Assembly (NCBI GenBank): GCA_029862185.1
Contig: JAOTXX010000023.1
Location: 1-51,946 of the forward strand
DNA: 51,946 nucleotides
Source: Myxococcales bacterium
GTDB taxonomy: Bacteria; Myxococcota_A; Polyangia; Polyangiales; Houyiibacteriaceae
Direction of reading: 5' to 3'
Shown here: one piece after another, positions 1-51,946 of the stretch
How the letters are laid out: every line of letters begins with the position of its first letter
How positions within the stretch are numbered: the stretch's first letter is position 1
The notes under the pieces: model-generated
Told to the model about the DNA's origin: nothing
The model's database searches: none
What the model saw: the letters and a program-made list of their open reading frames with translations, nothing else
Position numbers and translations under genes: made by a program

Positions 1-43
1 CGGGTGGGGGTGGGCGGGGCGGTGTAATCAAGCCGTGCCACCC
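1..43 (+). repeat. Partial copy of the G-rich dispersed repeat
   Basis: Bases 1-43 repeat, in the same orientation, the right end of the element at 75-194. They carry the same G tract (2-19, four G-runs split by single T, T and C bases) and a near-identical gtgtaat end followed by a ccaccc-like tail. The copy starts at the window edge, so its left part is not visible. No gene lies between it and the next copy. Confidence 0.75.
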
Positions 44-74
44 AACCTACCCAACACTCCCCCCTCCCAACACC

Positions 75-194
75 CGCGGCAGCGCGAGCCCGCAGGGCGA
101 AGCCCGGCGCGAAGCGCCGGCAAGGCGAAGCGCAGCGCCCGCCGCGCCAGGGAGGATTACGGGTGGGGGTGGGCGGGCGGTGTAATTAAACCAA
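75..194 (+). repeat. Dispersed ~120-bp repeat with G-quadruplex motif, copy A
   Basis: This element starts with cgcggcagcgcgagcc, passes through a GC-rich centre with short palindromic pieces, then reads ggaggattac, a G tract at 161-177 with runs of 3, 5, 3 and 3 G separated by single bases, and tgtaattaaaccaaa. The same order of blocks appears inverted at 9075-9193. The end blocks are almost identical and the centre is more variable. No open frame in it looks real. The rest of 44-248 is C-rich filler without a recognisable gene. Confidence 0.85.
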
Positions 195-248
195 ACCACC
201 CACCCATTCCAACACTCCGCCCCCAAACAGCAGGCCCCAGCCCCAGCG

Positions 249-1844
249 CTACCCGCTCGGCAGCACCACCGTAAACACCGTTCGCCCCGGCTTCGACTCG
301 ACGTCGATGCGACCACCGTGCTCGGTCACGATTCTGTGCGTGATCGCCAGACCGAGCCCAGTGCCGCCTTCCCTGCGGGTGTAGTACGGCTCGAAGATCG
401 CTTGCGTCTGATCGGCAGAGATCCCTGCGCCGTTGTCCTCCACCCGAATGTACAAAGTGGCAGCACTCTGCTCGAGTCCCACTCGCACCGCGCCGCCCCC
501 GTCGGGGTGAGCCTCGATCGCAGCGTGTTGCGCGTTCTGGAGCAGGTTGTGTAGCACCTGCGTGATTTGATCCGCGTCGACCAACGCCATCAGCGGCCCT
601 TGAGGAAGGGCCGTACTGAGAGCTACCTCGCCCTTGGCATGGAGGGATGCCGCCTGGGCGATGATTTCGCGGAGATCGGTATTCGTGAGCTTTGGAGCCG
701 GCAGTCGTGCGAATCGACTGAACTCGTCGACGATGACTCGCAGCCGCTCGACCTCTTGGAGAATCGTCTTGGTCGACTCGTCAAACATCGCATCGAAGTC
801 CGCGGAAGATCGTTCGCGCGCCTTCCGTAAAGTCTCGACCGAAAGCCGAATCGGCGAAAGCGGGTTTTTGATCTCGTGGGCGAGGCTCTTCGCAATCTCC
901 TGCCACGCCGCGATCCGTTCTGTCTGCCGAAGCTGTTCGCGCGCGTCCCTGAGGTCGCGAGTCATCCGGTTGAACGCCGTCGCCGTCGCAGGAAACGCTC
1001 CGCCCGCGCCATCACGCAGGGTGGTGTCGAGGTCGCCCCGACCGACCCGCGTCGCCGCCTCGGTCAGCTCGTCGATCGATGACCGCAGCCAACGATTGAG
1101 GTAGCCACCAAAAACAAGTGCAAGTCCAAGCGCCAACGCTGCAACGCAGGCGATCCACAATAGAAGCGGGGGGCCCCGTCGGTCGATCTTAGAGCGCCAG
1201 ACGAGGACAGTTTGCGTCACGCCCTCCGCGTCCATCAGCTCCGCGACCAGCTCGTCTCCTCTCCCGGCTTGTCCCGTGATCACGAGCTGCCGAGGATCGA
1301 GGCTCCGAAGCTCCGAAAAACGATGACCCGCGACGAGGGTCAGTCGAGCTCCCCCGCGCGCAATCGAGCAGGCGTTCACCAAGAATCGTTGATGTTCTTG
1401 ACTCCCAAGCAGCAAAACAAACGGGCGCTCCCCCGCGCTTCTCACCTGGCGCGTCAGCTCAGCGCCTTCGTTGCCGAGGATGCGGTCGCGATGGCCGGTT
1501 GCAAGGACTTCGCCGCTCAGCGAGTCGAGCACCCACAGTGCCTGAAGCCCGGCTGCATCCATCGAGCCTCGAAACAGTCGGTCGTAGTCGAGCCCCGGGG
1601 GCGCCTCCCGTCCCCGTTCGTCGAGCAGGGTGTCGACCGCCAGATCGTCACGGCAAAGACGCTGAACCGCAGCAGTCCGCTGCGCATCGAGCTCGCGCAG
1701 CTGTACTCGGGCCATCTCGGCTTCCGTCGACGCCTCTGCCGCGCCCCATTGAGAAACGCCCAACCATACCAATCCCGTCAGCGCGACAGGGAAGCTTGCC
1801 GCCAGCGCGAAGAGAATGACGATGCGGGCGCCGAAACTGTTCAT
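249..1844 (-). CDS. NtrY-type membrane sensor histidine kinase
   Basis: Two-component sensor kinase of 531 residues in the inner membrane. A first membrane segment lies at about 8-30, a periplasmic sensor region at 31-225, and a second segment at about 227-248. HAMP (about 249-302) and HisKA follow, with phospho-acceptor His323 in AHEIKNPLSPI. The ATPase domain has N437, DNGAG at 470-474 and GGTGLGLAI. The HisKA wording (AAWQEIAKSLAHEIKNPL) is NtrY-like. Its ATG overlaps the stop of the PBP1A gene by 4 nt (ATGA), so the two are probably translationally coupled. No response regulator is adjacent, so the output is unknown; a wall or envelope signal is inferred from the operon only. Confidence 0.93.
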   Translation of the reverse strand: MNSFGARIVILFALAASFPVALTGLVWLGVSQWGAAEASTEAEMARVQLRELDAQRTAAVQRLCRDDLAVDTLLDERGREAPPGLDYDRLFRGSMDAAGLQALWVLDSLSGEVLATGHRDRILGNEGAELTRQVRSAGERPFVLLLGSQEHQRFLVNACSIARGGARLTLVAGHRFSELRSLDPRQLVITGQAGRGDELVAELMDAEGVTQTVLVWRSKIDRRGPPLLLWIACVAALALGLALVFGGYLNRWLRSSIDELTEAATRVGRGDLDTTLRDGAGGAFPATATAFNRMTRDLRDAREQLRQTERIAAWQEIAKSLAHEIKNPLSPIRLSVETLRKARERSSADFDAMFDESTKTILQEVERLRVIVDEFSRFARLPAPKLTNTDLREIIAQAASLHAKGEVALSTALPQGPLMALVDADQITQVLHNLLQNAQHAAIEAHPDGGGAVRVGLEQSAATLYIRVEDNGAGISADQTQAIFEPYYTRREGGTGLGLAITHRIVTEHGGRIDVESKPGRTVFTVVLPSG

Positions 1845-4261
1845 GGTGGCGCTACGCCACCGAGAACTCGATCTTCACGAGCTGGTCGCGGGGACTCCGT
1901 TGAACCGCTCTCGCCTTCTTCGTCAAACTGCTCCATGAGGAACAGATTCGGGTCGGCTACATCCGGGGACCTAGCCACATCCGTGGGTGCCGTGCCCAAA
2001 AGGAAAACCTCTTCGAACGAGTCTTCTTGTCCGTCGTAGGCCAACAGGCCGGACGCCGGGTCAATCCGAGCCCTGATCACGCCGCTCGGCATGGCGAAGT
2101 TGGTCTCCTTCGGCGTCTGATCTGCCGCGGCCATGACGTCGATCCAGATCGGTAGCGCGGTTCTGGTGCCCGTCTCTCGCTTCCCTAGCGATCGTTGGTC
2201 GTCGAAGCCCACCCAGACTCCGGCGACAATCGAGGGCGAGTACCCCACGAACCAGGCGTCGCGCGCCTCGTTGCTCGTGCCGGTCTTGCCGACCACGGCG
2301 CGCTCGAGGCGCTGCGCGCGCGCGCCCGTACCCTCGGTGACGACGCTTCGAAGCATGCTGGTCATGACATACGCTTCGTCCGGAGACATGACGTCGCGCG
2401 CGGGCTCGTTGGCCGCTATGGGCAGCTGCGCTCCTCCTGGAGCCACGATTCTGCTCACGATTCGCGTTGGCGCCCAGCGCCCGCCCGCCGCGAACGTCGC
2501 GTAGGCATTTGCAAGCTCGATCGGCCTCACGCCGCTCGCCCCTAGTGCCAACGCCATGTCTTCTTCGAGCTTGGTCGTGATTCCGACTTGCCGCGCGAAC
2601 TGTGCCACGTCTTGAACCCCGAGCTCTTCCACCACTCGAATCGCGACCATGTTGATCGACCGGGCGAGCGCCTCTCGCAGGCGAACGGCGCCTTGGTAGT
2701 TCCATTGCTCGTAGTTGCGGGGCTTCCATTCGTCGTACACGGCAGGCGCGTCCACCACCAATGACGCCGCCGTGAATCGACGCGACTGTATCGCCCTCGC
2801 GTATACAATCGGCTTGAATGTACTGCCAGGCTGGCGAATGGCCTGGGTCGCGCGATTGAAGCCGCTAACTGCTGCGAAGCTTCCGACCAATACCAACACT
2901 GCCCGCGACCGGGGTTCGATGACCACGACGGCGCCTTCGGGTCCGCGCTCGAGACGTGTGATCGCTGGGGCCTCGTCCGCTCCGAACTGCGTAATCGAGA
3001 CAGGCAAGAGGTCGTTCTTCTTCACGAACGCTGCCGCAGGACGGCGCTCGGGGTTGGATCGGGCGGCATCGCGCATGCGCAGCACCGCCGGATGGCCGGC
3101 GACATCGAGCAGAACTTTCTCGTCGTCGTCGTCGGTTCCCGTCACTCGCGCGACATACGTTCGTCCCATTCGCAGGGAGTCAGTTGCCTTGGTTGCTTTG
3201 GGCCCGCGCCTTCGTTTCGTGCGGCGAAATGGCCCCAGATAGCCTTGCCGTTCATCGACCGCGCGAAGCCCTCGTTGGAGCGCCTCCCGGGCCCTTTTTT
3301 GGAGTGCAAGGTCGATCGTGGTGTGGACCTCATAGCCGCCCTTGCCGAGTGCTTCGTCTCCGACAGCCGAGCGGAGTGCACGCTTGGCGATGGTCAAGAC
3401 CTCCGGCGCGCTGCCCGACCCCTCGGCCAGGGGCACCGGCTCCACTTTCTCTTCGCGGGCGGCCGCGATCGCCGCTTCGCTCAGGTCAGGCCAATAAACC
3501 TCGCGCTTCGCCTGCAACTGCGAGAGCACGTACCCTTGGCGTCGCTTCGCCGCCTCGGGGTTTCCGCGCGGCGAGAGACGCGCTGGCGCCTGAGGAATGC
3601 CGGCCAGCATCGCCGCCTCCGCCAAGGTCAGATCGCGCGCGTTCTTCGCAAAGTAGTATTGCGCGGCCACCTGGATTCCGTAGCGGCCATGTCCGAAATT
3701 CACGTGATTGAGGTAGAGGTGGAGGATCTCGTCCTTCGTAAGCTCGCTCTCGAGTCGCCGGGCCAAGATCAGCTCTCGGATCTTTCGCTGCAGCGTTCGC
3801 TCCGGGGTCAAAAGCATCAGCTTGACCACCTGTTGGGTGATGGTGCTTCCACCCTGCGCGGCGCGACCCGCGAGGATGTCCCGCCCGATCGCTCGCAGCA
3901 TGCCCCGGTAGTCGAGCCCCTCGTGCTCGTAGAAATCGGCGTCCTCGGCGGCCAGGACCGAGAGGACCACATTCCGCGGAACCTGTGACATCGGAATCAC
4001 GGTCCTGCGCTCGGCGAAGATCTCGCCAATCAGCTTCTTGTTGCGGTCGTATACCCGCGTAGTCTGTGGCGGCGTGTAGTCACGCAAGGAGCTCACCGAT
4101 GGCAGATCGCGGCTGAAGTACGCGTAGGCGCCCAACACCAGAAGCGCGCCAACGATCAGCGCTGCGCCAATCAGTTTGGGCAAGAGCGAAAGATTGCTCG
4201 TTCGACGCTTCTTGCGCGTGGTCCCCTTCCGCTTCTTCTTTTGGGTTTTCTTGCCTGCCAT
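1841..4261 (-). CDS. mrcA: Bifunctional penicillin-binding protein 1A
   Basis: Class A PBP (806 residues) that polymerises and cross-links peptidoglycan. A very basic cytoplasmic tail (residues 4-20) precedes one membrane anchor (about 29-49). The GT51 glycosyltransferase domain shows catalytic Glu106 in AAEDADFYEHEG, GGSTITQQ (138-145) and RKIRE (159-163). An OB-like insert spans about 340-430. The transpeptidase has S480-TFK, S535-IN and K659-TG. All catalytic motifs are intact and the length is usual for PBP1A. It lies 70 bp downstream of trmH and overlaps the following histidine kinase gene. The kinase may therefore monitor the same wall process, which is an inference. Confidence 0.97.
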   Translation of the reverse strand: MAGKKTQKKKRKGTTRKKRRTSNLSLLPKLIGAALIVGALLVLGAYAYFSRDLPSVSSLRDYTPPQTTRVYDRNKKLIGEIFAERRTVIPMSQVPRNVVLSVLAAEDADFYEHEGLDYRGMLRAIGRDILAGRAAQGGSTITQQVVKLMLLTPERTLQRKIRELILARRLESELTKDEILHLYLNHVNFGHGRYGIQVAAQYYFAKNARDLTLAEAAMLAGIPQAPARLSPRGNPEAAKRRQGYVLSQLQAKREVYWPDLSEAAIAAAREEKVEPVPLAEGSGSAPEVLTIAKRALRSAVGDEALGKGGYEVHTTIDLALQKRAREALQRGLRAVDERQGYLGPFRRTKRRRGPKATKATDSLRMGRTYVARVTGTDDDDEKVLLDVAGHPAVLRMRDAARSNPERRPAAAFVKKNDLLPVSITQFGADEAPAITRLERGPEGAVVVIEPRSRAVLVLVGSFAAVSGFNRATQAIRQPGSTFKPIVYARAIQSRRFTAASLVVDAPAVYDEWKPRNYEQWNYQGAVRLREALARSINMVAIRVVEELGVQDVAQFARQVGITTKLEEDMALALGASGVRPIELANAYATFAAGGRWAPTRIVSRIVAPGGAQLPIAANEPARDVMSPDEAYVMTSMLRSVVTEGTGARAQRLERAVVGKTGTSNEARDAWFVGYSPSIVAGVWVGFDDQRSLGKRETGTRTALPIWIDVMAAADQTPKETNFAMPSGVIRARIDPASGLLAYDGQEDSFEEVFLLGTAPTDVARSPDVADPNLFLMEQFDEEGESGSTESPRPAREDRVLGGVAPP

Positions 4262-4331
4262 CTGATCCGCCGGCGCCTATAGCATCCCCTGCGTGGCGCC
4301 TTGTCCCCTAATTCACGACAGTCGGGGCTGC

Positions 4332-5024
4332 TCAATCATTCCTGCGAAATTCCTCGATGACTTGGTCCGCGTTCTTGACGGAATTCATTAGGAATCTCGC
4401 CTCGAGCTCCCGTTTTCGAGCCGCGGGAAGACCTCGTCGGCCGTCTCGAGCAAGTGTCTGCATCGCGATCGCGGCTGCGACCGAGATGTTGAGGCTCTCG
4501 ACGAAACCTCGCATCGGGATCGAGAACGTCCCATCGGCAAGTGCTTGCATCTCTTGGGACACCCCGCGGTGCTCGTTTCCAAACACCACTGCCAATCGCT
4601 CCATTGCGCGCAGGTCCTCCAACTGGGTGTCGCCTCTCGTGGCTGCGACGTAGATCGAATAGCCGTCGCGCTTCAGACGTCGCGCACACGCTTCGGCGCT
4701 TTGGTATCGGATGACGTCGAGCCAGCGCTGCGTGCCCTTCGAAATGCCTCTGGACGCCTTGAACCCATGCTCGCCGACGATCACATGGACCGTCTGAAGG
4801 CCGAACGCATCTGCGCTTCGCAGTACCGCGCTCGAGTTGTGCGGATCGGAAATCCGATCGAGCACCAGAACCAGGTCGTCGGTACGAGCCCGAACGACGT
4901 CGGAGATTCGCTGGAGGCGCTCGGCTGTGACGACTTGCGACAGCGCTTCGATGACCAAGTCCGCCGGTCGTTCGAGTAGCGGAGGTCCCTCGACCTCAAT
5001 CAGGTCTGGATCGTCCGCGCGCAC
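4332..5024 (-). CDS. trmH: tRNA (guanosine-2'-O-)-methyltransferase, SPOUT family
   Basis: SpoU/TrmH-type methyltransferase (230 residues), a family that methylates the 2'-hydroxyl of G18 in tRNA using SAM. SPOUT motif 1 is at 61-69 (PHNSSAVLR, with Asn63 and catalytic-type Arg69). Motif 2 is GNEHRG at 149-154, and motif 3 is IPMRGFVESLNISVA at 169-183. The length matches E. coli TrmH. The start is GTG at 5024, directly abutting the stop codon of the upstream gene with no gap, which fits coupled translation. A 23S rRNA target cannot be excluded from sequence, but length and motif 3 favour TrmH. Confidence 0.9.
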   Translation of the reverse strand: MRADDPDLIEVEGPPLLERPADLVIEALSQVVTAERLQRISDVVRARTDDLVLVLDRISDPHNSSAVLRSADAFGLQTVHVIVGEHGFKASRGISKGTQRWLDVIRYQSAEACARRLKRDGYSIYVAATRGDTQLEDLRAMERLAVVFGNEHRGVSQEMQALADGTFSIPMRGFVESLNISVAAAIAMQTLARDGRRGLPAARKRELEARFLMNSVKNADQVIEEFRRND

Positions 5025-5528
5025 CTATTGCGTGGTCTTCTTCGGGTCGACGATGACGCCAACGACCAGCGTCCCGCCCTTGTAGGTCTGCCCTGCGACG
5101 AAAAATGGATCGCCGGCGGAGGCCACGACCTGCAAGAGCGGCAGATAGTCTGACTTGTCGGGCCGGTTGATCGCGGCTTTCACCTTGTAGCGTCCATCGG
5201 GCATGACCCGGAGCAGCGTGAGTTTCACCCTTCTGCCGTTCGGCAACGAAACAAGCGCGTCTTTGCCGGGCGTGAGGGTCAGCTTGGGTCGCGACAAAAT
5301 CTGCATCGAGCGGAAGGAATTGAACGGGGGCCTCCGCAGCGCGGTCAGCTTCTTTAGTTGCGGGTCGATTTCGCCTGGCTCTTCTTTGGCCAGGACGACC
5401 AGCACTTCGGCGGGCACGTTGGAGATGGTCGCAGCTCGGTCCGACCTCGCCAAGGAGCTGCCCTGGGCAAAAGCAGTCGAAGCGCCGAACAGCACCGCAA
5501 TCAGCAGCAAGTGTCGAATGAGCGTCAT
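5025..5528 (-). CDS. Exported protein of the sigma/anti-sigma operon
   Basis: Unrecognised 167-residue protein. A classical signal peptide (about residues 1-22, ending AFAQG) predicts export. The mature part is mostly predicted beta structure, with short motifs such as LPNGRRVKLTLLRVMPDGRY and a C-terminal GGTLVVGVIVDP. There is no cysteine pair, metal site or enzyme motif. It overlaps the anti-sigma gene by 4 nt and abuts trmH. Its place directly after a sigma/anti-sigma pair suggests an envelope-facing role under that regulon, an inference from context. I recall similar unnamed proteins in myxobacteria but could not check. Confidence 0.75.
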   Translation of the reverse strand: MTLIRHLLLIAVLFGASTAFAQGSSLARSDRAATISNVPAEVLVVLAKEEPGEIDPQLKKLTALRRPPFNSFRSMQILSRPKLTLTPGKDALVSLPNGRRVKLTLLRVMPDGRYKVKAAINRPDKSDYLPLLQVVASAGDPFFVAGQTYKGGTLVVGVIVDPKKTTQ

Positions 5529-6058
5529 GGGAGCCCTACCTCTTCGTCATCGATCCAAACCACGGCCAAAGATTGCCCTGCGCCACCCTCGACCTCGAAG
5601 ATCGTCCCGGTGTTGGCCCCGAAATCGACTTCGAGCACCTCCGACCCACGCGCGACGGCCGGAGCTCCTCCCTGAGGGTCGCCCGTCGGCGAGGCGATTA
5701 CCACCAAGAAGATCGCCGCGGCGGCGGCAAATCCAATCGCCGCAGCGCCCCAGACACGGCGCTCGCGGCCGCCAGGAACCTCGCGGAAGGCAGGCGTGCG
5801 CGCCGGCCGATCGATCGGGATGACCGGCGCGCTGAGGTCGGCTTCGATCCGAGCAAAGAGCGCATCAGAGTCGATCTGCCCCGCCCAATCCGCCGAAACG
5901 CTTCTCATGGCAACGCGGAGCTGCTCCCATTCGCGCAGCTGGGCGGCACCTTCGGGCGAGGCTTGGAGGCTACGGCGCACCGCGGCCGCCTCCTCCGGAG
6001 CAAGCTCTCCGTCGAAGAACATCTGAAGCTTCTCGTCCTCTGTCTTTGCGCTCTCCAT
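5525..6058 (-). CDS. Anti-sigma factor, single-pass membrane protein
   Basis: 177 residues. The N-terminal helical domain (about 8-55, MFFDGELAPEEAAAVRRSL) has the shape of anti-sigma domains that clasp ECF sigma factors but lacks the HxxxCxxC zinc motif. A single membrane helix follows at about 102-122, then a short C-terminal domain that would be periplasmic. It begins 2 bp after the sigma factor stop and overlaps the next gene by 4 nt. By analogy with RseA-type proteins it should hold the sigma factor at the membrane until an envelope signal releases it. The target is inferred from adjacency. Confidence 0.8.
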   Translation of the reverse strand: MESAKTEDEKLQMFFDGELAPEEAAAVRRSLQASPEGAAQLREWEQLRVAMRSVSADWAGQIDSDALFARIEADLSAPVIPIDRPARTPAFREVPGGRERRVWGAAAIGFAAAAAIFLVVIASPTGDPQGGAPAVARGSEVLEVDFGANTGTIFEVEGGAGQSLAVVWIDDEEVGLP

Positions 6059-6060
6059 GA

Positions 6061-6720
6061 CTAGTCCTCGGGAACGGCCTCCCCGGCAAGATAAGGCGCA
6101 AGCGAGGCCTGCATCTTCTTTCTAGCGTGAAACAAACGGCTCATGACGGTGCCTTTGGGAACCTCTAGCGCTTCAGCCATCTCCTCGTAGCTCATACCCT
6201 CGATCTCCCGAAGGATGATTACCGCCCGATGGTGCTCGGGCAACTCCTGCAGGGCAGCTTGGATCGCACCGCCGAGCTCGCGGCGCAGCGCTGCCTTGCC
6301 AGGGTTGGCGTTGGTGACACTAGGCACCAGCGCGCCGTCCCCTGCGACCTCACTCTCCTCGTGCAGTGCGCGCTCGTCGAAATCCAGGTTCTTTCTCCTG
6401 CTCGTGCGCCTGACGTGGTCGATGGAGACATTCATGACGATGCGATAGAGCCAAGTGTAGAAGCTCGAGCTCCCTTGAAACTTGTGGATGTTCTTGTGGA
6501 CCTTGACGAACGCCTCTTGAACGGCATCCAAAGCGTCATCCTCGTTCTTGACGACACCCATGGCCACGGCGAACGCGCGGCGATGATACTTGTCGAAAAG
6601 CGTTCGAAAAGCCGCTGTATCTCCTGCTTGTACCCGTTGTACCAGGTCATGATCGCCCTTTGCGGAGGAACCAGTTGAGGCCTCCTTGGTTTTGGACGCA
6701 TTGGACAGCGGTTGATTCAC
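6061..6720 (-). CDS. ECF RNA polymerase sigma factor, RpoE-like
   Basis: Group IV sigma factor (219 residues). Region 2 spans about 39-106 (LFDKYHRRAFAVAM, DALDAVQEAFVKVHKNI, YTWLYRIVMNVSIDHVRR). Region 4 spans about 153-204 (ELPEHHRAVIILREIEGMSY, VPKGTVMSRLFHARKKM). The polar N-terminal 25 residues are an extension. The start is GTG at 6720, supported by a GAGGA Shine-Dalgarno about 7 bases upstream. It leads the sigma/anti-sigma/exported protein/trmH/PBP1A/kinase run. Autoregulation is common for such pairs, but I could not define a matching promoter. Confidence 0.93.
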   Translation of the reverse strand: MNQPLSNASKTKEASTGSSAKGDHDLVQRVQAGDTAAFRTLFDKYHRRAFAVAMGVVKNEDDALDAVQEAFVKVHKNIHKFQGSSSFYTWLYRIVMNVSIDHVRRTSRRKNLDFDERALHEESEVAGDGALVPSVTNANPGKAALRRELGGAIQAALQELPEHHRAVIILREIEGMSYEEMAEALEVPKGTVMSRLFHARKKMQASLAPYLAGEAVPED

Positions 6721-6877
6721 CCAAGATCCTCGACGTTTTCAAGGGGTTAGTCGCCGTCGCGACCTACCGTGGATCTCTACGCGCAAAACGATGGGAAGGC
6801 CAGCTTTCGACCCCGAAGCATCCTTGGAATCCCGGTTTTTAGCTGGTTTTCCGGAGGCAGGCAGCTAGGTTCACCAG
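6721..6877. promoter_or_regulatory. Divergent promoter region between sigma factor and pcrA
   Basis: The 157 bases between two divergent GTG starts must hold promoters for both. An inverted repeat GTCGC-cgtc-GCGAC lies at 6750-6763, within 45 bases of the sigma start. No convincing -35/-10 pair or ECF consensus could be assigned. Direct evidence is only the divergence and the palindrome. Confidence 0.4.
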
Positions 6878-9055
6878 GTGCTGGACCTCAGCTCTCTGAA
6901 TTCCCGTCAGCGCGAGGCAGTCATTCACGAGGGGGGGCCGCTCGTGGTCTTTGCGGGCGCCGGAAGCGGCAAGACCCGCGTCATCACGTTTCGAGTAGCC
7001 CAACTCATTGCCGCGCACGACGTGGCGCCCTGGCGGATCCTCGCGGTCACCTTTACCAATAAGGCCGCGGGCGAAATGCGTGAGCGGCTTTTAAGGCTGC
7101 TCGGAGAGCAGGGCGAGGCGGTTCAAGTTGGCACGTTTCACGCGACCTGCGCCCGGCTGCTTCGGCGACACGGAGAGAGCTCAGGCGTCAGCAAGGATTT
7201 CACGATCTACGATGACCAGGAGCAACAGGCGCTGGTCAAGCGCGTCCTTCGAGATCTGGGCCTCGACGAGAAGCGGTATCAGCCCAAGGCGATGGCGGGC
7301 CGCATCAACCGCGCGAAGCAAGAGGTCCAGGGGCCCGACGAGATCGAAACCCCCGACGCTTGGTCAGAGGTCGTTCGCCGTGTGTACACGACCTACGAAG
7401 AGCGGCTTCGATTGGCCAACGCGCTCGATTTTGGCGATTTGATCTACCGCACCGTACGCGCCCTCGAATCGGACGAGTCCTTCCGCGACGCGGTGGTCGG
7501 CCGGTTCTCGCACGTTCTCGTCGACGAGTTTCAGGACACCAATCACGCGCAGTTCCGGCTCGTGCGCTTGCTTTCGGAAGAGCACCGCAATCTCTGCGTG
7601 GTCGGTGACGATGATCAGAGCATCTACCGCTGGCGCGGCGCCGATCGCCGAAACATTCTCGATTTCAGAGCGTCTTTTCCGGACGCGACGCTGGTCAAGC
7701 TCGAGCAGAACTATCGCTCGACGCAGCGCATCCTGCGCGCCGCCAATGCGGTGATCGCACGTAACACCGACCGCGAGCCCAAAGAGCTCTGGACGGACAA
7801 TCCCGAGGGCGACGCGATTCTGGTCGTCCGCACGATGGACGAGCGCGACGAGGCGCGGCTGGTGCTTCGGGGCATCCGGGAGCTTTCGTCTCAAGGCCAT
7901 CGGCTATCGGACGTCGCGGTCTTCTATCGAACGCACGCACAGTCACGAGTGATCGAGGAGTCGCTCCGAAGCGCCAACATCGGCTACCGCATCGTCGGTG
8001 GGATGCGCTTCTACGATCGCGCCGAGGTGAAAGACCTGCTCGCGTACCTGCGCGTGATGACCAACCCGGCAGATGACATGAGTTTGCTTCGGATTATCAA
8101 CACGCCGCCGCGGGGGATTGGAAAGAGCACAATCACGCGGCTTCTCGACTCGGCGGCGCAATACGGACAGGGCCTGACCGACCTGCTCGACGATGATGCA
8201 ACGCTGGCCCAGTTCGGGAGCGCAGCACGAAAGCGTCTCGGCGCCTTCCGTGGTCTGATGGCCGGTCTGCGGGATGTCGCGGCGTCCGGACCACCCCTCG
8301 GTGAGATCGGCGCGGAGCTCGTTCATCGAAGCGGCTACGCCGAGACGCTTCAGCACGACGATACGCCAGAAGCGGATGCGCGGTTCCAGAACGTCCAGGA
8401 GCTCGTGGCGTCCATGGACGAGTTCCAACGCGAGCGTCCTGATTCCACGCTTGCCGAGTTCCTCGAGAATGTGACGCTGCAGACCTCTGCCGACGAGCAG
8501 GTCGGCGGCGACCGGGTGACCTTGATGACGGTGCACGCCGCCAAAGGCCTGGAGTTTCCGGTCGTGATGGTCACGGGGCTCGAAGAGCAGGTGTTTCCGT
8601 TCAAGGGAATCGATCCCTGGGAAGATCCCGAGGAGCTCGAAGAGGAGCGGCGCCTCGCCTACGTCGCGTTCACGCGCGCCGAGCAGCGACTCGTGCTCAG
8701 CTTCGCTGCGGTTCGCAGGATCTTCGGCCAGCAGCGCGTCGGCATCCCGTCACGTTTTCTGACCGAGCTGCCTGGAGAAGACGTCGAGTGGATCGGCGGA
8801 AGGTCGAGCTCACCGTCGCAGCCATCGGTGACCGACGAGCGCCACCATGAACCGAGCGAAAGCTACATCGATTACGGCGAAGGGTCCGACCTCTCGGATC
8901 TCGAAGGGCTGCGGCGCGGCGCGCAGGTACGGCACCCGAAGTTCGGGGTAGGGGAGGTGCGGGAGGTGATGCAGGGCTCGCCGCCACGCGTTTCGGTGCG
9001 CTTCGCAGGCTGGGGCACGCGCACCATCATCGCTTCGTATCTTGAGCCGGCCTAG
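6878..9055 (+). CDS. pcrA: ATP-dependent 3'-5' DNA helicase, UvrD/PcrA type
   Basis: Superfamily 1A helicase (725 residues) acting in excision repair, replication restart and removal of recombination filaments. Visible motifs are the Q-motif region LNSRQREAV, Walker A GAGSGKT (27-33), motif II VDEFQDTN, motif III VGDDDQSIYRWRGAD, motif V TVHAAKGLEFPVV and motif VI VAFTRAEQRLVLS. The last ~45 residues (GAQVRHPKFGVGEV onward) form the small beta domain at the end of PcrA/UvrD that can contact RNA polymerase. The start is GTG with an AGG about 9 bases upstream. No SOS box was recognised upstream. Confidence 0.96.
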   Translation: MLDLSSLNSRQREAVIHEGGPLVVFAGAGSGKTRVITFRVAQLIAAHDVAPWRILAVTFTNKAAGEMRERLLRLLGEQGEAVQVGTFHATCARLLRRHGESSGVSKDFTIYDDQEQQALVKRVLRDLGLDEKRYQPKAMAGRINRAKQEVQGPDEIETPDAWSEVVRRVYTTYEERLRLANALDFGDLIYRTVRALESDESFRDAVVGRFSHVLVDEFQDTNHAQFRLVRLLSEEHRNLCVVGDDDQSIYRWRGADRRNILDFRASFPDATLVKLEQNYRSTQRILRAANAVIARNTDREPKELWTDNPEGDAILVVRTMDERDEARLVLRGIRELSSQGHRLSDVAVFYRTHAQSRVIEESLRSANIGYRIVGGMRFYDRAEVKDLLAYLRVMTNPADDMSLLRIINTPPRGIGKSTITRLLDSAAQYGQGLTDLLDDDATLAQFGSAARKRLGAFRGLMAGLRDVAASGPPLGEIGAELVHRSGYAETLQHDDTPEADARFQNVQELVASMDEFQRERPDSTLAEFLENVTLQTSADEQVGGDRVTLMTVHAAKGLEFPVVMVTGLEEQVFPFKGIDPWEDPEELEEERRLAYVAFTRAEQRLVLSFAAVRRIFGQQRVGIPSRFLTELPGEDVEWIGGRSSSPSQPSVTDERHHEPSESYIDYGEGSDLSDLEGLRRGAQVRHPKFGVGEVREVMQGSPPRVSVRFAGWGTRTIIASYLEPA

Positions 9056-9074
9056 GGTGAGTGCCGGTGTCAGT

Positions 9075-9193
9075 TTTGGTTTAATTACACCGCCCGCCCA
9101 CCCCCACCCGTAATCCTCCCTGCCGCGCCCTTCGCTTCGCTTGGGCTTGGCGGCGCGTTGCGCCGGGCTTCGCCTTCGGCTCGCGCTGCCGCG
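9075..9193 (-). repeat. Dispersed ~120-bp repeat with G-quadruplex motif, copy B (inverted)
   Basis: Reverse-complement copy of the element at 75-194. Reading the minus strand it starts cgcggcagcgcgagcc, has a variable GC-rich centre, then ggaggattac, a G tract (C-rich on plus at 9093-9109) and tgtaattaaaccaaa. Short gtgccggtg/gtgccagtg simple repeats flank it at 9061-9072 and 9197-9230. It fills the space between the helicase stop and the convergent FmdB gene, so it may also act as a transcript end. No terminator with a T-run was seen. Confidence 0.85.
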
Positions 9194-9233
9194 CATGTGC
9201 GGGTGCCAGTGCCGGTGCCAGCGCCCGCGCCTA

Positions 9234-9554
9234 CTAAGAGTCCGACTTGCCGCTCGAGGCTGTCTTGGACTTGGGCTTGGAGTCGGCCTTGGCCGGCTTG
9301 CTGGTCGATGACGACTCGCTCCCGCTCGAGCTCGAGTCACCGCTCTTTTTGGGGCTCGCCGCTCGGTTTGAAGGGCCCGAGTAGAGATCGGACTCCCAGC
9401 CCCCGCCCTTCAGAATGAAGCCCCCGCCTCCGATCATGCGGCGAGTTTTGAGCTTGCCGCACTCGGGGCACTTCTTGACTGGGCTCTCGGTGATGCGTTG
9501 CACCCGCTCAAACGTGTGCCCGCAGTTGTCACAGCTGTAGTCGTAAGTCGGCAT
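9234..9554 (-). CDS. FmdB-family zinc-ribbon protein with Ser/Lys-rich tail
   Basis: Small regulator-like protein of 106 residues from the ATG at 9554, where the family's MPTYDYSCDNCGH start is found; an in-frame start 21 bases upstream only adds an unrelated leader. Two Cys pairs (CDNCGH and CPECGK) form a zinc ribbon, followed by a Gly-rich FILKGGGW segment. The last ~45 residues are low complexity (S, K, A, P) and likely disordered. It follows pspA on the same strand after 49 bp. The molecular role of FmdB proteins is poorly defined; nucleic-acid binding is a guess from the fold. Confidence 0.88.
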   Translation of the reverse strand: MPTYDYSCDNCGHTFERVQRITESPVKKCPECGKLKTRRMIGGGGFILKGGGWESDLYSGPSNRAASPKKSGDSSSSGSESSSTSKPAKADSKPKSKTASSGKSDS

Positions 9555-9603
9555 GGCTTGGGATTCGGCCGGCAACTTAAGCGGCGGAGGCCTCCTGTCA
9601 AGC

Positions 9604-10392
9604 TCAGCGTTCCCTGCGCTTGAGGTCTTCGAGCGCTTCTTCGAGCTCGGCGAGCTCCTCTTCTTCGTGCTGCTCTTCCGGGCTGGCGATCCGGGCGCCC
9701 ACCGGCGGCTGCTCGGCGGGGAGCAGCCCCATCTTTCGCTTGAGCGCCTCGAGCTCCACGTCGGCGCCTGCGGTAGCCTCCAGCTCTGAAAAACGATGCT
9801 TCAGAATATCGCCGGTGTACTGCTCGGCGACGTCCGCGCCTGCCTCGGCCTCGGCTTCCATCTGGTCGATCTGCTCGGCCATTCGATCGAAGGTTTCGAA
9901 CGCGCTCGCATCGGAGAGGCCACTCATCGTTTCCTGGATGCTCTTCATCGCCTGGGCACGGCGTTTGCGCGCGATCAGGACGTTCTTCTTGCGCTGCGCC
10001 TCGCCAATCTTGTGACTCAGCGCCTTGAGTGCAGTCTTCAATTGGTCGGTGAGCGCCTTTTGACGCGCCCATTGCTCTTGGTACTGCGCAGCGATCGCAT
10101 CGTGCTCCTTCCGCCTGAGCAGAGCCTCCTTCGCGAGCTCATCGTCTCCTGACCGAACCGCCAGCATGGCCTTGTTTTCCCAGTCTTTCGACTTCGCCAC
10201 TTCGTTCCCGAACTGCTTGTTCAGGCGCTTCTCGTCGGCGATGGCAACCGCGACCTGCTTCTTCGCCTCGACCAGTTGCTGATTCATGTCGACGATGACT
10301 TGATTCAGCATTTTTTCCGGATCCTCCGACTTGTTGATGAGGTCGTTGATGTTGCTCTTGATCAGTTGTGCCAGACGGCTGAGGAACCCCAT
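9604..10392 (-). CDS. pspA: Phage-shock protein A / Vipp1-IM30 family
   Basis: 262-residue peripheral membrane protein. It starts with the amphipathic helix MGFLSRLAQLIKSNINDLI and is followed by the family's long coiled coil (DPEKMLNQVIVDMNQQL, AKEALLRRKEHD) to about residue 200. ESCRT-III-like PspA proteins assemble on damaged inner membrane. The last 45 residues are an acidic Glu-rich extension. It starts 12 bp after the YbjN-like gene and is probably cotranscribed with it. No PspF or PspBC homologue is in the window, so the usual sigma-54 control is not evident. Confidence 0.93.
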   Translation of the reverse strand: MGFLSRLAQLIKSNINDLINKSEDPEKMLNQVIVDMNQQLVEAKKQVAVAIADEKRLNKQFGNEVAKSKDWENKAMLAVRSGDDELAKEALLRRKEHDAIAAQYQEQWARQKALTDQLKTALKALSHKIGEAQRKKNVLIARKRRAQAMKSIQETMSGLSDASAFETFDRMAEQIDQMEAEAEAGADVAEQYTGDILKHRFSELEATAGADVELEALKRKMGLLPAEQPPVGARIASPEEQHEEEELAELEEALEDLKRRER

Positions 10393-10404
10393 TGCTCGTG
10401 TCCT

Positions 10405-10797
10405 TTAGGTGGCGACCCGGAACCTGCTCAGTTTCTCGTAGTGATTTGCGAGCGCTAGCGAGAAGTCATCGAGCACGCCCTGCAGCTCGTTGTAGTCGAG
10501 GTTCTCGAGTTGGAGGGTGCAAGTGAGCACCACTGCGGCGTCGGAGATTCCGTAAGCTCCGTGCACCAGGTCCGAAGCGTTGAGGCGAAGAAGCTCTTCG
10601 TAGAGCGCCTCCTTGTCTCTGACCTCGCGCAGCTCGAGGACCTTCACTCGAAAGAGCAGAAGCGAGTCAGCAGTTTGGATGGCGATGTTCTCGCCCAGGC
10701 TGCTGTCACGGACGAGCCACATCCCGTCGGCGCCGACCTCTTCGTAGGGGACCTCGGCGCGAGCCAGATACGATTCGATGTCATCGCGTGAGCGCAT
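10405..10797 (-). CDS. YbjN-like / CesT-fold protein
   Basis: 130 residues without signal peptide or membrane segment. The alternating pattern (SYLARAEVPYEEVGADGMWLV, then FRVKVLELREV, LRLNASDLVHGAYGI, VLTCTLQLENLDYNELQ) fits the YbjN/sensory-transduction regulator family, which shares the type III secretion chaperone fold. Its function is not established; a chaperone-like partner role is only suggested by the fold. It lies 12 bp upstream of pspA, suggesting that its partner may be PspA. Confidence 0.7.
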   Translation of the reverse strand: MRSRDDIESYLARAEVPYEEVGADGMWLVRDSSLGENIAIQTADSLLLFRVKVLELREVRDKEALYEELLRLNASDLVHGAYGISDAAVVLTCTLQLENLDYNELQGVLDDFSLALANHYEKLSRFRVAT

Positions 10798-10853
10798 GCG
10801 CCTCTCCTTGCCTGTTCACGAGCCTACCGGCCTCGAACCGAGACGGTCAAGGC

Positions 10854-11759
10854 TCACTCGTATTCATCACCATTGGCGCTCACGAACTTGTGAGACCACA
10901 AGATGGCGTCTTTGCGGCTGCCCTCCGCGTCGAGAATCGCCTGCGCGAGCAAACCGGTCTTGCGGTAGCCGGCAGCAACGAATGCGGTGGAAATCTCCAC
11001 ATTATCGTTCGGTGCAAAAGCGAACATGGCCACGATCCCGCGCTCCTGGAGGTTGTCGGCGAGCGTCCGAAGGGCGGCGATCACCGCGAGAGTTTCGTTC
11101 TCGCTCGTGGGGAGGCGCAAGACCTCGACGAGAGCGTGCCCAAAGCAATCCTGGAACTCCGCCGAGATGTAGTTGGTCTTGCCGCGCCGTAGGCTGGCAT
11201 CGAAATAAATTCGCTCTGCATCGCGCCCAAACATGTCGAATGAGCCAAAGGCCGGGTTCTTCTTCCATGCGGCGTCTCGCGCCGCGAGGGCCTCTTTCTC
11301 GGTTGCGGGCCGAACCGAGGCTCCCTTGATCTTTTCGGGAATGTCCTTGGCTGCCTTTTTGGCCGCGTTGATCGTGCGCTCGGTCAGCTTTGCGGACGCG
11401 TCGCTGACCTCGATCGAGGCCGTCTTGTCGCCGATGACGCATCCACACAGATGGCCGTCGCTGCGCTTGTAAAAGCCGGGGATCGTCCCTTCACGAACGA
11501 AGCCCACGCGCGTCCACGACGAAACCTCGTCTTTTTCGACGAGCGTGATCACCTTCTGGACGTTCTCCTGCGTGGCGACCGATTGAATGTAGAGCCGCTT
11601 TGCCGGAAGCGCGCCGGCTCGGAAGTCGATGACGCGAATGAATCGCGTTCGACGGTTGAGCAGGAGACAAAGGTAAGCGCTGTCGCTCCTGAAGTAGAGC
11701 TCTTCGACCGTTGGCTTTTTGGGAGGTCGTTTAGAGGCGGCAGCTTTCGCTCGAGCCAT
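10854..11759 (-). CDS. AblB-like (beta-lysine N-acetyltransferase-like) GNAT protein
   Basis: 301-residue cytosolic protein after a basic Lys/Ala/Pro start. The N-terminal half contains VGFVREGTIPGFYKRSDG, resembling the Gf-xEg-xIpgff block of AblB. The C-terminal half has AEFQDCF, then FAPNDNVEISTAFVAAGYRK and KDAILWSHKF, which follow the order of AblB's AEMTDC, N-x-x-F-x-k-x-GY and NvWyK blocks. The Arg/Gln-x-x-Gly-x-Gly/Ala acetyl-CoA loop expected after AEFQDC is not visible, so activity is doubtful. There is no lysine 2,3-aminomutase (AblA) next door, so N-acetyl-beta-lysine synthesis is not supported. The start has AAGGTG about 8 bases upstream. The homology call is by eye. Confidence 0.5.
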   Translation of the reverse strand: MARAKAAASKRPPKKPTVEELYFRSDSAYLCLLLNRRTRFIRVIDFRAGALPAKRLYIQSVATQENVQKVITLVEKDEVSSWTRVGFVREGTIPGFYKRSDGHLCGCVIGDKTASIEVSDASAKLTERTINAAKKAAKDIPEKIKGASVRPATEKEALAARDAAWKKNPAFGSFDMFGRDAERIYFDASLRRGKTNYISAEFQDCFGHALVEVLRLPTSENETLAVIAALRTLADNLQERGIVAMFAFAPNDNVEISTAFVAAGYRKTGLLAQAILDAEGSRKDAILWSHKFVSANGDEYE

Positions 11760-11826
11760 GCGTCAACACCTTGAAAATACTTTAGTTTTCAGAACGAGCC
11801 GGAATGTAGTGTGCGGACCCCGTCGT

Positions 11827-11870
11827 GTCAAAAGGAAGGGGCAAGCCCGACATGCGGTCCTGCCCCTTCC
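11827..11870 (-). terminator. Rho-independent terminator after the triple-DsbA gene
   Basis: On the minus strand, 18 bases after the stop codon, GGAAGGGGCA and TGCCCCTTCC form a perfect 10-bp stem with a 17-base loop, followed by TTTTG. This ends the long exported-protein transcript before the AblB-like gene. Confidence 0.8.
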
Positions 11871-11888
11871 TGACTGTGTTTCGCTAGC

Positions 11889-13877
11889 TTAGTTCTTGAG
11901 CGCGTCGTCGATCGCGACTTTGAATGCCGCGAAGGGCTGTGCGCCTTGGACCAGCTTGCCGTTGATGAAGAACGACGGCGTGCCGATTCGCGCACCGGCT
12001 TTGGCGACGGCTGCCATGTCGGCGTCGACCGCAGCTTTGTGCTTGCCGGAATCGAGCGCGGCCTTGAAGGCCTTCATGTTGATTCCTCCGACCTGCTCTG
12101 CGAACTTTTCGAGGTTTTCCCGCGAAAGCGTCTTCTGGTTGGCGAAAAGAAGGTCGTGGTATGCCCAAAATGCCTTGTTGCCCTTCTGAGCATAGACCTC
12201 TCGTGCCGCTTGAGCGGCCGGCTGCGCGTCCTTATGGAAGGGAAGCGGGTAGTCGCGCCAAACGAACTGGACCTTGTCGCCATACTCCTTGACGACCTGT
12301 GCGACGGTCGGGTTGACTCGGCTGCAGAAGGGGCATTGGAAGTCGCTGAACTCCTGGATGACCACCTTTGCTTTGGCCCCCCCCTTGGTCGGGGCGTTCT
12401 TCGGAACCGGGATATCGTAGATCTTGTTGGCGTCCGGTGCTGGCGCAGCCGGCGCGGTCTTCGGACCGGTCTCACCCTTGGCAATGATCGTCTCGTAGAC
12501 CTTGGCTCGGGGCGTGCCCTTTGCGACGAGGGCCTTCGCCTTCGCCATCTCTTCGTCGATCACAGTCGTGAAAGCCGCCAGAGGCTGGGCGCCCCGGAGA
12601 TTGCGGCCGTTGATGAAGAACGCCGGGGTGCCACGGGCCCCCAGGCTGCTGGCCAGCGCCTGCTGCTCTTGGATGGTCTTGCCGTACTTGTCGTCGGCAA
12701 GGGCCTTTTTGAACTTCGGGACGTTCAGACCCTGCTCCTTGGCCCACTTCTCGAGGTTGTCGGTCGTCAGGGCCTTCTGGTTCGCAAACATCTTTTCGTG
12801 CATGGCCCAGAAGCCTTTGTCGCCCTTCTGCGCGTGGGCCTCGAGCGCCGCGTTCGCCGCGCCCTTCGCGTTCTTGTGGAACGGAAGCGGATTGTTCATC
12901 CAAACGACGCGAACGTCTTTGCCGTACTTGTCCTGCACCTGCTTGAGCGTGGGCTCGACGCGGCCGCAGAACGGGCACTCGAAGTCGCTAATCTCGACAA
13001 TGGTGACCAGCGCGTCGCTCGGACCCTTTTGCGGCTCGTTGCCCTTGAGCGGAACCTTGTAAACCGCTTTCGGATCGGGCTGGCCGGCCTTCGGAGCCTC
13101 TGGCTTCGGAGCCGCAGCTTTGGTGAGGCCGTTCTTGGTCACCGTCGCGTAGATCTGTTCCTTCTTCACGCCCTGCTCGAGAAGGGTCTCGGCGGTTGCG
13201 AGCTCTTCGTCGATGATTTTCTGAAAGGCCGCGAAAGGCTGCGCTCCCCGAAGCTGTCGTCCGTTGACGAAGAAGTAGGGAGTTCCGCGCGCCCCGAGTT
13301 GGGCCGCAAGGGCCTGATCGCCGTCGATGGCCTTCTTGTGCGTTCCCTCGTCAAGAGCCTTCTTGACCTTCGCCGAGTCGAGTCCGGCTTTCTCCGCGTA
13401 GCCTTCGAGCTCTGCGCGGCCGAGCGCCTTTTGGTTCGCAAAGAGTGTGTCGTGCACCTCCCAGAACTTGTCGTTCCCACCCTGTGCGTAGGCTTCCATG
13501 GCCACAGCCGCGGCAGGCGCCGCGTTGTTGTGGAAACCTAGAGGATTGTTGCGCCAAACGACGCGGACCTTGTCACCGTAGGTGTCGATGACCTGCTTTG
13601 TGGTCGGCAGAACCCGAGCGCAGAAGGGGCACTGGAACTCGCTGAACTCCACGATGGTGACCAGCGCGTCTTTCGGACCCTTTGAGGGCTGCGCGTCGCT
13701 GACCGGAATCTTGTACCGCTCGACGTCGCCTGCGACGATCACGTCTGCGGCCTGCGCCTCCTCTGCGCCATCGGCGACTCCAGCATCCGTAGCGGAGCGT
13801 GAGCCGACGACATGCCCGACCGCAAATCCAGCGATCGCCATGACGATGGCCAATAGAACTGATGAACCTTTACTCAT
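11889..13877 (-). CDS. Exported protein with three tandem DsbA-like thioredoxin domains
   Basis: 662 residues. An N-terminal hydrophobic segment (about 6-25) is a signal peptide or anchor. Three DsbA-like oxidoreductase domains follow, with CPFC sites at 83-86, 301-304 and 515-518. Each has a later GTP cis-proline loop (198-200, 416-418, 632-634), an F/W-H motif (GFHNN, PFHKN, PFHKD) and a GAQPF/L end. Ala/Pro/Lys linkers (about 252-275, 468-487) join the units. Most DsbA-like proteins have one domain of about 200 residues, so this is a triplication. It probably handles disulfides in the cell envelope. The start has GAGGATAAG upstream. No DsbB-like partner is nearby. Confidence 0.93.
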   Translation of the reverse strand: MSKGSSVLLAIVMAIAGFAVGHVVGSRSATDAGVADGAEEAQAADVIVAGDVERYKIPVSDAQPSKGPKDALVTIVEFSEFQCPFCARVLPTTKQVIDTYGDKVRVVWRNNPLGFHNNAAPAAAVAMEAYAQGGNDKFWEVHDTLFANQKALGRAELEGYAEKAGLDSAKVKKALDEGTHKKAIDGDQALAAQLGARGTPYFFVNGRQLRGAQPFAAFQKIIDEELATAETLLEQGVKKEQIYATVTKNGLTKAAAPKPEAPKAGQPDPKAVYKVPLKGNEPQKGPSDALVTIVEISDFECPFCGRVEPTLKQVQDKYGKDVRVVWMNNPLPFHKNAKGAANAALEAHAQKGDKGFWAMHEKMFANQKALTTDNLEKWAKEQGLNVPKFKKALADDKYGKTIQEQQALASSLGARGTPAFFINGRNLRGAQPLAAFTTVIDEEMAKAKALVAKGTPRAKVYETIIAKGETGPKTAPAAPAPDANKIYDIPVPKNAPTKGGAKAKVVIQEFSDFQCPFCSRVNPTVAQVVKEYGDKVQFVWRDYPLPFHKDAQPAAQAAREVYAQKGNKAFWAYHDLLFANQKTLSRENLEKFAEQVGGINMKAFKAALDSGKHKAAVDADMAAVAKAGARIGTPSFFINGKLVQGAQPFAAFKVAIDDALKN

Positions 13878-13926
13878 AATCTTATCCTCGCGCCGCGACT
13901 GAGCGGCGAGCTTGAAACAAACTCAA

Positions 13927-13940
13927 CGTTCAAATGAACG
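13927..13940. promoter_or_regulatory. Palindrome upstream of the triple-DsbA gene
   Basis: CGTTCA-aa-TGAACG is a perfect 6-2-6 inverted repeat, about 50 bases upstream of the start at 13877 and in the gap to the next minus-strand gene. It is a plausible operator. It does not match a LexA box I know, because the half-sites face the other way from GAAC-N4-GTTC. Confidence 0.35.
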
Positions 13941-13981
13941 AACCAAATGCCGGGACGACCGCCCGCTGAAGGCGGCCGGCG

Positions 13982-14338
13982 CTAGCGCGGAGGTCGTTCG
14001 ACTCTTCGTGAGTACTCGGTTCGCGGATCTCCGTCGGCACGGACGTCCAATTGGATGCCTGTGTGGGGAGGCGCGTCCCATCGAATCGGTTGAGCCCAGC
14101 TCATGGCCACGGGCACCAGGGTGTGAACCGAGGTGCCGTGCGTGTTCGCAGGCATGCAGCGTGGGTCGTCGCTTCGTTCGCACCACAACGGTGGCCCGGC
14201 GGGATCTTGCCGGAGCTGCGCGCTGTCGCTGCAACCCTCCGCAGACAAGCCCTCGCACGAGCAGTCCGCAGCACTGACCGATGCGGCGTCCAGCAAGAGC
14301 ATCGCGGCGAGAGCGAGCGCGTGGAAGGGGATTCTCAT
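13982..14338 (-). CDS. Small exported Cys-containing protein, unrecognised
   Basis: 118 residues from the ATG at 14338. This start places a good signal peptide first (MRIPFHALALAAMLLLDAAS, cleavage near VSAAD). The mature N-terminus holds five cysteines (CSCEGL, GCSDS, WCERS, RCMPA), and the rest is polar without a motif. It precedes the triple-DsbA gene on the same strand with a ~100-bp gap, so an oxidised, disulfide-bonded product would fit its neighbour, which is an inference. Small size and lack of homology leave some doubt that it is expressed. Confidence 0.55.
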   Translation of the reverse strand: MRIPFHALALAAMLLLDAASVSAADCSCEGLSAEGCSDSAQLRQDPAGPPLWCERSDDPRCMPANTHGTSVHTLVPVAMSWAQPIRWDAPPHTGIQLDVRADGDPRTEYSRRVERPPR

Positions 14339-14403
14339 GAAAGCGAAATCAGAGTCTACCGCTCCTCCGGGAGCCCGCAACAAATCCCGACTCCGTTGGG
14401 GAC

Positions 14404-14490
14404 GGCGAGGGGGTGAAACCGGTGCGGTTGGATGTGGGATAGTGGGAGAGAAGAGCGTACAGTTTGGCGTGCGGTTTCACCCCCGTCGCC
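14404..14490. repeat. Intergenic inverted repeat
   Basis: Arms at 14404-14421 and 14472-14490 are complementary over 18 positions apart from one inserted base (GGCGAGGGGGTGAAACCG against CGGTTTCACCCCCGTCGCC). They enclose 50 bases. The structure lies between the small exported protein gene and the end of the AmgK-like gene, both minus-strand. It has no T-run, so it may be a stabilising hairpin or a repeat element rather than a terminator. Confidence 0.7.
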
Positions 14491-14518
14491 CATGGGGTCA
14501 ACGCCGTCTCTTACGGGT

Positions 14519-15586
14519 CTATTCCAGCGCAGAGGCAGGTTTCGCGACGCTGTCGGGAAAACCCGGGATCGCCTCCGCCAGGAGGCGCCCCAGCCCCTCG
14601 AAGTCAGGGGATTGCTCCAGGGCGCGACCCACATAGCGGAGGCTTTGAGGATACCATTGGAGGAAATCAGGGTTGTTGCGGACGCGATCGATGAAGACGA
14701 AACGCCCCGCGTCTTTGAGCTTCCGATGGAGGGTGACCAGCCAGAATTCGCGACGCAGCTCGGTTGGCTCGATACGACGCAGTGCGGCATAGCGATCGAT
14801 CATGGATTCCTGCAGGCCGAGGTCCAGCGAAACGTAGGAGTCACAAAGAAGGGCAACGAGGTCATACACGCGGGGACCTCGGAGTGCGTCTTGGAAATCG
14901 AGGAGCGTGAGCTGGCCATTGGGTGCCACCATCAGGTTCTTCGATTGATAGTCCCGGTGGACGAAGCCTTCGGGCATGGCCTCGATCGCGGACCCAATGT
15001 TGGAGAAGGCGCCGTGAAGGGTCGCGCTCTGAGCCTCGTCGAGCGCTCCGAACGGCACCTCGAGTCCCCATTCACGAAAATGATCGAGCTCCCAGTCGAT
15101 CAACTCGCGGTCGAAGTGCCGTCGCGAGACGATCGACGCTTCAGAAAGGCTAGCACAGCGTTCGTGCAGCTCGGCGAGAAGGTCGACGGCCGCCCCGTAA
15201 AGCCGTCGCCATTCGGCGCGCGGGGTGCCGCGAAGATGCTGCTCGAAGGTCGTGTCTCCGAGATCCTCGAGCAGGATGATCCCATTTGTGAGGTCTTCCA
15301 CGTAGACCGACGGTACCGGCAGGCCTTTGGAGTCGAGCAGCGCTGCGATTTCGAGAAACGGAAGGCGTTTGCTGTCGGCCGGTTTGCCTCCCTCGTCGCT
15401 ACCGAACGCGTCCTCCGGCAGCTGCATCGCGATGACGCTTCTCGGGCTGCGAGCGCCGCCTTCGATGACACGCACGCGGAAATAGCTCCGCGTCGACGCA
15501 TCCCCGCGCAGCTTGATCAGCTCGATGGCGGGCAAAGGGAGCCCGTACAGCTTCGCGAGCGCGTCATCGAGGTTGGGCACCGTCAT
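14519..15586 (-). CDS. amgK: AmgK-like aminoglycoside-phosphotransferase-fold sugar kinase
   Basis: 355-residue APH-fold kinase. It shows RGDASTRSYFRV near the N-terminus, H210-RD with catalytic Asp212 in FVHRDYQSKNLMV, and metal-binding Asp230 in LTLLDFQDALRGP. The HRDYxSxNLM and DFQDA wording is that of AmgK, which phosphorylates the anomeric position of N-acetylmuramate or N-acetylglucosamine in wall-sugar recycling. The usual partner MurU nucleotidyltransferase is not adjacent. NagZ, another recycling enzyme, lies elsewhere in the window. Its ATG at 15586 is divergent from the Ser/Thr kinase at 15649. Substrate is inferred from family. Confidence 0.82.
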   Translation of the reverse strand: MTVPNLDDALAKLYGLPLPAIELIKLRGDASTRSYFRVRVIEGGARSPRSVIAMQLPEDAFGSDEGGKPADSKRLPFLEIAALLDSKGLPVPSVYVEDLTNGIILLEDLGDTTFEQHLRGTPRAEWRRLYGAAVDLLAELHERCASLSEASIVSRRHFDRELIDWELDHFREWGLEVPFGALDEAQSATLHGAFSNIGSAIEAMPEGFVHRDYQSKNLMVAPNGQLTLLDFQDALRGPRVYDLVALLCDSYVSLDLGLQESMIDRYAALRRIEPTELRREFWLVTLHRKLKDAGRFVFIDRVRNNPDFLQWYPQSLRYVGRALEQSPDFEGLGRLLAEAIPGFPDSVAKPASALE

Positions 15587-15648
15587 TGGCGGGCGGAGCG
15601 TACGTCAGTTGGGCGCGTTTGCGAAGAGAGGTATGTTCCCACCGAGTC

Positions 15649-16488
15649 ATGACGAACCCAACTTCCATTGGCGTCGGAACCATGCTGGCCGGCCGATACG
15701 AATTGGTAGCGGAGCTTGCCAGAGGCGCGATGGGCGACGTGTTCGAAGCTCTGGATCAGCTGAGCGGATCCAAAGCGGCCGTCAAGCTGCTCCGCGCCGA
15801 ATACCTTGCGGACGAATCGATGCGGAGACGGTTCCGTCGCGAAGGGGCGGTTCTCAAAGCCCTCGACCACCCGGCCATCGTCCGCCTGCTCGAGCTCGGA
15901 ATCGACGACGCAGGGCTTGTGTTTCTCGTGACCGAGTACGTCGAAGGGGAGACGCTGGCGGAGCGTTTGTCGAAGGGCCCCGTCACCATCGCCGAGGCAG
16001 ACTCCTTGGTCGATGCCCTCAGCGGCGGCTTGGGCGCAGCGCATGAACATGGCGTGCTTCACGGAGACCTGAAGCCGGCCAACGTCATCTGGCCCGCCGA
16101 AGGGACCCCGCGTGTCGTGGACTTCGGAGCCTCGAAGATACTCGGTCTCGACCGGCTGACTGCGACGGGTGAAGTCAGCGGGACCCCGGCTTACATGGCG
16201 CCCGAGGTGCTGACGGGTAAGACCGACGTCGACCAACGCATCGACGTCTACGGGCTCGGCGTTCTGCTCTACGAAGCACTGAGCGCGAAAAAACCGTTTC
16301 ACGACAATCACCTGGGCCGGCTCATGATGAAGATCGACGCGGGTGATTGCCTTCCGATCGACGCCGTGGCCGATGTTCCCGCGGCGATCGCGCGTGTCAT
16401 CGAACGAGCGATGCATCGCAACAAGGACGACCGGTACGCCCAGATGGCCGACCTCAAGTCGGCCTGGCATGGGGTTCGCGGCGAATGA
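15649..16488 (+). CDS. Cytosolic Ser/Thr protein kinase, non-RD type
   Basis: Hanks-type kinase of 279 residues from the ATG at 15649; an upstream TTG frame would overlap the divergent gene. A Gly-rich loop (ARGAMGDVF, about 24-32), Lys46, catalytic loop HGDLKPAN (138-145, Asp140), DFG at 158-160 and a GTPAYMAPE activation-segment end are all present. The usual HRD is HGD, so activation-loop phosphorylation may not be needed. There is no membrane segment or sensor domain; the protein is little more than the kinase fold. It overlaps the rsmG-like gene by 4 nt (ATGA), suggesting coupled expression. Confidence 0.92.
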   Translation: MTNPTSIGVGTMLAGRYELVAELARGAMGDVFEALDQLSGSKAAVKLLRAEYLADESMRRRFRREGAVLKALDHPAIVRLLELGIDDAGLVFLVTEYVEGETLAERLSKGPVTIAEADSLVDALSGGLGAAHEHGVLHGDLKPANVIWPAEGTPRVVDFGASKILGLDRLTATGEVSGTPAYMAPEVLTGKTDVDQRIDVYGLGVLLYEALSAKKPFHDNHLGRLMMKIDAGDCLPIDAVADVPAAIARVIERAMHRNKDDRYAQMADLKSAWHGVRGE

Positions 16489-17093
16489 GCGCAGCAGATG
16501 CGATTGGGCAGCTCTGTGCGGAGCTTGGGATCGACGAACCGGAAGGCTGGGTGGCGTACTTCCACATCGCACGGTCCTGGGACGCGCGGACGGATCTCAC
16601 CTCGGCGCGATCGGACACCGAGCTTGCCGAAATCTTGTTTCTCGATGCAGCCCAGGTGATTCGCGGGGAGTGGGTCGAAGGCCCCGCTTCGCTCGTCGAC
16701 GTCGGTGCTGGCGTTGGAGCGCCAACCATCCCGATCTTGCTCGCTGACGCGACCTTGCACGCCACCCTCGTCGAGCCGAGGCGAAAACGAACCACATTCC
16801 TGAGGACCGCGGCCGGTGCGCTGGGCCTTGCGAACCGCACCACGATGCTCGAACAGAAGGTTGATCTCGCGAACCCAATCGTCGACGGCACCCCCTTCGG
16901 AATCGCACTTTCGCGGGCGACCTTTGCACCGAGAGACTGGTTGTCCATCGGTGCGCAGTTGGCTGATGAGGTCTGGGTGCTGACCGCCGGGACGGATGTC
17001 GATCCGCCGGCTGGCCTAGTTCTGGCTCGCCGGTTGGACTACAGCGTGCCGTCCAGCGGCGCACCAAGACGCATCCTGGGCTACCGCCGCTAG
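16485..17093 (+). CDS. rsmG: RsmG-like 16S rRNA guanine-N7 methyltransferase
   Basis: 202-residue SAM-dependent methyltransferase from the ATG inside the kinase stop codon. LVDVGAGVGAPTIPILLA is the SAM-binding motif I in the RsmG style (DxGxGxGxPGIP), followed by LVEPRRKRTTFLRTAAGALGL, which corresponds to RsmG's LvEs-KK-FL segment. RsmG makes m7G527 in 16S rRNA. The second GAGxGAP differs from the usual GAGxGFPG, and the catalytic C-terminus is short, so a divergent paralogue is possible. It faces jag tail to tail with 9 bases between. In many genomes rsmG sits with mnmG and parAB near this cluster. Confidence 0.72.
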   Translation: MSAADAIGQLCAELGIDEPEGWVAYFHIARSWDARTDLTSARSDTELAEILFLDAAQVIRGEWVEGPASLVDVGAGVGAPTIPILLADATLHATLVEPRRKRTTFLRTAAGALGLANRTTMLEQKVDLANPIVDGTPFGIALSRATFAPRDWLSIGAQLADEVWVLTAGTDVDPPAGLVLARRLDYSVPSSGAPRRILGYRR

Positions 17094-17102
17094 CCCAAGC
17101 CG

Positions 17103-17645
17103 TTACCGGCGTTTTCGTGCCGGGATGATCTGGATGCGACGACGCATTCCTTCTCCCTGCGACATCGTGCTGACGCCTTCGAACTTGGCGAGTGACATGT
17201 GGACGACCCGCCGGTCGCGGGCGTTCATGGGCTGAAGGGTGACCACTTTGCCTTCCGTGATGGCTCGGTCTGCTTGGCGTTTGGCCATCGAAACGAGCCC
17301 ATCGTCATGACGTTCGCGGTAGTCTCCGGAGTCGACGATTACGTGGCGGCGCGCTTCGGGAAAACGATTGACCATCTTGTTGATCAAGAACTGAAGCGCA
17401 TCGAGGGTGGCGCCCTTCTTGCCTATCACACGGCCGGAGTCTTCCCCCGTCACGTCGAGCTCGATTCGCTCGGCGTCGGAACGAATGTCGACTCGTACGT
17501 CGAGGTCCATTAGGTTGATGAGCTCTTCGAGAATCTCTGCAGCCTCTTCCGCCTTACCGTCCCCAGCGTATCGGCTGGGATCTTCTTGCGTTTGCTGATC
17601 GAGAATCAGTGCTCCGTCACGGGGTTTACTTTTAAGCTCGTCCAC
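17103..17645 (-). CDS. jag: Jag/KhpB RNA-binding protein (KH and R3H domains)
   Basis: 180-residue protein. A KH domain lies at about 60-110, with GEDSGRVIGKKGATLDALQ as its GxxG-type loop. An R3H-like region follows (YRERHDDGLVSMAKRQADRA, MNARDRRVVHMSLAKF). The N-terminal Jag domain is nearly absent, leaving a short polar lead. The start is GTG at 17645, and its first 14 bases overlap the end of yidC. Jag proteins bind RNA and affect envelope growth; its partner is usually KhpA, not seen here. It is the last gene of the rpmH cluster. Confidence 0.92.
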   Translation of the reverse strand: MDELKSKPRDGALILDQQTQEDPSRYAGDGKAEEAAEILEELINLMDLDVRVDIRSDAERIELDVTGEDSGRVIGKKGATLDALQFLINKMVNRFPEARRHVIVDSGDYRERHDDGLVSMAKRQADRAITEGKVVTLQPMNARDRRVVHMSLAKFEGVSTMSQGEGMRRRIQIIPARKRR

Positions 17646-19422
17646 GGCGAGTCCTCTTCTTTCTGCGGGGCTTGGCCTGCTTAGGGGCAGCGGCTTCGGT
17701 TTTTTCTGCCGCTTGATCGTTGTCGTCGTCGCTGTCGTCCGAGCTGGTCGCGAGGGCCGACGTTTCTTGGTCCATCTTCCAATACATATATCGCTGCTGC
17801 GTGATGCCGATGGCGGAGCTGGTCACCATGTACAAGCAAAGGCCTGTCGGCAGAAGCAGCATGAAGAACGTCATCATCAGCGGCATCGCGTAGAGCATGA
17901 CTTTCGCCTGCGTCGCATCCATTTGGACCGGCGTGAGCTTCTGCTGGATGAACATTAGGGCGCCGAGGAGGATCGGCAGCACGTAGAGCGGGTCCGGCGA
18001 GGAGAGGTCGGTCCACCACAGGACGAAGGGTGCGTGGTAGAGCTCGATGCTCGTCGATAGCGTCTGATAGAGCGCGAAGAAGATTGGCATCTGCAGAAGC
18101 ACAGGGAGACAGCCGCCGAGCGGGTTCACCTTGTGCTTGCGCCAGAGCTCCATCATGGCGGCGCCCTTCTTTTCGCGGTCGTCTTTGTACAGCTCGTTGA
18201 TCTTGTCGATCTCGGGCTTGAGCGCGCGCTGCTTGGCCATGTTCCGGAACTGCGGAATGACGAACGGGAGCAGCAGTACCCGAACCAGAAGCGTCAGCAA
18301 AATGATCGCAACGCCCCAGTTTCCGATGAAGCCGTGAATCGTGCGAAGCAGCCAGCTCATCCCGCGGGCGATGAAGCTGAACCATCCGAGGTCGATGACC
18401 TCCGAGGCGCTGTGCCCAAACTTCTGAAGAGCATCGTAGTCCTTCGGCCCGGCGTAGACCGCGGTCCGGAACGTCGCTGATTCCCCGGGACCAATCTCCT
18501 GCGGCGGATAGGCGAGCTTCGCCTCGAGCAGGCTTCCGTCCGGGTCCTCTTTGGTGCCCCCGCGATCGGTCGACAGCATGTCGCATCGCTCGGCGGTGCC
18601 CCCTTCGGGCGCCGCGATGATGGCGAAATACACGCTACTGAGCGCTAGGTATTCGATTCCCGGGCCGTAGCTGTGAGGCTGCATCGGCCGCGTTTCGTCC
18701 TCGCTCAGGAGGTCTTCACGATCCTGGCGAATCGTTTCGTCGCCTTGTTGGCAGATCCCGTGGCTGAGAACCGGTGACGGCCTTCCGATGATCCCGCCCT
18801 TTTCGTCGGCACGGCGGACGTAGTGGGCGGATGTGATCCCCAAGCCTACCGATCTCGACCGCGGATCGTCGTTGCGAACCTCGATCGAGGAGTGAAGCTG
18901 ATACGGCGGCTCGGCGAGCTCCCAGGTCCGGGTGACGGAGACCCCATCGCCAGCCCACTGAAAGGTGAGCTTCTCTTTCGAGGACTCTAGCAGTCGCCAG
19001 CGCGCGTCTGCCGGTATCTTCACGCCGGAGAACGAAGGTGCGAGTGGCAGGTACTGCTCTTTGTCCGTCGTCACCAGCTCGAACGGATTTCCCTCTTCGT
19101 CCAGGTATCGCTCGCCCTTGACCTGCAAGCTCACCATCGCGGTGTTCAGGTCCGTAAAGGAGGCGACGAAGCGATCATTCTCCAGTTGGTAGAGTCTTTG
19201 AGAATCGGCACGTGACCGCGCATCGATCGGCGAGATCTGGGCCGGCACAGTCTCATCGGAGCTGCCTTCGGCATCCTCGGGAGCCTGATTTGCAGCCTGG
19301 CCGGCGGCGGGTTCTTCGGTCTGCGCTTTGGGCGGAGCGAAATACTGAACTGCCAGCATCGCACCAAGCGCTAAGAGGGGCAGCAGCATGAGGGCAACTG
19401 GTGGTTGCTTTCGATCATCCAT
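17632..19422 (-). CDS. yidC: Membrane protein insertase YidC
   Basis: 596 residues from the ATG at 19422, which places [20 protein letters not shown] first; an upstream start only adds an Arg-rich leader inside yidD. A first membrane helix (about 8-27) is followed by an acidic linker, a large periplasmic beta domain to about 340, then the five-helix insertase core ([59 protein letters not shown]). The basic C-terminal tail ([11 protein letters not shown]) should contact ribosomes. It inserts membrane proteins with or without SecYEG. It overlaps yidD by 8 nt and jag by 14 nt. Confidence 0.97.
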
Positions 19423-19672
19423 GCCGCGCCTCGTGCGATTTGCGCGGCGAGTGCTCGAGGTGCGGCGCGGGGTCGTATCCACCTGGGTTCAATGGATGGC
19501 AGCGACCGATTCGTTTGATGCCGAGCCATGAACCGCGCAACGCGCCGAACCGCTCGATGCAGGTCGCGGTGTAGTGCGAGCAAGATGGCTCAAACCGGCA
19601 CGAAGGGCCGATCAGACGGGAGAGCGTCAGTTGGTAGATGCGAATCAAGAATAGAAGCGCCGCCCGAATCAT
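19415..19672 (-). CDS. yidD: Membrane protein insertion efficiency factor YidD
   Basis: 85 residues. It has the family's short amphipathic start ([20 protein letters not shown]), the three Cys of [18 protein letters not shown], and the [12 protein letters not shown] ending. These are diagnostic of YidD, a small inner-membrane-associated helper of YidC. The gene overlaps rnpA by 4 nt and yidC by 8 nt, as in most bacteria. Confidence 0.96.
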
Positions 19673-20064
19673 CGCGCCGCCTCGATCTGTAGCTTGCTCG
19701 CTGCGCGCCTGAGCTCATCCAGCAGCGAGCCGTAGTCGATCTCAGTGGCGCCGCGCTTTGCGATGAACACCAGGTCGTGAGAGGCCGGGAAGAGCTGCCG
19801 GTTGCGCCGAAATACCTCGCGAACCACCCGCTTGATGCGATTTCTCTGAACGGCGGTTCCCACTTTCTTCGTCACGGTGATCCCAAGTCGCGTGTTTTGT
19901 ACTGCATTAGGTAGGACGACGATGAGAAAGTGGGGAGTGTGGATTCGTCGCCCGCTGAGCTGTGCTCGTTTGAATTCGTAACGCTTCTTAAGCCGATCAA
20001 CGCGTCGAAACCGCTGCGGTCTTTCGCCGATCGCCCCCGCCCTTTTTGATGTGCGAGGCATCAT
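19669..20064 (-). CDS. rnpA: Ribonuclease P protein component
   Basis: 131-residue basic protein that binds RNase P RNA and helps position the tRNA precursor leader. [13 protein letters not shown] at the start of the domain and the RNR motif region [15 protein letters not shown] are conserved. The N-terminal ~20 residues extend beyond the core. Two adjacent ATGs (20064 and 20061) could start it. It follows rpmH after 14 bases and overlaps yidD by 4 nt. The RNase P RNA gene is not in the window. Confidence 0.95.
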
Positions 20065-20078
20065 CGCACGGTTTCGGG

Positions 20079-20228
20079 CTACTTCTTGTAGCAGGACACG
20101 GTGAGGCGCTTGCGCCCCTTACGACGACGGGCGTTGATTATGCTCCGCCCGCCCTTGGTCTTCATACGCGCGCGGAACCCGTGTGTCCGAAGACGGCGCT
20201 TGCGATGTGGTTGATAGGTCCGCTTCAC
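20079..20228 (-). CDS. rpmH: 50S ribosomal protein L34
   Basis: 49 residues from a GTG start at 20228, reading [20 protein letters not shown] and ending [10 protein letters not shown]; this is full-length L34. A longer frame opens upstream, but the L34 start and a GGGAG Shine-Dalgarno about 7 bases before the GTG decide the choice. It leads the rpmH-rnpA-yidD-yidC-jag operon and has its own promoter candidate at 20259-20287. Confidence 0.97.
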
Positions 20229-20258
20229 TGCAATGCTCCCGAGAAATAAGAGTGCGGG

Positions 20259-20287
20259 AAGAAAGCACGGGGTCGGGGGGGTGTCAA
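20259..20287 (-). promoter_or_regulatory. Housekeeping promoter candidate for rpmH
   Basis: On the minus strand a perfect TTGACA (20287-20282) is followed after 17 bases by TTTCTT (20264-20259), a weak -10. The spacer is C-rich. This would start transcription about 25 bases before the GTG of rpmH. The -35 match and spacing support it; the -10 matches the consensus at only three of six positions. Confidence 0.5.
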
Positions 20288-20297
20288 GTCGCCCCAA

Positions 20298-20993
20298 TCA
20301 TCCCGAGACCCCAGCGGAACCACTTGATTTCAAAGCGTTAGTTGGCCAAAGGCCGGCGTCCCGGAGGCTGGTGTATCGCCCGCTCCCCACGATGACGTGA
20401 TCGAGGATGCGGATATCGAAAAGGGACCCCGCCGAGACGAGGCGCTGGGTGAGCTCGAGGTCCTGTCGGCTCGGATCGGGATCCCCGCTCGGGTGGTTGT
20501 GAATGAAGATCGCCCCGGACGCCGATTCAGACACCAGGAGCCGAAAGACTTCGGCCGGGTCGACCTGGCAGCTCGTGCGCCCCCCGCGCGCGACTTCGCG
20601 CTCGGCCCGTGCGCGGTTCTTCGCGTCCACGCAAACGACCATGAATCGTTCGATCTGGCTAGCCATGAGCCGCTGGCCGTAGCGTTGAAAGACCATTTCG
20701 CTGTTTGAAAGCGGAGCTGCGCCTAGATCAGGCCGAATCAGGCTGCGTGACCCGAGCTCGAACGCTGCGGCCAGTCGGGCCGCTTTGGCCGGGCCGATTC
20801 CGCTGATGCGAGCCAGCTCGGCAACCCCCTTTCGGGCGAGCGCCCAAAGCCCACCAGAGTCTCTCACGATGCGGATGGCCAGGGAGCCGACGTCCTCGCC
20901 GGTTCGCCCGGTGCCGAGGATCAGCGCGAGGAGCTCCGCATCCGATAGGGTAGTTGGGCCAAGACGGCGGAGTCGCTCACGGGGACGGTCCAT
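20298..20993 (-). CDS. radC: RadC-like JAB/MPN-domain protein
   Basis: 231 residues with the typical N-terminal RPRERLRRLGPTTLSDAELL, a helix-hairpin-helix region (ARISGIGPAKAARLAAAFEL) and the JAMM zinc motif HNHPSGDPDPSRQD in the C-terminal JAB domain. The name comes from an E. coli gene whose DNA-repair role was withdrawn, so function is open. A Gly/Ser-rich tail (KSSGSAGVSG) follows the domain. It lies 69 bp upstream of rpmH on the same strand, where dnaA is often found, and is divergent from the MBL-fold gene. Confidence 0.93.
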   Translation of the reverse strand: MDRPRERLRRLGPTTLSDAELLALILGTGRTGEDVGSLAIRIVRDSGGLWALARKGVAELARISGIGPAKAARLAAAFELGSRSLIRPDLGAAPLSNSEMVFQRYGQRLMASQIERFMVVCVDAKNRARAEREVARGGRTSCQVDPAEVFRLLVSESASGAIFIHNHPSGDPDPSRQDLELTQRLVSAGSLFDIRILDHVIVGSGRYTSLRDAGLWPTNALKSSGSAGVSG

Positions 20994-21049
20994 GACCGAG
21001 TGGAAGCTGCAGTGCGCGTACCAGCGGCAGAGCGACGGATTTCGCGGGT

Positions 21050-22093
21050 TTGGCGTCTGGGGGACCGGCGCATTCGCCCGGTCCGCCGGCGCCCATCACT
21101 GTGCGTGTCGGTGTCCGTGATGCTGAGCGGGACAGCGGAGCTGCTCCGGACTATCTTCGTGTCCAAGTGAAGATCCGGATCGCCCTCTTGCTCGTCGTCG
21201 TCCTGCTCGCCGCCTTGGCTTGGACCTTCGTCAAGAGGCCCCTGGCCGTCCCGAAGGCCATCGGGCCTGCGCTCCCGCCGCCGGTTGCGGTTGAAGGCGT
21301 GTCGTTTTCGGTGATTCGCGGTGCGGAGATGAAGAGCCAAGAGGGCTTCGCCGTCCGCGGCGGCTCCTTGACGAAGCGCCTCGTCAATGCGGTCGTCGCC
21401 TTCGTGGTCGAGCACCCTCGGGGACGCTTGTTGATCGACGCGGGCGCAGGGCGACAGGTGACGGAACATCTGAAGACGACTCCCTTGCTCCTTCGGGCCC
21501 TAGCGAGCCTGACGGTGAAGACGCCGACTCTGGACGCGCTCGGGTCTCGGGGTCTGGGGCCTCAAGACCTTCGCGGCGTCGTACTGACGCACTCCCACTG
21601 GGATCATGTGAGCGGCCTCCAGGACCTGCGCGAAGTGCCCGTTTGGATCACACCCGAGGAGCTTGCGCATGCCCGGTCAGATGACGAGGGCGGGAATCTC
21701 TATCGCCAGCTCGAGGCTCGCGGTCAGTTCCAGCTGCAAGAGCTGAGCTTCGCCGGCGAAGGCTATGGTCCGTTCGCCGCGAGCCACGACTTCTTCGACG
21801 ACGGCAGTGTCGTGCTCGTCCCGATGCCCGGGCACACCCCAGGCTCGATCGCGGTCTTCGTGACCTTACCAGATGGCAAACGGTTCTTGGTCATCGGCGA
21901 CACGTCGTGGACCCGAGAAGGGGTCGACTGGCCCGCGGAAAAGCCGTGGCTAGCCGGGCGCATGGTCGATTTCGATGCAGCGGGCGTCCGCGACCAATTG
22001 GTATTGCTGCACCAGCTTCAACGCGCGAACCCCAACCTCATCATCGTCCCCGCCCACGACGCCCGCGTCCACGTCACCATCGCCACGTTCTAA
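21050..22093 (+). CDS. Membrane-anchored MBL-fold metallo-hydrolase
   Basis: Metallo-beta-lactamase-fold hydrolase with an N-terminal membrane helix (KIRIALLLVVVLLAALAWTF). Metal-ligand motifs are THSHWDHVSG (HxHxDH), PMPGHTPGS, IGDTSW and a final VPAHD. The wording recalls the lactonase/quorum-quenching branch of the fold, but the substrate cannot be told. The likely start is GTG at 21167, just before the membrane helix; the longer frame begins at a TTG with a Gly/Pro-rich lead unlike a real N-terminus. Neither has a clear Shine-Dalgarno. It should sit on the outer face of the inner membrane. Confidence 0.87.
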   Translation: MASGGPAHSPGPPAPITVRVGVRDAERDSGAAPDYLRVQVKIRIALLLVVVLLAALAWTFVKRPLAVPKAIGPALPPPVAVEGVSFSVIRGAEMKSQEGFAVRGGSLTKRLVNAVVAFVVEHPRGRLLIDAGAGRQVTEHLKTTPLLLRALASLTVKTPTLDALGSRGLGPQDLRGVVLTHSHWDHVSGLQDLREVPVWITPEELAHARSDDEGGNLYRQLEARGQFQLQELSFAGEGYGPFAASHDFFDDGSVVLVPMPGHTPGSIAVFVTLPDGKRFLVIGDTSWTREGVDWPAEKPWLAGRMVDFDAAGVRDQLVLLHQLQRANPNLIIVPAHDARVHVTIATF

Positions 22094-22547
22094 TCCACAC
22101 CGGTTAACGGTACGATCGGAGACCGGCTCGCGACGGGCGTGCTCGGGGGCGTACCCGGGCGCGGAAAAAAGCGCGATACGGGGCTGCGTCGAACGGCTCG
22201 GCTTGCAAATGTGGTCGGATGCACTTGGGGGCCTGGACCACGCAAGCCTCGCCTCGGAGCTCGCGGCCAATCGGCGGTGGTTGCTGTCTTGCCGATTGTC
22301 ACTCGCTACGTCGACTCCGCCCCATATCGCGCTTTTTTCCGCGCCCCTGCATTCATACCCATTCAATAGGAGAACGGCTCGGGATGGGCAGCACAGGGAT
22401 TGGGTCGAGCCTAGCCGTGGGTCGTCTTTAAGGAATAGGGGGCGAGTGGGTCCCAATCCCGAGCACGCCCGTCGCGAGCCGTTCTCCGGTTGCACGGCTC
22501 ACAGGTGCCGGGGTGACGGTTTTTCCGCGCCCCGGTACGCGCGCGTT
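22094..22547. other. Gene-free stretch with nested inverted repeats
   Basis: No frame in these 454 bases looks like a gene. The stretch is built from inverted repeats. 22118-22147 pairs with 22458-22487 at 29 of 30 positions. 22157-22184 pairs with 22319-22346 at 27 of 28. 22151-22169 pairs with 22520-22538 at 18 of 19. 22396-22404 pairs with 22452-22460 at 9 of 9. GGAGAACGGCTCG at 22369-22381 also repeats the left arm and pairs with 22475-22487. It lies between the MBL gene and the end of the convergent J-domain gene. It could be a compound repeat element or encode a folded RNA. Confidence 0.85.
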
Positions 22548-24257
22548 TTACTTCTTGAAAAACTTGCCGAGGAAGTTCGGAAGCTTGCCGTCCATTGCCG
22601 GTGGTGGGGCGCTGCTTCGGCCTCTGGCGTGCCGCATCGTCCCGATGCGAACTTCGCGGGCCGCCTCGAGGTTATTCGGATCGAGCTTGGCGACCTTCAT
22701 GAAGTGCTTCAGCGCTTTGTCGTGGTCGCCTTGCCTCTTCAAGAAATGGGCACGAACGAAATGGCCGTGCACATGGTCAGGGTTGATCTTAAAGGTGGTC
22801 CGCAGAAGGCTGCGAATTTCGTCCTCGGTTTCCTCTTCGTCGATTCCATCCCGTAACAGCAGAATCCACGCCTTCATCGCCGGGTAGTCCGCTTCCTTGC
22901 GAACGACCGACATCGCGGACTCGCAGATTCTCAATGCTTCGTCGTACCGCCGCCGCTTCACGAGGACGTCGACCTTCTGGAAGTTGATCGCCGCCTCGAC
23001 CATGACGCCCAGCTTGCGATCGGCTTCTGGCGTGCCTCCGCCCTGCATCACCGACTTCTGATACTCCACGCGCTTCTTCGTGTCGGTCAGCGTGTCGTTG
23101 GCCACCGTGAACAGATGGAAGATCTCCTCAACCCAAGGGCGGAGCGCCGCAAGCTCAGATGGCAGGCGGTCCGGGTGCCAGGTCTTGGCCAGAGTCATGT
23201 ACTTCTTGCTGATGTCGGCGCTCTCCGCGGATTCCTTCACGCCCAGCATCTCGAAGTAGTTCTGCCGGTCCATCATCGCGATGACCCGCGAAACCTCACC
23301 CCAGCGTTTCGTGAGCTCGGGGCTCAGGCTCGGCGGAGGCGCCGGCGGTAGGGAACGTGGAGCGACGATCTCTCCAGAAAGCGTTCGAGACGGCGGCAGG
23401 TTGCTTAGCGAAGCAGGCAAAACCGAATCTGCGCGGGGAAGAGCAGACTCTCGCTCGTTTGGCGGCGCCGAGCGGCGGTCCGTAGGGGACTTGCTCTTCG
23501 GAGCCCGCACCGACGCACGCGGACCGGGCGGAGTGGACACCCGCGGTTTGGGAGGTGTCGCGCCCCTCACGGCCCTGAGCTTCTGTTGGGAGGCAGGGGC
23601 GTAAGCTTCCAAACAATCCGTGATCGCGAGCAGGTACAGCATCCGCTGCGCGACCTTTCGGTCGCCGAATTGCTCGATGAGCGTTGGCGCCGCCGCTGGC
23701 TCCGCGCGCATTAACTCGACGAACGCCACCTCGTTGGCCTGGAGCGCGAACCTCGCGAGCGGCGAGCGCGCCTTGATGCGGTGTGCCCCCTCGCCGAGCT
23801 TTCGAATCACCCGTACCGCTGCGTCCTTTGGAACATCCGCGCGAAGTGAATTTGCGATGAGGGCGAAGATGTCGACGGCTCCTCGAAGCGTGCCCTCGCT
23901 CTCGCCGACCAAGTCTGCTTCGTAGAACGCGTACGGCGCCGTTTGTCGGCTGAAGATGTGGAGCATGCCGTGTTCGAGGTCGGAGGCCGGGTCGATGAAG
24001 CGGCCTATCGCGGGGATGCCGTTCCGAAAGAGGATGCGGTCTTGTCCGGGTCGCTCGTCGTCCGGCCAGATCGCGAGGGTCCCGGAGAGCCCTTTCTTCT
24101 GGACGGACAGCAACACGTGGCCTAGTGGGGTGGCACTCAAGGTACCCTCTGCCAACGGCTCTGGGACAGACGACGTCAAAGCTTCGTGCTCCAAGGAACT
24201 ATCAGAGTGGCATACCGAGCGGGCCAGTGACACATCCCTGCGAGCCCGATCCCGCAA
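22548..24257 (-). CDS. DUF4388-like plus J-domain plus TPR-like protein
   Basis: Up to 569 residues. The N-terminal part (about 36-220; GTLSATPLGHVLLSVQKKG, FRNGIPAIGRF) resembles DUF4388/PatA-type domains of myxobacterial and cyanobacterial regulators. A Pro/Ser/Arg-rich linker (about 225-310) leads to a J-domain (about 332-403) with intact HPD at 361-363. The C-terminal helices (about 410-545) look like TPR units. It should recruit and stimulate a DnaK chaperone, with the N-terminus as a targeting module. The start is uncertain: TTG at 24257 or internal TTG near 24155. No Hsp70 gene is adjacent. Confidence 0.85.
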   Translation of the reverse strand: MRDRARRDVSLARSVCHSDSSLEHEALTSSVPEPLAEGTLSATPLGHVLLSVQKKGLSGTLAIWPDDERPGQDRILFRNGIPAIGRFIDPASDLEHGMLHIFSRQTAPYAFYEADLVGESEGTLRGAVDIFALIANSLRADVPKDAAVRVIRKLGEGAHRIKARSPLARFALQANEVAFVELMRAEPAAAPTLIEQFGDRKVAQRMLYLLAITDCLEAYAPASQQKLRAVRGATPPKPRVSTPPGPRASVRAPKSKSPTDRRSAPPNERESALPRADSVLPASLSNLPPSRTLSGEIVAPRSLPPAPPPSLSPELTKRWGEVSRVIAMMDRQNYFEMLGVKESAESADISKKYMTLAKTWHPDRLPSELAALRPWVEEIFHLFTVANDTLTDTKKRVEYQKSVMQGGGTPEADRKLGVMVEAAINFQKVDVLVKRRRYDEALRICESAMSVVRKEADYPAMKAWILLLRDGIDEEETEDEIRSLLRTTFKINPDHVHGHFVRAHFLKRQGDHDKALKHFMKVAKLDPNNLEAAREVRIGTMRHARGRSSAPPPAMDGKLPNFLGKFFKK

Positions 24258-24304
24258 AGAACCGGGGCTTCGCGCGCATCAGCGCGTCCCAACTGATACT
24301 TTCA

Positions 24305-25804
24305 TCAGTCCGCCATCGTCCAGCCGGTGCCCTCGGGGCCGTCCAGCAGCTCCACCCCCAGTGCTGCGAGCTCGTCCCGAATCCGATCCGCTTCGCTGAA
24401 ATCTTTGGATTTTCTCGCGTCGCTCCGGTCCGCGATTCGCCGTTCGATGTCGGCGGCTTCCAAGCCGGACGCTCTGGCCCTTCGGTCACGGATTCGAAGA
24501 AGAACCACGTCTGCCGACTCGGCGCCAAGCCCGAGCTCGGCTTCCAGGGCGCCGAACCCGGCCTTGGCCCAGTCCACCGAGTTGCGGGGAGCCTTTCCTT
24601 TTTTTCTCGTCGCCTCGTCGCAGAGCTCGTTCACGGCCTTGAGGAAGTCAGCCAGCTTGGCGAGCGCGACCGGCATGTTGAGATCGTCGTCCAGCGACTC
24701 GCGCAGCGCGGCGCTGAAGCCCGCAATCTCCGGAGAGCTGGGCGCGCCGCTGTCGGACACTCGCTTCGGCGGAAGCCCTTCTAACCTCTGCTTCGTCTTG
24801 TATAGATACGCGACCCGCCGCTCAGCTTCCTCGAACTGCGGGAAGCCGGTTACGTTGCCGGCTTCGTCGAGGGTCCAGTCGAGGCTGAGCGGGGCTCGGT
24901 AGTGCACCGTCATCATGAAGTAACGGATCGCCTCGGGCTCGATGCGATCAAAGAGATCGCGCGCTGTGAAGAAGTTGCCGAGGCTCTTGCTCATCTTCTC
25001 CTTGTCCACTTCGACGAATCCGTTGTGCATCCAGCATCTCGAAAAGGGTTTCCCCGTGGCGGCCTCACTTTGGGCGATCTCGTTTTCGTGGTGCGGGAAC
25101 ACTAGGTCGAGTCCGCCGCCGTGCAGGTCCAGCGTGTCGCCAAGGTGCTTCATCGACATCGCTGAGCACTCGATATGCCAGCCGGGGCGACCGCGTCCCC
25201 AGGGGCTTTCCCAACCCCAGGCGTCGTTTGCGCTCCTCTTCCAAAGAGCGAAGTCCGCGGGATGCCGTTTGCGCGCGGTCTGTGCGTCGTCGAGCCGGTC
25301 GCTCGCACCGACCTTCATTTTGCCGAGGTCACGGTGGCTGAGCTTGCCGTATTGGGGGAACGACTCGACCGAGAAATAGACGTCGCCATCCGCAACGTAG
25401 GCGTGCCCGCCGTCGATCAGGCGTTGCACCAAGGCAAGGATGTCTTCGAGGTGCGTACTGACGCGCGGCTCGATGTCTGGGTCGAGGTTTCCGAGCCGGT
25501 GCATGTCCTCCGAATAGGCCGCGGCGAAGCGCGTCGCGAGCTCGGTCGGCTCAGTTCCGGTTTCTGCGGCACGCTTGAGGATCTTGTCGTCCACGTCCGT
25601 GATGTTCCGAACGTACGTGACCTTCATGCCATCGCTGCGCAGGTGCCGAACCAGCACGTCGTACACGACGTAGCAACGAGCATGGCCCAGGTGAGCGTAG
25701 TCGTAGACCGTGGGGCCGCAGACGTAGACGCGGGCGTGGTTGGGGTCGGCTGGCTCGAAGGGCTCCTTTTGGCCCGTCAGGGTGTTGTACAGGCGTACGT
25801 TCAT
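24305..25804 (-). CDS. cysS: Cysteinyl-tRNA synthetase
   Basis: Class I synthetase, 499 residues from the ATG at 25804 (MNVRLYNTLTGQKEPFEP, matching family N-termini); an in-frame TTG 39 bases upstream is less likely. Zinc Cys29 in YVCGPTVYDYAHLGHA and the HIGH motif HLGH (38-41) are followed by SAMSMKHLGDTLDLHGGGLD, HHENEIAQSEA and the KMSKS motif EKMSKSLGNF. The C-terminal anticodon-binding region (SDARKSKDFSEADRIRDELA) is normal. It charges tRNA-Cys. It is divergent from hisD with 83 bases between. Confidence 0.97.
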   Translation of the reverse strand: MNVRLYNTLTGQKEPFEPADPNHARVYVCGPTVYDYAHLGHARCYVVYDVLVRHLRSDGMKVTYVRNITDVDDKILKRAAETGTEPTELATRFAAAYSEDMHRLGNLDPDIEPRVSTHLEDILALVQRLIDGGHAYVADGDVYFSVESFPQYGKLSHRDLGKMKVGASDRLDDAQTARKRHPADFALWKRSANDAWGWESPWGRGRPGWHIECSAMSMKHLGDTLDLHGGGLDLVFPHHENEIAQSEAATGKPFSRCWMHNGFVEVDKEKMSKSLGNFFTARDLFDRIEPEAIRYFMMTVHYRAPLSLDWTLDEAGNVTGFPQFEEAERRVAYLYKTKQRLEGLPPKRVSDSGAPSSPEIAGFSAALRESLDDDLNMPVALAKLADFLKAVNELCDEATRKKGKAPRNSVDWAKAGFGALEAELGLGAESADVVLLRIRDRRARASGLEAADIERRIADRSDARKSKDFSEADRIRDELAALGVELLDGPEGTGWTMAD

Positions 25805-25873
25805 GATCGGCGAAGTCTGAGCACTTTCCGGCCCGGAGGGCAAGGTTGCGAGGTTGACCCCGATGTTACGCCC

Positions 25874-25885
25874 GCTAGAACTAGC
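25874..25885. promoter_or_regulatory. Palindrome directly before the hisD start
   Basis: GCTAG-aa-CTAGC ends two bases before the hisD ATG, where a ribosome-binding site is expected. No other Shine-Dalgarno is evident there. It may be an operator shared with the divergent cysS gene or a small hairpin that limits initiation. Its regulatory role is inferred only from symmetry and position. Confidence 0.3.
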
Positions 25886-25887
25886 AA

Positions 25888-27159
25888 ATGCTCACGATCT
25901 ACGAACAGGGCCAACCGGGCTACGAAGACAAGTTAGCGTCTTTGAGCCGGCGTGGCGACGAAGATCTCGCCCGCGTCGAGCCCGACGTGCGCGCGATTCT
26001 CGATGCGGTTCGTGAGCGCGGCGACGAGGCGGTTCTCGAATACACGGAGCGCTTCGATCGCAGGCGCCCGCCGTCACTCGTGTTGAATCGTAACGCATGG
26101 TTGAGGGAGGCGCGCGCGGTCGATCCCGCCATCCGCGAGGCCTTGGCCGCGGCAGCCGAGCGGATTCGGCGCTACCACGAGCATCAGCGGGACTCGGGGT
26201 TTCGCTATGAAGAAGATGGCATCGAGCTCGGTCAGCGCGTGAAGCCCGTGGCTGCGGCGGCCGTATACGCGCCGGGTGGCAAAGCCCGCTATCCATCCAC
26301 GGTATTGATGACTGCGATTCCAGCGACCGTTGCTGGGGTCGAACGCATCGTGTTGATCACGCCCAATCCGACTCCCGAGATCTTAGCGGCTGCGGACGTT
26401 GCCGGTGTGACCGAGGTGGTCGACGCGGGCGGAGCGCAAGCCATTGCGGCGGTCGCCTATGGCACTGAGTCGATTCCCCGTGTCGACAAGGTCGTCGGTC
26501 CGGGCAACATCTACGTCGCCTGCGCAAAGCGGCTCGTGTTCGGCGTCGTCGACATCGACTCGATCGCCGGCCCGAGTGAGATCCTGATCGTGGCGGACGA
26601 TGACGCGAACCCAGAGATCGTCGCCGCGGACCTCTTGTCGCAGGCGGAGCACGACGAGGCAGCCTATCCACTTGCCGTCGTCCTCTCTCGCGCCCAGGCG
26701 GACGCGGTGGATGCCGCCTTGGAACGACAACTCGCGTCGCTTCCGCGAAAAGCGATCGCCGAGGCGTCCGTGCGCAACAACGGCTACTGCTTCATCGTCA
26801 ACGATCTCGAAGAGGCAGGCCGAGCTGCCACCGCGCTTGCAGCCGAGCACTTGAGCCTTGCTGTCGCAGATTCCGAAGCGATGCTTGGAAGAATTGGGGC
26901 CGCCGGCGCTATCTTCCTCGGCTACCACACGCCGGAAGCCGCCGGCGACTACGCGGCCGGTCCCAGTCACGTGCTGCCGACCGGTGGCGCCGTGCGTTTT
27001 GCGTCCCCGTTGGGCGTCTACGATTTCGTCGTCAGGTCGTCACTCATTCGCTACTCTCAGGCCGCGATCACTCGCCAAGCCGATCTCCTCGAGGGGCTCG
27101 CTCGGCTAGAGGGGTTGGAAGCGCATGCGCGCGCAGTCGCCCTCCGAAGAGCGAAGTGA
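25888..27159 (+). CDS. hisD: Histidinol dehydrogenase
   Basis: 423 residues catalysing the last two oxidations of histidine synthesis, histidinol to histidine, with NAD and zinc. Family blocks are VKPVAAAAVYAPGGKARYPS, KVVGPGNIYVACAKR, DSIAGPSEILIVADD, the zinc/catalytic SQAEHDE, NNGYCFIVND, AAEHLSL and GPSHVLPTGGAVRF, with a C-terminal EAHARAV. Length is normal. No other his gene is in the window, so the pathway is dispersed. It overlaps ttcA by 4 nt and heads a five-gene plus-strand run. Confidence 0.97.
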   Translation: MLTIYEQGQPGYEDKLASLSRRGDEDLARVEPDVRAILDAVRERGDEAVLEYTERFDRRRPPSLVLNRNAWLREARAVDPAIREALAAAAERIRRYHEHQRDSGFRYEEDGIELGQRVKPVAAAAVYAPGGKARYPSTVLMTAIPATVAGVERIVLITPNPTPEILAAADVAGVTEVVDAGGAQAIAAVAYGTESIPRVDKVVGPGNIYVACAKRLVFGVVDIDSIAGPSEILIVADDDANPEIVAADLLSQAEHDEAAYPLAVVLSRAQADAVDAALERQLASLPRKAIAEASVRNNGYCFIVNDLEEAGRAATALAAEHLSLAVADSEAMLGRIGAAGAIFLGYHTPEAAGDYAAGPSHVLPTGGAVRFASPLGVYDFVVRSSLIRYSQAAITRQADLLEGLARLEGLEAHARAVALRRAK

Positions 27160-27953
27160 CCGAGGGCCTTGCAGCCTCGGCGCTTCACGAGTACCCATCC
27201 CACGTGGCTCAGGCTACGTTGGAGAAGCGACTCGCTCGCGAGATGGGGCAATGTATTGCGGACTTTGGGCTGATTGTGCCCGGCGACCGCGTGATGGTCG
27301 CGATCAGTGGCGGCAAGGACAGCTATACCCTGCTGCACCTCTTGGAGCGGGCGCGCCAACGCGCGCCGGTGCCGTTCGAGCTCATTGCGGTGCACCTCGA
27401 TCAAGGCCAGCCTGGGTATGACGGGACGTCGCTCGAGGCCTGGTTGCTCGCGCAGGGCCATGCGCACCAAATCATTCGCAAGGACACCTATCAACTGGTG
27501 ACCGAGCGCATCCCCGAGGGCCAGACCTACTGCAGCCTCTGCTCGCGGTTTCGGAGAGGCATCCTCTACAACGCTGCGGAGAGACTCGGATGCACGAAAA
27601 TCGCGCTCGGACATCATCGTGACGACGCGATCGAAACGCTCATGTTGAACATGATGTTCAATGGGTCGCTCAGCGCGATGCCGGCGAAGCTCGTGAGCGA
27701 CGACGGACGCAACACGGTGATTCGTCCGCTGCTCTACTCCTCGGAGCGGGACATTGCGGCATACTCCCGCTACTTGGACTTCCCCATCATTCCTTGCAAC
27801 CTCTGCGGCTCGCAGGAAAACCTTTGGCGACAGCAAGTCAAGGAGCTTCTCGACGACCTCGAAAAGCGCGCCCCAGAAGTGCGCCAAAGCATGCTTGCCG
27901 CATTGAAGAACGTTCGCATGACCCACCTCTTGGGAGGCACTGAGGTCGGATGA
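27156..27953 (+). CDS. ttcA: tRNA 2-thiocytidine biosynthesis protein TtcA
   Basis: 265-residue PP-loop ATPase of the TtcA/TtuA superfamily, which thiolates cytidine 32 of some tRNAs with an iron-sulfur cluster. The PP-loop is AISGGKDSYTLLHLL. Cluster Cys are in TYCSLCSRFRRG and ACNLCGSQ-like IPCNLCGSQENLW. LGHHRDDAIETLMLNMMFNG is also characteristic. The GTG start overlaps the hisD stop, and the gene overlaps the next by 4 nt (ATGA). Confidence 0.95.
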   Translation: MTEGLAASALHEYPSHVAQATLEKRLAREMGQCIADFGLIVPGDRVMVAISGGKDSYTLLHLLERARQRAPVPFELIAVHLDQGQPGYDGTSLEAWLLAQGHAHQIIRKDTYQLVTERIPEGQTYCSLCSRFRRGILYNAAERLGCTKIALGHHRDDAIETLMLNMMFNGSLSAMPAKLVSDDGRNTVIRPLLYSSERDIAAYSRYLDFPIIPCNLCGSQENLWRQQVKELLDDLEKRAPEVRQSMLAALKNVRMTHLLGGTEVG

Positions 27954-29050
27954 CACGGTGGACGGCCCTGTTTGCTTGGCTCGTGGTGCTGACGGTCTCG
28001 GCGGAGGTGTCGGCACAGGAGATCAACATCGAGCGCTTCCGGCCTTCGCTCGACCGTTTTGGTTTTCTCGGTTTCAACGGTAGCGGGACGTTGGGGCACG
28101 CTCGCTACAATCTTGGCCTCTCCACCTGGTACTCCAACCGTCCCCTGCGCATTCGGTACGCCGATGGAACTGGCGATCAGCTCATCGACAATCGCCTGAC
28201 CGGTGATCTGTTCTTCGAGGTCGGGCTCTTCGGTCGCTGGTCACTCGCGTTGGAAGTGCCGCTGGTTCTCTATCAGAACGGGGAGACCGTGGACCCCACG
28301 AACGGCCCGAGGTCGTTCACCGGATTTGCTGTCGAGGACCCGCGGTTCACGACCAAGGTTCGGTTCTTCGGAGAGAAGACCGAGCAAACCCAGAACCGTC
28401 CCGATGGTCCGGGCATGGCTCTCTTGCTCACGTTGCCGATTCCGATCGGAAGCTCGAGCTTTTACGCGAGCGAAGGCCAGTTCTCGTTCGACGCGCAGCT
28501 GCTCGCCGACTTTCATCTCCTCGGCACGGGCGCAGGCATGATGCTGGGTTGGCGCTATCGGGTGAGCCCACGCAGCTTCGGCGTCGACACCCTGGGCCAG
28601 GAGTTTCAGTATGGCTTCTCGCTGAAGCCGCCGATTCCTCCGGCGAAGGACCTCTTCGGGCTTCTCGAGCTCCGCGGCACCACTTCGTTTCGGGGAAAGA
28701 GCACAAATACGCTCGAAGGCGACATCGGCGTCCGCTGGACCAAGAACCAAGTGACGATGACCGCCGCGATCGGTATGGGTTTCGTCCGAGGTCTCGGCCA
28801 ACCGCGCTTTCGCGCAATCCTCGGTGTCTCCTGGTCTCCGCAAACCGACGATCTGGACGCTGACGGTATTCCGGATTCGCGCGACGAGTGCCCGCGACTC
28901 CCCGAAGACGTCGATGGTTTCGAGGACGCCGACGGCTGTATGGATCCAGACAACGACAACGACTTCATCCCCGACGCAGACGACAAATGCCCCAACGAGG
29001 AGGCGATCGAAGGACGGGACGTGGATGAGGATGGGTGCACGGACCCGTAG
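27950..29050 (+). CDS. Outer-membrane beta-barrel protein with TSP3-type Ca repeats
   Basis: 366 residues. A signal peptide (1-23, ending VSAQE) is followed by about 280 residues of alternating hydrophobic strands rich in aromatic residues (FFEVGLFGRWSLALEVPLVL, FRAILGVSWSPQ), typical of a barrel. The last ~70 residues are thrombospondin type-3 calcium repeats (DLDADGIPDSRDECP, DPDNDNDFIPDADDKCP, DVDEDGCTDP). In related proteins an OmpA peptidoglycan-binding domain follows such repeats; here the protein ends at the repeats. It overlaps ttcA by 4 nt and the lipoprotein gene by about 20 nt. Confidence 0.85.
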   Translation: MTRWTALFAWLVVLTVSAEVSAQEINIERFRPSLDRFGFLGFNGSGTLGHARYNLGLSTWYSNRPLRIRYADGTGDQLIDNRLTGDLFFEVGLFGRWSLALEVPLVLYQNGETVDPTNGPRSFTGFAVEDPRFTTKVRFFGEKTEQTQNRPDGPGMALLLTLPIPIGSSSFYASEGQFSFDAQLLADFHLLGTGAGMMLGWRYRVSPRSFGVDTLGQEFQYGFSLKPPIPPAKDLFGLLELRGTTSFRGKSTNTLEGDIGVRWTKNQVTMTAAIGMGFVRGLGQPRFRAILGVSWSPQTDDLDADGIPDSRDECPRLPEDVDGFEDADGCMDPDNDNDFIPDADDKCPNEEAIEGRDVDEDGCTDP

Positions 29051-29747
29051 GGGAGGGGGAGGGGCAGTGCCAGCGTCAGCGACAGTGCCAGCGACAGTGC
29101 CAGCGGCAGTGCCAGCGACAGTGCCGGTGGCGGTGTCAGCGGTCGTGTCAGTGTGCGTACTGTTCGCTGGATGTACCCCGCAAGGCGACCCCGGGATTGG
29201 GACTGGCTTTGTGGACGACTTCGAGCGAGCCCCGATCGGAACTGCGTACAAGCAGACCGGGGGGAACTGGCGAATCGAAGCGGGGGAGCTTCGTGTGCAG
29301 GGGGCGAAGAATCACCCGCTCTGGCTCTTGCGGACGCTTCCCCGCGACGTGCGGGTCGAGTTCGACGCGCGAAGCGAGAGCCCCGAAGGAGACATCAAAG
29401 TCGAGATTTTCGGCGATGGAGCGTCTTACGCGAAAGGCGATAGCTATACGGCGACGAGCTATGTCATCATCTTCGGAGGTTGGAACAACTCGACAAACGT
29501 GTTGGCTCGCATGGATGAGCACGGTCGCGATCGAGTCGTCGGCGAGCCCCGAAAAGTCGAGCCCGGGAGGGTCTACCGGTTCCGAATCGAGCGAATCGAT
29601 AGCGCTCTGACCGTCTGGGTGGATGACGCAGTCCTACTGCAAATGGACGATTCGGAGCCTTTGAAAGGCCGGGGACACGACCATTTCGGCTTCAATAACT
29701 GGCAATCTGAGCTGTTTTTCGACAATTTGAAGGTCACACCGCTCTGA
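29031..29747 (+). CDS. Lipoprotein with concanavalin-like beta-sandwich domain
   Basis: 238 residues from the ATG at 29031, inside the end of the previous gene. Arg-rich residues are followed by an Ala/Val/Pro stretch and the lipobox LFAGC (Cys at codon 29172), so it is a lipoprotein. The stretch before the lipobox is encoded by 12-bp tandem repeats (29083-29130), and several in-frame GTG codons there could also start translation. The mature part (VDDFERAPIG, NWRIEAGELRV, FGFNNWQSELFFDNLKV) has the layout of LamG/DUF1080-like jelly-roll domains that bind carbohydrate or matrix. No catalytic residues were identified. Confidence 0.8.
   Translation: MGARTRRGGGGAVPASATVPATVPAAVPATVPVAVSAVVSVCVLFAGCTPQGDPGIGTGFVDDFERAPIGTAYKQTGGNWRIEAGELRVQGAKNHPLWLLRTLPRDVRVEFDARSESPEGDIKVEIFGDGASYAKGDSYTATSYVIIFGGWNNSTNVLARMDEHGRDRVVGEPRKVEPGRVYRFRIERIDSALTVWVDDAVLLQMDDSEPLKGRGHDHFGFNNWQSELFFDNLKVTPL
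29083..29130 (+). repeat. Tandem 12-bp repeat in a signal-peptide-coding region
   Basis: Four tandem units of cagtgccagcgR (29083, 29095, 29107, 29119; the last diverged) are preceded by a partial unit at 29065-29075. Each unit adds a Val-Pro-Ala-Thr/Ala step to the hydrophobic leader of the lipoprotein. Twelve bases keep the frame, so unit loss or gain changes only leader length. Confidence 0.85.
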
Positions 29748-29757
29748 CGGTGGGGTC

Positions 29758-30645
29758 ATGACGCCAAAAGAATTCGAGATCATGTTGTCTGACGCCGAGG
29801 TTCAGCTCTCGCGCATCAAGCATCTCTATGAGCAGTGGTTTCAAGGTATCGAGCGGATCGAGCCGCAGATCCCGCGAAAGCAATTCGACCGTGCGCTTCA
29901 CGCCCTTCGCAAGGAGCAACCCAGAAATACCGCGATTCGATTTCGCTTTCAGACCTTGATCCAGCGCTACACGACGCTCCAGACCTACTGGCGTCGCATC
30001 GGACGTCAGATCGAAGAGGGAACATATCGCCGCGACCTGCTCCGAGCCAGGCGTCGACGCGAAGCCGGGCGCGTGGAGCGAGAGGAAGAACGGCTGCGTC
30101 GAAGCAGCGGGCCGGTCCAGCTCGATCCAAACGCCGACGTCAACATGGATCAGCTCATCGCCGAAGCGAGTGAGCGGATCGACGAGCTCAAACGGGCGCC
30201 CGTGGTCGAGGCAAATGCAGCGGCCGCCGATGCGGAAGAGACGACCACGACCCTGCAGAACATCCGCGCGCAGCGCGCACGACCGCCGGCTCCCCCAAAG
30301 CCCCAAGCCCCCGCTGCGCGGTTCTCGAAACCGAAATCACGTCGACCTGCCACGACGAAGGAAACGCCAAACACGGCATCATCCGCAAATCGTCGCGCGC
30401 CACCGGAAATCGCCGCGCGTTCCAAAGGGCCCGGTGAGGCCAGGATGCGCCAAATCTACGAAAGTTACGTGGAGGCCAAACGGAGCAACAACGAGCGTAC
30501 CGACAAGATCGACTATGAGCGGGTCGCAAAGAGCCTGAAGAAGATGGTTCCCGTGCTCGACCGAAAGCACAAGGGCAAGCGCATCGATTTCAAGGTCGTC
30601 GTGAAGGATGGCAAGGTCGGCATCAAGCCGGTCGTGAAGAAGTAG
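29758..30645 (+). CDS. Coiled-coil protein of a myxobacterial conserved family
   Basis: 295 residues without signal peptide or membrane segment. The N-terminal helical part (about 1-115; MTPKEFEIMLSDAEVQLSRI, LHALRKEQPRNTAIRFRFQT) is followed by a charged coil and a Pro/Ala/Arg linker. The final domain (MRQIYESYVEAKRSNNERTD, IDYERVAKSLKKMVPVL) resembles what I recall as the MXAN_5187 C-terminal domain. Its function is unknown. It starts 10 bases after the lipoprotein gene and its last 23 bases overlap hflX tail to tail. The family name rests on memory. Confidence 0.72.
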   Translation: MTPKEFEIMLSDAEVQLSRIKHLYEQWFQGIERIEPQIPRKQFDRALHALRKEQPRNTAIRFRFQTLIQRYTTLQTYWRRIGRQIEEGTYRRDLLRARRRREAGRVEREEERLRRSSGPVQLDPNADVNMDQLIAEASERIDELKRAPVVEANAAAADAEETTTTLQNIRAQRARPPAPPKPQAPAARFSKPKSRRPATTKETPNTASSANRRAPPEIAARSKGPGEARMRQIYESYVEAKRSNNERTDKIDYERVAKSLKKMVPVLDRKHKGKRIDFKVVVKDGKVGIKPVVKK

Positions 30646-32293
30646 GCTCGTCCGCTTGCAGCATGGGGTGCGAGACCTCGATGCGATTTTCGATCGCTTC
30701 TTCGAGTACGCCGAGGGTGCTGCGGTCCAGCGCGCTGACCGGAACTCCACGGTCACCGAGGGTTGCGCAGGGTGTATCTAGCTTGTCGCATTTGTTGAAG
30801 ACGAGGATTCGCGGAACTCGCTCGAGCCCCAGGTCGACCAAGAGCTTCTCCGTGGTTTCGATGTGCTCGCTCCGGCAGGGGTCCGATGCGTCGATCACGT
30901 GCAGCAAGAGGTCCGCGTCTTGCGTTTCGTCGAAAGTAGCGCGGAAGGCGGCGAACAAATCCTTCGGCAAGTCACGGATGAAACCGACGGTGTCGGTCAT
31001 GATGATATCGCGCCCCGAGGGAAGCCGTCTGGTCCGCGAGCGGGTGTCGAGCGTTGCGAAGAGCTTGTCCTCGGCGATCACTTCACTACCCGTCAGCGCG
31101 TTGAGGAGCGTGCTCTTGCCCGCATTCGTATAGCCGACGATCGCCACAGTCGGTATCCCGCTCCTTTTTCGACGCGCACGCCGCTGCTCTCGCTGCCGCC
31201 CAAGCTGCTTGAGCTGCGACTGGAGGCGCGTGATGCGTTCCCGTGCCCGGCGCCGCCCAACTTCGAGCTTCGTCTCGCCCGGTCCACGACCGCCAATCCC
31301 CCCGGTCAGGCGTGACAGAGCGTCGTCGCGTTGTCCTAGGCGCGGCAGAAGGTACTTCATCTGCGCGAGCTCAACCTGCAGCTTGCCGTCGCTGCTTTCG
31401 GCGTGCTGCGCAAAAATATCGAGGATCAGCTGCGTGCGATCGACCACCTTGAGATCGGTCATTCGCGCGATGTTGTTGGCTTGTGCGGGCCGAAGGTCGC
31501 AGTCGAAAATCAGCGTTTCCGCATCGAGCTGCATCGATCGGATCACCACGTCTTCGAGCTTGCCGCGGCCGAGGGCATAGCGAGAATCCACCTGATCACG
31601 CACTTGGAGCACGCGATCGGCGACCTCGACACCCGCCGTGCGAGCCAGCTCCTCGAGCTCTCGAAGCGAATCCTCTGCCTGGCCGGCGCTTCGCTTGTCG
31701 CAAACGTGGACGAGGATGGCGCGACCGTCTTTGGCAGCGACTCCACGTGCCCGTGCGGCACGGGCAAACTCCTGCTCCAGCGTTGCGATGATCTCGGCCG
31801 GGTTGTCCCGGGCTTTCGCATAGGGAATGGGTCCGAACGTTTGGAACGGGGGCTCGTTGCTGTCGTCGACGACTGGGAAGTTGTGGCCGTAGTACAGGCA
31901 GAGCGCCCGCTCTTCACCAGGGGCCAGGCAGATCGCGACCACCATGTCGAGGTGGAGCCGCGTGAGGTCGACCAAATCGTCCCGGCTCAGGGGCTCGTTG
32001 CGCAGGTGCGTGTGAATCAGCCGCTGGCCCCGTAGCCTCCCGGCACCGGCTCGCATACGACCGAGGTCGGGCAACATGAGCTTGGATGCATCCCCCAAGA
32101 TGACGTGGTGTACTGCTCCGCGGCGGTCGACGAGCACCCCGACTTGTCTCCCCGTGGCATGCGAGACCCCGACGAGCGCTCGGGTCAAATCCGGCGTAGT
32201 CAGTCGATCGAGCGGCACCTTGCGCCGGTAAATCCGCTGCAATGCCTTCGTTTCCGAAGGACTGAGCCCACTCGTGTCGCCGTAGATCTCCAA
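30623..32293 (-). CDS. hflX: Ribosome-associated GTPase HflX, long N-terminal form
   Basis: 556 residues. The HflX core is intact: an N-terminal domain with [19 protein letters not shown], the Gly-rich linker [19 protein letters not shown] (331-349), then GTPase motifs G1 GYTNAGKST (387-395), G3 DTVG (434-437) and G4 NKCD (500-503). HflX splits stalled ribosomes after stress. About 180 residues precede the usual HflX start, as in long forms seen in several deltaproteobacteria; this part has no motif I can name. The start is TTG at 32293 with GAGG about 6 bases upstream. nagZ is 54 bp upstream on the same strand. Confidence 0.95.
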
Positions 32294-32347
32294 CGAAGCC
32301 TCAGCTCACCAGACCGACGGGTGCGTTTGGAATGGGATGTGGTGTGG

Positions 32348-33418
32348 TCATTCGAGTTGCTGGAGCCGCGCCCTCACGGATCGCGCTTCGGCGCTCTCTA
32401 GCGCGATTTCGAGTGGGAGGGCAGGGGGCAGCTCGACGGCCCGCCGGCGGAGCGCATTGGCGCGTGCTTGGGCTTCGGCAAGCCGAGCTCGAAACAGCTC
32501 GCTACGGTCGGCCTCGGTTGCAAGTGTTTCTCGGAGCCGCGCCGCAGCCGCGAGATCCGAACAGACCAGGAGGATGTCGCATCCAGCTTCGATCGCGAGC
32601 ACCCCGGCCTCTTCGATCGAGTAGCGATCGGTGATCGCTTTCATCTCGAGGTCGTCCGAAAACACGGCGCCCTCAAATCCGATGTCGTTGCGAAGCAGCT
32701 CGACGATCACCGCACGGGACATCGTGGCTGGAACTTCGGGGTCCACGGCTTCGAATACGACGTGTGCGGTCATCAGGGAGGGTATTCGTCCGGCCGCCGC
32801 ACGGAACGGCTGGAGCTCGACCGCCTCGAGGCGATCACTGTCGTGGCGGAGCGTCGGAAGAGCGAGGTGGCTGTCCAGATCGGTGTCGCCATGGCCCGGA
32901 AAATGCTTGCCACAGGACAAGACACCGCCGGCGCGAAGTCCGTCGGCGAAGGCAAGGGCGTGTTCGATCACGGCTCCGGGTGTCTGGCCGAACGCGCGAT
33001 CGCCAATGATCGGGTTGTTGGGGTTGGTGTCGACGTCGAGCACCGGTGCGAAATCCAAGTTGACTCCGATCGCCCGCAGCTGTCGGGCGAGGACGCTTGC
33101 TGCCTCACGCGTCAGGGGAGCGTCCGCGGCTGCCGCCAGCGTTCGCATGGCTGGCAGCTGAAGAATCGGCTCACCGAAACGCGCAACGCGACCACCTTCC
33201 TGATCCACACAAACCAAGATTGGCTTCGCAGGATCGGTTCCCTCGACGCAAGAGGTGATCAGCTCCGAAGCCTGATGCAGATCATCGATGTTCCGCTTGA
33301 ACAGGATCAATCCCGCTACGGCTTCCTCGCGCAACCAAGCTCGAATCCCGGGCGGAGCTTCTGTGCCCGCAAACCCGCAGACAATCACGTTGCCGGCCAT
33401 TCGCTCCAACTCGTTCAT
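32348..33418 (-). CDS. nagZ: Beta-N-acetylhexosaminidase NagZ (GH3)
   Basis: 356 residues from the ATG at 33418 (MNELERMAGNVIVCGF); a longer frame to 33601 adds a Ser/Arg-rich lead that overlaps the divergent pcnB. GH3 motifs are VCVDQEGGRVARF, NLDFAPVLDVD, the histidine loop KHFPGHGDTDLDSH and the nucleophile region FSDDLEMKAI. NagZ cuts GlcNAc from anhydro-muropeptides in the cytosol during wall recycling. No signal peptide is seen, consistent with that place. It probably shares a transcript with hflX. Confidence 0.95.
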   Translation of the reverse strand: MNELERMAGNVIVCGFAGTEAPPGIRAWLREEAVAGLILFKRNIDDLHQASELITSCVEGTDPAKPILVCVDQEGGRVARFGEPILQLPAMRTLAAAADAPLTREAASVLARQLRAIGVNLDFAPVLDVDTNPNNPIIGDRAFGQTPGAVIEHALAFADGLRAGGVLSCGKHFPGHGDTDLDSHLALPTLRHDSDRLEAVELQPFRAAAGRIPSLMTAHVVFEAVDPEVPATMSRAVIVELLRNDIGFEGAVFSDDLEMKAITDRYSIEEAGVLAIEAGCDILLVCSDLAAAARLRETLATEADRSELFRARLAEAQARANALRRRAVELPPALPLEIALESAEARSVRARLQQLE

Positions 33419-33518
33419 TTTGTTGGGAGACCGTAGCATTGGTCTTAGATTGCCGTCAGGACGGGTTGTTGCTACAAGAGAGCTACTACTTCTTGCCCCA
33501 CATGGGCATTGGAAACCG

Positions 33519-34874
33519 ATGACCCGAGTTATAGATACTGACTTCGGTCGACGAGAAGACGAAACTCGAGGCGCCCTCCAAGACGAGCCGCCCGAACCCA
33601 TCGTTTATGCCCACGCGATCCCGCGAAGGCTCGTTGACCAAGACGCCGCCAAAGTAATTCGCCGCCTCAACCGACACGGACACACCGCCTATCTCGTTGG
33701 TGGCGGTGTGCGCGACCTGATGCTTGGCCGAAAGCCAAAGGACTTCGACCTTGCCACGAGCGCCCGTCCTTACGAGGTGCGTGACCTTTTTCGCAACTGC
33801 CGCGTCATCGGCAGGCGATTCCGTTTGGCGCACGTTTTGTTTTCGGGCGGGAAAATCATCGAGGTTGCAACCTTTCGGCGCGATCCTTCGCAGCACTACG
33901 AAGTCATCAAACCGAAGTTCGCGAAAAAGATACCGCTTTGTGCAGGGCCCGATCCGGTGCGCCTGATTCCTTCGCGGCAATCGATCACCGAAACCGAAGA
34001 TACCGACCTTCTAATCACCAACGACAATGTCTTCGGCGAGCCACACGAGGATTCGATTCGGCGGGACTTCACGATCAACGGTCTCTTCTACGACCTCGAG
34101 CGCGGCGAGGTGATCGACTTCGTAGGTGGCGTGGCCGACCTCGAAGAGCATCTACTGCGTACGATTGGCGACCCGAACGTTCGCTTTCGAGAGGACCCGG
34201 TCCGCATTCTTCGCGCGATCAAGTTCAGCGCGCGCCTCGACATGGGGCTCGATCCGGATGTCTATGACGCGATGGTCCGGCAGCGGAGCGAGCTCAGACG
34301 CGCGGCCGCACCTCGAGTGCTCGAGGAGATCCTTCGTTTTCTGCGCGGAGGGGCCGCCCATCGGTCGGTGTTCCTTGCCTGGGACGTCGGCGTGTTGAGC
34401 GAGATCCTTCCAGAGCTGGCTTCGTTCTTGGACGACGAGCCCGACGGCGCATCGCTGACGTTTGGACGTCTAAAGGCGGTGGACGCCTTGGCTGCCGAGG
34501 ACCGGCTTCCCGGCGATGCCGTCCTGCTCGCTGCACTCTTGTTGGGGCCGGTCGACGAGGCGCTCGAAGGCGTGTCCGACGTCCCCGTCGCGTACGAGGA
34601 GTTCGTTAGGGAGCTCTCGCTTCGCCTGTCGCTGCCGCGACGACTCAAAGACCGTATTCGCCTTCTCATCATGGCTCAGCGGCGTCTACGAACGGGGCGC
34701 ATCCAATCGATTGCGCGCCGGGAATACTTTGCCGATGCAGCGACACTGTTCGCGCTCGATCGCATGGCTCGCGGCGAGGATCTTCCTTCGTGGGCGAACG
34801 AGCCTACCGACGCCGTCTACGACGCGGAACCGCGTTCGCGCCGTAGGCGCCGCCGCCGTCGACCCCGCAGCTAG
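33519..34874 (+). CDS. pcnB: Poly(A) polymerase / tRNA nucleotidyltransferase family, PcnB-type
   Basis: 451 residues from the ATG at 33519; the open frame upstream lies in the nagZ start region and is not gene-like. The nucleotidyltransferase head has LVGGGVRDLMLGRKPKDFDL (GG and DxD), GRRFRLAHVLF and RRDFTINGLFYDL, then RFREDPVRILRAIKFSARL. Residues after the head are helical. The C-terminus is an Arg run (RSRRRRRRRRPRS), likely an RNA-binding tail. These points favour poly(A) polymerase I, which marks RNA for decay, over a CCA enzyme, though the two are hard to separate by eye. Confidence 0.9.
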   Translation: MTRVIDTDFGRREDETRGALQDEPPEPIVYAHAIPRRLVDQDAAKVIRRLNRHGHTAYLVGGGVRDLMLGRKPKDFDLATSARPYEVRDLFRNCRVIGRRFRLAHVLFSGGKIIEVATFRRDPSQHYEVIKPKFAKKIPLCAGPDPVRLIPSRQSITETEDTDLLITNDNVFGEPHEDSIRRDFTINGLFYDLERGEVIDFVGGVADLEEHLLRTIGDPNVRFREDPVRILRAIKFSARLDMGLDPDVYDAMVRQRSELRRAAAPRVLEEILRFLRGGAAHRSVFLAWDVGVLSEILPELASFLDDEPDGASLTFGRLKAVDALAAEDRLPGDAVLLAALLLGPVDEALEGVSDVPVAYEEFVRELSLRLSLPRRLKDRIRLLIMAQRRLRTGRIQSIARREYFADAATLFALDRMARGEDLPSWANEPTDAVYDAEPRSRRRRRRRRPRS

Positions 34875-34896
34875 TTTGCGTCAAATCTCTCGCAAG

Positions 34897-36237
34897 CTAA
34901 TCGTCGCTGCGATCGACGATGAGCTCGAAGGCTCGTTCGCTGACGTCGGCTTCGTCGGCGTCGGGCAAGCCGTTCGCTAGGTTGGTGACCACGAATAGGA
35001 GCGTTTGCGTGGCATCGTCGAGCTCGATCGGCAGGTATGCGCGCGGGGTCGTGTCGCTGTGCGGTGCTGCGATTCGACGAATCTCATGGCCACGGTCGTC
35101 GAGCTGAAGCGCGACGAAAGACCAGCGGACACCGTATTCGCCCCGAAGCCAGGCACGAAGGCGCCTCTCATCGCCCCATGTGCCCGCGTCCATGATCAGA
35201 TAGGCGCTGCCGAACGTCGACAGCGGCTGCGAGGCGATCACGCGTGTCGGAAGGCGCTTCATTTCTCTCGATATCGGCACCATCGCGTCACGCTCGAGGA
35301 ATGCAACCACCGCGTCGGCCGGGTCGCCACGCCCGACGAACCATCGAAGGACGGCTAGCTCCTCGATGTTGTCGACCAAGCGATCGCCGCTTCGATCGAC
35401 CGCGGTTTCGATGGCGGACCAAAGATCTGGGTCCGCACGAAGGCCCACGCCTTCCCAGGTGCGTTGGCTGGCAAGCCCCCACACGTCACGCACGAACTGC
35501 CCTGGCACGGCGTCGTGACGCGCCGAGAGATACGAGAGCAGGAGCGCTCCACCAGCGCCGTCACCCGCAGCGCCGGCCACCCAGGAACGATAGGGTTCCG
35601 CCTGTTGACGGGGCAGGGCGTCTTCGCAGCCGAACCGGCCCGTGAGCTCCCAGGTCATCCAGGCCGCGGTCGCGCGCCGCCAAGTCCTCGCCTCCCCAGG
35701 GTCGATGCTCATCAAGAGCGCCTCGGCGTAAGCGGCTGTCGCGCAGGCCTCGAGCTTGCCGTCCGGCGTTGCAGGACTCACAACCGCAAAGGTCGAAGCC
35801 CGGTCGAAGTAGGACCAGATCGCCATGCCATCCGAGTACCCGTCGGGCGGTAGGGCACTACTCAGGTAGAGGTCTAGATCGGGCCCGCCCCCCAGATCGC
35901 CATCCGAGATAGGCCAAGGCCAGCCCATCGCGTCGAGGCGGCTCCTGGCCTGTTCGAGCGCGCTCAGCGCGATCCGCATCGACCCCCGGCTGACCCCCGG
36001 ATCGGCATGAACGCGGAGAAGGGCGTATGGCGAGCCCATGCTCTGCGACGCGCTTCCTGGCCGCGCCGCAGGCACCGGAGCGGGCGTTCGAGGTCCCGTC
36101 CAGACCCGGGAGGTCATTGAAACGATCGCGTCGGCGATGCCGTCGGCATCCAGCAGATCGCCCTGCGCCTGCGCGATTTGGGTCTGCAGGACAATCACAA
36201 CCGCGACGCAGACGAGGTTTGATTTCACCCAGGGCAT
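34897..36237 (-). CDS. Exported protein resembling a myxobacterial metalloprotease family, active site absent
   Basis: 446 residues from the ATG at 36237, giving the signal peptide MPWVKSNLVCVAVVIVLQ (cleavage near AQAQG). RVHADPGVSRGSMRIALSAL and SDGDLGGGPDLDLYLSS resemble the fold region of what I recall as the MXAN_6640-type putative metalloproteases. Where that family has an AHExxH helix followed by EatA-W, this protein reads AAYAEALLMS then RRATAAWMTWEL, so the zinc ligands are missing. It may be a non-catalytic relative. The C-terminal ~80 residues look like a beta domain (RWSFVALQLDDRGHEIRRIA). The family call is uncertain. Confidence 0.65.
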   Translation of the reverse strand: MPWVKSNLVCVAVVIVLQTQIAQAQGDLLDADGIADAIVSMTSRVWTGPRTPAPVPAARPGSASQSMGSPYALLRVHADPGVSRGSMRIALSALEQARSRLDAMGWPWPISDGDLGGGPDLDLYLSSALPPDGYSDGMAIWSYFDRASTFAVVSPATPDGKLEACATAAYAEALLMSIDPGEARTWRRATAAWMTWELTGRFGCEDALPRQQAEPYRSWVAGAAGDGAGGALLLSYLSARHDAVPGQFVRDVWGLASQRTWEGVGLRADPDLWSAIETAVDRSGDRLVDNIEELAVLRWFVGRGDPADAVVAFLERDAMVPISREMKRLPTRVIASQPLSTFGSAYLIMDAGTWGDERRLRAWLRGEYGVRWSFVALQLDDRGHEIRRIAAPHSDTTPRAYLPIELDDATQTLLFVVTNLANGLPDADEADVSERAFELIVDRSDD

Positions 36238-36285
36238 TTGACACGATCCGCCTGTACCTTCTACATCCCATCTCAAGGGGGGCCT

Positions 36286-36834
36286 ATGCACGACGGCCGT
36301 TTTGATCCTGGCGGCTTCTACGAGTTCAATCTGACCGGGGGTATGATTCGCACGCGCAACGGCGAGCGAGTCGTTGTCCTCAGCGAGGATGTGCTTTCAT
36401 CTTTGGTCGCGGCCGCAGCGCGCGATGGCGACCTCACTCCGCTCCGGCGCTTGGGTGAGCTTCTCGGCGAGCAAGTGCTCGCCAGCTTGGACAGGCCAGC
36501 ATCAGTGCTCTCAGCCGAGGCGGTGCTCGGACACGTGTCCGCGGTGACCTCGCTTTTCGGTTGGGGGCGCCTGGCTTTCGAGCGATGGGGCTGCGCACTG
36601 GTGGTCGCTCTTCGCGACAAGCCCGAGCTCGACGAAGACGAGCTGGGCGCCGCGGCGCTGCTCGGGGGCATGTTCTCCGAAATTTCTCAACGACAGGTTT
36701 CCTGCGTTCCGACCGGCGACTCGAAGTTTGTCATGGTCGACTTCGAGGTCGCCGAAACCGTCTGGGGTTGGTTCAAGGATGGAGCAGACCTGCCTGCAAT
36801 CGTAGGCATGCTCGAATCGAAGAGGGCATCATGA
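36286..36834 (+). CDS. Conserved hypothetical cytosolic protein upstream of coaX
   Basis: 182 residues from the ATG at 36286, with a strong AGGGGGG Shine-Dalgarno just upstream. MHDGRFDPGGFYEFNLTGGM leads to a helical, Leu-rich centre (PLRRLGELLGEQVLASLDRP, SLFGWGRLAFERWG) and a short VPTGDSKFVMVDFEVAETVW strand region. The alternation recalls V4R-type small-molecule-binding domains, but no ligand residue can be named. It overlaps the following gene by 4 nt and is divergent from the exported protein gene, sharing a 48-bp intergenic region. Confidence 0.7.
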   Translation: MHDGRFDPGGFYEFNLTGGMIRTRNGERVVVLSEDVLSSLVAAAARDGDLTPLRRLGELLGEQVLASLDRPASVLSAEAVLGHVSAVTSLFGWGRLAFERWGCALVVALRDKPELDEDELGAAALLGGMFSEISQRQVSCVPTGDSKFVMVDFEVAETVWGWFKDGADLPAIVGMLESKRAS

Positions 36835-37265
36835 CGGATCGCGAAGACAGGCTCCGATCCCTGCTCGACAAGGTCAGGGCCAAACGCCCAGGCGAGCGAG
36901 AGACCCATGCGGCGGAGGCCGTCGATCGAATGCGGGCAGGGTCGGGCACCGTGCAAGCGGCCACTCAGGCCCGGCCGCTTTCGGAGCCCCCAACCTCGCC
37001 CCAAGTCGAGAGCCCAACGCGATATTCGTCTCAGCCGCCCAGGGTGGAACGCCCGCTCTCGGTCGAGCCTCGGGCACGGTCGGCACAGCCCCCATCGCCG
37101 CCTGCGGCGCCGCCGTCACAATCTCAGCGACCTGCGTCGATTCGCGCTCAGAGCGTCGCGCCGACTGGGCAGCCGGTCGTCTACGCAACAGATCAGCCGG
37201 AGTTTCCGCGTCCCAAGACCTTCGGGGAGCTCCTCGAGCTGACCCTGTCGTTACGGCCTCGCTAG
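36831..37265 (+). CDS. Pro/Ser/Gln-rich low-complexity protein
   Basis: 144 residues starting MTDREDRLRSLLDKVRAKRP, a charged helix. A ~85-residue Pro/Ser/Gln/Ala-rich stretch that should be disordered follows. The last ~30 residues (FPRPKTFGELLELTLSLRPR) form a short conserved-looking ending. Its ATG overlaps the stop of the previous gene (ATGA), and its stop directly abuts the coaX ATG with no gap, which argues that it is translated. Function unknown; an adaptor or tether is possible. Confidence 0.72.
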   Translation: MTDREDRLRSLLDKVRAKRPGERETHAAEAVDRMRAGSGTVQAATQARPLSEPPTSPQVESPTRYSSQPPRVERPLSVEPRARSAQPPSPPAAPPSQSQRPASIRAQSVAPTGQPVVYATDQPEFPRPKTFGELLELTLSLRPR

Positions 37266-38030
37266 ATGCTCCTCGTCGTAGACGTCGGCAATACCCACAC
37301 GGTGCTTGGCCTCTATGATGGCGAACGCCTCGTTCACGACTTCCGAATCGAGACATCCAAAGGTCGGACGAGCGATGAATACCACGTTCTCCTCCTCAAC
37401 TTGTTGGCGCTGGCCAAGATCGAGCGCGGCGATGTACGCGCCAGCATCCTGGCCTCCGTCGTGCCCTCGTTCAACGACATCGTGGTCGAGGCCATCGATC
37501 GAGCCTTCGATCACGAGATCATGGTTGTCGGACCTGGAATCAAGACCGGCATGCCCGTGCTGTACGAGAACCCGCGAGAGGTCGGTGCCGACCGTATCGT
37601 CAACGCGGTTGCTGCGTACGAGCGCGTCGGCGGCGCTGCCATCGTGGTAGACTTCGGCACGGCGACCACGTTCGACTGCATCTCCCAGAAGGGCGAGTAT
37701 CTCGGAGGTGCAATCGCGCCTGGCATGCAGATCAGCGCGAGCGCCCTCTTCGCCCATGCGGCCAAGCTACCCCGCAGCGAGATCGCGCGGCCACCTCGCG
37801 CCGTCGGGCGCAACACGGTCCACTCGATGCAGGCGGGCATCGTGTTTGGCTACGTTGGATTGGTCGACGGGCTCGTGCGTCGCTTGGCCTCCGAGATGGA
37901 CACCGAAGTCTCCGTCATTGCCACCGGAGGCCTCGCCCGCTTGATCGAGCCCGATAGCGAAACGATTCAAGAGGTCGACGAGTACCTGACGCTCGAAGGT
38001 CTTCGGCTGATTTACCTTCGCAACGCCTAG
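37266..38030 (+). CDS. coaX: Type III pantothenate kinase
   Basis: 254-residue ASKHA-fold kinase making 4'-phosphopantothenate, the first step to coenzyme A. Diagnostic motifs are LLVVDVGNTHTVLGLY at the start, VGADRIVNAVAAYERVG, VDFGTATTFD and YLGGAIAPGMQIS. Length is normal. It needs no CoA feedback site and uses a monovalent cation, as known for the family. It begins at the base after the previous stop, so it relies on the upstream reading for translation. Its last 4 bases overlap the convergent FHA gene. Confidence 0.96.
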   Translation: MLLVVDVGNTHTVLGLYDGERLVHDFRIETSKGRTSDEYHVLLLNLLALAKIERGDVRASILASVVPSFNDIVVEAIDRAFDHEIMVVGPGIKTGMPVLYENPREVGADRIVNAVAAYERVGGAAIVVDFGTATTFDCISQKGEYLGGAIAPGMQISASALFAHAAKLPRSEIARPPRAVGRNTVHSMQAGIVFGYVGLVDGLVRRLASEMDTEVSVIATGGLARLIEPDSETIQEVDEYLTLEGLRLIYLRNA

Positions 38031-38701
38031 GGCCCCATCAGCAGCGTCATTGCGATGATGCTGGCGGTGACGACGAGCGCCGCCAGGGCGTAGACCGCCA
38101 ACTCGCTTCGTAGAAGCCGAACAGGCTCCGTCGGTGTCTCACCATCTGGCGCTGATGGACGCGGCCTCGAGGGCCTAGACTGCCGTTGAGGAGAAGGAGG
38201 GGGCTCACTCACGGCTTCGTTCGGGATCGGCAGCAGATCCACGCGCTCGTCGGGACCGCTCTGGATGCTGTTCAGCTCGGCGTCGACGCGCTCCGTGTCT
38301 TTGACTGCCAGTTGCTCCGCCAGCATTCGCCGCGCGAAGTCGGACGTGAGTCTGGCCGACATCGTTCGTGAGACGGGGACGCCGACATCGATGCTGAGCC
38401 GGTAACCGCCCAGGTCGAGCAAGTCGTGCTTCCGCAGCACCTTGGGGCGCCCCGGGACGACGCGGATTTCGTTGACGCGCGTTCCGTTCGTCGACCCTTC
38501 GTCTACCAGAGCGTAACCTGCGTCCTGCTCGCGGATGCTCGCGTGCATCGCACTGACTGCGGCGTGAGGTAGCTGAACGTCTGCGCTCCGCGAGCGCCCG
38601 ATCACGATGCGAGACTGGGCAAACTCGTACACGAAAGTCGAAGGATTAAGCTCCGTCCAAAGTGACTGTACCGTGATTCGGACGCCCATCGTGGCCGCCA
38701 A
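38027..38701 (-). CDS. FHA-domain protein with C-terminal membrane anchor
   Basis: 224 residues. An FHA phosphothreonine-binding domain lies at about 25-110 (SRIVIGRSRSADVQLPHAAV, SAMHASI, VDEGSTNGTRVN). A charged linker and a Pro/Ser/Arg segment follow, and a membrane helix ends the protein (LAVYALAALVVTASIIAMTL). The topology is tail-anchored, with FHA in the cytosol. It would bind substrates of Ser/Thr kinases such as those at 15.6 kb or 45.9 kb, though no direct link is visible. A second in-frame ATG lies at 38689. Confidence 0.9.
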   Translation of the reverse strand: MAATMGVRITVQSLWTELNPSTFVYEFAQSRIVIGRSRSADVQLPHAAVSAMHASIREQDAGYALVDEGSTNGTRVNEIRVVPGRPKVLRKHDLLDLGGYRLSIDVGVPVSRTMSARLTSDFARRMLAEQLAVKDTERVDAELNSIQSGPDERVDLLPIPNEAVSEPPPSPQRQSRPSRPRPSAPDGETPTEPVRLLRSELAVYALAALVVTASIIAMTLLMGP

Positions 38702-38819
38702 GGTTGGGGTCCCGCTACGGGCAGGTCAAGGAACTGGGTTGCAGAAAAGTGGACGGGTTCGCGGAGTTTTGGGACCAGTCTTGATGGGAGCGGCTGACGG
38801 CCGCGCAGGAGAGCATTCG

Positions 38820-40370
38820 ATGAATACATCCGCGGGTTATTATCAAGCACCTAGGCAGCCGCGCGTGCCGCTCGATGAGGTTTTGATCAAGCTCCACCCT
38901 GAAGGTTTCCATCAAGAGTTCGAAGCCGACGGAATCAATGTCGGGGCCGGTGGGCTCTCGATGCGGGCGTCGGTTCTGCCCGAGGTCGGCTCGATGCTTC
39001 GTTGCCAGTTGGACGACCCCGCTGGCGGAGAGGCGATCGAGATGATCGGCCGAGTCGTCTGGGCGCACGAGAGCGGTCCGCACGTCGGAGAGTTCGGTAT
39101 CCGGTTCACGCATCTATCGGACCGGGACCAGACACACATCGAGGCGCTGATTCAGCGCTGGGGTCGTGCGACCGCCAAGGCGCCGCTGGTTCAGCTGCAG
39201 CTCGATGGGGTCGGTAGTCCGATCGTGGCGGAGGTCCATTCGGAGACGGGCGACGGGCTCTGTGTGGAACAGCCCCTACCGTTTCTCGCCATTGGAGCCT
39301 CGGTGCTGAACGAGAGCTCCGGCCGGCGGGGACACCTCGAGGCCGTCGAGCTCAAGATGGACGAGAGCACGCCGAAACTGGTGATGAGCATCGGCTACGA
39401 GCTCGATGGCGCATCCACAGGCTCGGCGGGGGCCGACGGCGACCGCGATACGCTCCCCGACGAGGCACCTTTGAAGATTCATGTGCGTGAAAGTGGCCGT
39501 GAAGAACGTCTGCACGATACGCCTCGCATCGTTCGGTACGACCGCGAAGCCGAGGCGGCGGGAAAGGAATCGCTCCACGATCGGCTCCGCGCCTATGCGA
39601 CGTCGGCGACCGAACGGGTCTCGAACAGCTTCGGAAACGCACGCTCCGCGCTCAGCGATGGGCTGGTGCCGCGCGTCACCGACAACGTGAGGGAGCTCTT
39701 CGCACTCGCCGGGCGATTCATCGCAGCGCTGCGCTCGCAGCTCGACGATAAGCCTCGACGTAGGCAGGTGCCCCGAAGCGAGGCGGCGCGCGCACACCTC
39801 AAGAACACGCGCCGGAACGGGCGCCGGTATCTGATTCTGGCCGGCATGATTTGTGGGATCGTGGCCGCCGGCTGGGCCGTCTACCTCTGGGCGGCTGGAA
39901 CCGTGAACGAGACCGACACCGAGGTTGAGACAGACACCGGGACCGAGGCCGACACCGAGGCCCATACCGAGACCGAGGCCGAAACGCGCGGGGAGACCGC
40001 GGGCGCCGATGCGACCCCGAGCCCCGCCTACCTGCCCCAGGGCGCGCCCTTACCCCCGAAGAGCGTGCGGGGGACCGCATTCGGGGCCGATTCAGTGGAC
40101 GGCGGAGAGAAGTATGTGCTTCGAATGAGCAACCCAGTGACCGAGCTGGAGGGGATCATCGAGGCGGACGGGTTCTCGATCACGATTCCCGGAAGTCTTT
40201 CTCTCTCTCGCGCCGGTCCGATCGCCGCGGCGCATCCAGACGTGGAGCACGCGAGCATTCTAAACCGCGGAGACTTCTCCGAGCTGACACTCCGCTTCGT
40301 TGCTGGCCGGCACCCAGCCTACCGCGTCGAGGCACGTGGCCCCGCCATCGAGATCACGGTTGCGCGCTAG
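38820..40370 (+). CDS. PilZ domain - membrane helix - T/E repeat - AMIN-like protein
   Basis: 516 residues from the ATG at 38820, preceded by AGGAGAG. The N-terminal PilZ-like domain (about 1-125) has RQPR then GINVGAGGLSMRA, where canonical RxxxR and D/NxSxxG c-di-GMP motifs are altered. A second beta region (to about 215) and a long charged stretch follow. A membrane helix (ILAGMICGIVAAGWAVYLWA) precedes a Thr/Glu repeat (codons 39907-39999) and a C-terminal AMIN-like beta domain (TAFGADSVDGGEKYVLRMSN). The AMIN part would be periplasmic. It converges on the HtrA gene with a 4-nt overlap. Confidence 0.82.
   Translation: MNTSAGYYQAPRQPRVPLDEVLIKLHPEGFHQEFEADGINVGAGGLSMRASVLPEVGSMLRCQLDDPAGGEAIEMIGRVVWAHESGPHVGEFGIRFTHLSDRDQTHIEALIQRWGRATAKAPLVQLQLDGVGSPIVAEVHSETGDGLCVEQPLPFLAIGASVLNESSGRRGHLEAVELKMDESTPKLVMSIGYELDGASTGSAGADGDRDTLPDEAPLKIHVRESGREERLHDTPRIVRYDREAEAAGKESLHDRLRAYATSATERVSNSFGNARSALSDGLVPRVTDNVRELFALAGRFIAALRSQLDDKPRRRQVPRSEAARAHLKNTRRNGRRYLILAGMICGIVAAGWAVYLWAAGTVNETDTEVETDTGTEADTEAHTETEAETRGETAGADATPSPAYLPQGAPLPPKSVRGTAFGADSVDGGEKYVLRMSNPVTELEGIIEADGFSITIPGSLSLSRAGPIAAAHPDVEHASILNRGDFSELTLRFVAGRHPAYRVEARGPAIEITVAR
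39907..39999 (+). repeat. In-frame acidic T/E-coding repeat
   Basis: Imperfect repeats of gagaccgacaccgaggc-type units code Thr/Glu/Asp pairs (TDTE, TDTGTE, AHTETEAE) just after the membrane helix of the PilZ protein. Unit length is a multiple of three. It probably forms a variable, negatively charged spacer in the periplasm. Confidence 0.8.
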
Positions 40371-41764
40371 CGCGGATTCGACCGGTTGAGCGGTTGAAAG
40401 AACCGCTGCGAATCTCGCTCGATGTAGAGCAGGACCTTGCCGTCGCGTAGGGCTGCGCGCATGTCCTCGATCGTACGAACCGGGTGCCGGTCGGCCTGAA
40501 GAATGATGTCACCTGGTCGGAGGCCCGCTCGATCGGCATCGGAACCAGGTTTCACCGCGCGCACGAAGACTCGACCTTCACCTTCGTAGCCGACCCGATC
40601 GCGAAGCCGCGCCGTCAGCTCCTCGAGCGCGAGGCCGAGCATCCCATCTTCTTCGACGCTCTGCCCATTGGCTCGGGCGGCCTCTTCGCTCGGTCGCGCG
40701 CCGGTGACCACGGCAATCTTCTTGGTTTTTTCGCCGCGACGCACCTCGAGGGTGAGGCGTTCACCAACCCCATGTCGCAACACCGTGCGCAAGAGGTCGT
40801 GTCCCTCTCGAATCTGTTGATCCCCAATTGCCGTGATGACGTCTCCGGATTGCAGACCTGCTTTCTCTGCGGGTCCGCCGGGGACGACGGCATTCACCAA
40901 TGCTCCTCCATCGAATGCTCCGCCGAAATGCGCCGCCAACTCGGGCGTGATTTCTTGGAAAGAGACGCCGAGCCAGGCCCGCTTGACCGAGCCGTTTGCG
41001 ATGAGTTGACCCGCAACACGCTGTGCGATTTCCGCTGGGATAGCAAAGCCAATCCCGGAGCCGCGGCCGATAATCATCGTGTTGATACCGAGCACGCGCC
41101 CCTGAAGGTCGACCAGCGGACCGCCGGAGTTCCCAGGATTGATGCTGGCGTCCGTCTGAAGGTAGTCCTCGATTTCGTTGGCGCCGATGCCTCCGCGTCC
41201 TTTCGCACTGAGCACCCCCGTGGTCACGGTGTAGTCGAGCCCAAAGGGCGAGCCGATCGCGATGACGAATTGGCCGACGCGCGCTTTTTCAGAAGAGGCG
41301 AACTCGGCCTGGGGCAGGCCTCGAGCGTCGATCTTCAGCATGGCGAGGTCGGTCGCAGAATCGGTGCCGACCAAGGTCGCAGGGTAGCGCTTCCCATTCC
41401 TCAAACGAACGTCGATGCGGCTTGCTTCGCTGACGACGTGGTTGTTGGTCAGGATGTATCCGTTCGAGCGCAAGATCACGCCCGATCCGCCACCTCGGAT
41501 GATGCCCCCCTGGCCCTGGCCTCCGAAGAACGACGGCAGTCCATTGTTTACCGGCCTGCTGACCTCGACTTGGATGCTGACGACTGAAGACGACACCGAC
41601 TCGGCCACGCCGGTCACCGCGGTTTCGAATGCGACCGCCCTCGACAGAGCGTCTGCGTCAACTGCCGCCTTTCTCGGTGACGCGGATGCCGTGCCCAGCG
41701 TGATTGCGGCAAGCATCGCGCCAGTTGCCATGAGCCAAGGTCCCCCCAGCGTGGTTCGAAACAT
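40367..41764 (-). CDS. degQ: HtrA/Deg-type periplasmic serine protease with two PDZ domains
   Basis: 465 residues from the ATG at 41764, which has GGGAGG about 8 bases upstream; this decides against a GTG seven codons earlier. A signal peptide (about 1-29, TLGTASASP) is followed by a trypsin-like domain with His in LTNNHVVS, Asp in DSATDLAML and Ser in INPGNSGGPL. Two PDZ domains follow (VPGGPAEKAGLQSGDVITAI and VKPGSDADRAGLRPGDIIL). It degrades or refolds damaged envelope proteins. A short hairpin (CCCGC-aatcac-GCGGG) separates it from the kinase gene upstream. Confidence 0.95.
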   Translation of the reverse strand: MFRTTLGGPWLMATGAMLAAITLGTASASPRKAAVDADALSRAVAFETAVTGVAESVSSSVVSIQVEVSRPVNNGLPSFFGGQGQGGIIRGGGSGVILRSNGYILTNNHVVSEASRIDVRLRNGKRYPATLVGTDSATDLAMLKIDARGLPQAEFASSEKARVGQFVIAIGSPFGLDYTVTTGVLSAKGRGGIGANEIEDYLQTDASINPGNSGGPLVDLQGRVLGINTMIIGRGSGIGFAIPAEIAQRVAGQLIANGSVKRAWLGVSFQEITPELAAHFGGAFDGGALVNAVVPGGPAEKAGLQSGDVITAIGDQQIREGHDLLRTVLRHGVGERLTLEVRRGEKTKKIAVVTGARPSEEAARANGQSVEEDGMLGLALEELTARLRDRVGYEGEGRVFVRAVKPGSDADRAGLRPGDIILQADRHPVRTIEDMRAALRDGKVLLYIERDSQRFFQPLNRSNPR

Positions 41765-41871
41765 GAACGTACCTCCCTTTGTCACCCCTCAACCTCCGAG
41801 GAACGGGGTTGATTCCATCCCTAAACGTAGGGCACAGGAGCCGTATTCAAACCCCGCGTGATTGCGGGCGT

Positions 41872-43572
41872 TTAGGCCCCGAGGCAGGGCAGGGTGACCA
41901 GGACGCGCGTGTGCTGGCCGACCTCGCTCTGAATCGCGATGCTACCCCGATGCTCTTCGATGATCTTTTTCACGATCGAAAGGCCAAGCCCGGTCCCCTT
42001 GCCCTTGCGCCGCGTCGAGAAGAAGGGCTCGAAGACCCGGCTGAGCTCGGTCGGCCGAATCCCCACGCCATTGTCCTCGACCTCGATTTGGATTTGGTCG
42101 TGGCCGTGGAGCCTGGTGGACAACTGCACGCGTCCGCCCTCTTCGGGGGCCGCGTTACATGCGTTGGTGATGAGATTGACGAATACCTGGTGGAGCTGCC
42201 CGTGCACGGCCTTTACGTCAGGAAGGTTCTCACCGTAGTTCCGTATCACGGTCACGTTTGCTTCGCGAATGCTGTGCTCGCAAAACCCCTCCGCCTCTTG
42301 GATTACGCGATTGACCGAGATAGGCTGCGCCTCTTCTTTCGAAGGGCGTGCATAGGTCAATAGATTGCGGGTGAAAGACATGATGCGATCGGAGCTTCGC
42401 AAGATGCGCTCCATACGCTTCAGGTCCGACTGCTCGGCGCCGCTGCGCGACAGCTTGCTCATCAGGTACTCGCCGTAGACGGAAATGCTCGTCAGCGGGT
42501 TGTTGATTTCGTGTACGATGCCCGCAGCGAGCTGACCGAGTGTCGCCAGCTTCTCGGCGTGGATGACCTGGCCTTCGAGCTCGCGTACCTCGGTCCGGTC
42601 CTGCCCGATCGCGATGACGCCCGCCACGCTGCCCTCCGACTCGAGAATCGGTGCTAGCGTGAACTGAAGCCGCGCGTTCCCGCCGCCGGCTTTCGGCAAC
42701 CTCAGCTCGAACGGCGGTACGTCTCCACCGCGAAGCGCATGGACGAAAGCCGACAAGACGCGCACACGTTCGTTTTGCCCGGCCAGTTGCAGCAGATCCC
42801 TCGAGACCAGCTCGGCCCGATCGAGGCCAGTGATGCGACCGAAGGCGCCGCTTACGACGCGAATGTTGCGGTCACGGCCGATCACCAAGACGGGAATGTT
42901 CGCATGCTCCAGAAGTTTCTCGAGGTAGTCGCGCAGGTGGAGCGACTCGCGGCGCAGACGGCCGCTTTCGATCGCCGCGCTGGCCTGTGTGGCCGCCATC
43001 AGCAGTGCGTCCTCCAAGCGAGACGGAACCCCGGTGCCCCGCTCGAACTCAGCCGCCAGGACTCCAAAGACCTCTCCCGCACGCGCCAACGCAACATCCA
43101 AACCATCGGCGGGAAGGAGCCCCTCGCCATGCCCCGCGAGCAAGATGGGCTCGTATGTTCGCCGCAAGATCATCGCCGGAGGCGGCTCTGCCGTTTCCCC
43201 AAAGCCCGCTCGAACGAGCCCCGCTTCGGTGATCGAGAGCTCGTCCAGCGCTTCGGGCCGAATGTGATGCGTGGCGGCTTGGACGATGGCGCCGCGCTCC
43301 AGCAGTCCGCGCGATAGCCTCATCGCGAAGCGGACCCCCGGATAGAGGCGCTCGAGCGCGTACACGTACGCGCGGAGAATATGCTCGTCGGTCGTCGGCC
43401 CCGCCGTCTCGCGCTGTGCCTGGGTCAGCGAGGCCAGCACAGCCGGCAGTGTTGGGCCTGTAGAGTGCTGGCCCCGACCGCGTCGCGGCGAAATGATCGA
43501 CTTCACAGAGGACACCCGCGGCTCCGGGCCTTGCTCCTGGGCAGGGGGCTTTCTGTGTGCGGAGTCGTCCAT
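41872..43572 (-). CDS. Soluble hybrid-sensor histidine kinase (GAF-like, PAS, HisKA, HATPase)
   Basis: 566 residues without a membrane segment. A disordered N-terminus precedes a GAF-like region (about 55-205), a PAS domain (about 217-330), HisKA with His354 in AAGIVHEINNPLTSISVYG, and a full ATPase domain (N470, DNGVGI at 500-505, GKGTGLGLSIV). It should autophosphorylate in response to a cytosolic signal. It starts 3 bases after the stop of the HisKA-only protein, so the two are almost certainly coexpressed. No cognate response regulator follows. Confidence 0.93.
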   Translation of the reverse strand: MDDSAHRKPPAQEQGPEPRVSSVKSIISPRRGRGQHSTGPTLPAVLASLTQAQRETAGPTTDEHILRAYVYALERLYPGVRFAMRLSRGLLERGAIVQAATHHIRPEALDELSITEAGLVRAGFGETAEPPPAMILRRTYEPILLAGHGEGLLPADGLDVALARAGEVFGVLAAEFERGTGVPSRLEDALLMAATQASAAIESGRLRRESLHLRDYLEKLLEHANIPVLVIGRDRNIRVVSGAFGRITGLDRAELVSRDLLQLAGQNERVRVLSAFVHALRGGDVPPFELRLPKAGGGNARLQFTLAPILESEGSVAGVIAIGQDRTEVRELEGQVIHAEKLATLGQLAAGIVHEINNPLTSISVYGEYLMSKLSRSGAEQSDLKRMERILRSSDRIMSFTRNLLTYARPSKEEAQPISVNRVIQEAEGFCEHSIREANVTVIRNYGENLPDVKAVHGQLHQVFVNLITNACNAAPEEGGRVQLSTRLHGHDQIQIEVEDNGVGIRPTELSRVFEPFFSTRRKGKGTGLGLSIVKKIIEEHRGSIAIQSEVGQHTRVLVTLPCLGA

Positions 43573-43575
43573 CGC

Positions 43576-44964
43576 TCAGCCCTTGGCTCCTGGTTCACTC
43601 GGCCCGTCGGCCGCGCGATCGAGATCGAAGATCTTCTGGTGGCCGACGTACGAGGTGGTTTCGTACCGGGTGATCTTTCCAATTTTGCGGACGATCTCCG
43701 CCATACGTTCCGCTTCGCGAATCAGCACCCGTGCTGCCTTTGCCCCGTTCGATTCTGGCTCGGATTGGCGCAGGAGAAGCTCGGCGTATGCCATCATGCT
43801 GGTCAGGGGCTGGTTGAGCTCGTGAGCCGCAGTGCCGGCCAGCTCGGCGAGGACTCCTTGCTTCTCGGTGAATGCCAACTTTTTTTGTGCCTCGGCGAGA
43901 CGCTCCTCGACTCGGATTCGGTCGCGCAAATCGGCGAAAATGAGAACCACCGCCGAGGGTTCGCCCGTTTCGTAGATCAGCGAAGCCGAAAGCTGCACCG
44001 GAATTCGTGCGCCGTGGATGTCGAGAAGGTCGAGCATGGTCGGCTCGAGTCGGCCTGGGCCGCCGTGCTCCGCGGAGAGCACACGTTGGGTGACGAGCTG
44101 GGCCGTCGCACGCCCGAGAAGATCTACGAGCGTCACGGCTCCGACCACGTCTGATTCGTGATACCCGGTGATTCGCGCGGCGCTCGCATTGAACAAGCGC
44201 ACGCGTTGCTCCATGTCGGTTGCAATGATCGCGTCGACGCTCGCGTCGATCAACGATTCCAGGAACTCCATCGTTTGGATGAGCTCCTGCTCGGTTTGGC
44301 GTTGAAGGGTTACGTCTTCGAACGAGATCACGGTGTGATCCTCCCCGCCGATCAGGGGAGCGAACGAGGAGTTGCAAATGATGTTCGTCCCATCTCGCCG
44401 GACGAGATGGATGTCCATCCCGCGGGGATACTGGCCTTGAGAGAGGGCCTCTCGAACCCGCGGAAGATCTTCGTCGGAAAGCAAGTGCCCGATGTCCTGA
44501 GAGACGATTGTTTCCTCGCGGTGCCCCGTGATTTCGTTGCAGCGCGGGTTGGCCATCAGGATCTCTAGGTCAGGGCCCAGCACGACGATGCCCATTGCCA
44601 TCGACGCGAACGCCTTGGAGTACCGGCTCTGCAAATCGCCGATCGGACTCCGCGCGAGTAGGCGCTCGAGACGGGCCAGTAGTGGCTCGCGGCGAGTCGG
44701 CCGGAAAACGAAATCGCTCGCGAGCAGATCCGGGCCCTCGGAATACTCTCCCTCGACGACCAGAAGAATGGGCTTTCCGCGGATCGGTTTCCAGGCCGCT
44801 GCCTCAGGGTTGGCAGCGTCCAGCACCACCACGTCTTGTTGCAACTCCGCATCGTCCAAGACCTCGGGCCCGAGCCACTCGACCGACCAATCGGTTCCTT
44901 CCATGGCAGAGACGAGCTCCTGGTGAAGCTCGGGATCTTTCGAAATCAGTGCCAGTGCGGGCAT
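43576..44964 (-). CDS. PAS-PAS-HisKA protein lacking the ATPase domain
   Basis: 462 residues. The N-terminal ~110 residues look like a receiver fold without its motifs (DVVVLDAANPEA at 44-55 stands where the phospho-Asp loop would be). Two PAS domains follow (about 113-222 and 232-350), then a HisKA helix with His381 in GTAAHELNQPLTSMMAYAE. The protein ends at about residue 450 (KITRYETTSYVGHQKIFDLD) with no N, G1 or G2 box, so it cannot autophosphorylate. Its tail is tidy, without a shifted ATPase frame downstream, so this looks like an evolved form. It may receive phosphate from the neighbour kinase. Confidence 0.88.
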   Translation of the reverse strand: MPALALISKDPELHQELVSAMEGTDWSVEWLGPEVLDDAELQQDVVVLDAANPEAAAWKPIRGKPILLVVEGEYSEGPDLLASDFVFRPTRREPLLARLERLLARSPIGDLQSRYSKAFASMAMGIVVLGPDLEILMANPRCNEITGHREETIVSQDIGHLLSDEDLPRVREALSQGQYPRGMDIHLVRRDGTNIICNSSFAPLIGGEDHTVISFEDVTLQRQTEQELIQTMEFLESLIDASVDAIIATDMEQRVRLFNASAARITGYHESDVVGAVTLVDLLGRATAQLVTQRVLSAEHGGPGRLEPTMLDLLDIHGARIPVQLSASLIYETGEPSAVVLIFADLRDRIRVEERLAEAQKKLAFTEKQGVLAELAGTAAHELNQPLTSMMAYAELLLRQSEPESNGAKAARVLIREAERMAEIVRKIGKITRYETTSYVGHQKIFDLDRAADGPSEPGAKG

Positions 44965-45043
44965 CTCGTTCGTACCCTACCAGAGACCAGTCTGCCGGTG
45001 GCCCTTTCGGGACGGGCGTGCAACCTTGGCCTGGACGGGGCAC

Positions 45044-45850
45044 GTGACAAAGCCGATTGGCATTTTTGACTCGGGTTTGGGCGGCCTCACGGTAGCCCGG
45101 GCCATTGCTGGGGCGGTTCCAGCCGAGAATCTCGTGTATCTCGGGGACACGGCGAGGGTTCCCTATGGGACGCGAAGCGCGAAGACCGTCGTGAGGTACG
45201 CCATCGCCTGCGCAGAACGCCTACTGAGCTTCGACATCAAGCTGCTGGTCGTCGCCTGCAACACCGCGAGTGGCGTCGCACTGGGCGAGCTGCAGGACCG
45301 TCTCGACATTCCAGTGATCGGCGTCATCCAGCCGGGGGCGCGCGCTGGGGTCAAGGCGACTCGAACAGGGCGCATCGGAATCCTCGCGACCGCAGGTACG
45401 GTGGCATCGGGTGCTTACGAGCGAGCAATTCAGGCCGAAAACCAGGCGATGAACGTCTTCGCTAGGTCGGCGCCCCTGTTCGTCCCGCTGGCGGAGGAAG
45501 GTTGGGTGACCGGCGAGGTGCCGCGGCTCGCGGCCCGTCGCTACCTGCAACCGCTGGTGGAGGTCGATGTCGACACGATCGTCCTCGGCTGCACCCACTA
45601 CCCCCTGCTCTCCGAGACCATCCACGAGGTTGCTGCCGAGTTGCTCGGGCATGATGTGACGATCGTCGACAGCGCCGAGGCGACCGCGGCGGCCCTCACA
45701 TCGATGCTCGACCTGCCCGCCACCCCCGATCAAACCGCCGGCGCGCTGGAAATCCTGGTCACCGACCTTCCCGGCCAGTTTGGTGCGGCAGCTTCTCGAT
45801 TTCTCGGAAAAGCGGTTGGAGCTCTCGATATCCAGGTCATTGACCTCTGA
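45044..45850 (+). CDS. murI: Glutamate racemase
   Basis: 268 residues from the GTG at 45044 (VTKPIGIFDSGLGGLTV); a TTG six codons upstream is less like family starts. MurI makes D-glutamate for peptidoglycan. Motifs are FDSGLGGLTVARA, LGDTARVPYG, catalytic Cys in VACNTASG and the second catalytic Cys in VLGCTHYPLL. The enzyme appears intact. It is divergent from the HisKA-only gene and 44 bases upstream of the kinase-receiver gene. Confidence 0.94.
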   Translation: MTKPIGIFDSGLGGLTVARAIAGAVPAENLVYLGDTARVPYGTRSAKTVVRYAIACAERLLSFDIKLLVVACNTASGVALGELQDRLDIPVIGVIQPGARAGVKATRTGRIGILATAGTVASGAYERAIQAENQAMNVFARSAPLFVPLAEEGWVTGEVPRLAARRYLQPLVEVDVDTIVLGCTHYPLLSETIHEVAAELLGHDVTIVDSAEATAAALTSMLDLPATPDQTAGALEILVTDLPGQFGAAASRFLGKAVGALDIQVIDL

Positions 45851-45852
45851 GT

Positions 45853-45894
45853 TTGCGTTTTACAGTAACACCAATATATTATGTAAATACTGAT
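45853..45894 (+). promoter_or_regulatory. AT-rich promoter candidate for the kinase-receiver gene
   Basis: The 42 bases before the ATG at 45895 are far more AT-rich than their surroundings. TTGCGT (45853-45858) and TATTAT (45877-45882) are spaced 18 bases apart, a passable housekeeping -35/-10 pair. Transcription would start within about 10 bases of the ATG, giving a leaderless or very short-leader mRNA. No Shine-Dalgarno is visible, which agrees with that reading. Confidence 0.45.
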
Positions 45895-47214
45895 ATGCGA
45901 GATTTGAGCGGTGGACAGGCAATCGCTTCGGGCGAGCCACTGGATGACGGCGAGAATCGTATTTTCGCGACCGGTGAGCTCCTCGACGGTGTCTACGAGG
46001 TCATCAAGCTGCTCGGCCGGGGCGGGATGGGCCAGGTCTTTGAAGCCCACGACCACCTGCTCAATCGACGAGTTGCGATCAAGGCCGCCTGGCCGAATCC
46101 CCTGACGCCGCCTCTTCGAAACGAGGCTCGCGCGCTGGCCGCGTTCCAGCATCCCAGTTTGGTCAGCGTTCACACGCTGGGTGAGCACCGCGGGATCGAC
46201 TACCTGGTGATGGAGCGGGTCTACGGCGTGTCGCTGACCCAGCACGCTGACACCCGTTGGGGAAGCGGCGAGCCTTTTAGCGTGTCCGAAATGGTGCAGA
46301 TCCTGCTGCCGGCCGCCGAAGGGCTCAGCGTCGTTCACCGCGCAGGGCTCGTTCATCGAGACATCAAGCCGGACAACATCATGCTGACTCCGGTTCATCG
46401 TGTGGTGCTGATGGACTTTGGGCTCGTCTTGCCGGAGTTCGATGTCAACGGAAAGCAGCGTGTCGCGGGCTCTCCCCCGTACATGGCACCGGAGTCGCTG
46501 CTCAACACGGCGGCGCCCGGCAGCGGTCATCTCGTCGACATCTTTGCGCTAGGCGTGCTCGCCTACGAGTTGCTCACCCAGTCGCGACCGTATGACGGCG
46601 GGACGATTCGTGAAGTGGTCGCAGCACATGAGCGGGGTCAACCCGTGCCTCTCGCCGAGCTCAGGCCCGATTGCCCATTGGCCATGTGTCAGCTTGTCCA
46701 CGAAATGCTCAACCCGAATCCGCAAATGCGCAACCAAAGCGCCGAAGCCGTTGCGTGGCAGTTGCGCGCGATCCGCGACGAGCGACCCCGCAGCCAAGAC
46801 CCGAAGGAGGCGAGTCCCAAGGCGCCTTCGGTGCTGATCGTCGATGACGATGTGGACCTCGCAAAGATCCTCACATTCTACGTGCGGCAGATTCTTGGTC
46901 CGGCCGTCATTAGGGTTGCCCATGACGGCGAAGAGGCGTTGAGGGAAGTCCAAAAGGAAGAGCCCGATGTCATGCTGCTCGATTTGCACATGCCCCGCAT
47001 GAACGGCGTCGAGCTTTGCATGCAGCTCAGAGGCGAAGGGCTTGCGCAGAGCTGTTCCATCATCTCGGTCAGTGCCGGCGCGCAGGAGCACGATGTCCAG
47101 CTTCTTCATCAGCTGGGAATTCATCACTTCGTCGAAAAGGGGTCGAACTTGCGGGAGCGACTTCGGATGGTGATCGCCGAAGCCTGTGGCGACCAAGTTC
47201 TGGCGAACGACTAA
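45895..47214 (+). CDS. Ser/Thr protein kinase fused to a receiver domain
   Basis: 439 residues from the ATG at 45895. The kinase domain (about 33-295) is complete: GRGGMGQVF loop (41-49), Lys63 in VAIK, HRDIKPDN with Asp156, DFG at 174-176 and GSPPYMAPE. A short linker joins a receiver domain (about 312-430) with VLIVDDDVDL (Asp317-319), phospho-acceptor Asp363 in MLLDLHMPRMNG, a switch Ser in IISVSAG and Lys in FVEKGSN. Both halves look active. Phosphorylation of Asp363 could switch kinase activity. It faces away from the histidine-kinase pair. A start 14 codons upstream lies in AT-rich promoter-like DNA and is rejected. Confidence 0.9.
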   Translation: MRDLSGGQAIASGEPLDDGENRIFATGELLDGVYEVIKLLGRGGMGQVFEAHDHLLNRRVAIKAAWPNPLTPPLRNEARALAAFQHPSLVSVHTLGEHRGIDYLVMERVYGVSLTQHADTRWGSGEPFSVSEMVQILLPAAEGLSVVHRAGLVHRDIKPDNIMLTPVHRVVLMDFGLVLPEFDVNGKQRVAGSPPYMAPESLLNTAAPGSGHLVDIFALGVLAYELLTQSRPYDGGTIREVVAAHERGQPVPLAELRPDCPLAMCQLVHEMLNPNPQMRNQSAEAVAWQLRAIRDERPRSQDPKEASPKAPSVLIVDDDVDLAKILTFYVRQILGPAVIRVAHDGEEALREVQKEEPDVMLLDLHMPRMNGVELCMQLRGEGLAQSCSIISVSAGAQEHDVQLLHQLGIHHFVEKGSNLRERLRMVIAEACGDQVLAND

Positions 47215-47235
47215 TCGCGCCCCTAGAGTTCGGGC

Positions 47236-47733
47236 ATGGTGGACTCGGAACGGTCAGTTTCGACGCTCCGGCGTTGGGCGGAGCATCTCGTCACGCTGCT
47301 CGACGACCGGTTTCGCATTCCGGGTACCGACGTCCGCTTTGGCCTCGACCCGGTCATCGGCATTTTGTTTCCGGGAATTGGCGACGCGGTGACCGGCGTG
47401 GGCTCCATTGGCCTCATGGCCTTGGCGCTACGCCGTGGGGTGCCTCGTGTGATCTTGTTTCGGATGATTCTCAACATCCTCGTGGACGTGCTTGCTGGCG
47501 CGCTGCCGATTGTCGGCGATATCTTCGACCTCGCATACAAATCGAACCGGAGAAATCTCGAGCTGATCCGCCAGCACGAAACCCCCGGGTCGAAGGCGAC
47601 GGGCTGGGACTACGCCGTCGCCACTTTGGGGGTAAGCCTTGCGGTCCTGAGCATCATCGTGCCATTGGTTGCCGTGTTCTACTTCGGCATCAACTACGGG
47701 CCTGAGCTTCTCGAGCATCTTCGGCTTCGATGA
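47236..47733 (+). CDS. DUF4112 membrane protein
   Basis: 165 residues. RWAEHLVTLLDDRFRIPGTD and FGLDPVIGILFPGIGDAVTG are the DUF4112 signature, then ALPIVGDIFDLAYKSNRRNL. Two to three hydrophobic segments (about 40-62, 72-93, 133-155) make it an inner-membrane protein. Function unknown. It is 21 bp after the kinase-receiver gene. Its last 44 bases overlap the convergent coiled-coil gene. Confidence 0.88.
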   Translation: MVDSERSVSTLRRWAEHLVTLLDDRFRIPGTDVRFGLDPVIGILFPGIGDAVTGVGSIGLMALALRRGVPRVILFRMILNILVDVLAGALPIVGDIFDLAYKSNRRNLELIRQHETPGSKATGWDYAVATLGVSLAVLSIIVPLVAVFYFGINYGPELLEHLRLR

Positions 47734-47983
47734 TTCGCTCTTGGGCTTCGCGAAGCTCTTGTTCGAGCTGTCGAATCCGTCGTTGGAGCGAGCGCAGGTC
47801 GCGCTGGGTCGCGAGGTTCAGCACGTTGGCGATTCGCTGTACGCGCTGGTCCATTGCCCCTTCGACCCGCCCACGGAAACGAAGGCTCTTCACCACGGCC
47901 TGTTGAACCTTCGGGTCCTGCAGCAGCTTTGCAACCCTCGGGTCTTGGAGGAGCTTGAAAAGGCGGTCTTTGAGCGCAGTCAT
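47690..47983 (-). CDS. Small coiled-coil protein
   Basis: 97 residues. LKDRLFKLLQDPRVAKLLQD and PKVQQAVVKSLRFRGRVEGA precede a charged helix (RSLQRRIRQLEQELREAQER) that should form a coiled coil. It recalls phasin-like or polyhydroxyalkanoate-associated small proteins, but no firm family. It follows the SCP2-type gene after 15 bases, and its 3' end overlaps the DUF4112 gene by 44 bases on the opposite strand. Confidence 0.7.
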   Translation of the reverse strand: MTALKDRLFKLLQDPRVAKLLQDPKVQQAVVKSLRFRGRVEGAMDQRVQRIANVLNLATQRDLRSLQRRIRQLEQELREAQERIIEAEDAREAQARS

Positions 47984-47998
47984 CGTTGCGAGACGCGG

Positions 47999-48322
47999 CT
48001 AGCCGATCACGGACTGGAGCTTCGTAGCCAGTAGCGCGTTGCCCTTGAGCTTGATCTTGCCCTGCATGAAGAACTGCATCGCGGCTCCAGGCTTGTCGGT
48101 CATCGCTTTCCAGTCCTCGGTCGACAGCTCGATTGTGCACTCTGCATCCCCAGCATCACCTTCGGTGACTCCCGGCGCGTCCTTCATGTTCACGGTCCAG
48201 ACGCCGCCGTCATTTCCGGTGACGATGAACAGGAAGACCGCGTCAACGGCTTTGGCCTTGTCGACGTCGCTTTCGATCGACCGAGGAATATCCCGGGTGA
48301 ATGAGGTTTTCGCGTCGGGCAT
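47999..48322 (-). CDS. SCP2-like sterol/lipid-binding domain protein
   Basis: 107 residues, one SCP2 domain. VFLFIVTGNDGGVWTVNMKD, DAECTIELSTEDWKAMTDKP and MQFFMQGKIKLKGNALLATK follow the family pattern, with the closing helix at the end. Such domains bind fatty acyl or sterol-like ligands in a hydrophobic tunnel. There is no signal peptide. It probably shares a transcript with the small coiled-coil gene 15 bases downstream, hinting at lipid or granule biology (inference). Confidence 0.87.
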   Translation of the reverse strand: MPDAKTSFTRDIPRSIESDVDKAKAVDAVFLFIVTGNDGGVWTVNMKDAPGVTEGDAGDAECTIELSTEDWKAMTDKPGAAMQFFMQGKIKLKGNALLATKLQSVIG

Positions 48323-48399
48323 CGTGCATTCCCCGCACGGGGTTTCCTGCCGGGCGGTGAGCTAACAATGCGCTCCGGAGGGTGTCAAGCCGAGAGGTC

Positions 48400-48930
48400 T
48401 CAGGTGCCCGTTTCTAGGTCTCGCGCGAGATAGGCCAAAATTACTTCGTCGAGCGTCTTTTCGCTCAGCACCTCGTGCCCAAATGGAGCCGCGGGCGCGC
48501 GTGAGATTCGCTGGCCCGACGCGCTGTTCGGACGCAACTGCTCGTACTGCGGTGAGCCTTCGACTAGGCGCGCTGCGGCGTGTTCCAGAACTTCGGTGCT
48601 GGCCTCGGAAGGAAGCGCGTCCCCTTTTGCGCCATCGCCGTCGGTTTGGGCGGAGTCGCCTTCATCGTACGCACCATCGCGTAGCCCGATGAATACGCGC
48701 TTGTGTTGCTCGCGCATCAGCTGCTTGACGATTTCGATGAGTCCTTCGGACCCGACGTGCTCTTGGTACGAAGTCTTTTCCGAGGCGATGATGCGACCGC
48801 CGTCAGCGAAAAGCTGGGTGATGACGTGCGGCCGCTTCACACCCGAATCTTCGGTTTGAATGTGATACAGCTTTCCCTTATGGCGCACGTTCGTGTTGTA
48901 ACCCACGAGCGGTGAAGGACTCGCTCCCAT
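48400..48930 (-). CDS. Conserved hypothetical protein
   Basis: 176 residues. The N-terminal half (about 9-85; NTNVRHKGKLYHIQTEDSGV, HVITQLFADGGRIIASEKTS) is a compact beta-rich domain, and the rest is charged and probably disordered, with a short helix near the end (EKTLDEVILAYLARDLE). I recall similar unnamed proteins in deltaproteobacteria but cannot name a function. It is divergent from the YkgJ-type gene across a palindrome. Confidence 0.72.
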   Translation of the reverse strand: MGASPSPLVGYNTNVRHKGKLYHIQTEDSGVKRPHVITQLFADGGRIIASEKTSYQEHVGSEGLIEIVKQLMREQHKRVFIGLRDGAYDEGDSAQTDGDGAKGDALPSEASTEVLEHAAARLVEGSPQYEQLRPNSASGQRISRAPAAPFGHEVLSEKTLDEVILAYLARDLETGT

Positions 48931-48943
48931 CCCAAAATCATAT

Positions 48944-48977
48944 CCCAGAAAAAGGGGACAGTCCCCTTTTCCCTGGG
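48944..48977. promoter_or_regulatory. Perfect palindrome in a divergent promoter region
   Basis: AAAAGGGGAC-a-GTCCCCTTTT (48950-48970) is a perfect 10-1-10 palindrome, and outer CCCAG (48944-48948) pairs with CTGGG (48973-48977) after a small internal mismatch. It lies 13 bases from one start and 23 from the other, between divergent genes. It can be an operator for a dimeric regulator or a hairpin made from either strand. I recall similar GGGGACnGTCCCC palindromes as dispersed repeats in other genomes. Confidence 0.6.
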
Positions 48978-49000
48978 GTTAAGGAAGCCCACGCTGGTTC

Positions 49001-50038
49001 ATGGCTGGAAACAAAAAGAAAAAGACGAAAGTGCGACCGCTGCTCCCCCGTCCGGGCGCGCGATACACCTGCTTCGGCGACGGCCTCTGCTGTACGGATA
49101 TCCATGGCATCGGGCCGCTCACCAAGAGGGAAGTCGGCGACATGCGCCGCATCTACCGAGGTTCGGCCGGCTGGAACGACGACCACGACGACTACATGCT
49201 CAACACGGCTGCCGATGGAGGCTGCGTGTTTCTGATGTCCGACCAGCGTTGCTCGGTGCACGCACAGCTCGGCCCCGAGGCCAAGCCCGATGGCTGTCGG
49301 CGATTCCCCTTGGGGCTGGCTGCGACTCCGGTGGGCGGTCGAATCACGACCGACCATCGCTGCCCATGTCGCACGATGGGTGACAGACCCGAGATCCGGC
49401 CCGAGGACGTGGAGCCATCAATATCCGACGGCGGGAGCAGGCCCATCGCCGATCGGCGCATCAAGCGGATCCCCTTCACTGCGAAAGAAGAGCTCAGCTT
49501 CTCCGAATGGGAGCCCATCGAAGCGGAGTATCTGAATCGACTTCAGGGCCGAGAGCCGCTCCTGAAGATCTTGGATGTCAAGCCTTTCCCAACGCTCCGC
49601 GGCAGCAGCTGGCAAAAACAAGCGCAGGAGTTCATCGACGCACGAGATGGCACGCAGTTCGGCGTGGCGATGGCTTGGGTTGGCGACACCATCGGCTCGC
49701 TCCGAAACGGCCGAAGCCCGAGACCCCCGGGGCGCCCCTGGGGCGCCGCCTTCGATCGGGCGCAATCACGCTCACCCAAGGCTCGCACGAGTCGCGCGGT
49801 GTTTGGTGATTGGGTCGCCGACGAGGTCTGGTCACTCAAGTGGGCCGAGGACTACGACTTCGCGCTGGCACGCACCGAGCTCGCCACGAGGCTTACGATT
49901 GCCGAAGACATCTGTGGACGACTGCGGGACACGGGGGCGAGGGCAGACCGTGCGGCGGCCGAAGCGGTGATGATGCTCGAACTCGTCGGCGAATCCGATT
50001 TTTGGACCGAGGTCAAGGACCGCATGCGCCCATCATGA
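49001..50038 (+). CDS. YkgJ-family cysteine-cluster protein
   Basis: 345 residues after a Lys-rich start (MAGNKKKKTKVRP). The cysteine cluster is CFGDGLCCTDIHG, then CVFLMSDQRCSVH and DGCRRFPLG, the spacing seen in YkgJ proteins thought to bind zinc or an iron-sulfur cluster. A further Cys pair is in HRCPCRTMG. The C-terminal ~190 residues are helical and unlike shorter family members, so the protein is extended. Its stop overlaps the DUF501 gene by 4 nt. Confidence 0.87.
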   Translation: MAGNKKKKTKVRPLLPRPGARYTCFGDGLCCTDIHGIGPLTKREVGDMRRIYRGSAGWNDDHDDYMLNTAADGGCVFLMSDQRCSVHAQLGPEAKPDGCRRFPLGLAATPVGGRITTDHRCPCRTMGDRPEIRPEDVEPSISDGGSRPIADRRIKRIPFTAKEELSFSEWEPIEAEYLNRLQGREPLLKILDVKPFPTLRGSSWQKQAQEFIDARDGTQFGVAMAWVGDTIGSLRNGRSPRPPGRPWGAAFDRAQSRSPKARTSRAVFGDWVADEVWSLKWAEDYDFALARTELATRLTIAEDICGRLRDTGARADRAAAEAVMMLELVGESDFWTEVKDRMRPS

Positions 50039-50586
50039 GCACGGCGGAACGTGACGGCGACGTGCTCGCTCTCCAAATCGCGCGACCTCTGCGAGCGACG
50101 TCGAAGGTCGTTCGGAGGTGCAGCCTTGGCTTGCCCATCGTCGCCGAGGTCCCTCCGATTCTCGACACTGGCGAGCCGTTTCCCACGCGATACTGGCTCA
50201 CGTGCCCCCTCGCGCATCGTCGGATCGCCCGGCTCGAGGCGAAGGGCGGAGTCCGTGCGGCGCAGTCCAAGATCGACGCTGACCCCGAGCGAATGCGCGC
50301 GCTCGAAGCCGCCCATGCGCGCTACGCTCGCGAACGTGAAGCGCTGCTTTCGGCCGATGCGCGCCATCGTCCAACTGGAGGAGTCGGTGGCTCATCCACC
50401 GGTGTGAAGTGCCTCCACGCGCACTACGCGGACTTTGCCGCTGGCAACGAGAATCCGATCGGCCGCGATGTTCACGAGGCGATTGGTGAGCCTTGCTGTG
50501 AGCTGCCGTGCGTGACGAACATTGACGGCAAGCTCCGACGTAACCCAAACTGGCGAGAGCCGACCAATGACGACGACCCTCAATGA
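50035..50586 (+). CDS. DUF501 family protein
   Basis: 183 residues from the ATG at 50035 inside the previous stop. RRCSLGLPIVAEVPPILDTG and EPFPTRYWLTCPLAHRRIAR are the DUF501 signature, and the C-terminal Cys/His groups (KCLHAHYADFAAG, GEPCCELPC) are also typical. Its function is unknown; the Cys/His pattern suggests a metal. In other bacteria I recall DUF501 near FtsB and Ppx; here neither is adjacent. Confidence 0.9.
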   Translation: MSTAERDGDVLALQIARPLRATSKVVRRCSLGLPIVAEVPPILDTGEPFPTRYWLTCPLAHRRIARLEAKGGVRAAQSKIDADPERMRALEAAHARYAREREALLSADARHRPTGGVGGSSTGVKCLHAHYADFAAGNENPIGRDVHEAIGEPCCELPCVTNIDGKLRRNPNWREPTNDDDPQ

Positions 50587-51010
50587 GACCCCTCCCGGGC
50601 CACTCTCACAGCGCCTGCTTTGGTTGGGCATCGCGGCGGGCTCGCTAGCAGTGCTGGCAGTGGCCGTGGCGATCGAACCCGACGTTCGCGGCTACGGAAC
50701 GCACACCCAACTCGGTCTGCCTCCCTGTGGCTTCCGCTTGCTCACCGGCTCGCCATGCCCCGGATGTGGGCTCACGACGGCATTTGCGTACGGCGTCCGC
50801 GGCCAATGGTCGATGGCGGCAAGCGCGAACCCGCTCGGCCTTGCTCTGTTTTTCATGGTCTGCGCTTGCATACCGCTCGGCGTGACTGCCGCGCTGCGCA
50901 GCTGGTCTCTCGGCGAGGTCATCGATCGCTTCGGACTCAACCGCTGGGCGCTTGCAGTCGCGGGCTGCGCCATCGTGGTCTGGGTCGTGCGCTTTGCGGT
51001 CGCGCTTTAA
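50567..51010 (+). CDS. DUF2752 membrane protein
   Basis: 147 residues from the ATG at 50567, overlapping the DUF501 gene by 20 nt. Membrane segments are near 17-40, 80-105 and 122-145. Between the first two lies the DUF2752 hallmark LPPCGFRLLTGSPCPGCGLT, a Cys-rich loop on one membrane face. Function unknown. It ends in a 4-nt overlap with the convergent receiver gene. Confidence 0.88.
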   Translation: MTTTLNETPPGPLSQRLLWLGIAAGSLAVLAVAVAIEPDVRGYGTHTQLGLPPCGFRLLTGSPCPGCGLTTAFAYGVRGQWSMAASANPLGLALFFMVCACIPLGVTAALRSWSLGEVIDRFGLNRWALAVAGCAIVVWVVRFAVAL

Positions 51011-51879
51011 GCTTTGCGCGCAATCGCATGTCGCGTTTGCTTGAGGAGGTCCTCGCCGCTCTTGACGCTGACCTCCGGTGTGCTCGTGTGCCCAATCTCC
51101 ACCTCGGGCCGTGGCGCAATGTTCCCGCCCCAGAGCTCGCCGCTTTCGATCTGACCGTCCAAGCGCTGGAGCACGTAGCTGGCGCCTTTGCCATCGGTTT
51201 CCGGAAGCAGGATGCAGAACTCGTCACGCCGCAGGCGAAAGAGATGGTCGACCGCGCGGATGCAAGACTTGAGCCCGCTGCCGATCATGGCCATCGCGCG
51301 ATCCGCCGTGCCGTCCTCGCTTGCCGCCGCGATTCCCGACGAGTTGCGAAGCCTTACGACAATGCAGCTCAGCGGATGTCCGTAGCGCTCGGCGCGCGTG
51401 TGTTCGTAGTCCAAGCTAATCAGAAGTTGTGATGGCGTTCCGGCGCCGGTCACTGGGTCACGTTGATCGGCCGGTGGAGTGCTCTCAGGAATGCCGAGGC
51501 GGTCGCGCCGCGTAGCGCGCAAAACGTTGCGCACACGCTGCTGAATTTCGAATACTCGATACGGGCGGGTTAGGTAGTCTTCAGCGCCGAGCTCGATCCC
51601 GCGACGCCTCGCGTCGACGTCTCCTTCGTCGGTCACGAGCAAGACCGGAATGCTCACGAGGCTGGTGTCCGCCTTGAGAATGCGCAGGATCTCGAAACCG
51701 TCGATCTCGGACATGGTTGCGTCGAGCATGAGCAGGTCCGGGGGCCGGCGCGCGACCATGGCCAGCACCTCGGGGCCGTCCGCGGCAGTCACGACGTCGT
51801 AACCGGCCGCCTTGCATGCCTCATGAAGCAAACGGAGGTTGAAAGGATCGGGGTCCCCGACGAGAACCAAGGCGCTCAT
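51007..51879 (-). CDS. Receiver domain with degenerate GGDEF domain
   Basis: 290 residues. The receiver (about 1-120) has Asp9/Asp11, phospho-Asp53 in LLMLDATMSEIDGF and Thr83, but the switch Lys is Arg (YLTRPYR). The second domain (about 140-285) has the GGDEF fold pattern (DPVTGAGTPSQLL, LRLRRDEF-like RLRRDEFCILLPETDG), yet the signature Gly-Gly is Arg217-Arg218. Cyclic-di-GMP synthesis is therefore unlikely; it may bind nucleotide or act as a scaffold. The rest of the window (51880-51946) shows only the region upstream of its ATG. Confidence 0.88.
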   Translation of the reverse strand: MSALVLVGDPDPFNLRLLHEACKAAGYDVVTAADGPEVLAMVARRPPDLLMLDATMSEIDGFEILRILKADTSLVSIPVLLVTDEGDVDARRRGIELGAEDYLTRPYRVFEIQQRVRNVLRATRRDRLGIPESTPPADQRDPVTGAGTPSQLLISLDYEHTRAERYGHPLSCIVVRLRNSSGIAAASEDGTADRAMAMIGSGLKSCIRAVDHLFRLRRDEFCILLPETDGKGASYVLQRLDGQIESGELWGGNIAPRPEVEIGHTSTPEVSVKSGEDLLKQTRHAIARKA

Positions 51880-51946
51880 CGCGCCGGCTCGCTTGCGCTT
51901 GGTCGCGTCCTGCCCCGTCCCACGGTCGCTACCGTATCACGGGGCT

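Follow-up and report, generated by a model that had tools for sequence, protein, structure and literature searches.

The gene at positions 43576 to 44964 on the minus strand of the window (the whole stretch of 51,946 nucleotides that was analyzed) encodes a protein of 462 amino acids, designated P1. On the basis of the ORF, its translation, Pfam searches, and a 46-member alignment, P1 consists of a pseudo-receiver, two PAS domains, a HisKA domain, and a conserved tail, without an ATPase domain. The first PAS domain covers residues 113 to 220 approximately (44305–44628, minus strand; Pfam PAS_9 at residues 125–219, pLDDT about 90 in the structure model), and the second covers residues 233 to 345 (43930–44268, minus strand; Pfam PAS, E 3.9e-19). 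The HisKA (DHp) helical hairpin with the H box HELNQPL follows at residues 347 to 433 (43666–43926, minus strand), as indicated by Pfam, the model helices, and its low dN/dS. Its match to the HisKA family (PF00512) at residues 373–428, with an E-value of 1.9e-11 and 44.3 bits against a curated cut-off of 26.9, and the presence of the acceptor histidine place P1 within this family. This phospho-acceptor, His381 (codon 43822–43824, minus strand), is invariant in all 46 aligned members, and the stop codon is encountered about 80 residues past it. The hairpin is followed by a C-terminal tail of 17 residues (434–450, YETTSYVGHQKIFDLDR; 43615–43665, minus strand), recognized as conserved from alignments and dN/dS. 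A Pfam scan found no HATPase domain in P1 or in any of the 46 orthologues, and P1 thus does not contain the HATPase_c domain with N, G1, and G2 boxes that an autokinase carries in the same protein. Among the 25 NCBIfam matches listed for P1, only a generic sensory_box domain passed its cut-off and no named equivalog was found. In the structure model, the PAS and HisKA domains were well predicted, with helices at residues 347–400 and 406–432; pLDDT values were below 50 at the N-terminus and in the tail, on which the model is uninformative. The best 50 fold matches to this model were generic PAS and histidine kinase structures, and the PDB sequence matches to the P1 HisKA profile included LvrB, ZraS, FixL chimaeras, sporulation kinase B, and DivL, with Spo0B and ChpT not among them.

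The next ORF downstream (41872–43572, minus strand) encodes P2, a complete histidine kinase of 566 amino acids in which an N-terminal region is followed by PAS, HisKA, and HATPase domains. All three domains were matched in Pfam (HATPase_c, E 2.6e-28), and the protein contains the N, G1, and G2 boxes as well as its own histidine. The start codon of P2 lies 3 bases after the P1 stop, the stop and gap reading TGA GCG (43573–43578, minus strand). For the coordinates, the strand, the length of 462 amino acids, and the 3-base gap (TGA GCG ATG), the preliminary description of this locus agrees with the sequence, and its account of a pair of PAS domains, an intact phospho-acceptor helix, and no ATPase domain agrees with Pfam. 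Two genes from P1, with murI between, a gene on the plus strand (45853–47214) encodes a Ser/Thr protein kinase (Pfam Pkinase, residues 48–300) with a canonical C-terminal receiver (Response_reg, residues 327–435). Within the genus, this gene is present on every contig that extends far enough, and it is a neighbor of P1 in four further genomes of the family. Elsewhere in the genome of the window, two HisKA proteins with open frames of 376 and 325 amino acids are encoded in tandem at locus L116 (contig C45, about 39.2–41.2 kb, minus strand). Neither gave a HATPase match. They apparently carry membrane segments at the N-terminus and ATPase domains that have degenerated, and they form a second group of presumably catalytically dead kinases, distinct from P1.

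The preliminary description had overlooked that residues 1 to 105 of P1 (44650–44964, minus strand) are a degenerate receiver domain. When the N-terminal profile of the same genus was compared by hhalign with the receivers of outgroup orthologues, the two aligned with a probability of 88% and an E-value of 2.9e-6 over 96 columns. The phospho-Asp position is kept in P1 (D49), S8 replaces the first acid of the acidic pair, and R88 replaces the Lys, such that the complete set of a functional receiver (acidic pair, phospho-Asp, Thr/Ser, and Lys) is not present in the window's P1. Some outgroup P1 proteins do combine a CA-less HisKA domain with a canonical receiver (DD, D, T, K). In other lineages, most of the window's family among them, the receiver is degenerate, and in the window's genus it is shrunken; in nearly all members read from that family outside the genus, the phospho-Asp is replaced. 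As the acceptor histidine is invariant while the receiver decays, the histidine is retained whatever happens to P1's own receiver. The repeated decay rules out this receiver as an obligatory phosphate donor to P1.

Conservation of P1 as a family

The genome of the window is 4.29 Mb in 169 contigs; those of its relatives that carry names are metagenome-assembled records filed under Myxococcales, Polyangiaceae, or Deltaproteobacteria. Genomes within the phylum were searched with one genome per species. Full-length P1 was found in 16 of the 18 other genomes of the genus at 68–84% identity and with the same end; it was partial in one and missing from another, an 80% complete genome. Orthologues from other families and classes are mostly about 670 amino acids long with a receiver-GAF-PAS-PAS-HisKA organization and the same ending. 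Across the 46 aligned members, at identities down to 31–33%, HisKA was matched in 46, GAF in 35, a recognizable receiver in 24, and HATPase in none. When 377 genomes from across the phylum were searched with a profile of HisKA plus tail, 133 of them gave a match at E ≤ 1e-18, and in each of these the match was the only one. Unfused P1 was present in 139 genomes with readable DNA, and 134 of these proteins end within 60 amino acids past the tail (median 11 amino acids).

The alignment has a mean column identity of 38%, and H381, E382, N384, Q385, and P386 are invariant in all 46 members, as are the tail residues T436, Y439, G441, I445, and D447. Within the genus, dN/dS was 0.285 for the N-terminus, 0.171 for PAS1, 0.100 for PAS2, 0.034 for HisKA, and 0.031 for the tail, ratios that are approximate given strongly diverged synonymous sites, with a clear order. 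HisKA and the tail are thus the most constrained parts of P1 within the genus, and P1 is a single-copy conserved CA-less family rather than a fragment. The earlier proposal that P1 does not represent a recent truncation holds, as same-genus orthologues end alike and 46 orthologues, down to 31–33% identity, have no HATPase domain, and the C-terminal motif is likewise conserved. The wording that the ATPase domain had been "lost" is unsupported, since no relative was seen in which the P1 HisKA is directly followed by its own HATPase domain.

Adjacency and fusion of P1 and P2

A HATPase-bearing, P2-like ORF lies directly downstream of P1 in 100 of 131 scorable genomes, and the two are fused in 3 more; no adjacent kinase is found beside P1 in 28 genomes, and 11 genomes were unscorable. 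With 38 HATPase matches in the window's genome, and assuming about 4000 genes, a same-strand kinase neighbor would be expected by chance at a level of about 1%. In some relatives, the P1 stop and P2 start overlap as TGATG, which suggests translational coupling of the two genes. Readthrough of the P1 stop codon into P2 was rejected, as the in-frame TGA GCG ATG is not kept and the TGATG of some relatives places P2 in another frame. In the search of relatives, no genome encoded P2 (E ≤ 1e-60) without P1, with the exception of the fusions and of G013. In the latter, a one-contig genome, only residues 1–179 of P1 are present and P2 is 0.8 Mb away, either because a rearrangement has cut through the gene or because the genome was misassembled.

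Acceptor and catalytic domains are found on separate, linked proteins in P1 and P2, as in a split kinase, and P2 also has its own acceptor. Wherever they were read, P2 relatives keep their own histidine and catalytic boxes, and a complementary split kinase with a dead histidine in P2 was rejected because that histidine is retained (G021 reads HEMNHP). P1 proteins that have no adjacent kinase have an intact histidine. In one such genome (G026), the gene is directly before degP. In two others (G050 and G055), P1 without P2 is near groES-groEL, a possible hint at a stress role. No clear P2 orthologue was found elsewhere in those P1-without-neighbor genomes that were checked, and P1 in these must therefore use another kinase or work otherwise.

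P1 and P2 are encoded in one ORF in five genomes from three families, by three different fusion routes. In G127 and G188 (1143 and 1145 amino acids), a receiver-GAF-PAS-HisKA(HELNQP)-tail portion precedes an entire P2, which contributes a second HisKA (HELKNP) and the HATPase domain. In G205 (661 amino acids), the order is PAS-PAS-HisKA(HELNQP)-tail-HisKA(HEISNP)-HATPase. In G042 and G047, GAF-PAS-PAS of P1 is joined to PAS-HisKA-HATPase of P2, and P1's HisKA is gone; in a reciprocal search of 8 genomes, the N-terminal half of this fusion matched P1 best in every one, with E-values of 1e-30 to 1e-38 against 4e-6 for any other match. The G127/G188 and G042/G047 types each occur in two species, which argues against an assembly error. 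The G205 type was seen in one genome, and its congeners G327 and G372 gave no P1 match. A histidine kinase that combines a single ATPase domain with two tandem HisKA domains, each of which has an H box, is encoded at L207:2745–4727 (minus strand).

The preliminary description had considered that its reading would fail if close homologues continued into an ATPase domain or if a shifted ATPase frame lay just downstream. Homologues that continue into an ATPase domain do exist in a few genomes; these ORFs are P1-P2 fusions with a second HisKA, and they therefore strengthen the case for a partner. No stray ATPase frame was found, the downstream HATPase being that of P2, behind P2's own HisKA. The suggestion that the neighbor acts with P1 fared well, as conserved adjacency and repeated gene fusion make P2 very probably its functional partner. 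From fusion and adjacency together, it is very likely that P1 and P2 share one pathway.

Possible roles of His381

The P1-P2 partnership is well supported; the direction of phosphate flow is inferred. We favor, at a probability of about 0.48, the reading that P1 is the sensor and phospho-donor subunit of a two-subunit sensor kinase in which His381 is phosphorylated in trans by P2. P1 would detect signals with its PAS domains (in relatives, with receiver, GAF, and PAS domains) and offer its HisKA histidine, P2 would supply the ATPase domain, and the two would form a heteromer through their HisKA helical bundles and/or P1's conserved tail. His381 would be phosphorylated in trans by P2, either directly or from P2's own histidine via a receiver, and phosphorylated P1 would donate to a receiver elsewhere, possibly that of the nearby Ser/Thr kinase-receiver protein (45853–47214), a candidate output of the pair judging only from the conserved neighborhood. 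In HisKA proteins, an acid at +1 from the histidine is needed for the kinase reaction, and Thr or Asn at +4 for phosphatase activity (PMC3510030). P1 carries Glu at +1 and Gln at +4 of His381. Trans-phosphorylation is favored by the retention of this Glu, by the absence of Thr/Asn at +4, and by two of the three fusion types keeping P1's HisKA with its histidine even where a covalent link already ensures recruitment. Counting against it, P2 has its own histidine and catalytic core wherever read and so does not need P1 as an acceptor, and the 28 genomes with an intact-His P1 but no adjacent kinase present the main difficulty.

The G042/G047 fusion also counts against trans-phosphorylation because it dispenses with P1's HisKA, and this is the arrangement expected if P1 merely couples a sensor to a kinase. 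P1 would in that case resemble RetS, which has a degenerate ATPase domain and inhibits and drains GacS (PMC5992135): it would heterodimerize with P2 via the HisKA bundle and switch P2 by PAS signals, with His381 unphosphorylated and kept for fold or interface. The same adjacency and fusions would be explained. We consider such a modulator rather unlikely, as the histidine and the kinase-specific Glu at +1 are invariant in 46 members, beyond the needs of a dimer interface, two fusion types keep P1's HisKA, and P1 persists where P2 is not adjacent.

That persistence would be accounted for if the P1 HisKA were a dimeric histidine phosphotransferase, comparable to Spo0B or ChpT, that passes phosphate from one receiver to another, the donor being ancestrally P1's own N-terminal receiver charged by P2. 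The canonical receivers of outgroup P1 proteins fit this scheme, and both ChpT and Spo0B use a HisKA-type hairpin, ChpT being unable to autophosphorylate (PMC3433190). However, the degenerate or shrunken receivers of the window's family and genus, alongside a histidine that never varies, indicate that P1's own receiver is not the general donor, and ChpT retains an ATPase-like C-terminal domain that P1 does not have; a role as relay intermediate is accordingly doubtful. The preliminary description had also raised a phosphatase, and P1 could in principle be a transmitter phosphatase that acts on a response regulator once P2 has phosphorylated it, as HisKA domains can have phosphatase activity and about 1.7% of HisKA proteins lack a CA domain but contain the phosphatase motif (PMC3591291). 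This option is weakened to the point of being improbable, since P1 reads HELNQ in place of the motif H-E/D-x-x-T/N, and the Gln at +4 is invariant where the tested HisKA proteins require Thr or Asn (PMC3510030). Finally, the relatives already refute the idea that the P1 gene is a truncated or decaying kinase gene or results from a sequencing frameshift, for which the missing ATPase domain is the sole support: the same kind of end is found in the 139 genomes with unfused P1, dN/dS is 0.03 in HisKA and tail, and the downstream ATPase frame belongs to P2.

It is possible, with the odds somewhat against it, that P1 and P2 exemplify a widespread, unnamed class of two-histidine kinases in which one ATPase domain serves both its own HisKA and that of a CA-less partner (or tandem HisKA domains in the fusions). 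If so, two sensor inputs and two phospho-histidine outputs would be driven by a single catalytic domain. Whether a CA-less HisKA is charged in trans, and by whom, is directly testable with two adjacent gene products, and the tandem-HisKA fusions that occur in nature already provide suitable constructs.

Comparison with known systems

A SMART count from 2013 recorded 1556 CA-less proteins among 42,417 HisKA proteins (3.66%; PMC3591291), and few of these more than 1000 proteins have a known role. That set is a database count and not a described family, whereas the P1 family has a defined tail, a partner, and fusions. A search of the open-access literature found no description of the P1-P2 pair, the tail, or the fusions, which is weak evidence of absence. 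The PAS-PAS-HisKA layout and HELNQPL-type H box of P1 are shared with FixL/NtrB-type PAS kinases, and FixL chimaeras and LOV-PAS-HK are among its best matches in sequence and fold; in those kinases, however, the chain runs on into an ATPase domain. Spo0B and ChpT are dimers in which a HisKA-type helical hairpin carries the phospho-histidine, ChpT having no autokinase activity (PMC3433190). Sensor domains are absent from ChpT, and its C-terminal domain is ATPase-like, whereas the P1 chain stops after the hairpin and includes PAS domains (in relatives also GAF and receiver domains).

Two systems resemble the pair as a whole. In CheA3/CheA4 of Rhodobacter sphaeroides, the acceptor histidine and the ATPase domain are on different cooperating proteins, as with P1 and P2, and phosphorylation occurs in trans (PMC3591291). 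These proteins belong to the CheA family with an Hpt-type P1 domain, and CheA4 has no phosphorylatable domain, whereas P2 is complete with its own histidine. In RetS/GacS of Pseudomonas aeruginosa, a HisKA sensor without a working ATPase domain acts on a complete kinase (PMC5992135). RetS has a degenerate ATPase domain, an HExxT phosphatase motif, and C-terminal receivers, whereas in P1 the ATPase domain is missing altogether and the +4 residue is Gln. CA-less HisKA proteins, split kinases (in the CheA family), and a dead sensor kinase acting on a live one (RetS) are therefore known already; what appears to be new is the conserved P1-P2 pair, a variant of these kinds in which conservation, synteny, and several gene fusions reveal a CA-less HisKA protein maintained as the partner of a complete kinase.
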